A DNA stretch of 38,051 nt from Spirochaetota bacterium. GTDB taxonomy: Bacteria > Spirochaetota > UBA4802 > JAFGDQ01. The translations under genes were made by a program, and so were the position numbers. Position 1 is the first letter of the stretch. Every line of letters begins with the position of its first letter. Under the pieces are notes generated by a model. That model had not been told where the DNA came from. It searched no databases and was given only the letters and a program-made list of their open reading frames with translations. This document shows, piece by piece, positions 1 through 38,051 of this stretch. The stretch spans positions 1 to 38,051 of the forward strand of contig JAXHTS010000076.1 in NCBI GenBank assembly GCA_034190085.1. Reading direction: 5' to 3'.

Positions 1-18
1 TTTGTCTTCTTGGTTCAT
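1..18 (-). CDS. Partial ORF (M-N-Q-E-D-K...), probable transposase start
   Basis: Six codons, reading M-N-Q-E-D-K, run off the left edge on the minus strand. A GAGGAGTG-type ribosome binding site sits just upstream. The identical start occurs outward-facing at the right edge inside the same repeat, which supports a mobile-element gene. M-N-Q-E-D recalls some IS3/IS481-like transposase N-termini, but six residues cannot settle the family. Confidence 0.5.
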
Positions 19-48
19 ATACACTCCTCATAATTGTATTTGCCGAAA

Positions 49-86
49 ACTGACACTTATTCCCCCCGGGGGGAATAAGTGTCAGT
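49..86. repeat. Perfect 38-bp palindrome in insertion-sequence leader
   Basis: Positions 49-67 are exactly complementary to 68-86, with a centre of six C followed by six G. It lies about 31 bp upstream of the outward ORF start. The right-hand copy is longer (44 bp) with one mismatch. There is no U-tract, so it is not a canonical terminator. It could insulate the transposase gene from outside transcription or be a protein binding site. Confidence 0.85.
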
Positions 87-191
87 ATTATTATCGGAAT
101 GTCAGATATTATCTTAACTATTACACATGTAATTGAAGCAATTCATGAAATCTTTAAAGGAAATCAAATATATTTGCAATTTAGCTACTGA

Positions 192-710
192 CTATTGCTG
201 AGTAGTTACAGATAATTTATTTAAATACAATTCAATTCCTCTCTTCACTGAGGGAAATGCTAAGTTATAATATTTTATCTCATTTACATTTAACAAAACT
301 ATATCCTTTATCTCTGACCGCTGAAAGTCACGAGGAAGGCTTTTAATAATAGCAGTAAATATCAAATCACAAGTTGAATAAATAATGTCTTTATATTCAT
401 AATTATTTGCAGCTGAGCCTAGATAAGTGAATTGTAAATCTTGTATATCCAATTCCTCTTTTATCTCTCTTTCTATAGCCATTTCTGCATTCTCTCCAGG
501 ATCAATAAAGCCACCGGGAAAATCTAATTTATCCTTTGCCGGATTTTTTGCTCTAATTGTAAAAAGTATTTTTCCTTGATATTCGAGAATTGCCATTACT
601 GCTGCTGAAGCGTTTTGATAATATGTCCAGAGACAATTTGGGCAGGAATATAGCTTGAATCCGTCATAACCTATCTTCTCAGATCTACAGTTTGGGCAAT
701 ATTTTAACAT
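192..710 (-). CDS. Nudix hydrolase with N-terminal zinc ribbon
   Basis: The 172-residue protein starts with a zinc ribbon (C5, C8, C23, C26), as in NADH pyrophosphatase (NudC) and related Nudix proteins. A Nudix box follows at about 67-89: G67, E73, then R81-E82 and E85-E86. The usual glycine near the end of the box is aspartate (D88). Such enzymes cleave nucleoside diphosphates linked to another moiety, using Mg2+ held by the box glutamates. It is shorter than NudC, so the substrate cannot be named; a nucleotide-sugar, NAD-like or damaged nucleotide pyrophosphatase is possible. It stands alone on the minus strand. ATG start. Confidence 0.85.
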   Translation of the reverse strand: MLKYCPNCRSEKIGYDGFKLYSCPNCLWTYYQNASAAVMAILEYQGKILFTIRAKNPAKDKLDFPGGFIDPGENAEMAIEREIKEELDIQDLQFTYLGSAANNYEYKDIIYSTCDLIFTAIIKSLPRDFQRSEIKDIVLLNVNEIKYYNLAFPSVKRGIELYLNKLSVTTQQ

Positions 711-955
711 AATTTTTAAGACCTATATCCTTGTAATGATATTCATTATATGGTATAGATGTATAAATCTCACATTTTTTCAATATTTTAAAGTTTTTAT
801 GATCCCCTATATAGATATGCTAAGCCATTTAGAAATAAGCACAATTGTAGCTACCTCTTTTCAATTATCTATTTTTACCTATGAATATTGATGAAATTGT
901 TTTTTATTATAAATCATAAGTAAATTTTATGATACAATTATCAATAATAATAAAT

Positions 956-992
956 AAAAAAAGGCAGAATAGCTGGGCGGCTATTCTGCCTT
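956..992 (-). terminator. Intrinsic terminator on the minus strand
   Basis: A 13-bp perfect stem (961-973 with 980-992) closes a six-base loop. Read on the minus strand it is followed by a run of T (complement of A at 956-962). This is a textbook Rho-independent terminator for leftward transcription. No minus-strand gene lies between it and position 1387, and the genes further right are on the plus strand, so it appears to serve a short untranslated transcript. Confidence 0.75.
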
Positions 993-1107
993 CACCATAA
1001 AGGTTATTTTGTTATGCAGTGCCAAGATTACAATATAGTATAAACGGGAGGGAGTTACTATACTGCACCTTGCTCTACTGAGTATCGGCTATTTGTTAAA
1101 TATACTT
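963..1107 (-). ncRNA. Candidate small RNA ending at the 956-992 terminator
   Basis: Inferred from the orphan terminator. Upstream on the minus strand is a hairpin at 1017-1067: GCAG/CTGC outer pairs (loosely spaced), a TATAGTA/TACTATA stem, and a 15-nt apical loop containing CUCCCUCCC. That loop is complementary to Shine-Dalgarno-like GGAGG sequences, a common feature of regulatory RNAs. A weak promoter (TTGATA, 18-nt spacer, TAAAGT) ends near 1107. The 5' end is a guess, and no Rfam family was recognised. Confidence 0.3.
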
Positions 1108-1386
1108 TAGCATTTTTTTGTAATATCTATCAATTTATACTCGAAAAAATATATTATCTATCCACACTGATAGCAGAAAGCAAGTTGCTTATGAACCTCA
1201 AGCTATGAATAGAAGTCAATAAGTATGAGTAATTATTACTACCATGAGAGGTTTCATATTTTTTTTAGATTTTTCCTTGACATAATTATTTATATTTATT
1301 TAGCCTACAGAATCTCTATTGAAAATCAGTATATTAGTAGTAAATTATATTAAAAATTTAATTATTTAGTAATTAAGGAGGTATAA

Positions 1387-1887
1387 GTGAAAAAGAATTT
1401 AATTCTATTATTATCCATCATTCTAGTTTGGACAATAGGTTGTGCTTCAAAGAAGGAAGTTGTCAAAAAAGACATAGTAGATCCCAATGTAATGATTTCT
1501 AATCAAAATGAACAGTTAACTAGATTTCCAATTGGTGGATTTGGTTACAAGAGTTCAAGACTCCCATCGCAGGAATGGAGGGATTGGGCTGAAGCAGCCA
1601 AGCCAATTGTGGAGGATGTAATTACCAAGATTCCAGAGGGTTATGTGCTCCAGGTGACAGGTCATGCAGATGCAAGTGGACCAGAAGAGCCTGTTGGGAA
1701 TAAGCCCGGAAACATAAAGATATCAAATGATAGGGCTCGAACAGTATTTAATGCACTTCAAAATGCTGGAATTAATTCATCAAAATTAACCTATAAGGGT
1801 GTTGGTTCATCTGATTTATTATATACCGAAGACCCGAGATCACCAAAACAGAGAAGAGTTACATTTAAGGTTGTGCCAAAAGAATAG
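1387..1887 (+). CDS. OmpA-family peptidoglycan-associated lipoprotein
   Basis: The 166-residue protein starts at GTG, 5 bases after a strong AAGGAGG site. Residues 1-18 form a lipoprotein signal ending W-T-I-G-C, with C19 as the likely lipidated residue. The lipobox is loose, as in spirochaetes. Residues about 80-163 form an OmpA C-terminal domain with the TGHADASG strand, an NDRARTVFNAL helix and a terminal RRVTF motif. This domain binds diaminopimelate in peptidoglycan and tethers the outer membrane to the wall. The region around 30-75 is not recognised. A strong terminator follows at 1941, so it is probably monocistronic. Confidence 0.85.
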   Translation: MKKNLILLLSIILVWTIGCASKKEVVKKDIVDPNVMISNQNEQLTRFPIGGFGYKSSRLPSQEWRDWAEAAKPIVEDVITKIPEGYVLQVTGHADASGPEEPVGNKPGNIKISNDRARTVFNALQNAGINSSKLTYKGVGSSDLLYTEDPRSPKQRRVTFKVVPKE

Positions 1888-1940
1888 TACTAATTAATTC
1901 ATATAATATTTATGATATCTTCTATTTGTTTCGGTATGAT

Positions 1941-1966
1941 AAGCTGGGATCCTTCCCAGCTTTTTT
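1941..1966 (+). terminator. Intrinsic terminator after the OmpA-like gene
   Basis: A nine-bp perfect stem (1941-1949 with 1954-1962) with a four-base loop runs into a T-tract. It separates the lipoprotein gene from rsgA, whose ATG lies 35 bases further on, so rsgA needs its own promoter or readthrough. Confidence 0.9.
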
Positions 1967-2000
1967 ATTTTACTAATAAATTGATTATGAAATATATTAT

Positions 2001-2933
2001 ATGAAAGATGTCTTAGGAATGATTATTAAGATATATGGAGCCTACTATACAGTTCAATGGAATAACAAGAAAATCAATTGTGTATTGAGGGGAAGAATTC
2101 GAAAAGACAAAGAGATGCTCCATTATTCAAATCCTGCAGCTGTAGGCGATTTCGTGAGATTTGATTTAAACAATGATGGAACTGGTGTAATTAATGAAAT
2201 CCAAACAAGGAGGAACATCTTTTCAAGAAAGGAGAAGGGGAAGAATAGAAAAGAGGATATCATTGCAAGTAATCTTGATCACATTGTTATAATACAATCC
2301 TTTAATAATCCAAAATTTAATTTTAGATTTGTTGATAGAATTATTGTACGTGGAGAAAAAGAGGGAATCGGCATTCTGCTATGTATAAATAAGATTGATT
2401 TAGCAAACAGGGAAACCATTAAATATATAAAAAATTATTATGCTGAAGCTAAAATTGGTATTTGCATGGTTAGCGCAATCACTGGCGAGGGCATGAATGA
2501 TCTGACTAAGTTATTGAAAGGCAAGGTTTCGCTTTTTGTTGGAAGTTCAGGAGTGGGGAAGACCAGCGCTATAAACTACCTAAATCCGGGTTTAAAACTC
2601 AGAACCTCGGATGTATCTATTAAGACAAGAAAGGGAAAACATACCACAGCCAATGTTGAGATGATCATCATGCCCAATGAGACATTTATAATTGATACTC
2701 CTGGAGTAAAAGAATTTGGTCTAATGGATATTGAGCCACATGAGTTAGGACAATATTTCAGTGAATTTAGGAAGTATGCTGACTTATGTGAGTTTAAGCC
2801 TTGCACTCATGATCATGAGCCTTCCTGTGAGGTAAAGAGACAGGTGGATATGGGCAATATCTATCCTGATAGATATATATCCTATCTAAATATTCTATAT
2901 TCGTTAATAGATTATTATAAAAGCAGGTATTGA
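2001..2933 (+). CDS. rsgA: Ribosome small-subunit GTPase RsgA
   Basis: A 310-residue circularly permuted GTPase that helps mature the 30S subunit. An OB-fold occupies about residues 1-70. The GTPase motifs appear in permuted order: G4 NKID at 130-133, G5-like VSAI near 157-160, G1 GSSGVGKTS at 181-189 and G3 DTPG at 232-235. A C-terminal zinc knuckle follows (C263, C268, H270, C276). Length and motif order are typical. No strong ribosome binding site precedes the ATG. A PilZ gene follows closely and may be co-transcribed. Confidence 0.95.
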   Translation: MKDVLGMIIKIYGAYYTVQWNNKKINCVLRGRIRKDKEMLHYSNPAAVGDFVRFDLNNDGTGVINEIQTRRNIFSRKEKGKNRKEDIIASNLDHIVIIQSFNNPKFNFRFVDRIIVRGEKEGIGILLCINKIDLANRETIKYIKNYYAEAKIGICMVSAITGEGMNDLTKLLKGKVSLFVGSSGVGKTSAINYLNPGLKLRTSDVSIKTRKGKHTTANVEMIIMPNETFIIDTPGVKEFGLMDIEPHELGQYFSEFRKYADLCEFKPCTHDHEPSCEVKRQVDMGNIYPDRYISYLNILYSLIDYYKSRY

Positions 2934-3049
2934 TACACCGATGTGATGATTATATTTTTTCAATAATCTGCTTTGAGTTAGTTTTATTTATTTCAATATC
3001 TGTTACATATTGTGATACAATTAGTATAAAGGGGGCAAGAAAAAGTAAA

Positions 3050-3370
3050 ATGACTGCAGAGAGGCGCAAGAATGAACGGATATCAGTAACAAGAGATTAT
3101 TATTATTTCCCAGGTGAAGAGAACAACAAGATCGAGTGTATGCTTAAAAACATTTCTATTACAGGGTCTTGCATATTATCGAAAAATAATATAAATAAGA
3201 ATGATATAATCTTTCTACATATCGGTGGCAAAAAGGAAATAGTATTGCAAGCGAAGGTTGTATGGAAGATGGGAGATCAATATGGATTATTATTTCTTCT
3301 TGATAATAGCCAAGATTTTGATAATATTAGCTATATTATGAACTATGAATTATTAAATATTAATAAATAA
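3050..3370 (+). CDS. PilZ-domain protein, likely c-di-GMP receptor
   Basis: From the ATG at 3050 this is a 107-residue single PilZ domain. The arginine motif (R5-R6-K7-N8-E9-R10) and the N34-I-S-I-T-G39 motif match the two c-di-GMP contacts of PilZ (RxxxR and D/N-x-S-x-x-G). The reading frame is open back to a TTG at 2930, which overlaps the rsgA stop. That start would add 40 residues with a hydrophobic stretch (about 8-28) and could make a membrane-anchored form. Neither start has a well-spaced Shine-Dalgarno; a GGGGG run lies about 16 bases before the ATG. It probably carries c-di-GMP signals to motility or envelope functions. The target is unknown. Confidence 0.75.
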   Translation: MTAERRKNERISVTRDYYYFPGEENNKIECMLKNISITGSCILSKNNINKNDIIFLHIGGKKEIVLQAKVVWKMGDQYGLLFLLDNSQDFDNISYIMNYELLNINK

Positions 3371-3449
3371 AAAACATTACTGTCAATTTAATACTTGGGT
3401 TATTACTATAAATAGTAATTGATAACGTTATATTTTAGACCGAATGCAC

Positions 3450-3477
3450 TTGACATTTTTTGTGGAAAAATTATTAG
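3450..3477 (+). promoter_or_regulatory. Candidate sigma-70 promoter for ilvE
   Basis: TTGACA (3450-3455) and TATTAG (3472-3477) are separated by 16 bases, about 50 bases upstream of the ilvE ATG. The -35 is perfect; the -10 matches four of six positions. It lies in the 156-bp gap after the PilZ gene. Confidence 0.4.
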
Positions 3478-3526
3478 ATATAATTACTATTACATTTATT
3501 GAAAGGCATGGAAGAAGGCAGGCATA

Positions 3527-4564
3527 ATGAATAGACTAAAGATAAAGAGAGCGGATTTGGATTGGGAAAATCTTCCCTTTGGATACATAAAAACCGATTA
3601 TAATGTACGATATCACTATAAAGATGGAAAATGGTCAGAGGGAGAGATTACCTCAGATGAGACAATCAATCTGCATATAGCTGATCCCTGTATTCATTAT
3701 GCTCAACAGGCTTTTGAGGGCCTGAAGGTTTTTGAGACTGTAGATGGACGGATTGTAGCCTTCCGTCCAATGGAAAATGCAATAAGATTTCAACACAGTT
3801 GTAACAAAATTAGTATTCCGCCAGTCCCCCTTGATATCTTTATAGAATCAATCAAATGGGTTGTCTCAGAAAATAATAGATTTATCCCTCCCTATGAGAC
3901 AGGTGCTACCCTTTATGTTAGACCACTTATCATTGGTATAGGCCCTCAGGTTGGGCTGGGTCCAGCTAAGGAATACATCTTTACAGTTTTTGTCTCTCCA
4001 GTTGGTCCCTATTACAAAGGAGGATTTAAACCTGTTAGGGCTCTGGTTGTGGAGGAATACGACAGAACTGCCCCCAAGGGGGTAGGCGATTGTAAAGTTG
4101 GCGGCAATTATGCGGCTGGACTAGTCGGCAGTGAATATGGGAAAGCGAGGGGTTATCCTATTGTACTCTATCTTGATCCTAAAGAGAAAAAATATATAGA
4201 CGAATTTAGCACCTCAAACTTTATTGCCATCTCTGAAGATAGATATCTAACCCCTCACTCTGAAACGATATTACAGAGCATTACGAATAGGAGCCTGGCA
4301 ACAATAGCAGAAGATTTAGGAATGAGTGTTGAGAAGAGACCCATTGCGATAGAAGAGATAGATACCTTTAATGAGGTTGGGGCTGTGGGAACTGCCGCAG
4401 TTATAACTCCCATTAGTTGCATTCATTATAGAGGCAGAGATTATGATTTTCCCTATGATAATGACGCTGGCCCGGTGATTACTCGCCTTTATAATCGATT
4501 AACCAATATTCAAAGGGGAGAGTATGAGGACAGGTTTGGCTGGCTTGAGGAAATTGAAGTGTAG
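3527..4564 (+). CDS. ilvE: Branched-chain amino acid aminotransferase
   Basis: A 345-residue fold-type IV PLP enzyme that transfers amino groups between glutamate and the 2-oxo acids of Leu, Ile and Val. The Schiff-base lysine is K190 in GDCKVGGNYAAG, and the conserved E225 lies in the IDEFSTSNF segment. The HYAQQAFEGLKVF motif near 57-69 is typical of the long type II BCATs of bacteria and eukaryotes (about 350 residues), not the shorter E. coli IlvE type. The gene stands alone, with a candidate promoter upstream. The ATG is preceded by a purine-rich stretch. Confidence 0.93.
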   Translation: MNRLKIKRADLDWENLPFGYIKTDYNVRYHYKDGKWSEGEITSDETINLHIADPCIHYAQQAFEGLKVFETVDGRIVAFRPMENAIRFQHSCNKISIPPVPLDIFIESIKWVVSENNRFIPPYETGATLYVRPLIIGIGPQVGLGPAKEYIFTVFVSPVGPYYKGGFKPVRALVVEEYDRTAPKGVGDCKVGGNYAAGLVGSEYGKARGYPIVLYLDPKEKKYIDEFSTSNFIAISEDRYLTPHSETILQSITNRSLATIAEDLGMSVEKRPIAIEEIDTFNEVGAVGTAAVITPISCIHYRGRDYDFPYDNDAGPVITRLYNRLTNIQRGEYEDRFGWLEEIEV

Positions 4565-4601
4565 AGGTATTGATAACAACCTAACCCTCATGTTCATAAC
4601 C

Positions 4602-4799
4602 TTATTTTGTCTTCACAACCTTCTCCGCTTGCATGGCTAGATATTTAACGAGAGTTTTTTCGGTTATATATCCCAGATTTGTTAATATTATACCGATGAG
4701 TCCGCCATCTTTACTCTGAATTTCCAAGCCATGGTCAAGTTGCTCCTGGGTTATTTCTCCACCCTCTAGTAACAGTTCACCTAATAATGGTTTAGCCAT
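4602..4799 (-). CDS. Stand-alone MshEN-like (GspE N-terminal) small protein
   Basis: The 65-residue protein is almost entirely one MshEN/T2SSE-N domain, normally found at the N-terminus of type II secretion or type IV pilus ATPases. It shows two 24-residue motifs, each beginning near L-x-G and ending in Q (about 5-28 and 34-57), separated by exactly five residues (SKDGG). That is the 24-5-24 layout described for the c-di-GMP-binding MshEN domain. The arginine that usually opens the first motif is leucine, so binding may be weak. No ATPase domain follows. A GAGGGTGAG site precedes the ATG. It might be a free c-di-GMP sensor or an adaptor. Confidence 0.65.
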   Translation of the reverse strand: MAKPLLGELLLEGGEITQEQLDHGLEIQSKDGGLIGIILTNLGYITEKTLVKYLAMQAEKVVKTK

Positions 4800-5143
4800 T
4801 GCTTCTCACCCTCACATTAATATTTAATGATTATTTATATTAACTGAGAATTAGATGAAAGTCAATAAAAATATAAAACGCTTTTTTCATATAAAACTGA
4901 TATGTTGAATTTATTCAATTTATATTTTTTATGAATATTCGTCTATATTGACTATAATTATATTTCCGTAATACAAATAAAGAGAACTACTTTTTATAGA
5001 CTAATACATTAATCAATTGACAAAATAACTAAAAGGTTTTGTCTGAATCTGGTTATGTGTTTTTGCACCCGCCCTTATTATTACATATGATAGAATTTAT
5101 ATACTTATTGAAATTAGATGAATAATATAATAAAGATCTAATA
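4800..5143. other. Divergent intergenic region upstream of aroA
   Basis: A 344-bp AT-rich spacer between the minus-strand MshEN-like gene and aroA. It must hold promoters for both. A TTGACA hexamer lies at 5017-5022, but no acceptable -10 follows at 16-18 bases. No hairpin or gene was recognised. Confidence 0.5.
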
Positions 5144-6418
5144 ATGAAGTTTTTAGTTAAACCATCTAAGCTCCATGGAGCAGTTAATATACCAGGATCC
5201 AAATCACACACAATACGGGCACTTGCCTTTGCTTTACTTGCAGAGGGAGAGTCAATCATAAAACACCCCTTAAATTCTGCTGATACAAGATCATGTATTG
5301 ATATGGTAGAGAGATTTGGAGCGGAGGTATGTATTGAGGAGAACAGTTGGAGGGTAAAGGGTAAGGGTGGAGAATTGGATATCCCCTCTGATATTGTTGA
5401 TATTGGGAATTCCGGAACCTCGCTTTACATTGGTCTTGGCCTTGCATCCCTTGTGAAAGGATTTACAGTATTTACCGGTGACCATCAGATGAGAAATCGC
5501 CCAGCAGATGCGCTTTTGAAATCTATCACAGACCTAAGGGGTAATGCTTTTTCAACGAGAGGTAATGGAAAGCCTCCAATTATCATTAAGGGGAAAATAA
5601 GGGGGGGAGAAACGAGTATTAAAGCTGTGACCTCACAGTATCTGACATCCCTTTTGATCGCGTCCCCGCTTGCCAGTGATAATACCATCATAAAAGTACC
5701 TCTTTTAAATGAAATGCCCTATGTTGTAATGACACTTGGCTGGTTGGATAAATTAGGCATTAAATATGCTAATAAGGATTTCAAGGAGTTCCATATAACT
5801 GGAAATCAAGGATATATGGCCTTCAGCGAACAAATTCCAGCTGATTTTTCCTCTGCAACGTTCCCACTTGTAGCTGCGGCAATTACAGGTTCGGAACTAA
5901 TTTTGAAAGGTCTAGATTTTAACGATACTCAAGGAGACAAGGAGGTTATTGATATATTAAAAGAGATGGGAGCTAAAATTGAGATTGGGGATAATTTTAT
6001 AAGAATAGACGGGGGCAAACTTAAGGGTGGTACCTTTGATCTGAATTCTATCCCAGATTCGCTGCCAGCGCTTGCAGTAGCTGGATGCATTGCAGACGGC
6101 GAGACAAGACTTGTCAATGTGCCTCAAGCCAGATTAAAGGAAACCGATAGAATTTCGGTGATGAATGATGAGTTAAAGAAGATGGGAGCTGATGTTGAGG
6201 AACTTGATGATGGAATAATTATTAAGAGGTGCGACCTGAAAGGAGCTAAAGTAGATGGGCATAGCGATCACCGTGTTGTTATGTCGCTATCACTGGCAGG
6301 ACTGATGGCTAATGGAGAAACGATTATAGACACCGCTGAATCAGTCTCAATAACCTTTCCAAATTTTTTGCAACTGATGAAATCAATAGGCAGCGACATA
6401 CAAATTATGGAGGAGTAA
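5144..6418 (+). CDS. aroA: 3-phosphoshikimate 1-carboxyvinyltransferase (EPSP synthase)
   Basis: A 424-residue enzyme of the shikimate pathway that joins shikimate-3-phosphate with phosphoenolpyruvate. It carries K20-S21 with R25 (GSKSHTIRAL), the GNSGTSLYIG loop, the DHQMRNRPA segment, the PDSLPALAVAG stretch with the catalytic aspartate, RLKETDRI with the conserved glutamate and lysine, and HSDHRVVM near the C-terminus. Length is normal. It ends three bases before aroH, so the two are translationally linked. No close Shine-Dalgarno is evident before the ATG. Confidence 0.95.
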   Translation: MKFLVKPSKLHGAVNIPGSKSHTIRALAFALLAEGESIIKHPLNSADTRSCIDMVERFGAEVCIEENSWRVKGKGGELDIPSDIVDIGNSGTSLYIGLGLASLVKGFTVFTGDHQMRNRPADALLKSITDLRGNAFSTRGNGKPPIIIKGKIRGGETSIKAVTSQYLTSLLIASPLASDNTIIKVPLLNEMPYVVMTLGWLDKLGIKYANKDFKEFHITGNQGYMAFSEQIPADFSSATFPLVAAAITGSELILKGLDFNDTQGDKEVIDILKEMGAKIEIGDNFIRIDGGKLKGGTFDLNSIPDSLPALAVAGCIADGETRLVNVPQARLKETDRISVMNDELKKMGADVEELDDGIIIKRCDLKGAKVDGHSDHRVVMSLSLAGLMANGETIIDTAESVSITFPNFLQLMKSIGSDIQIMEE

Positions 6419-6421
6419 TAT

Positions 6422-6817
6422 ATGGCTGTTAGGGGAGTAAGAGGCGCTACCACTGTGAAGTCGAATATAAGAGAAGAGATTGTTGAAAAAACAAGTGAGT
6501 TATTAGAATTGATTGTCGAAAAAAATGACATCGATCTACAAGATATAGCATCGGTTATACTCTCAGTGACTGATGATATTAATGCGGAGTTCCCTGCAGT
6601 AGCTGCTCGCGATTTAGGGTGGATTTATACACCACTACTATGCACTAGGGAGATTCCAATAAAGGGGAGTTTAAAAAATTGTATAAGGGTGCTTATGCAT
6701 GTAAACTCAGATAAAGATCAGGAAAGCATGATCCATGTTTATCTACACAACGCAAATCAATTAAGGCCCGATCTTGACACTAATAAAAGGGATAAGTATT
6801 ATACCTCCGGCAAGTAA
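6422..6817 (+). CDS. aroH: Chorismate mutase, AroH type
   Basis: A 131-residue monofunctional chorismate mutase of the trimeric AroH (Bacillus-type) family, turning chorismate into prephenate for Tyr and Phe. It begins with VRGVRGATTV, which has the conserved active-site arginine (R7), and continues with the FPAVAARDLGW and PLLCTREIP segments of the family. It directly follows aroA (GGAGG within the aroA end serves as ribosome binding site). Its 3' end overlaps the next gene. This is a compact aromatic amino acid unit without the usual aroC, aroB or tyrA neighbours. Confidence 0.93.
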   Translation: MAVRGVRGATTVKSNIREEIVEKTSELLELIVEKNDIDLQDIASVILSVTDDINAEFPAVAARDLGWIYTPLLCTREIPIKGSLKNCIRVLMHVNSDKDQESMIHVYLHNANQLRPDLDTNKRDKYYTSGK

Positions 6818-7901
6818 CAGGCATCTCAGAATATTAATTATTCGATTCAGCTCAATAGGAGATATAGTTCTCACAACTCCCCTAATCAGATCCATTAAAA
6901 AGAAATATCCCAATGCCTTGATCGATTATCTAACCCTGGATGAATACAGCAGCATATTGAAGTATAATCCCTACATAGATAGATTAATTTTAATAAACAG
7001 AGATGAAGGATATGCAGGCTTAATCAAGGGAGTAGCAAAGCTTCGAGATAATGGATACACACATATCCTTGACCTGCATAGAAGCCTACGAAGCCTTATC
7101 TTCAGGAGATTTATTAAAGCTGTTGCTAAGCAAGCATTAAAGAAGCGCTATATCAAGAGATTATTGCTAATAAATGCAGGGATAAATCTATACAACAAAC
7201 CCTATTCAATAATAAATAGATATTTTGATGTTGCTAGATTACTGGATATCTCACTGGAGGGTAAAACAGAGATATGGATTGATAATGATAAATTAGCAAA
7301 TGCCTTAGTGGGGATCAGCATAAAACTTAGGAACAATCTTTCTCAAAATCCTGATATTACTAGTAGTATAATAAGAATAGAGAAGGGTGTGATACAGAGG
7401 GATAGAGAAATGATTGTATCCATTATGCCCTTTGCGAAATGGAACACTAAGGAATGGGGAGATTCAAAATTTATTGAGCTTGGATGTAGAATATCTGAAA
7501 AGAAGGGATCCAGGATTTTTGTGCTTGGTGGAGAGAGGGATAAACTGAGGTCTGAGAAGATAGCTACAGGGATCGGCCATAAAGCAATTTCGCTTGCCGG
7601 AAAATTATCCCTCCTAGAGACAGCAATGGCTCTTTCAATTTCGGACTGTCTTATCACCAATGATACTGGTGTGATGCATATAGGCGGATCTGTTTCAATT
7701 CCTGTGATCGCCATTTTTGGATCAACAACAGAAGAGTTGGGATTTTTCCCCTATAATATGGAGGATGATGTAATTCAGATATCATTGAATTGCCGTCCCT
7801 GCAGCGCGAAGGGGCGTTTGGCATGTCCGAAAGAGCACTTTAGGTGTATGAATGATATAACCGTTGATATGGTATATTCAGCAATGATTAAACATATGTA
7901 A
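6774..7901 (+). CDS. Family 9 glycosyltransferase (heptosyltransferase-like)
   Basis: A 375-residue protein of the GT9/ADP-heptose:LPS heptosyltransferase family. The N-terminal Rossmann half starts RILIIRFSSIGDIVLTTPLI, and the C-terminal donor-binding half has the NDTGVMHIG motif followed by PVIAIFGST. A C-R-P-C...C-P...C cluster near the end is common in the family. These enzymes add heptose or another sugar to the LPS core at the inner membrane, which implies a diderm envelope. No ATG is available. The TTG at 6774 overlaps aroH by 44 bp and gives about 17 residues before the conserved start of the fold. The acceptor cannot be read from sequence. Confidence 0.85.
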   Translation: MTLIKGISIIPPASNRHLRILIIRFSSIGDIVLTTPLIRSIKKKYPNALIDYLTLDEYSSILKYNPYIDRLILINRDEGYAGLIKGVAKLRDNGYTHILDLHRSLRSLIFRRFIKAVAKQALKKRYIKRLLLINAGINLYNKPYSIINRYFDVARLLDISLEGKTEIWIDNDKLANALVGISIKLRNNLSQNPDITSSIIRIEKGVIQRDREMIVSIMPFAKWNTKEWGDSKFIELGCRISEKKGSRIFVLGGERDKLRSEKIATGIGHKAISLAGKLSLLETAMALSISDCLITNDTGVMHIGGSVSIPVIAIFGSTTEELGFFPYNMEDDVIQISLNCRPCSAKGRLACPKEHFRCMNDITVDMVYSAMIKHM

Positions 7902-8114
7902 TGAAACTCTCACCAGCTCTTCTTGTTATTTTATCCACCTTAACAAATATTGGAAGGTGAAATTGAATGGGTAAACATCGATGGAGTATGAAGGGATGTT
8001 ATCAAGTAATTTTTGTTATAGTTATGAATGATTCAAAAGAATAGGATAACGCAATTTAAAGCTGGAGATCGAGGGTATTACAACTAACAGTGCGGGAAGT
8101 AACACTTCTAGGCA

Positions 8115-10086
8115 TCAAAAACTAAATTCCGAAGGCACTTCCATTTTATATTTTTGTGTTATTATTTCGTTAATAATCTTTGCCACTATAGATGGCTTAT
8201 CAATAACAAAATAATGCCCGCCATCTTCAACTTCAATAAGTTCAACTGAGTCAGAAAACAGTCACCAATTATCGAATCTTTTTTATATTTCTTGGTAAAT
8301 GAATCAACATTGCCAATTATATTATAAATTGGCACATTCAATTTAACCTGATCATGTTTATTGTATATTTCAGTAAAATATTTGAAAGCAATATCAGTAT
8401 CTCGTCTAAATTTTTTTATAATAATGTTTAACGTCTCACTGGATACATCCTCACTGAAAGCGCCAAGATTTTTCATAATTTTGTATATTCTTTTATCACT
8501 AATATATTTCCAGGGATTAATAAATTGTATAATATTTGAAGTCCTTGAAATTAAAATAGCCGCCCCCAGGATTACACAGACCAGTTCTCCCTCTGTTTGC
8601 TGAATCAATTTTGAAATCTCTAAAGCTAAAGCGCTGCCTGCACAATTTCCATAAACGATAATAGGAGTTGATATATTATTTGTTATTTCCTTGACGCATT
8701 CTATAGCAATTTTTTGAATAAAATTGCCACAAGTTTCCTCATATGATATATCATACCCCGGCAGAGCGATTGAATATAATGCGATCCTGTCATTCAGGGA
8801 AGAAATCTCACATGCTAGGTTTTGATATGCTGTGCCTACCCCACCTGCATATGGAATACAGATAATGGATATTTTTTTATTCTTTCCACAATCGTTTAAT
8901 TCAAATAATATTTTATAATCGTTATTATACCCATAACTTATATGATTTGCTATCTTTTTGATAGTATCTTTCTCGTAAACTAGGGAATTATAGTAAAATA
9001 TAACATTTAAATTATCGCCTGGAAAAACAATAATATTAAAATCATAATTAGTCTGTTTGTAAATACTTATATGCTCTATGCTATAGCCAATCCGGTCCTT
9101 TAGTTCTCCATTAATAAAAAACAGTCTAACAATCTCCTCGCTTGGATAATTTTCAAATGCCAATATATGATCCATTAAGCTTCTATTAGTTGAAAAAAGT
9201 GATTGTATGAGATATAATGGGCAGTATTCATATCCTAATGATGTTGTTGTATTCTGATGCACTATTTGTAAAAGTTGAGTAAAACTATACCCTTTCTCTG
9301 CTTTTATCCTTACAGGTAGAGTATTCAATAATAATCCAATTATTTTTTCTATATCTTCAATTTCTGCAGTTCGAGCAGACACTACTGTGCCATACACAAC
9401 ATCATCTGTATTGTTATATTTTTGGAGTGATATCCCCCAGATCGTCTTAAATACTATATTAATTGTTGTATGATTAGCTTTGGCAATGTTATTTAAACTG
9501 GTTGTCAATTCCTCATCTATAATAAATTTGTATTCTTTCGCTCTATATTCATCTTTTTTTTGCTTTTGGATCTTTGGTAAAGTCGCTATTTGTTCATATC
9601 CTGTAAGGTATTCCCTCCAGTATTCCATTCCCTTTTCTATGTTTTGCTTGCTTAGCCATAAGATATAGTACTTGTAAGGAGGTCTATTTATTTCAGGGAG
9701 AACTTCATTATTTTTCAAGGCATTATAAATAATTAACATATCCCCTATAATATGCGACATGCTCCATCCATCTAATAAAATATGATGACAACTCCATAGC
9801 AGGTAGTATTTATTATAAGTCTTATAGGCATTTCCTTCAAAACTATTTGTAAAGGTTCATCTGCAACTTCCCAGTTAAAGACTGTCCTAAATATCGGATT
9901 CTTATTTATTAAATGATTCCATGCCTCCTCTATGTATTTTATATTCAATTTACCATCAATATAACATCCAAATTGATCGAAATATGCTGAGGAATCTTTT
10001 TCAAATAAGGAATGAAACAGCATTCCCTGTTGCATAGGTGACAACGGATATATATCAGCAGTATTCCTTTTTGTTAGATATTTCAT
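8115..10086 (-). pseudogene. Decayed NRPS remnant: condensation domain plus thioesterase
   Basis: Three reading-frame pieces on the minus strand form one broken gene. The first (10086-9772) is the start of an NRPS condensation domain with YPLSPMQQGMLFH. The frame then shifts near 9800 with loss of part of the domain, and the catalytic HHILLDGWS follows. The rest of the condensation domain runs to about 8950 and passes straight into a thioesterase (IPYAGGVGTAY) without adenylation or carrier domains. The thioesterase nucleophile elbow reads G-N-C-A-G, with Cys in place of Ser. Its aspartate is in NVDSF. The catalytic histidine (EDGGHYFVID) lies in a different frame beyond a second frameshift and a TGA near 8260. 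It cannot make a functional synthetase. It most likely derives from deletion within a larger NRPS. Confidence 0.85.
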
Positions 10087-10416
10087 GATCTTAATGACAA
10101 AGCGTCATTTCCTGTTATTGATCCATCAGTAAATATAATAGATTTGATAAATATTAAACGCATTATCCTTTTTTATCCGGTACCCCAAGAAGTGTTGGTA
10201 GTCAAGGACTGTAAAGACCTAATGCAAAAGCGGGCACTGCATGATTATCACTACTGAAAAATATGTAAGTGAAGTATTATTATGACCTAATCTTGTTCAT
10301 CGCAAAAGATATTGCTTTTCGTATCTATAAATTGCAGACATTGTTTAAAAATTCTTATCTACATTTTATTTTCTTCCGATATACTAGCATATAAAAGGAA
10401 TTTTATAATATATTTC

Positions 10417-10932
10417 ATGGATGGAAATATGACAAATCTCATAATTGCTATCAAAAGGGTATTAGGTGAAGAGATATCCATCTTCAAACAACTTTACATG
10501 CTTGAAGAGGATAAGAGTAAGGCAATCATTAAGAAAGATGGTAAAGCCCTCGAGTCCATATCCTCTTCGCAGGAAAAATTCATCAAAGCAATAGAACTTC
10601 TTGAGTTAAACCGAATCAGTATTATTGAAGAGTATAAACCCATCCTTTGGCCGGATGTTACATCCAAGGATATTAGTCTTAAAAACTTGAGCTGTGTAGA
10701 TGAGAACTCGTCTAATTGTATTCTTGAGAAGGGTAAGGAGCTTAAGAAAATTATTCAGATGATGAAATCCCTCCAGGAGACAAACCAAAGGATGATAAAA
10801 GATAACCTCGAATTCTTTAATATATCCTTACTTGAATTAAAACAATCAATTATATTAAAGAATGGATATGATGAGAAGGGAATAGAAAAAACATGTATAG
10901 AAGACCCATTATTATTTAATCAAATAATATAA
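10417..10932 (+). CDS. flgN: FlgN-like flagellar export chaperone
   Basis: A mostly helical protein of about 171 residues immediately upstream of flgK. FlgN chaperones escort the hook-filament junction proteins FlgK and FlgL to the flagellar export gate. The sequence is charged and coiled-coil-like (KALESISSSQEKFIKAIELLELNR) with the length and placement of FlgN. Function is assigned mainly from position. The frame is open back to 10312, but those extra residues are hydrophobic and unlike FlgN. ATGs at 10417 and 10429 are both possible; neither has a strong ribosome binding site. It ends 12 bases before flgK, and an AGGGAG site lies in the gap. Confidence 0.7.
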   Translation: MDGNMTNLIIAIKRVLGEEISIFKQLYMLEEDKSKAIIKKDGKALESISSSQEKFIKAIELLELNRISIIEEYKPILWPDVTSKDISLKNLSCVDENSSNCILEKGKELKKIIQMMKSLQETNQRMIKDNLEFFNISLLELKQSIILKNGYDEKGIEKTCIEDPLLFNQII

Positions 10933-10944
10933 GGGAGTGATCTT

Positions 10945-12849
10945 ATGAATTCCACATTTATGGGCATTGAGATAGGCAAAAAGGGGCTCATGTCACATCA
11001 ACGGGCGCTTCATGTGACAGGACATAATATATCAAACGCCGCTAATGAGGAGTATTCAAGACAGAGGGTAATCATAACAGCCGCTGATCCGCTATATGTC
11101 CCTGCCCTGAACAGGGCAAACACGCCAGGAAATATTGGACAGGGTTCTGTGATCTCATCAATTGAGAGGGTGAGGGATAGCTTTGTGGATGACAGGATTG
11201 TCATAGAGAAGGATGTGATGGGTTACTGGAAAACAAAGAACGATTTTTTATACCAAATTGAGATCGTCTATAATGAACCATCGGATCTGTCTATTAGGAG
11301 TCGCCTTGATGAGCTGTGGAAAGGCTGGGAAGAATTATCAAAATATCCTGAGGAGAGGTCAACTCGGGAGGTTGTTAAGGAAAAGGCTGTTAACCTATCC
11401 AATGATGTTAGACATATATACAGGCAATTGTACGATCTGCAACAGGATGCAAACAGGCAGGTTAAACATAAGGTAGAACAGATAAATGTATACGCCAGGG
11501 ATATAAGAGACCTCAACGAAAGGATACTAAAGGCTGAGGCAGTGGGCGACAATCCCAATGATTTGAAGGATCGACGGGATGCCCTAATTGAGAAGCTGTC
11601 TGAGATTATAAACATCTCTGTGGGCAGAAGCGATAGAGATGAGTTGATAGTGTATCAGGGTTTGGAAAATCTCGTACAGGGCGAGGTGATAAGACCACTA
11701 GCGGTTGCCTTAGACCATGACAACCATGGATATTATACGGTTGTATGGGGGGATACCGGAAGGGAAATAAATCCGGAAGGCGGCGAGCTTGCTGGTCTGA
11801 TAGAGGTTCGGGATAGAATATTAAGAGATAATATAAACGACATCAATGCATTTGCTATAAATCTCGTAGACCTGACCAACGAAATACATAGGGATGGTTT
11901 TGGCAGAAGCGGCACAACCAACGCGGATTTCTTCAGGCATATTGACATATCCGATAATGTTGAGGGGAATCACGATCTGAATAATGATGGCGTTGAGGAT
12001 GTTACAGCCATATACAAGGTATCAGGGAACAACAAAGTTGATGCCTCCGCAGCTATTGGAATAACTGGCACATTGACATTCGCAACTAACGACGAATTTG
12101 AGATGGATGCACAGATTGATTATGCGAGAAGCGATACTGTGTATACTGTTATAAAAAAGATAAATGATGCCAAGTTGGGTGTTGTAGCCTACATTAACCA
12201 CAATAGTGAGCTTGCTCTGAAAGCAACAATTGCCAAGGATTTGGATAAAAAGAACTTTATAATAAGGCATATTGAGGACTCTGGGCAGTTTTTGGTTGGG
12301 CTAACGGGCATACTGAAGCAGAGCGGGGCGCAGGGGGCATTCGATTACAGGAGAGTTAACGATATAGTTAAATTCCTGCCGGATAGAGAGCATATCACAA
12401 TCACCCCCCGCTATAATCCGGCATCATATATTACACTGTCCGAGGGTATTTTTAATGACATAGATAAAATAGCCGCTTCTCAAGGTCAAGATATTGGCGG
12501 AACCGGTGATTTTAACAATACCAATGGAATCGGGGATGGAACAAACGCTCTTCGAATTGCGAACCTTCGGCATAAGAATGCAATGATAGATGCAAATACA
12601 ACCTTTAATGACTTCTATACATCGCTGGTTTCAAGAATCGGCGCGCAGGGAGAGGAGGCAGAGGATCGCATTAAGAATCAAAATACCCTGCTAAAAAATT
12701 TGACAAATCTTCGAGAATCGATATCAGGCATAAATCTCGATGAGGAGATGACAAACATGGTGGCTTTCCAGCATGGGTATAACGCAACGGCAAGGGTGAT
12801 ATCGACCTTTGATAAGATGCTCGATACAATAATCAGGATGGGGGCTTAA
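10945..12849 (+). CDS. flgK: Flagellar hook-associated protein FlgK (HAP1)
   Basis: A 634-residue hook-filament junction protein. The N-terminus (FMGIEIGKKGLMSHQRALHV, then TGHNISNAANEEYSRQRV) is the flagellar rod/hook family motif in the spirochaetal form. The C-terminal helix (DEEMTNMVAFQHGYNATARV) is the matching D0 coiled-coil partner. Length is within the range of spirochaete FlgK. It is exported unfolded through the flagellar type III apparatus and builds the first junction ring. AAGGGAG precedes the ATG. flgL begins four bases after its stop, so the pair is translationally linked. Confidence 0.95.
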   Translation: MNSTFMGIEIGKKGLMSHQRALHVTGHNISNAANEEYSRQRVIITAADPLYVPALNRANTPGNIGQGSVISSIERVRDSFVDDRIVIEKDVMGYWKTKNDFLYQIEIVYNEPSDLSIRSRLDELWKGWEELSKYPEERSTREVVKEKAVNLSNDVRHIYRQLYDLQQDANRQVKHKVEQINVYARDIRDLNERILKAEAVGDNPNDLKDRRDALIEKLSEIINISVGRSDRDELIVYQGLENLVQGEVIRPLAVALDHDNHGYYTVVWGDTGREINPEGGELAGLIEVRDRILRDNINDINAFAINLVDLTNEIHRDGFGRSGTTNADFFRHIDISDNVEGNHDLNNDGVEDVTAIYKVSGNNKVDASAAIGITGTLTFATNDEFEMDAQIDYARSDTVYTVIKKINDAKLGVVAYINHNSELALKATIAKDLDKKNFIIRHIEDSGQFLVGLTGILKQSGAQGAFDYRRVNDIVKFLPDREHITITPRYNPASYITLSEGIFNDIDKIAASQGQDIGGTGDFNNTNGIGDGTNALRIANLRHKNAMIDANTTFNDFYTSLVSRIGAQGEEAEDRIKNQNTLLKNLTNLRESISGINLDEEMTNMVAFQHGYNATARVISTFDKMLDTIIRMGA

Positions 12850-12853
12850 GGGT

Positions 12854-14116
12854 ATGTATAGAGTAACGAATCAGATGATAAACAATACGGTTAAGTTTAA
12901 CCTAAACAAACATCAGTTCATCATGGATGAGGTTCAGGAAAAGCTTTCCACAGGAAAAAATGTTAGGATCCCCAGAGATAATCCAATCGCTACTACAAAT
13001 CAGATGTTATACCAGACTAGAATAACTGAGATTAGTCAATTTATTGATAATATAAACGAGAGTAAATCCGCATTGGATGGAGCTGATATCGCACTTCAAT
13101 CCGCTATGAGAATATTCCATAGGGTAAGGGTGCTATCTGTGCAGGGGGCAAATGGAATATACACATCCTTTGAGTTGAAGGAGGCTGCAGCAACAGAGAT
13201 AAATGAACTACTTGAGGAAATTGTAACAATTGCGAATAGCAAGAGTCCCACTGGGAGGTCTATATTTGGAGGTTATCAGACAGGCACTGAGGAAACCCCG
13301 CACCCCTTTGTGCCGGTTTATCAGACTATTACTGCTGGAAATCAGGGAGACGCAATGATTGGTGTGGAGTATAGGGGAGATATAGGCAGGCAGAAGAGGG
13401 AAGTCGCAAAGGGCGAATACATGGATATAAATATTCCTGGGAATGTGGTATTCTGGGCCACAAATCAAATACTAACTTCTAATAAGGATGCGACTAACTA
13501 TAGCTCAGAAACTAATCAAGCAATAAGAATTGATGGCAAGGAGATTAACATTTCAGCAGGTGATAACCTTGACTTAATCATAGATAAGATCAATAATGCA
13601 GCCTTAAATGTGAAGGCTTCAAAAGGTGGTAGAAATAATATAATACTTGAAACCACAGCTCCACATGATATATGGCTGGAGGATGCCGGCAGCGGTAGGG
13701 TGTTGAAAGATATAGGCCTTATCAGTACTGAATTTCCAAATCCTCCAAATAACATTGACCCAACGGTTACGATTGGAGGCATGTCAATCTTCGAAATGCT
13801 CATTCAGCTCAGGGATGATCTTGTGCGTGGAGACAAGGAACTTGTAGGCGGTAGAGATATTGGCCTCATTGATATGGCTCTGGATAATATTTTGAAACAC
13901 ATTGCATCAATTGGTGCTAAACAGAACAGGGTTGATGAATTAGCCAAGAGGGCAGAGTATACAAAATCCAATGTCCTTGAGATACTCTCAAAGTCTGAAG
14001 GGATAGACATCCCTGAGACGATTATGAACTTCAAATGGCTGGAGAGCGTTCATCAATATGCGTTGGCAGTTGGAGCAAAGACAATTATGCCAACGCTGAT
14101 GGATTTCTTAAGATAA
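12854..14116 (+). CDS. flgL: Flagellar hook-associated protein FlgL (HAP3)
   Basis: A 420-residue flagellin-like junction protein next to FlgK. The N-terminal D0/D1 region (MYRVTNQMINNTVKFNLNKH, then LSTGKNVRIPRDNP and the GADIALQSAMRIFHRVRVLS heptads) and C-terminal helices (about residues 320-420) match FlgL. The middle is an inserted domain. It follows flgK by four bases. In many spirochaetes fliW and csrA follow flgL; here the next gene is a convergent thiolase, so the operon ends. No clear intrinsic terminator is visible in the 36-bp gap. Confidence 0.93.
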   Translation: MYRVTNQMINNTVKFNLNKHQFIMDEVQEKLSTGKNVRIPRDNPIATTNQMLYQTRITEISQFIDNINESKSALDGADIALQSAMRIFHRVRVLSVQGANGIYTSFELKEAAATEINELLEEIVTIANSKSPTGRSIFGGYQTGTEETPHPFVPVYQTITAGNQGDAMIGVEYRGDIGRQKREVAKGEYMDINIPGNVVFWATNQILTSNKDATNYSSETNQAIRIDGKEINISAGDNLDLIIDKINNAALNVKASKGGRNNIILETTAPHDIWLEDAGSGRVLKDIGLISTEFPNPPNNIDPTVTIGGMSIFEMLIQLRDDLVRGDKELVGGRDIGLIDMALDNILKHIASIGAKQNRVDELAKRAEYTKSNVLEILSKSEGIDIPETIMNFKWLESVHQYALAVGAKTIMPTLMDFLR

Positions 14117-14152
14117 ATAAAATGTTTTAAATCATGGATTAAGATACAGCTA

Positions 14153-15397
14153 TCATCTCTTAAGGATGGTTATAGAAAGCGCTCCCTCTGAGCCACCGAC
14201 AGTTCCGCCTGCATTTTGAGTTAGCCCTACCTTGGCTCCCTTCACCTGCCTCTCGCCAACCTTGTCTGATAGATGCCAATAGACCTCTGTCACCTGTCGT
14301 ATACCGGTAGCGCCTATTGGATGCCCCTGCGATTCCAACCCACCGGACACATTTACTGGAATTTTCCCTCCCAGTGTTGTATGACCGGCCTCAGCAAAAG
14401 CTCCACCCTCGCCAATTGGGCAGAATCCCAATTCCTCTGTGGCATAGAGTTCGCCAATAGCTGTAGCATCGTGAACCTCAGCAAGATCAATATCCTCTGG
14501 GCCAATACCCGCTTTTTCATAAGAGCTCTTAGCTAATTCCTGCAGGGATTTATCTCCACCCATATCAGGGTCCTTGCCGCTGGTTAGCATGCATGCAGCA
14601 ACTTCCACAGCATTGCTGGCGCCAATCTTTTTGGCGAAGTCTTCAGAGCATACAATAACTGCAGCCGCGCCATCCCCGATTGGAGAGCACATAGGTCGAG
14701 TAAGAGGCCACGCTACCTCTGGAGCCTCGAGAACCTCTTCAACGGTAAATTTGGTCTGATATTGAGCAAGAGGATTCATTGATGAATGATTGTGGTTCTT
14801 TGAGGCTATTACAGCCAATTGTCTCTGTGTGGTGCCATATTTGTCCATATGCTGACGTGCCATCATAGCATAGACATCCATAAATACTGTGCGTTGCCCG
14901 GATTTCTTCTTAGTGCCTTCGCCTTTGGCAGCTTGCTTTTTTTGTATCTCCTCTTCCATCTTTTGGAATTCTGCCATAAGCTGGGGAAGCATCTCTACGT
15001 CCATGGAACCAAAAAAGGCTGGGAAAACCTTGCTGCGATCCTCAAAGTACATCTTCTCCATTCCAAGAACTAATGCTAAATCCATCTCCCCCAATGCTAC
15101 CATAGCCCAAGCGCCTCTCAATGCTGTGGAGGAGGAAGCGCAAGCGTTTTCTACATTTACTACAGGTATTCCTCCTATACCAATATTCCTTAAGACAACC
15201 TGTCCTCTGATGCATTCCTGCCCATCCAAAACACCCTGAGCAGCATTGCCGACCCACGCACCTTGAAGCTGTTCTTTGGTAATATTTGCATCCTTCAAGG
15301 CTCCATTAACAGCCTCAGCCACTATAGATTTCATATTTCGATCCATAAGTTTCCCAAATTTACTCATGGCTCCACCGATTATTTTAACTTTTCGCAT
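14153..15397 (-). CDS. Thiolase (SCP2/acetyl-CoA acetyltransferase type)
   Basis: A 414-residue thiolase-fold enzyme. The nucleophilic cysteine is C86 in VNVENACASSSTAL. The second-half motifs are HDATA, GGLESQGHPIGATG and TQNAGG. The divergent spacing and the HDATA motif place it in the SCP2-like/archaeal thiolase group, which often pairs with a DUF35 zinc-finger partner; none is next to it here. A charged Lys/Glu-rich insert lies near 144-168. It probably cleaves or condenses acyl-CoAs in degradation of a carboxylic acid. It is preceded by AAAGGAGAT. It follows a crotonase gene on the same strand, 225 bp away. Confidence 0.88.
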   Translation of the reverse strand: MRKVKIIGGAMSKFGKLMDRNMKSIVAEAVNGALKDANITKEQLQGAWVGNAAQGVLDGQECIRGQVVLRNIGIGGIPVVNVENACASSSTALRGAWAMVALGEMDLALVLGMEKMYFEDRSKVFPAFFGSMDVEMLPQLMAEFQKMEEEIQKKQAAKGEGTKKKSGQRTVFMDVYAMMARQHMDKYGTTQRQLAVIASKNHNHSSMNPLAQYQTKFTVEEVLEAPEVAWPLTRPMCSPIGDGAAAVIVCSEDFAKKIGASNAVEVAACMLTSGKDPDMGGDKSLQELAKSSYEKAGIGPEDIDLAEVHDATAIGELYATEELGFCPIGEGGAFAEAGHTTLGGKIPVNVSGGLESQGHPIGATGIRQVTEVYWHLSDKVGERQVKGAKVGLTQNAGGTVGGSEGALSITILKR

Positions 15398-15622
15398 ATC
15401 TATTATCTCCTTTCATTAATATGAATAACAATAAAAATCACATATAAAAAATCAAGTGAAAAAAAAATAGTTTACAGTATCTCTTTGTAGCGATTATAAA
15501 TTTCAAAAATTCAATAATTATTGATGTAAAATTATATAAAAAGCGGATAATTCATTTAGCTATCTTTAACATCCCACAGCTTACCCAAAAAAATTTTTGT
15601 ATATAATCGCATTATAGTTAGT

Positions 15623-16408
15623 TTATTGACCCTGAAAATTCGGACTCCTTTTCTCAAGCAGGGCCCTAATTCCCTCCTTTGCATCCTCCATTTCGAAGGT
15701 TCGCGATTGGCAATGAGACTCGTATTCCGCAGCTTTAGTTGGATTCCAATCAAGACCGCGATAGATAGAGCTTTTTATCATTCTAACAGCCGCAGGCGCG
15801 CAGGCTTCAATTTCCCTTGCCAGTTCCCAGGATTTATCCAAGACCTTATTATCCTCCATGGAGTAATTAGCCAATCCTATATTAGCAGCCTCATCACCAT
15901 TTATCAATCTACCTGTATACAATAACTCATTGGCTACAGGCAGTCCTACAATCCTGGGAAGCATATAGGAGATTGCCATACCTGAGTGAAGTCCAAGACG
16001 AGTAAAATTTGCGCCGTACTTTGAATTCTTATTTGCTATTCGAATATCACAAATGAGTGCAAGCCCGAATCCGCCTCCAATGGCATGTCCATTCATGGCA
16101 GCAATCGTTGGTATTTCAAACTCCTGAATATCAAGGAATGGTCTGTAAAAATCCATCACAACCTCTTGTGGCATACGTTTATCATTCTCAACACTCATAC
16201 TGCTCTTAAAATCAGCGCCTGAACAAAATGATTTTCCGCTGCCTGTGATTATCACACAGCGAAGATCCCTATCACTTTTCAGATTAAATATTGCCTCGCG
16301 AAATGCAGGCAAAACCTCGTAATCCATACTATTACGATTTTCTGGTCGGTTAAGTGTAATTTGACCAATCCTATCCTTCACTTCAACTAAAACCGGATCT
16401 CCTGGCAT
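15623..16408 (-). CDS. Crotonase-superfamily protein (enoyl-CoA hydratase/isomerase-like)
   Basis: A 261-residue crotonase fold with the oxyanion-hole segments CSGADF (near 62-67) and GHAIGGGFGLALICD (near 107-121). The two glutamates that catalyse hydration in classical enoyl-CoA hydratase are not visible: the GGGCEL position reads GGGFGL, and the second reads ANFTRLGL. It may therefore be an isomerase, a hydrolase or another acyl-CoA lyase, not a hydratase. A GGGAGGT site precedes the ATG. It lies upstream of the thiolase on the same strand and divergent from the TRAP genes. The 225-bp gap to the thiolase leaves co-transcription open. Confidence 0.85.
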   Translation of the reverse strand: MPGDPVLVEVKDRIGQITLNRPENRNSMDYEVLPAFREAIFNLKSDRDLRCVIITGSGKSFCSGADFKSSMSVENDKRMPQEVVMDFYRPFLDIQEFEIPTIAAMNGHAIGGGFGLALICDIRIANKNSKYGANFTRLGLHSGMAISYMLPRIVGLPVANELLYTGRLINGDEAANIGLANYSMEDNKVLDKSWELAREIEACAPAAVRMIKSSIYRGLDWNPTKAAEYESHCQSRTFEMEDAKEGIRALLEKRSPNFQGQ

Positions 16409-16932
16409 AAGGACCTCCCGTATAATATTCTTTTTAGAATTAAAAAATAATAAGAGTAAAGCGTTACAATTATCCTGAAAAAATTCAATAAATTGATGTC
16501 TATCAATCCCACCTTGGGTAAAGACTTAATGAAATAGATGAAGTTGATTACTATCTCCAAGGGTGAAGATATTGTAACATTTGCCTGGATACTTTACTAA
16601 GTGAATCTTATTGAATAATAAAAACTTTCTCACACAGAGAAGACGCTAGTTGGATTAAGCAATAAATCAAGGAAAAAAATGAAAAGTAACCATTTTTTCG
16701 GTGTAAGAAATATTGAGTAGTGAAAAAATTGATTTTACATATTACTAACTACAAATGAAGTGATTAGGATTAATCTTGATCCCAGTTAGGGGTAAGGTAT
16801 GGATTATAATTGAAATAGCATAAAAAAATTAGTATTTGTACTTTTTTACAATTGTTTTTTTGATATGTATGATAATTAGTATTCCTAATTATTTATACAT
16901 ATCAAAAAATAAAAACACGAGGTGGAGGGAAA
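16409..16932. other. Divergent intergenic region between crotonase and TRAP genes
   Basis: A 524-bp AT-rich spacer that must contain promoters for both directions. Its main feature is a long palindrome at 16855-16909, just before the TRAP receptor gene (listed separately). A weak TTGAAA hexamer at 16810-16815 might belong to the TRAP promoter. No coding sequence was recognised. Confidence 0.55.
16855..16909. promoter_or_regulatory. Long palindrome upstream of the TRAP operon
   Basis: The outer arms are T-rich/A-rich followed by gatatgtat (16862-16870) and atacatatc (16895-16903). Inner arms aattag (16874-16879) and ctaatt (16885-16890) flank a five-base centre. It ends 23 bases before the TRAP receptor ATG and 9 bases before its GAGGTGGAGGG site. 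It may be an operator for a dimeric regulator or an RNA hairpin acting as a bidirectional terminator or attenuator. The symmetry over more than 50 bp is clear; the role is inferred. Confidence 0.6.
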
Positions 16933-17964
16933 ATGAATAGTCTAATGGGAAGGGCATCTCTCTGGAGCATAGTATTTGTAATAATTTTTGCATTTATAAG
17001 CCTTTCAACCTGCTCTAAGCAGGAAGAGAAAGTGAGTGAAATAAAGATTTGCAGTCAGATGCCAATAGGTCATCATATATCAAAGGCGATTGATATATTC
17101 TGTGATAAAGCAAATCGGAAAAGTAACGGCCATCTTGTATTTAAAAACTTCCCTGGCGGTCAACTCATGAAGGACTCAGAGGTTCCTCATGCTATTTCCA
17201 CTGGCACCATTGAAATGGCTCAAACCTTCCTCCCCTGGTGGAAGGGCATTGTTCCCAGAGTAAATCCTTATTCTGCAAGAATCTACGACAATAGAGACCA
17301 TAACCTCCGTGTCATAAGAGGCCCCTTGCTTCAATATCAGTCAAGATTGATGGAAGAAAAGGGAATGTGCAAGATCATTGCGCCCATCCTTTACAACTCC
17401 AGCGGTGGTTACATCCTCACAAAGCCAGTAAGAAGGGTTGGAGATATGAAGGGAATGAAGATCAGGATTCCTTCAAAATCTTCAGCAGCGGAAGTGCGAT
17501 CATTGGGAGGAGCACCAGTGGTTATGAGTTCTGCTGATGTATATATGGCGCTTCAGCGAGGAACAATTGATGGAGCGGTCTCTGGAATCACTAGCTTCTA
17601 TGATCGAAAGTGGCACGAGGTGGCTAAGCATCTCCTCATATTGAGGGTAGCTATGGCCGATTTTCACATTGTCGCAAATGTGAAATGGTGGAATAACCTG
17701 GCTGCTGATTTACAGCAAATTATAATAGATGCAGCTAGAGACGCTACAGAATACTGTGATATGCAGGTTTACAATAAAGAAGAAGAAGCTTTTATTAAAC
17801 TCAAGGAGAAGGGGGTCCAAATTAATCAAATCTCCCATAAAGAGTACAACACCAGTTGGAAGCCAATAATAGAACCAGCATTGAGAAGCGCTGCGTTAAA
17901 AGAGTTTGGAGAAAGGCTTATAAATCAGTACGATCGCTGGATAGAAGAAACAAAATCTGAATAA
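16933..17964 (+). CDS. TRAP transporter substrate-binding lipoprotein, DctP family
   Basis: A 343-residue extracytoplasmic solute receptor. The signal peptide ends LSTC with C27 as the likely lipidated residue, so it is membrane-anchored. The DctP fold is recognised by MPIGHHISKAIDIFCDKANR, FPGGQL, the conserved RIPSKSSAAEVRSLGGAPVVM segment with the arginine that clamps the ligand carboxylate, and GTIDGAVSG. It captures an organic acid for the Na+- or H+-driven DctQM permease encoded next. GAGGTGGAGGG precedes the ATG. The ligand cannot be named; divergent acyl-CoA genes suggest a carboxylic acid destined for beta-oxidation-like breakdown. Confidence 0.92.
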   Translation: MNSLMGRASLWSIVFVIIFAFISLSTCSKQEEKVSEIKICSQMPIGHHISKAIDIFCDKANRKSNGHLVFKNFPGGQLMKDSEVPHAISTGTIEMAQTFLPWWKGIVPRVNPYSARIYDNRDHNLRVIRGPLLQYQSRLMEEKGMCKIIAPILYNSSGGYILTKPVRRVGDMKGMKIRIPSKSSAAEVRSLGGAPVVMSSADVYMALQRGTIDGAVSGITSFYDRKWHEVAKHLLILRVAMADFHIVANVKWWNNLAADLQQIIIDAARDATEYCDMQVYNKEEEAFIKLKEKGVQINQISHKEYNTSWKPIIEPALRSAALKEFGERLINQYDRWIEETKSE

Positions 17965-17994
17965 TAAGTGAAATGCGACAAGGGGAGATGTGAG

Positions 17995-19878
17995 ATGAAA
18001 AATGCGAAGCGAATACTCGATAAGACATCAGATTTATTAGCCGCTGGAACGGGTTTAACTGCTGGGATCTTGCTTTTATTGATAATACTAATAGTAGTAT
18101 ACGAAATTATTTCACGAAGACTCTTTAACTCCCCGACGATTTGGTCAATAGAGCTTGTTGTCATTTTTCTTGTATGGTTTTGCCTTATGACATTGGGATT
18201 CTGTCAGAAGGAGAAGAGGCATGTCCGAGTTGATATTCTAATCTCATACTTCTCTGAAAAGACTACAGCCTATTGGAACATAGTCACCCTAAGCATCACC
18301 CTTTTATTTACTATATTATTGATTTATTATTCCTGGGATGGATTCTGGCATTCTCTGATAACTGAAGAAAGGTTCCCCAGTGTTTGGGAGCCTTACATAT
18401 GGCCGATGAAGCTCGCTCTCCCTGTTGGCTGCATACTTTTAATCATCCAACTAATTACTGACATAGTCTCTAACATTTATATGATAAAATTTGAACTTTT
18501 AAAGAATGGTGACAGGTGGTTTGATAAATCATATCTGCTGATTATTCTTTTTTTTATCCTTTTGGGATACTCAGCTTTCCTTCTCACCTCTAGTCCTATA
18601 TCAGGATTGATCCTAATGTTATTACTCCTACTCTTTGCCGGCGTGCCTGTATTCGCGACACTGGGACTGATTGGCATGTATGGGCTTTATTATCACTATG
18701 GAGGTAGCTTAGCGCTTACACAGGTGCCTGAGATACTATACGGCACTCTAGGAAATTTTTCCCTGGCAGCGCTTCCCTTGTTTATTCTAACGGGTTTTGT
18801 GCTTCAAATGTCAGGTGCTGGTGAAGAGTTATATGATCTTTTTGCTAAATGGATGGGCCGCCTACCTGGGGGCTTGGGCCTTGCCACTATATTTTCCTGT
18901 GCCTTTTTTGCCGCAATCTCCATATCTAGCGTGGCAACGGTTGCTACAATCGGCCTTATTGCCCTCCCTTCACTATTAAAGAGAAGCTATAGCCATTCCT
19001 TCTCCTATGGACTCATAGGTTCTGGAGCGACACTGGGAATAATGATACCCCCTTCAGCCACAATGATCCTGTATGCTGCAGTAACCGAGGAGTCGATGGG
19101 CAGGTTGTTGATAGCTGGTTTGATTCCTGGCCTGATGATGGTGACGTTATTCGGCATCTACTCTGTCATTTTTTGCAAGAGATCCGGAACTTATGAAAAG
19201 GAGCAGGCCTGGTCATGGGATGAGAGATGGAAGGCAATGAGAGATGCTGTATGGGTGTTGCTGGTTCCGATAATAATTACAGCTGGCATTTTCACAGGTG
19301 TCTTCACGGTTCTTGAATGCGGTGGGATTGCATCTGTTTATACAATAGTGATGGTTATAATTAGACGAAAAATCGGACTCCGTGATATACCACGCATGTT
19401 GAGAGAATGTGGAGGAAATGCAGGTTTTATTATAATCATCATAGCAGGAGCCTTGACTATGGGCCGCTTCCTCACGCTTCTCCAGATCCCTCAACAGGCG
19501 ATGACCTTTGTGAACGATGTGAATTTTGCTCCATGGATGGTAATCTCTTTTATTATGATAATGTTTATTGTACTCGGTCTATTTCTTGAGGTCGCCTCTG
19601 TAATGATGATTACATTGCCGGTAATCTATCCGATTATTATTGGTCTCGGATATGATGGTGTTTGGTTTGCCGTGCTGATGACCCTAAACATGGAGATGGC
19701 ACTCCTCACACCGCCTGTTGGACTTAACCTCTTTGTAATTCAGGGAATTGCGAGGGCCCCGCTTGGAACCATCATAAAGGGAACCGCGCCATTCTTTCTT
19801 ATTATGGTCTTAGGTATGTTGATCATCTATTTCTTCCCGCAGATAAGCCTTTGGCTGCCAAATTTAATGATTAATTAG
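17995..19878 (+). CDS. Fused TRAP transporter permease DctQM
   Basis: A 627-residue fusion of the small DctQ (about 1-160, four membrane helices, with RRLFNSPTIWSIELVVIFLV) and large DctM (about 185-627, many helices, ending PPVGLNLFVIQGIA...). DctM drives uptake using an ion gradient; DctQ is its obligate partner. The frame is open to a GTG at 17968, four bases after the receptor gene. The ATG at 17995 has a well-placed AAGGGGAG site, so I prefer it. It completes a two-gene receptor-permease operon. The stretch to the next element shows no clear terminator. Confidence 0.92.
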   Translation: MKNAKRILDKTSDLLAAGTGLTAGILLLLIILIVVYEIISRRLFNSPTIWSIELVVIFLVWFCLMTLGFCQKEKRHVRVDILISYFSEKTTAYWNIVTLSITLLFTILLIYYSWDGFWHSLITEERFPSVWEPYIWPMKLALPVGCILLIIQLITDIVSNIYMIKFELLKNGDRWFDKSYLLIILFFILLGYSAFLLTSSPISGLILMLLLLLFAGVPVFATLGLIGMYGLYYHYGGSLALTQVPEILYGTLGNFSLAALPLFILTGFVLQMSGAGEELYDLFAKWMGRLPGGLGLATIFSCAFFAAISISSVATVATIGLIALPSLLKRSYSHSFSYGLIGSGATLGIMIPPSATMILYAAVTEESMGRLLIAGLIPGLMMVTLFGIYSVIFCKRSGTYEKEQAWSWDERWKAMRDAVWVLLVPIIITAGIFTGVFTVLECGGIASVYTIVMVIIRRKIGLRDIPRMLRECGGNAGFIIIIIAGALTMGRFLTLLQIPQQAMTFVNDVNFAPWMVISFIMIMFIVLGLFLEVASVMMITLPVIYPIIIGLGYDGVWFAVLMTLNMEMALLTPPVGLNLFVIQGIARAPLGTIIKGTAPFFLIMVLGMLIIYFFPQISLWLPNLMIN

Positions 19879-20126
19879 AAGTTATGGCATATAAGGCTTT
19901 CAGTCAAAATATCTGCTTGCGTTATTCGATATAACTATAAGTTATAAAAATTTCAATCCACACAAAGAAGAAAATACTCTTCAGAAGACCATTAGCATAA
20001 CATACTCCGTGTAATTAAAATCCATAAAGCTATTCCTTGCTCGTTTTGTATCGCTTCAATTAAATGAGACCATTATAATGAAAGATTAAGTTAGTAAAAC
20101 CTCCGAAGAACAAAGAGGAGGATAAA

Positions 20127-20821
20127 ATGAACGAGAAGCGAGTCAGAAAATTTACAGAACTTTATGAGAAAGGGGGTGAAGAAGCTTTAAAGAGATTAGC
20201 AGAGAGAAGCCTAATATTAAAAATAAGATCAATCCTATAATAGAAGATGCAGTTTATGGATGGCCATTGATCGTCCGGCTTATAGCCAAATGTGGGTTTC
20301 TAACGAGTTAAAGAAAGATGGCTTATTCGCTTCCCCAGGTAGAGTAAGGAATATTTGGCAAACACATGATCTGGAGACATTGGTTGCTTTTGCTAAACTC
20401 TACACTACTAAAACTGCTATTACAGCTGCGGATATTTCAAACGATAGAATGTTGCGATTTTTTGATGATCAAGAGATTCCCCTTTTGATGATCTTAACTG
20501 ATAGAGGGACTGAATATTGTAGGAAAATGGAAATCCATGGAGATCAGTTGTATTTAGCAATTGAGAATATTGGTCATTCTAAAACAAGAGCCAGAAGCCC
20601 TCAATCGAATGGCATTTGTGAAAGATTTCATAAGACTGTGTTGAATGAATTTTATCGCTTTGCTTTTAAAAAAAATATACAGAGATTTAAAAGAGTTACA
20701 AGAAGATCTTGACTATTGGATAAAAGAATATAATGATGAGAGGACACATACTGGTAAGTATTGTTACGGAAAAACGCCCATGCAAACATTTCTAGATTCG
20801 AAGAATATTGCTATAGAATAA
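20127..20821 (+). pseudogene. Decayed rve/DDE transposase (IS3/IS481-like)
   Basis: One transposase spread over three frames. It opens MNEKRVRKFTELYEKGGEEA, then shifts into KPNIKNKINPIIEDAV, then into ATG 20260 with PAYSQMWVSNELKK and THDLET. The sequence then jumps directly to LVAFAKLYTTKTAITAAD, so roughly 90 residues holding the first catalytic aspartate appear deleted. The second aspartate (LTDRGTEYC) and the glutamate (NGICERFH) remain. A last frameshift leads to YNDERTHTGKYCYGKTPMQT. It is dead. The block TGTCAGGTT near 20862 might be an element end; no matching left end was found. Confidence 0.85.
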
Positions 20822-21116
20822 TGCTGGATAATAAATTACAGACAACAAATGTAAATTAAAGTGTCAGGTTAAATGTTGGATAGTACAAATAAAAATGTCA
20901 CTACTTATTTAGTAACTCTGGATTCAGTTACAGCTTTTCACTCTAAATATTTGTAATTATGTAATATTTAAATTTTTCATTTATTAAGCATCACCTTTAG
21001 GTTGTGATTCTCAATGGTATGGTTCAAATTAACTCCACAATCACAAAGAATGGGATAAACATTGAAGTCAGCATGACTTCCGAAAACAACTCTCTGATTC
21101 TATCCATGCTTAGGCT

Positions 21117-21295
21117 GAAAGGTAAGAGTACCCTGAGGTATAAACTGAGGTGCATAAGAAGCAATCTGAGCCGACCTACTTATTGATTCAAGCCTTTTGG
21201 AATGATCGGATGTATATTTATTGCGTATATGTTTCTTCACACGAATCTTCGCAGGAATTATATTAAGCTTCTCCGATTATTTTGTTGTAATGCAG
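21117..21295 (-). pseudogene. IS66-type transposase relic (zinc-binding region)
   Basis: Read on the minus strand, about 21276-21115 translates as SEKLNIIPAKIRVKKHIRNK followed by a degraded zinc-finger region and APQFIPQGTLT. This resembles the segment of IS66 transposases (TnpC) around E-x-L-x-x-I-P-A-K-x-x-V-x-x-H-x-R-x-K-Y and x-P-x-x-I-P-x-G. The zinc-ligand cysteines are gone and a stop follows. About 21318-21395 on the plus strand reads SYLTDVLENSFNQ, faintly like an IS66 C-terminus in the opposite orientation; that part is weak. There is no intact element. Confidence 0.5.
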
Positions 21296-21546
21296 GTTTT
21301 CACATAAATGTATTCGTGTGTCTTATCTCACTGATGTGCTTGAGAATTCGTTCAATCAGATAATGTAGTATTTGAACAAATTATTATAACCCACTAGCAT
21401 AAAGAATTAATCACATAAGGTCAGTCATTGTACTTGAATAATAATTCAGTCAAGGTTTTATTTGATATATTAAACTCATGATTTCAAATATATTAGCGCA
21501 TATACAAGAAATTATTATTAAATATCTATTTCAGTAGGAAAGGGGG

Positions 21547-21627
21547 ATGAGAAAATCCCTAATAGGATTCTTGCTCTTCTATGTTGCTGTATGTCTATTG
21601 AAAATATACTTGAAGTTCTCAATGTAA
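21547..21627 (+). CDS. Possible small membrane protein (26 residues)
   Basis: A short ORF with a strong AGGAAAGGGGG site directly before the ATG. The product has two basic residues near the start (R2, K3) and then a single hydrophobic stretch (about 5-24), as in small single-span membrane proteins. It lies 70 bases before the DUF5329-like gene. No family is recognised. It could equally be a remnant of insertion-sequence debris. Confidence 0.3.
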   Translation: MRKSLIGFLLFYVAVCLLKIYLKFSM

Positions 21628-21697
21628 GGGCATTATAATATAGACACTTAGATGATAATTTGATCATAATAACTAATTGGTTAATTGGTTTAGTATT

Positions 21698-22048
21698 GTG
21701 AAGAAAATCCTGACTCTCTTTATATTCCTGTTCTTTATTGTATTTGCCATTGCTGATAATAGGAAAATGCAATTAGAAATTGATCATTTGATGGAATATA
21801 TACAAAATTCTGGATGCATGTTTATTCGTAATGGTACTGAGCACAATCCTGAACAAGCTGTTAATCATATTTCAAAAAAATATATGTATTATAATAAGAG
21901 AATTACTACAACAGAGGAGTTTATCGACTTCTGTGCTTCGAAAAGCACCTTGAGTCATAAGTCATATAAAATTAATTGCCCGGGACAACCTGTCATTGAA
22001 AGCAAAGTTTGGCTTTTAAATGAGCTAAAAATATTTAGAAATCAATAG
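21698..22048 (+). CDS. DUF5329-like exported protein
   Basis: From the GTG at 21698 this gives 116 residues. KKILTLFIFLFFIVFAIA is a signal peptide. The mature part carries the pattern I recall for DUF5329: EIDHLMEYIQNSGCMFIRNG, a QAVNHISKKY helix, TTTEEFIDFCASKS and a final WLLNELK. The function of this periplasmic family is unknown. The frame is open to a TTG at 21677; GTG gives a more normal signal peptide. Ribosome binding sites are weak for both. It stands alone between insertion-sequence debris and the flavoprotein gene. Confidence 0.65.
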   Translation: MKKILTLFIFLFFIVFAIADNRKMQLEIDHLMEYIQNSGCMFIRNGTEHNPEQAVNHISKKYMYYNKRITTTEEFIDFCASKSTLSHKSYKINCPGQPVIESKVWLLNELKIFRNQ

Positions 22049-22054
22049 GACGCT

Positions 22055-22090
22055 TAGCCTGCTTAAGAGAGAGCAAGCTATATATTTTTG
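22055..22090 (+). terminator. Weak terminator-like hairpin
   Basis: tagc (22055-22058) pairs with gcta (22077-22080). After one mismatch tgct (22060-22063) pairs with agca (22072-22075). T-rich sequence follows. It sits seven bases after the stop of the DUF5329-like gene, which fits a modest intrinsic terminator. Confidence 0.35.
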
Positions 22091-22302
22091 TTTAGATTTG
22101 ATTAAATCTATATTTTTCTTGCCATTGAGAAGAAATTACTCTCTCTTTTTCAAGGTATCCTTCCTCAATAATTCAACAAAAGCGGGTATTCTTTAAATTC
22201 ATAAATCGATGAATTATTTCAAGAATGATGTTACAGTCGGTGAATGTCATCGAGGTGGTGTTTAACTGAGTATTTAATAGTTAGTTATTAAGTAGTAAAA
22301 AT

Positions 22303-23547
22303 ATGACCAAGCGGAGAGTAGTAGTAATTGGCGGTGGAGCCGCTGGATTGATGGCTGCGGGACGAGCTGCTGAAGCTGGAGCAAAAATCCTCTTACTCGA
22401 GAAGATGAAACATCCGGGTTGCAAGCTCTGTATTACAGGCAAGGGTCGATGCAATATAACAAATATTGCAGAATATCAGGATTTTATAGCCCATTTCGGT
22501 AAGACTGGAACCTTTCTTCACCAGGCTTTCTCGCAGTTTTTTAATATTGAGCTTATGAGCCATTTCAATAATCTGGGGCTTGAATTAGTAGTGGAAAGGG
22601 GGGGGCGCGTCTTTCCTGCAAGCGGTAAATCGTCAGATGTTCTGAAAGTTCTCCTTCAATGGCTTGAACGTTGTCGTGTGCAGATTCAACCCTTTTCTTC
22701 AGTTGTCCAGCTTTTAATTAGCGGCGGACGTGTCACTGGTGTGATATCCCAAGGCAGAAAGATTCTGTGTGATTCTGTAATACTGGCCACTGGTGGCGTT
22801 TCCTATCCAAATACTGGATCAACAGGCGACGGTTACTGCCTAGCCATTTCCGCTGGCCATAGTATTGTGCCTCTGCGCCCAGCCCTTGTGCCGCTGGAAA
22901 CATTTGGTAATGTATCGAAAAGAATGGCAGGGCTAAATCTTCGCAACATCCATGTTTGCATGCTTATTAACGGTAAAAAATACAGGGAAGCATTCGGAGA
23001 ACTCCTTTTCACTGAATTTGGTGTTGCTGGCCCCGTTGTCCTCTCCCTTAGCGGTGACGCCGTAGACTCTATGCGAAAAGGCAAAAAAGTAATATTTTCT
23101 ATAGACCTCAAGCCTGCGTTAGACGATAAAAAGCTCGATGCCAGGCTACTTCAAGATTTATTATCGCGTGGCAATGAAAATGTAAGCAGTGTTTTGAGGG
23201 GATTACTCCCAGGCAAGATGGTGCCGGTCTGTCTTGATCTTACCGGGATCCCACCTGATCGTTTAGCAAGCAATATCACGTCAAAGGAACGTAGGGATCT
23301 GCGAAGATGGCTAAAGAACTTCCAATTGGAAATAATCAGGCATCGTCCGATCACTGAGGCGATTGTTACTGCTGGAGGCATAGACACTCGAGAGGTAAAC
23401 CCTAGAACCATGGAATCACTCAAAACAAGGGGGCTCTTCATCGCGGGGGAGCTTCTTAATATCAATGCTGACACGGGCGGGTACAATCTTCAGGCTGCAT
23501 TCTCAACTGGATGGCTTGCAGGATATTCCGCAGCCATTGCAGAATAA
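22303..23547 (+). CDS. FAD-dependent oxidoreductase, BaiN/HI0933 family
   Basis: A 414-residue flavoprotein. The N-terminal Rossmann motif VVVIGGGAAGLMAAGRAAEA ends in an acidic LLLEK segment and binds FAD. GKGRCNITN near 48-56 and the C-terminal GELLNINADTGGYNLQAAF are family hallmarks. Members include BaiN, linked to bile-acid 7-dehydroxylation, and uncharacterised aminoacetone-oxidase-like proteins, so the reaction here is unknown. Probably cytoplasmic. ATG start without a strong Shine-Dalgarno. It stands alone and converges with the ABC operon. Confidence 0.88.
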   Translation: MTKRRVVVIGGGAAGLMAAGRAAEAGAKILLLEKMKHPGCKLCITGKGRCNITNIAEYQDFIAHFGKTGTFLHQAFSQFFNIELMSHFNNLGLELVVERGGRVFPASGKSSDVLKVLLQWLERCRVQIQPFSSVVQLLISGGRVTGVISQGRKILCDSVILATGGVSYPNTGSTGDGYCLAISAGHSIVPLRPALVPLETFGNVSKRMAGLNLRNIHVCMLINGKKYREAFGELLFTEFGVAGPVVLSLSGDAVDSMRKGKKVIFSIDLKPALDDKKLDARLLQDLLSRGNENVSSVLRGLLPGKMVPVCLDLTGIPPDRLASNITSKERRDLRRWLKNFQLEIIRHRPITEAIVTAGGIDTREVNPRTMESLKTRGLFIAGELLNINADTGGYNLQAAFSTGWLAGYSAAIAE

Positions 23548-23664
23548 AGGATTACCAATGACCATCCATTTCTTGCTTTTTAAGTCAGCAATAACTGTCA
23601 GCATATAACGTAATCAATATTTCCCAGCATCATGTCATTAGCTCATATCAGATGCTGATGAATA

Positions 23665-24588
23665 TTATTTCAGTAAATTATTGTCTTTCAGAAAATTATC
23701 AGCAACTAATTTTGAGGGTTTTCCCATAACATCAACCTGGTAATTCAACTCCTGCATCACGTTATTGTTAAGATGAGTTACAATAGGTTTAAGTATCCCT
23801 TTAATCTCTGGATATTTAATCAACACCTTCTCATTTATGGAGAGGCAAAGATTATATTGAGGGAAAAACCTCTTATCATCCTCAAGCAGTGTTAGATTAT
23901 ATTTCTTTAATTTTCCATCAGTTGAAAAGACCATAGCAACATCAATCTGTTCCCTGCTAATAGATTCAAAGGTAAGTCCTATCTCCATTGTCTTAATATT
24001 TGTCTCCTCGATTTTAAGTCCATATACCTTAGCCATCTCTTTGAATCCATCAGGACGCTCGTAAAACTCGTGAGATACTCCAAAAATTACTGGCACGGTT
24101 GTGTCATATAGATAATTTGAAAGAGAGGAGAGGCTACTTCCGAATTTTTTTGTATCCTTCTTTCGTATTGCTAGGGCGTAGGTATTGTTCACCTCTGTCT
24201 TATGTATCCACATTATCCTGTTTTTCTCTAAATCCTCATCTTTTACGTATTCAAAAAGCCTTTCAGGATTATTGATCTTATCCTTATGGGATAGGTATAG
24301 AAGCCATGCTGTCCCAGTATATTCAGGATAGAGGTCGATCTGGCCTGTAAGCAATCCCATCCTGGTTATCATGCTGCCAGCGCCAAATTTTTCATTAACC
24401 CTAAATCCTTTATCCTCAAGGAGAAGGGTAATGATATTAGCGACTATGTACTGCTCAGTAAAACTCTTGGAACCAATCGATATCGTTTTGCTATTATTCG
24501 ATCCTGATCCAAAACAGCCAATAGCAACAGTTAGCAGCATAAATAAAGCAGGAAATGTTTTTTGTAGTAAAATCCCTTTGTAAAACAA
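23665..24588 (-). CDS. OpuC-type osmoprotectant-binding lipoprotein
   Basis: A 307-residue substrate-binding protein of the glycine betaine/choline/carnitine family (OpuCC/OsmF-like). A lipoprotein signal ends VAIGC with C25 lipidated. ISIGSKSFTEQYIVANIITL is the family opening, and TGQIDLYPEYTGTAW is the classic hinge motif. It starts with TTG, preceded by AGGAT. It is the last gene of a four-gene minus-strand operon, five bases after the second permease. The ligand is probably a quaternary ammonium compound, but the aromatic cage cannot be confirmed from sequence alone. Confidence 0.9.
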   Translation of the reverse strand: MFYKGILLQKTFPALFMLLTVAIGCFGSGSNNSKTISIGSKSFTEQYIVANIITLLLEDKGFRVNEKFGAGSMITRMGLLTGQIDLYPEYTGTAWLLYLSHKDKINNPERLFEYVKDEDLEKNRIMWIHKTEVNNTYALAIRKKDTKKFGSSLSSLSNYLYDTTVPVIFGVSHEFYERPDGFKEMAKVYGLKIEETNIKTMEIGLTFESISREQIDVAMVFSTDGKLKKYNLTLLEDDKRFFPQYNLCLSINEKVLIKYPEIKGILKPIVTHLNNNVMQELNYQVDVMGKPSKLVADNFLKDNNLLK

Positions 24589-24593
24589 TTGAT

Positions 24594-25262
24594 CTATCCT
24601 ATTACATTGATGTTCCCCTTAATAACACCAATTTTCTTTGGAATAATTAAATCCTCAATCATCCGTAATATAAAATCGATTATAACAGCCATCAATGCAA
24701 CTATGATTGAACCAGCAATTATTATATCAGATCTGTATAGCTTTAGCCCCATGAATATTAAATCACCCAGACCTCCACCCCCTATAAAAGATGCTACTGT
24801 GGCAGTACCGATATTTATTGTTGCAGCGCTTCGAATTCCTGCGACAATTACTGGCATAGAAATTGGCATTTTTATTCTAAATAATATCTGTTTATCAGTA
24901 AATCCTGTCCCCTTTGCCGCTTCAATTATATCATTGGGAACTGAAAGAAATCCAGATGTAGCATTAAATACAATAGGCACAAGGCTGTAAACAACTAGAG
25001 CTATAATCGATGGGAAAGCGCCTATTCCAACAAAAATAAAAGCCAGAGCAATAATTGCTATTGACGGAATTGCTTGAGCGGCCCCTGTGATAGACATAAT
25101 CAATGTGCCCATCCTCTCCTTGCCCGGTCGTGTTATCAATATTGATATAATCATTCCAATAACAATGGCAATTATGATCGAAATCATAAAGAGATTGATA
25201 TGCTGAAGGGACAGAATAGCTACTTTATGCCTATTATCAATAATATATGATATGAAGTTCAC
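24594..25262 (-). CDS. OpuC-type ABC transporter permease (second)
   Basis: A 222-residue inner-membrane permease with five or six helices. The EAA loop (DIIEAAKGTGFTDKQILFRI, then KMPISMPVIVAGIR) couples to the ATPase. GGLGDLIFMGL is the conserved segment after it. It pairs with the other permease at 26372-27001, with which it shares the EAAKG...[11 protein letters not shown] pattern, so they are paralogues. The gaps to the neighbouring genes are four and five bases, so the operon is tightly coupled. Confidence 0.9.
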   Translation of the reverse strand: MNFISYIIDNRHKVAILSLQHINLFMISIIIAIVIGMIISILITRPGKERMGTLIMSITGAAQAIPSIAIIALAFIFVGIGAFPSIIALVVYSLVPIVFNATSGFLSVPNDIIEAAKGTGFTDKQILFRIKMPISMPVIVAGIRSAATINIGTATVASFIGGGGLGDLIFMGLKLYRSDIIIAGSIIVALMAVIIDFILRMIEDLIIPKKIGVIKGNINVIG

Positions 25263-25266
25263 TTTC

Positions 25267-26370
25267 TCATGTGCCTCTACTTTCCATTTCTTTACTCATT
25301 TCTTCAAAGAGGTTGCTCAATGTAATTACCCCAAGCATTTGCTTTTTGTTGTTTACCACAGGAAGCATCTTCTCGCCTGAACCCAGCATCTTGGATAGTG
25401 TTTCATTCAGGTTCGAATTCTTTTCAATATACACAGGGTCAGTGTCCTTAGTCAGCGCATAAAAATCCCCTCGTCTTTCTCTACGTATGCGTCCCATTAG
25501 CACACTCGTCTCATTTACAATGAAGGCTATATTCATTGATTCCATGTCAAACTTTTGATTAATAACTTCCTCTGATACATTTGCTTTTACTGTTAGGTAG
25601 CCATCAGTAGTAGTTAGTTCCTTAGTCTTTTTCAGCGTCAGCGCTTTTACGTTCCTGTCGTGCCCTAAAAGGGATTCTACAAATTCATTTGTGGGATTCA
25701 TAATAATCTCTTCAGGAGTTCCATACTGAACCAGTGAACCCTTGTTCATAATAGCAATTCTATCCCCTAATTTTATCGCCTCATTTATATCATGGGTTAC
25801 AAAGATAATTGTCTTTTGAAGCACCTCCTGAATCTCTAATAGCACATCTTGAAGTGTAAGCCTGTTAATGGGATCTATTGAACCAAATGGTTCATCCATC
25901 AACAGCAGCTCCGGATCAGCAGCAAGGGCTCTTGCCAATCCTACCCTCTGTTTTTCTCCACCAGATAGCTGAGAAGGATACTTCTTACAGAAGCTCTCAT
26001 CCAGGGTTACAAGATCCAGGAGTTCTAACACTTTCTCATCGATTTTAGGTTTATCCCATTTAAGGAGCCTCGGCACCACTGCAATATTTTGATATACACT
26101 ATAATGAGGGAAGAGTCCAGTTTCCTGAATTACATATCCGATACGGCGTCTCAGTTCAACGGCATTGTATTCGTAGATCGATCTCTCATTTAACTTTATT
26201 TCACCCCTCTCTGGCTCAATGAGCCTGTTTATCATTTTTAAGGTCGTTGTTTTGCCGCATCCGGATGGGCCAATGATCATTGAGATTGTACCTCGCTCAA
26301 AGGTAATATTCAGATTATTCACAGCTGCAATAGCATTGAACTCTTTATATATATTCCGGAATTGTATCAT
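25267..26370 (-). CDS. OpuC-type ABC transporter ATP-binding protein with CBS domains
   Basis: A 367-residue ATPase. Walker [10 protein letters not shown] lies near 34-42, the Q-loop in [11 protein letters not shown], the signature LSGGEKQR, Walker [10 protein letters not shown] and the switch histidine in [11 protein letters not shown]-terminal CBS-like region (about 255-367) follows, as in ProV/OpuA, where it senses ionic strength. It energises uptake of osmoprotectants and is encoded one base after the first permease. Confidence 0.93.
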
Positions 26371-26371
26371 C

Positions 26372-27001
26372 TCAGTTTAATTCTCCTATATTGTCCCTCA
26401 TCCCCGTTGGCGTGATCAGATACTCAATTTTCAATAATAGATAATTTATTCCAATACCTAAAAGGGAAACTAATAATGCCCCTGAGGTGATCATCAGGAG
26501 GTTGGATCTGTTTATCCCTGAAAAAATGAAATACCCTAATCCGCCTGCTGCGACAAGAAAAGCAAAGGTGGCTATGCTTACACCTAACACCATTGCATTT
26601 CTAATACCAGCAAGAATTATTGGGATTGAGAGTGGCGCCTTTATCCTAAAGAGTATCTGCTTCTCTGTTAGGCCCATGCCTTTTGCGGCCTCTATGATTT
26701 CTGGGCTTACTTCACTTAATGCTGTATATGTATTCCTTGTAATGGGAAGCAGAGAGTATAAAATTATAGCTACTACAGCAGGGGTGATGCCTATACCGAG
26801 TTTAAGGGGTGCTAGGATTACAACCATAATTCCAAATAGAGCAAGGCTGGGTATAGTCATTATTATGCTGGTTATTGTTATAACAGCTTTTTCAATTTGC
26901 GGCCTTATAGAGATGTAAAAGCCCAAAGATATGCCAATAATTACTGAAATTGGAAGGCTGTACATTATAATCGTCAAATGCCTAAGGGTTTCCCAAAACA
27001 A
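26372..27001 (-). CDS. OpuC-type ABC transporter permease (first), start uncertain
   Basis: A permease of at least 209 residues with the EAA loop [20 protein letters not shown] and [11 protein letters not shown]. The listed TTG at 27001 begins [15 protein letters not shown], but the frame continues upstream reading [17 protein letters not shown], which fits the usual OpuCB N-terminus (periplasmic segment then a D-K-L/W helix start). No ATG, GTG or TTG lies in that extension. A CTG at 27043-27045, just after a GGGGG run, might be the real start. It is the first gene of the osmoprotectant operon. Confidence 0.85.
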
Positions 27002-27182
27002 CTTATCATAATAATATGTGATGAATGTTAATAGTGAAATACCAGATACCCCCTAATGATTCCAATCGTTTTACACCAAAATAGCAAAATAATCCAAAAA
27101 TAAAGGGAACCCATATTGCTAATAGATTACAATATTTAGCCTAGGGCTTTTTTCATAGGTCGAATAAAAGCTACAAAAAAAA

Positions 27183-27211
27183 TTGACGCAAGGACTTTTT
27201 TCATATATCAT
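27183..27211 (+). promoter_or_regulatory. Candidate sigma-70 promoter
   Basis: TTGACG (27183-27188), a 17-base spacer and TATCAT (27206-27211) match five of six bases at each box. It points right. The next plus-strand gene starts about 460 bases further, so the transcript would have a very long leader or be a separate RNA. Confidence 0.5.
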
Positions 27212-27391
27212 TATGATTAGAAAAGTACTTATAAATGCAATAAGAGAGGACATTTCTTAATATCATATTCACTTTCAATAGTGAAGATACAATTTGTTGT
27301 TATTTTTTCAGAAGTAATTATTAGTAATATTTTCTATACTTGACAAAATAATTATGCAGTTTTTTTAATGGTTGTATATTCCCTAGCATAG

Positions 27392-27424
27392 GTCGCTACC
27401 ATTAGCGACACTCGCTGTGTGGTA
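27392..27424 (+). other. Two mutually exclusive hairpins in a leader region
   Basis: gtcgct (27392-27397) can pair with agcgac (27404-27409). The same agcga can instead pair with tcgct (27412-27416), in a hairpin extended by tacca/tggta (27397-27401 with 27420-27424). Competing stems that share one strand are typical of switch-like leaders. It lies between a candidate promoter and the coiled-coil gene. Confidence 0.4.
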
Positions 27425-27681
27425 TAGAGAATTGATAGGAGAATATTTATACGTTTATGGGGATTAGCCATGGATGATGGATTCATGTAATGGCAAGGGT
27501 AACATAGAATATCAGAATGCTTAGCTCTTTAATTGATGATTTCTGTATTATATTATTAACACTAAAAGATGATTAATTATTTCCTCGTTAGTAGTCATAT
27601 GCTTTTGAGTTGTAATGGCTGTGATTATAGGTTTATACCTTCAATAGATTTTATATAACCTTAATATTATAAGAGGATATC

Positions 27682-28110
27682 ATGTTCATAAGAAAAAGTA
27701 CAATTTCGAAGTTAATAAAGAGAGAAAGGGAAAAAGAAAGATTAAGATGCGAAAAGGAATACAATCAGAAAATACATCATTTAAGGAAAGAGTTCGAGAA
27801 AAGCCATGCTGAAACCATGAAAAAAATGAAAAAGCATCATGAACATCACTCTATACAGCTAAATAATAAAATTCAAATGTTAAAGAAGGAAATTGAGAGG
27901 AATCATGCGAAATATCAGGAAATCAGAATGAGGGAAAGTGGTTTGGATGACCTATCAGTAGAAATGGAGAATGAGGTTAATAAAATGGTAATCAAAATCC
28001 ATGAGTCGTTACAGCCATTTTATAGAACCGTGTCAAAAGTTGAGGCAATAAAGAGAAAATCTGATAAAAAGCATGAAAAAATTGAGAATATTTTTTCAGT
28101 GGTCAAATAG
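27682..28110 (+). CDS. Lys/His-rich coiled-coil protein of unknown function
   Basis: The 142-residue protein is strongly basic and helical through about residues 10-115, with heptad-like spacing and repeated K, E, H and R, including KKMKKHHEHHS. There is no signal peptide and no recognised domain. The C-terminal part (LQPFYRTVSKVEAIKRKSDK) is less charged. It starts at ATG after an AGAGGA-like site. Possibilities include a nucleic-acid-associated or cytoskeletal scaffold protein, but nothing decides this. Confidence 0.6.
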   Translation: MFIRKSTISKLIKREREKERLRCEKEYNQKIHHLRKEFEKSHAETMKKMKKHHEHHSIQLNNKIQMLKKEIERNHAKYQEIRMRESGLDDLSVEMENEVNKMVIKIHESLQPFYRTVSKVEAIKRKSDKKHEKIENIFSVVK

Positions 28111-28455
28111 ATGCTCATACTATTCTGATCTATATTCCTTTCATTCTATGGAGTTTAATATCATCTATTTAACTCCGCCTTATCTTTGAGAGCCTCCCGA
28201 ATCATAGAACTCCCTTAGCTCTCTCCTCATCTCAATATTTCCAATAATATCTAGCGATAAAATAGTGATTTAGTTATCAGATATCCCTTAGTGGCAAGCA
28301 TCGACTGACCTTAGTGCTTTGGAAAAACTTTGAGATTCTCATTGTGAATAGCGTGATTCATAAATAAAGTAATATTCTTATTATTAATAATCATAGTAGA
28401 GAGAATCTTCTTCAATTACTTAGAAGGAAGGATTCATTTCTGAAAATGTTTAAGA
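28111..28455. other. Intergenic region, no gene recognised
   Basis: A 345-bp spacer between convergent genes. On the minus strand a short open stretch ends near 28180 (…NIEMRRELREFYDSGGSQR), but it opens right after a stop and has no start signals. No terminator with a clean T-run was found. Confidence 0.4.
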
Positions 28456-29169
28456 TTATAGTCCCAAAAATTGGATCCCCATCCCGCATAGGAATATTGA
28501 AAATCCTGCTATTGGATGTGCATACCTTTCTAACTTACCAATTGGAAAAAAATTTATACCAAAACATGAAAATAGTACAATGCTCATCATTGTAATGATG
28601 GTAACACCTCCAAAAACGGATGTAACTATGATCAAGTCAAATATATTGCTCTTGGCCGCTGGATACATCAATATTGGTATCAATGGTTCGCAAGGGCCGA
28701 AAAGAAAGATTGTGAAGAGTATCCAGGGTGTCAAGTTGTGAGCCTTGTTCTCATCATGCACATGCACATGTTCCTCTGAATGGATATGTGTATGTTCGTG
28801 AATATCTCCATCTCCATGAGAATGCAGATGCTTATGCGGTTTGTTCTTATAGGCTTTCTGTAAACCCCATATGAAATATAATAATCCAAATATGATTAAT
28901 AGCCAGGCTGCTATATTTCCTCGAAAGGATTCAAAGGCTTCCAATTTTGATACAGCCATGCCAAAGATAATCCCAATGAAACCCAATAAAATTGAACTAC
29001 CAATATGACCTAATCCACATAAAAACGTTATCCAACTAGTCTTTGATAATGACCATCTTCTAGCTCGAGCCATCATGATAAAGGGGATATAATGATCTGG
29101 TCCCAGTAGGGTGTGGAAAAATCCTATAGATAAGGCTGTAACAATCAGTATCAATAATTCTTGACTCAT
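28456..29169 (-). CDS. UreH/NicO-like membrane protein with His-rich loop
   Basis: The 237-residue protein has about six membrane helices. GPDHYIPFIMMARARRWS near 23-40 and CGLGHIGSSILLG near 51-63 are the paired motifs of the UreH/NicO (RcnA, HupE-like) nickel/cobalt transporter group, often annotated as sulfite exporter or urease accessory. A cytoplasmic or periplasmic loop at about 112-144 carries around a dozen histidines, consistent with metal binding. No urease or hydrogenase genes are nearby, so efflux or uptake of nickel, cobalt or zinc is all that can be said. A TTGGAGG site precedes the ATG. Confidence 0.8.
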   Translation of the reverse strand: MSQELLILIVTALSIGFFHTLLGPDHYIPFIMMARARRWSLSKTSWITFLCGLGHIGSSILLGFIGIIFGMAVSKLEAFESFRGNIAAWLLIIFGLLYFIWGLQKAYKNKPHKHLHSHGDGDIHEHTHIHSEEHVHVHDENKAHNLTPWILFTIFLFGPCEPLIPILMYPAAKSNIFDLIIVTSVFGGVTIITMMSIVLFSCFGINFFPIGKLERYAHPIAGFSIFLCGMGIQFLGL

Positions 29170-29529
29170 TTATTATGCCTCCAATTATTCTATTGCTATG
29201 ATTGGATCTTTTATACATGAAGTATAAATAAGTAAGTACTTTCAGGATTATTATTGTTTCTTAGTAATTTCCATTCTTCCTTCAAACAGCAACAATTATC
29301 TCTTATAATAGGGACAAATATCAACTAAATACCTTTTTTTACAAGAAATAATTTACAAAAATAAATTCAAATGCTATATATAATATAGCAGATTTTTAAT
29401 AAGACTTAATTGATATTATTATAGTAATTTGTTCGATTTATACTCTAAGAGAATGGACAGGAATAGAGGGAGATACACATAGTTTTTATATTTTAGTTGT
29501 ATTATTGTCCATAAATGCAGGAGATAATG
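29170..29529. other. Divergent intergenic region
   Basis: A 360-bp AT-rich spacer between the UreH-like gene (minus) and the RNase Z-like gene (plus). It should hold both promoters. No strong -35/-10 pair, hairpin or ORF was recognised. Confidence 0.4.
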
Positions 29530-30327
29530 ATGCTAAAGGTAATTATTCTTGGATCAGGAGCATGCGTTCCGAATAAAAGGCGTGGCTCTCCTGGAATTGT
29601 TGTAAATTCCAATGAACAAAACTTTCTAATTGATAGCAGCAGTGGAACACTTTATAGAATGGCAAAGGCTGGTCTTGATTTTAAGTCTATAGATTGTCTG
29701 CTTTACACACATAGTCATCCTGATCATACCATTGATATTGTCCCCTTTCTCTTTGCATTAAACTACACACCCGGTTACAAAAGGGAGGAAATGCTTGAGA
29801 TAGTTGGCCCAGATGGATTTGTGCATTTTTATAATAAGCTTAAACTAATCTATCCCTGGATTGAGCCTAGGGATTATTCAATTAACATCTCTGAGGTGGC
29901 GAATTCTGCCTTTGCAATAGACGATATCTTTATTCAATCAGTGCTTGTTGAGCATGGAGGGTTGCCAAGCGTGGCATATAGATTAACCAATGGAGAAGAG
30001 TCAATGGTATTCTCAGGAGACACCGCTTTTTGCGATGGATTGGTTCAGCTATCAAAACACACTGATCTGCTAATACTTGAGTCTTCATTCCCGAGCGCAG
30101 AACATAAGGTGGGAGACCATTTAACTGCCAGTGAGGCTGGAAAAATCGCTGACATGGCTGATGTTAAAAATTTAGTATTAACACACTTCTATCCAATATG
30201 CGATAATTATGATATGCAATCGATATGCGCAAAAGAATTTAAGGGCAACATAATAATATCAGAGGATTTTGTAGAGATAGAGGTATCTGAAGGCATTGTT
30301 ACATCGAGAATCGCTGATTCTTCATAA
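29530..30327 (+). CDS. Metallo-beta-lactamase fold hydrolase, RNase Z-like
   Basis: A protein of about 265 residues with the RNase Z/AtsA-type start (VIILGSGACVPNKRRGSPG) and the metal motif HSHPDH. Further ligands are the histidine in VEHGGLPSVAYRL, the aspartate in FSGDTAF and the histidine in VLTHFYP. The length and lack of the flexible arm suggest a general MBL hydrolase rather than true tRNase Z. Three in-frame ATGs occur (29515, 29527, 29530). The AGGAG at 29519-29523 favours the ATG at 29530. Confidence 0.85.
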   Translation: MLKVIILGSGACVPNKRRGSPGIVVNSNEQNFLIDSSSGTLYRMAKAGLDFKSIDCLLYTHSHPDHTIDIVPFLFALNYTPGYKREEMLEIVGPDGFVHFYNKLKLIYPWIEPRDYSINISEVANSAFAIDDIFIQSVLVEHGGLPSVAYRLTNGEESMVFSGDTAFCDGLVQLSKHTDLLILESSFPSAEHKVGDHLTASEAGKIADMADVKNLVLTHFYPICDNYDMQSICAKEFKGNIIISEDFVEIEVSEGIVTSRIADSS

Positions 30328-30412
30328 AGGGGCAATACTCTTTTCAGCAATCGAATCGTTTTATCCTCCATCAGGAGAGGAGATGAAAAAAATTCAAGGA
30401 TGAATAATTATA

Positions 30413-31126
30413 CTAGCTTGTCGGGTATCCTATTTGATCCCAACTCTTGCCCCTTAAATTGATCTTGTATCCAGTATTGCCTTTCTGTAGAGGTATCTCC
30501 TGTGTAAACTTAATTGCGCCTAGAGGGCATACTGAGACACAAGCCTGCTTGCCGTCAATGCCCCCCTTCTCTTTCCAGAAGGGTGTGTTGTAGCAGAGGT
30601 CGCAGGTTTGTGCGCGTTTTTTCTTGAAATTCCATACTGCCCTGCTTGGCTCAAAAGGGCATGCCTTAACACAGGACATGCAGCCAATACATTTTTTCTG
30701 ATCAACCATCCTTACATTCCCCTTCTTGGTTTCAGCATGAAGGGCTCCAGTTGGGCAGGCTTTAACACAAGCGGGAGATACACACTGTCGGCATTGTTCC
30801 AGAGTAATATCAACCGGATATTTTTCAAAGGGATTTTGAATCACCTGTATTCTAGACATAGATAGATTTTCTTCTCCTTCATGCACTAATGAACAGGCGA
30901 GCATACAGGTCATACAGCCCTGACATTTCTTTGTATCAACAAGAATATATCCCTTTGATGGCTCTATCCCTGACTTATCATTCTCTATAGTAATCGATGA
31001 TTGTTCATCCTCTGAATCAAAACAACCAGCGAATCCTACTCCGATTACTACAGTACCTGCAATTATTAAAAAATCTCTTCGAGAGAGATCATTGTTCTTC
31101 TGCTTTTTCTTTATTAAATTATTCAT
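30413..31126 (-). CDS. Tat-exported four-cluster ferredoxin, electron partner of AOR
   Basis: A 237-residue iron-sulfur protein. The N-terminus has a twin-arginine motif (SRRDFL, 15-20), a hydrophobic stretch and a G-F-A-G-C35 lipobox-like site, so it may be a Tat lipoprotein. Four [4Fe-4S] motifs use C68/71/74/78, C112/115/120/124, C146/149/152/156 and C175/178/196/200, as in HybA/DmsB/YdhY-type subunits. It lies downstream of the aldehyde oxidoreductase gene on the same strand and probably passes its electrons onward at the membrane. AAGGAGTG precedes the ATG. A 158-bp gap separates it from the 112-residue gene. Confidence 0.88.
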   Translation of the reverse strand: MNNLIKKKQKNNDLSRRDFLIIAGTVVIGVGFAGCFDSEDEQSSITIENDKSGIEPSKGYILVDTKKCQGCMTCMLACSLVHEGEENLSMSRIQVIQNPFEKYPVDITLEQCRQCVSPACVKACPTGALHAETKKGNVRMVDQKKCIGCMSCVKACPFEPSRAVWNFKKKRAQTCDLCYNTPFWKEKGGIDGKQACVSVCPLGAIKFTQEIPLQKGNTGYKINLRGKSWDQIGYPTS

Positions 31127-31284
31127 AGAAATTGCACTCCTTAAGATGCCAGGTTGATGTAAATTAGTGTAATCCCCTAAGTTAAGTTGTTGCTCTTTAA
31201 GCTAAGGATATAACATTTCTGTACATATTATTCTTCTCTTTGTACATTAGCTTATTATTCAATAAGCTTAATAATATTTCCTTA

Positions 31285-31623
31285 TCACAGAATTTTTTGA
31301 CACTGAAGCAGCCTCTCCTCCATTTTGTTCCTGATTAGCAATGACTTTTCATGATTGCTGATATCCTTCTGAATCATCACTTCAATTTCATTTGATAATT
31401 CATCATCACCCATTGTATCCTTTATCCACTTCCTTAAATAATTAAAATCTATTCTGGGATGTGGATCATTCAAGAGATCAACAACTTCCCTGAAGCTGTA
31501 GAGTGATATGGATAGAGGTCCTGTTCGTGCACGCAATCTATATCCTATAAGGCGTTCCTCAAAGCCTACATCAGTCATAATCCTTGAGGATAAATCCTTT
31601 GATGGTTTTGATAATCTTCCCAT
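31285..31623 (-). CDS. Unknown 112-residue protein coupled to AOR
   Basis: A soluble, charged, probably helical protein with no signal peptide, no cysteine cluster (a single C near the end) and no recognised domain. Its ATG lies two bases after the AOR stop, so it is translationally coupled to the enzyme and likely serves it. The middle (FREVVDLLNDPHPRIDFNYL, then RKWIKDTMGDDELSNEIEVM) suggests a small helical bundle. It could be a dedicated chaperone for cofactor insertion or for export with the Tat partner; this is inference from position. Confidence 0.65.
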   Translation of the reverse strand: MGRLSKPSKDLSSRIMTDVGFEERLIGYRLRARTGPLSISLYSFREVVDLLNDPHPRIDFNYLRKWIKDTMGDDELSNEIEVMIQKDISNHEKSLLIRNKMEERLLQCQKIL

Positions 31624-31625
31624 TT

Positions 31626-33824
31626 CTATCCCCTCCCTAACCTGTCCTTTTTCTTGAGTTCATCCGCCACAAAGTCCAACCCTAATGATTTCAATGTCTT
31701 CCTAGTAGGCCATCCTGTGCTAATGTCCCATCCTTCTAACTTGTAGAATTTTGATTTCCATTCTTCAAATTTTGATTTATCAAGAGACCTGCCTTCAACA
31801 CTGATGTAATCCCACTCTCCATCTTCCTTTCCAGGCATGTAGTACATTGTGAATGAACCAGCCCCTGCAATGGATTCTTTGCCTGCAAAGGGGATATTAT
31901 AAATATAATCTGCAAAATGCACAATATCCCTATGCCTGCCTTGTAAAGACCAAATGGCATTGTCAAGATTCCATATCTTCCTGCCAATCTCCATGCCCTC
32001 TGTGAAACTTAAATTTTTACCAGTTACTGCATTGAAGAATTTTTGTTCTCCCTCTCCAGTTAGTCCTCGTTTATTCGGGCTATGAGGGTTATAGAAGTCT
32101 GGAAAACGATAGTCGCAGTAAAGTATGGATTGCTTCCAGAACCTGGTATAATGCCTATGCCAGGCTACTAATTTGGCAATATGTTCTGAATACATATTCT
32201 CTGTGCTGAAATCTAACATCATTGGATTGTTCTCAAAGGGTTTCATCTTTTCAGCAAATATTTCAGTAATATCTTTTGCGGAAATTGGAGGATCCTTAAA
32301 CGCCCATTTCGCAATGCTGGGAGTCCAATATAAGTGCCAATTAAAATCATGTTCATTGATATCCCTGTCTCCTAAAATTGAACCATATCCCCACTCCACT
32401 TCAGCTCTGGGATCATAACCATGATCCGGCAAGCCCCAATAAGAATATGGCAGTAATCCGGATTGCAAGTCTTCTTCTAATCTACCCCATCTCTTAGCAG
32501 CCCTATAAAAACCTTCAGCCATATCATCGCCGATTCCCTCGCGAAATGTTATCATCTGCATTAATTTTTGCGCAAATTCATAACTTCCTAATTTCTCAAA
32601 TGGGAGATCACAGTTTATCTCTTTCCCTGATCCAAGAAGGCCCATTTTATTCAGGTCTCTTAAATATGGGATACCCCTATACAGTTCATAAGCATTTATC
32701 CCATACTTTTGGGCTAAATCTGTGGCACGGTATGCAGCAGGGGTTTGTTTGCCCAATAAAAGGTGAAATGCCTGGGCAGATCCATGCTGTCCAAAATATT
32801 CAAGAATCGATGATATTGCGCGTACTATCATTCCGCTATTTTGCCTGCGTTCGATAGAAGAATAAAATGCCGTATCTATACAACTTGATTCATTGCCATG
32901 GCCACTCTCGTTTCGTAAACGGCAGCCTGCATGACAGCCAATACATGCTTGAGGTCTAGATTCTTTTGGCCTTTGCCAAAAAACCGTGGGCATACTCGGT
33001 GCTTGAAATCCAAACATCGGATTTAGGTCATTGACATCCTTTATTTTGTCAGGGTTATCAAGTTCCATAGCATATAGCTTCTTGGTCCATAACCGAGCCT
33101 CCATCAATGCATTTGGATCAGCAATTTTCACGCTACCAGTTCCGATGACACTTATAGCCTTTAATTTTTTTGAACCCCACACCGCGCCAAAGCCACCCTG
33201 ACCAGAGGCATTACCAGCATCATGAATGAGGCATGCCACTCTACATAAATTCTCCCCAGCAGGTCCAATTGTCAATATCGCTGGCCTTTGGGTGGTCCTT
33301 CCGCCATTTTTCGACAAGCCTACCTCTACCCAACCACCATATCCTTTCTTGTCACCAAGCTTCTGCCATATCTTTTCCTGGGTCATCCACGTATCCATAC
33401 CCCACAGATTATCGGCATCCATGATATGCACATCTTCATTAATGATATTAATCCAGACAGGTTTATCCGCTTTACCTTCAATTACTATCCCGTCCCAACC
33501 AGCAAATTTCAGCATTGCACCAAATCTGCCACCAAAGTTGCTCCTAGTAAACCATTCTATAGGAGAAGACTGTACCCCGATCCCCTGTACCTCTGTTCTC
33601 CCAGATGCTCCGGGGGAAAGGGTTCCACTTAACGGGGACGTCATGATAATGATCACATTTCTGGGATCAAATCCGTTAATTGCCTTATCCTTCACAATAT
33701 CCCAGAAAATTGCCGAACCAATGCCATGTCCCCCTCCCCATTGCTCATATTCTTTAGTGTCTATGATTGAAACCTTTCTCCTCGTTAAATTCAGACGAAT
33801 TATCTTTCCTGTATATCCATTCAT
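31626..33824 (-). CDS. Aldehyde:ferredoxin oxidoreductase, YdhV-like tungsten enzyme
   Basis: A 732-residue member of the AOR family, longer than classical AOR (about 605) and closer to E. coli YdhV (about 700). The N-terminus YTGKIIRLNLTRRKVSI is typical. The [4Fe-4S] ligands are C294, C297 and C301 (ACIGCHAGC), with C570 (SILYC) as the likely fourth. The C-terminus GWDISTGWPTRKTLKSLGL is also conserved. The family binds a tungsto- or molybdo-bispyranopterin and usually interconverts aldehydes and acids. The protein itself has no Tat signal, although its ferredoxin partner does. First gene of the operon; GAGG precedes the ATG. Confidence 0.93.
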   Translation of the reverse strand: MNGYTGKIIRLNLTRRKVSIIDTKEYEQWGGGHGIGSAIFWDIVKDKAINGFDPRNVIIIMTSPLSGTLSPGASGRTEVQGIGVQSSPIEWFTRSNFGGRFGAMLKFAGWDGIVIEGKADKPVWINIINEDVHIMDADNLWGMDTWMTQEKIWQKLGDKKGYGGWVEVGLSKNGGRTTQRPAILTIGPAGENLCRVACLIHDAGNASGQGGFGAVWGSKKLKAISVIGTGSVKIADPNALMEARLWTKKLYAMELDNPDKIKDVNDLNPMFGFQAPSMPTVFWQRPKESRPQACIGCHAGCRLRNESGHGNESSCIDTAFYSSIERRQNSGMIVRAISSILEYFGQHGSAQAFHLLLGKQTPAAYRATDLAQKYGINAYELYRGIPYLRDLNKMGLLGSGKEINCDLPFEKLGSYEFAQKLMQMITFREGIGDDMAEGFYRAAKRWGRLEEDLQSGLLPYSYWGLPDHGYDPRAEVEWGYGSILGDRDINEHDFNWHLYWTPSIAKWAFKDPPISAKDITEIFAEKMKPFENNPMMLDFSTENMYSEHIAKLVAWHRHYTRFWKQSILYCDYRFPDFYNPHSPNKRGLTGEGEQKFFNAVTGKNLSFTEGMEIGRKIWNLDNAIWSLQGRHRDIVHFADYIYNIPFAGKESIAGAGSFTMYYMPGKEDGEWDYISVEGRSLDKSKFEEWKSKFYKLEGWDISTGWPTRKTLKSLGLDFVADELKKKDRLGRG

Positions 33825-34826
33825 CTAACTTACCTCATAATTAATAATATCCCTTCCAATTTATCATTAACACTCAATACTTCAGGTATTGAATTTTCAA
33901 ACAACCACTCTCCTATAGATTTGAACCCCATATAAAATTTTACATTTTTGAATAGTTTCATTATCCCTTTTCCAGAAGGGATGATTTAATCAGGAATATT
34001 AAATTAGTGAATACACTTCAATGAGGTTCCGCATTTTTCACCTTTCTGGATTATGCTTAGATTATAATGTATACCTTATTCATTGTGACTAGTCTGAGTG
34101 CTCAGCTTAGATAGGTTTTGTATTAGCAGAAGAAAGACGCTGATTCCATTTTCAGTAAAAAGGCGAGTTCGAAATCTTTATAGATAAAGTAATTATTGTT
34201 CTCTTTAGAATACCACTCCCTCCCCTTAAGCGTTGATCTATACTTTAACTTCTTATATATAAACGATGAAATGCCTTTTCTTATAAAAACAAGGAAAAAT
34301 TTCTAAACACCTGAATAATCTAATTCTAGAATTTGCTTAACGTTACTGTCAAGTAAAAATAGATATAATATTAATGTTATCTTACTAAAGGCGAATCGAT
34401 AAATAAGAGTAACCACTAATAGGAATTACTTAAAGCATTCAATAATAAGATATTTTTCATTTTTCTCTTTACTTTTTTAGCTAATCGATTTATCGGTTGA
34501 TTTAATAATATTAAAATAACAATAACCTATCAATTACTAAACCTTCAATATTCCATCAATCAATTTTTACTTATCAACCGAATCGAATTAGCGATTTTTA
34601 CATCAAGAAGGATTTGCCCAAGATTTTCTTTAACATGTATATAACAGGATCATTATTTATTGACCTGGTTATTTATTATTCACATTTTCCATTAAGGAGG
34701 GTGATTTAGGAATAGGCTAATCTGATTGTAAGGGAAAGAAACAATATGGATAAATAAGTAATTTTCTTCTTTCGTTCAACATGCTATTGTTTTTTATTAA
34801 AAAAATTATAAAGGAGGTGAAGGAAT
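33825..34826. other. 1-kb divergent regulatory region
   Basis: An AT-rich spacer between the AOR operon and the glycyl radical enzyme locus. No protein gene was recognised. It contains an inverted repeat at 34480-34592 and a related box near 34391-34406. At 34694-34705 an AAGGAGGGTGAT ribosome binding site is followed by no usable ORF, which may be a scar of a lost gene. The activating-enzyme gene that normally precedes the small subunit in bss-type operons is absent from here. Confidence 0.55.
34480..34592. repeat. Inverted repeat in AOR/GRE intergenic region
   Basis: The left arm (34480-34502: gctaatcgatttatcggttg and three more bases) and right arm (34572-34592) are complementary apart from a few inserted bases, around a 69-base spacer. 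Both contain the core CGGTTGAT and GCTAAT. A partial third copy (aatcgataaat) occurs near 34394-34404. This could be a pair of operator sites for a regulator of the divergent genes. Confidence 0.5.
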
Positions 34827-35057
34827 ATGCCAAGATGCGGTGATTGTGGTCATGTGATGGTCTATGGTTCTTCAAGCATGGGGGTTTGCAAAGGAATTTT
34901 AGATGAGGAGGGATTAGGCAAAGAGGTGGATATATTTGATGATATTAAGGGCTGCCCAAAATTTGTAGAACAGGATCGAATAAGGACCAATGTTTCTGAA
35001 TTTTTTTCAGCGTATGGTGCAAACACACGCGCTGCAAGGGGATTTGAGGAAAAGTAA
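34827..35057 (+). CDS. Small Fe-S subunit of X-succinate synthase type (BssC/AssC-like)
   Basis: A 76-residue protein with four cysteines at C4, C7, C21 and C43 (CxxC near the start, then two single cysteines). This is the pattern of the small HiPIP-like [4Fe-4S] subunits that accompany benzylsuccinate and alkylsuccinate synthases. A strong AAAGGAGGTGA site precedes the ATG. It directly precedes the large glycyl radical subunit, as bssC precedes bssA. It appears intact while its partner is decayed, so it is probably an orphan. Family assignment rests on cysteine spacing plus position, not on a search. Confidence 0.7.
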   Translation: MPRCGDCGHVMVYGSSSMGVCKGILDEEGLGKEVDIFDDIKGCPKFVEQDRIRTNVSEFFSAYGANTRAARGFEEK

Positions 35058-35125
35058 GATTTAGGTTGTTATCCCTATAGACTTACAGATGAAAAATAAG
35101 TTGAAGTTTAGGGGAGGTATTAGAG

Positions 35126-37612
35126 ATGGAACAAATAGTTAAAGAAAAGAGCGAGAAAGAATTATACGACGCTAGCGAATACTGGTGGTGGGCAGAAAAA
35201 AAAATCGCCAAGGCTCAATTATTTGAGAAAAGCTGTTTGATCAAAGGCTACAAAGGGGTCAGCATGATTGCCGGGTGTTCAGTTAGACCTTGATAATATC
35301 CGGTGGCATACTAAGATTTTTAGGGAAGCGCCGCCATCGGAACCAATTATTTTAATCAGAGCCAGAGCCTTGGCTGCAGTGCTGGAAAATATTCCTATTT
35401 TTATCACCGACTTCTCACAGATTCAGGGTTATCCAGGTGGGGCTCCGCATCTTATTACTTAAATCCCGACAGCTTCATCTATGATCAATGATGACCTGAT
35501 AAATGATCGGACGGATATTATTTCTGAAAAAAATTTGGAAGATGTAAGGAGATGGTTGAATTCTGGAAGGGGAGGACATATGAGGATGTGTGCAAACAGC
35601 ATTATACTCGTAAAAAGAGGCAGGCATCTCTTATGCTGGCTGATTATGGTGGAGCTGGGAGAGAATTGGCTACCTTTGATTATGTCACTCCACAGCCGGA
35701 TTGGATGTATCAGTGATTTGACTCAATCATAGACACAATTAATGAAAAGATGTCTGAGACAGAGAAGGCGGTTCGTAAGGCTAACACAGCAGAGGAACAG
35801 ATATCATTTATGGAAAAGATTACGAACTGGAGGGCAATGAAGATTTGTCTGGAGGCGACAATAATGTATGCTAGGCGTTTAAGCCTGTGGGACAAGATAA
35901 TCGCGGATAATTATGAGACGGATCCGGACAGGAGGCAGGAACTTTTACAGATAAGTGAAACATGCGAAAAAGTGCCTGCTCGTCCGCCAAAGCATATATG
36001 GGAAGCCATGCAGTTTGACCATTTTGTACAGATAGCATACAGATTAGAATGGCATAATGCTGCATGGCCCTGGAGGCAAGACTAGAGGCATTGGGAATTT
36101 TATAAAAAAGACATGCTTGAAGAGAAGAACCTGACCAGAGACGAGGTGATAGAATATTGTGCGAAGTGGATGATTGCAGCCTATACCATAGGCAAGTCAT
36201 GGGTGAGAGCTGGGATGGAGGTTCTGCAGGGCAGTCCTGGACCTTACGTGTGGACAATTGGAGGGGTTGATGAGCAGGGACGATATGCGTGCAACGATCT
36301 TACAGATTGTTACCTTGACGCTGCCATGATAAGCAGGGTGAGCGATCCAACATTTAGTTTTCGGTATCACTCAAATGCTCGCACAGAGACGCTTAAAAAA
36401 GTATTTGATTGCATACGTCATGGTCTAGATTATCTATTTCTTAGGAATGACGATGTACTTATTCCAAATCTCATGCAATGGTTTGATCATCCCTTAAGAG
36501 AGGCAAGGCGTTGGGTTCATCAGGCATGTATGGCGCCTGCTCCTGATACAAGGAGGGGAGCTCCTGCTTTGAGATATCCTCAAGCATCAATAGGCACAGG
36601 GGCTAAGGCAATCGTCCTAGCCTTTAATAATGGTGTTGATCAAATAACCGGGATGCTGACAGGAGCAAAGACTGGAGATTGTGAGGAGTTTAAGACCTTT
36701 GATGACTTCTATGCTGCCTGGTATGAACAACTTAAGAGTGGTTTCAAGAGGGCCACGACCCAGGAGCATAAGAATAGGGAGATAGAGGCTAAATTATATC
36801 CCAAACCTATGACAACGGCTCTTTATGAGCGTTGTGTGGAGACAAACGAGAATAGTGCTCGTTCAAAAGAGAGGAGCAGTCTATGGTTTACACTCTTTGC
36901 CTTTGGAGACACTGGAGATTGTCTGGCTGCTGTTAAGAAGCTGATATTTGATGAAAAGAAGTATACCATGGTGGAGTTGAAGGCTGCACTGGATGCAAAT
37001 TGGGTTGGTTATGAAGAGATGAGGATGGACTTTGTTAAGGCACCTAAATGGGTCAATGATGATGACTATGTTGATCAGATATGGGTTAGGATGTATGAGG
37101 ATCTTGGCAAGATGTCCTGGTCAGTGCGGAATATTAACGGTTCACCCTGGCCTACACTGCCTGAAAGCGTAAATACACACATAGCCGTGACCAACCAAAT
37201 AGCGGCCTTGCCAAATGGCAGGAGATTAGGCGACCCCATCTATGATGGAGGATGTTCACCTGGTGCTGGTCTTGATAAGAAGGGATCTACTGCAGTGTTA
37301 AAATCTGTAGGTAAGCTGGACCATATTGGTTCATGCAGGGTACCACTCTTGAACCAGAGACTGTCTCCTGCTCAACTGTAGGGAGAGAAAGGTTTCAGGT
37401 TGTGGAGAGACTATATAAAGAACTGGCATAAATTGGGTATTGGTCATGTTCAATTCAATATGATTGACAATGACACATTGTATGCAGCCCAGACGGATCC
37501 TGAAATGTATAGCGAATTGCTAGTTAGGATTGCCGGATATAGCGCGCATTTTGTTGAGATGAATAAGATAATACAGGATGTAATAATTGCCCGTAATGTG
37601 CAGGATTTCTAA
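35126..37612 (+). pseudogene. Decayed glycyl radical enzyme, alkyl/benzylsuccinate synthase type
   Basis: About 829 codons, the normal size of the catalytic subunit of fumarate-adding enzymes (BssA, AssA/MasD). It is split by frameshifts near 35262 and 35555 and by in-frame stops TAA 35460-35462, TGA 35714-35716, TAG 36083-36085 and TAG 37379-37381. Joined, the pieces read continuously: GVQLDLDNIRWHTKIFRE, GGAPHLIT, TPQPDWMYQ, WHNAAWPWRQD. The thiyl-radical cysteine lies in VHQACMAPAP, and the glycyl radical site is RIAGYSAHF near the end. AGGGGAGGT precedes the ATG. All three stop codons occur, so simple recoding is unlikely. No activating enzyme lies in the window. Among relatives it seems nearest the AssA-like group, from memory. 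Confidence 0.88.
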
Positions 37613-37628
37613 CCCTTAAATTATTTTT

Positions 37629-37672
37629 CAACAGTCCCTTGCTTCCCTATATTGGGAAGGAGGGACTTGTTG
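37629..37672 (+). terminator. Hairpin after the glycyl radical pseudogene
   Basis: agtccct (37633-37639) pairs with agggact (37661-37667), and cttccc with gggaag inside it. Outer bases caac/gttg extend it with one bulge. No strong T-tract follows, so termination efficiency is uncertain. It lies 16 bases after the stop codon and marks the original operon end. Confidence 0.6.
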
Positions 37673-37700
37673 TATATAAAAATAAAGGAAGATATGTGGT

Positions 37701-37927
37701 ATGATAGGGAATACAATTAGACTTTGTTTATCTATTTTATTGGGTTTATGTATTGGATTAGATGGATTGTCTGGAGCAATGACGAAAAAGAAGGCAAAAT
37801 ATGTATGGGGAATGGGGGTTGTCTCTCCAGACGCAGCTTGGGCTTCAGAACTTTTTAAAGATATTTACCATTACGCCATATGACATGAACAAAATGCCAT
37901 CTGGCGCCACTAAAATTTTAATGCTTA
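37701..37927 (+). pseudogene. Truncated exported protein, cut by the right-hand insertion sequence
   Basis: An ORF begins at ATG 37701 with a signal-peptide-like hydrophobic start (TIRLCLSILLGLCIGLDGLS) and continues KKAKYVWGMGVVSPDAAWAS. It shifts frame near 37865 and then reads TPYDMNKMPSGATKILMLS, where the terminal repeat begins at 37928. So the gene has both a frameshift and an insertion at its end. I do not recognise the family. It follows the hydrocarbon-type locus and may have belonged to it. Confidence 0.6.
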
Positions 37928-37964
37928 GTGTAATAGTTAAGATAATATCTGACATTCCGATAAT

Positions 37965-38008
37965 AAAACTGACACTTATTCCCCCCGGGAGGAATAAGTG
38001 TCAGTTTT
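37965..38008. repeat. 44-bp near-perfect palindrome (right copy)
   Basis: The counterpart of 49-86, with four extra complementary bases on each side (aaaa and tttt) and a single mismatch near the C6/G6 centre. It lies 27 bp before the outward ORF start. Confidence 0.85.
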
Positions 38009-38035
38009 CGCAAAACAAAATTATGAAGAGTGTCT

Positions 38036-38051
38036 ATGAACCAAGAAGACA
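38036..38051 (+). CDS. Partial ORF (M-N-Q-E-D...), probable transposase start
   Basis: Five codons before the window ends, identical in translation to the minus-strand ORF at 18-1. A GAAGAGTG site lies just upstream. It reads out of the window to the right. Confidence 0.5.

Follow-up and report, generated by a model that had tools for sequence, protein, structure and literature searches.

A decayed AssA/MasD-type glycyl radical enzyme gene among many intact paralogues in a spirochaete genome

A broken gene for a hydrocarbon-activating enzyme may mark the loss of a trait, or the turnover of one member of a gene family, and which of the two applies is the question raised by a locus near the end of a spirochaete contig. 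In this enzyme family, a radical-SAM activase makes a glycyl radical that passes to a cysteine; the cysteine abstracts a hydrogen from the substrate, turning the hydrocarbon into a radical that joins to fumarate and yields an alkylsuccinate. The stretch of DNA analysed here (the window, 38,051 nucleotides) is the whole of contig C76 of a 4.27-Mb draft genome in 86 contigs, 96% complete and with a contamination estimate of 1.9%. An earlier reading of the window by itself (the sequence-only reading) had described a relic of a fumarate-adding glycyl radical enzyme and connected its decay with lost capacity or a change of niche. We instead hold, with a probability of roughly 0.8, that the locus is one decayed copy within a large alkyl/(1-methylalkyl)succinate synthase alpha-subunit family, very rich in paralogues and undergoing birth-and-death turnover, and that the trait itself was not lost.

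The reading of the relic runs from an ATG at 35126 to a TAA at 37610-37612, and is continuous once two frame changes and six in-frame stops are bridged. Over its whole length it can be aligned with an unbroken 829-residue paralogue (C45:2010-4499, minus strand), at 87% identity across 817-820 columns, and its match to the glycyl radical enzyme family is far beyond chance. Separate, unbridged pieces match the Pfam PFL-like domain (E = 1.6e-65 and 2e-19) and the Gly_radical domain (E = 7.9e-14); together with the alignment to intact paralogues, these matches show that the two domains span the full length of the relic. The earlier description of a full-length relic is thus borne out, as is the claim that both radical residues survive, since their codons are kept and the columns are conserved among 111 aligned homologues (Table 1). 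Its count of lesions was partly right: the two frameshifts stand (near 35190-35202 and near 35545), while the in-frame stops number six rather than four (TGA at 35238, 35265 and 35714, TAA at 35460, and TAG at 36083 and 37379). With these breaks the gene is not an intact open reading frame; it is a pseudogene of the AssA/MasD family, not a working member.

Table 1. Positions of the relic, its neighbours and the related genes of the genome; positions without a contig prefix are those of the window.
Feature	Position	Strand	Evidence or remark
Pseudogene, type-B AssA/MasD alpha subunit (glycyl radical enzyme)	35126..37612	+	2 frameshifts, 6 stops
Radical Cys codon (HQACMAP), active site, intact	36527..36529	+	sequence; Cys in 111/111 aligned homologues
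Radical Gly codon (RIAGYSAHF), intact	37535..37537	+	sequence; Pfam Gly_radical; Gly in all rows reaching the column
MasB-like Fe-S (beta) subunit gene, intact, 76 aa	34827..35057	+	all four Cys kept; just upstream of relic
Truncated DctP (TRAP solute-binding) remnant	37701..37883	+	tblastn 55% identity over 55 aa, E 8e-14, vs C45:604-1662
Alpha arrays	C64:28647-78010; also C52, C79, C67, C66, C56, C43, C4, C45, C18		tandem
Gamma gene (BssC/TutF, PF08201), only one found	C35:43148-43309	same as activases	directly behind activases
Two tandem activases	C35:43390-45246	same as gamma	pass TIGR02494 subfamily cut-off, below BssD equivalog cut-off

The surroundings of the relic resemble those of its working relatives. 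The 76-residue protein encoded upstream aligns with small proteins adjoining intact alpha genes, both here and in other phyla, and the four cysteines are invariant among them. It had no direct match in the PDB. The link to MasB (chain B in 9o8u, the structure of MasD) runs through its longer A-type relatives, which match that chain at E = 1.9e-20; because the window's protein aligns with them we call it a beta subunit. Downstream lies the first part of a DctP gene that breaks off ahead of the contig end; its intact counterpart on C45 is a DctP by Pfam. On C4 and C45, unbroken type-B units are built from the same parts as the relic locus (alpha, beta and DctP). Elsewhere in the window, a complete TRAP transporter (DctP and fused DctQ-DctM; 16933-19878, + strand) might provide the membrane component for the DctP proteins encoded in or beside the arrays.

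Among solved structures, MasD is the best relative of the relic, well above BssA: the largest open piece scores 410 bits against MasD (9o8u) and 251 against TutD/BssA (4pkc), and the intact C45 paralogue scores 808 and 480 bits, respectively. We built a 113-row tree and a more careful 27-row tree that include TutD, with NmsA and HbsA absent. In both, the relic pairs with the C45 copy (support 99 and 100/99); this pair is joined next by two copies on C4, and then by copies from a deltaproteobacterium (CSMAG_2901) and a member of the Dehalococcoidia (CSMAG_854) with support of 100/100. From their record names, we take the CSMAG genomes to be cold-seep MAGs. Copies from the SCADC Peptococcaceae and Desulfotomaculum lie at the base of this B clade, which is sister to the remaining AssA/MasD sequences with moderate support, TutD falling outside and the branches at the root being long. 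Neither by score nor by tree does the relic group with BssA/TutD, and these comparisons place it in the fumarate-adding AssA/MasD clade, as the sequence-only reading had held.

Comparison with characterised systems brings out what is shared and what is not. Like MasD and the AssA of Desulfatibacillum alkenivorans, the relic is a full-length family member with both radical residues, and its genome likewise has small Fe-S subunits of the MasB and BssC/TutF types and candidate radical-SAM activases; however, the relic is broken and only 44% identical to MasD, and in place of a single alpha gene in one operon, this genome keeps its gamma and activase genes apart from many alphas. With BssA/TutD, the common ground is fumarate addition by a glycyl radical enzyme and a BssC/TutF small subunit, the gamma also present here. 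The nearest relatives outside the genome are the B-clade proteins of CSMAG_2901 (L045, 70% identity), CSMAG_854 (L047, 69%) and DeMMO5_3 (L046, 65%), along with that of the SCADC Peptococcaceae (L060). A beta gene resembling the window's, encoding 77-81 residues, adjoins the alpha gene at loci L046, L053, L054, L058 and L060, but these outside relatives are intact, belong to other phyla, and come from genomes with far fewer AssA/MasD-type copies. Stagars et al. (PMC4703814) placed a Peptococcaceae single cell in their MasD cluster III, to which our B clade probably corresponds.

The number of intact copies decides against the loss of the pathway. A PFL-like profile search of the genome returned 33 hits, and reading of the contigs gave at least 28 intact, full-length alpha genes on nine of them (13 on C64, three each on C52, C79 and C67, two on C4, and one each on C66, C56, C43 and C45). 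Besides these there are the relic, a copy on C18 that runs off its contig, seven short fragments at contig ends, and two alphas with frame breaks and little other sign of decay (C52:159127-161633 and C66:1508-4016), which are either young pseudogenes or assembly errors. Since many contigs end inside an alpha gene, the true copy number is probably above 28. The sequence-only reading had suggested looking for intact copies and an activating enzyme in related genomes; intact paralogues and two candidate activases are in fact present in the same genome, together with the small subunits, so its proposal of lost capacity does not hold, and a niche change is unsupported. The relic is a product of ordinary gene-family turnover, and it is the repertoire itself that is unusual.

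The alphas fall into group A1 (20 rows, mostly 75-95% identical), group A2 (eight rows, 76-88%) and group B, whose intact copies are 85-88% identical. Because A1, A2 and B each lie on one side of a tree branch, their pattern indicates expansion within the lineage. The alpha count exceeds that of every other genome checked: in 22 other genomes with such genes, chosen by following named relatives rather than at random, we counted at most about nine full copies at scores above 700 bits (on a like model TutD scores 637 and MasD 1368), the next richest being CSMAG_2994. We also considered diversification specific to the substrate pocket of A1, where the most variable residues include seven of the 11 from 367 to 377; since AssA proteins in general also vary at these columns, only a weak hint is left.

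The helper genes are far fewer. Nine beta genes, the window's included, lie among the arrays. A gamma gene was suspected to be missing, as the arrays are without one, and was then found once, on C35, where it forms one apparent operon with the two activases (C35:43148-45246; L137, 9149-11265); the genome-wide PFL-like search found no alpha gene on this contig. This may be a shared helper operon, and further gamma copies could lie in assembly gaps. In the mechanism we propose, the many alphas of A1, A2 and B would be served by a few MasB-like betas, a single BssC/TutF-type gamma and two shared activases, and such a set would probably widen the range of hydrocarbons attacked. The B-type relic would have lost its function through frameshifts and stops, its beta gene staying intact and its DctP neighbour being truncated. 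That the alphas share the gamma and activases is what we infer from this gene layout, and likewise their hydrocarbon substrates and any division of substrate range among them.

The genome has about 20 strong DctP genes, some 10 of them inside or beside the arrays; those amid alphas include C4:23061-35364, C45:604-1662, C64:24802 and 66332, C79:8180 and C66:361. DctP genes also occur near assA in two Smithella loci (L079 and L119). A family-III CoA-transferase pair lies in the C64 array, sdhA/frdA is found some kilobases from the alpha genes of C66, and eight genes of the methylmalonyl-CoA mutase family were counted in the genome. C52 carries a nickel-dependent hydrogenase and no dsrA was found in the genome, such that a fermentative or syntrophic life is possible. 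Taken furthest, these features would describe a modular spirochaete repertoire, with dozens of array-diversified alphas for different hydrocarbons, one gamma and two activases supplied together by one helper operon, and DctP-type binding proteins working with individual units; we put this picture forward tentatively, as somewhat less than an even bet. If real, the layout of many alphas, one gamma and two activases would show a way for a radical enzyme complex to become combinatorial.

The most serious competitor accepts the same enzyme family but assigns it substrates that are not alkanes in this genome; candidates would be terpenes, biogenic lipids, alkylated aromatics, and hydrocarbons that are branched or cyclic. 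In its favour, B-clade proteins share just 43-47% identity with characterised MasD/AssA, so large a set of paralogues suggests a variety of substrates, and one report (PMC12583861) links a glycyl radical enzyme to anaerobic limonene metabolism. Against this, the A1 and A2 proteins share 64-73% identity with MasD and with the AssA-type copies of known alkane degraders, and nest beside them. We consider non-alkane substrates unlikely, yet the idea deserves to be kept in view.

The preferred reading, turnover within an alkylsuccinate synthase family, also requires that the decay be genuine. All eight lesions might instead be errors of sequencing or assembly, for instance where similar paralogues were fused into a chimera, with the gene unbroken in the organism itself; the draft assembly does break within similar genes, two other alpha copies have frame breaks, and the lesions are known from the assembled sequence. 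However, of the 166 near-invariant columns (at least 98% conservation among homologues), 14 are altered in the relic and one in each of three intact type-B paralogues; the next highest rows, at nine, are distant sequences. Base-calling errors would not cluster at such positions, and the difference shows a decaying pseudogene, not solely an assembly error. The 28 sister genes are clean in the same assembly, the neighbouring DctP gene is truncated too, and a dS of about 1.1 to the nearest paralogue leaves little room for collapsed, near-identical copies. We judge the artefact quite improbable.

As for timing, dN/dS is approximately 0.07-0.10 on the relic branch and 0.03-0.06 in its sister, values that are rough given about one synonymous change per site between the two. 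These low ratios suggest that for most of its history the gene encoded a functional enzyme, its breakage coming late, and that it was mostly under purifying selection while diverging from its sister. The sequence-only reading's "recent decay" is therefore apt for the breakage itself, which was late, but not for the long divergence that preceded it.

That the host is a spirochaete, as had been supposed, is upheld by genes for FlaA, the spirochaete flagellar sheath protein, on C52 and C45, contigs that also bear intact alphas; this FlaA was unmatched in 14 control genomes. The window itself carries flgK together with the relic. At E ≤ 1e-150, this genome was the only one with an alpha match, whether among the 46 of the order or among 393 sampled in the phylum. 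Because the nearest relatives belong to other phyla (cold-seep Deltaproteobacteria and Dehalococcoidia) and no other genome of the order matches, acquisition by transfer, also raised by the sequence-only reading, is plausible. The same isolation within the order, with the 1.9% contamination estimate, could be taken to mean that arrays and relic belong to a different seep bacterium whose contigs were binned together with those of the spirochaete, but the linkage to FlaA and flgK on single contigs and the position of arrays inside long contigs (C64, for example, is 121 kb) make such contamination very improbable. Least credible of all, to the point of being negligible, is that the stops are recoded (TGA or TAG, for example, as an amino acid) and the gene expressed: the radical residues are kept and dN/dS is still low, but all three stop types occur alongside two frameshifts and the 28 intact paralogues have no in-frame stops, which rules out recoding as the sequence-only reading had argued.

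The broken copy is thus a sign of an alpha family turning over rather than being lost. Its enzyme family is a known one; the size of the repertoire in a spirochaete is what is unusual. The open-licence papers searched contained no account of spirochaete AssA/MasD arrays; the literature describes spirochaetes of hydrocarbon sites as necromass recyclers (PMC6052044), and an overlooked phylum of alkane degraders has been suggested for other divergent MasD lineages (PMC4703814). The modular picture, if true, would extend hydrocarbon activation to a phylum not previously credited with such chemistry.

Several other features of the window were recorded. A near-perfect hairpin with 22-nt arms (37965-38008) follows the DctP remnant near the contig end, and was not found in any other locus compared. 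An integrase-core transposase fragment lies at 20260-20712 (+ strand; Pfam rve_3, just under the cut-off). The minus strand at 30413-33824 holds an aldehyde ferredoxin oxidoreductase-family gene, then a small gene and a four-cluster ferredoxin-like gene, directed away from the relic. An orphan condensation-thioesterase NRPS piece (8186-10086, minus strand), split over two frames (8186-9760 and 9772-10086), is apparently another broken gene on this contig.
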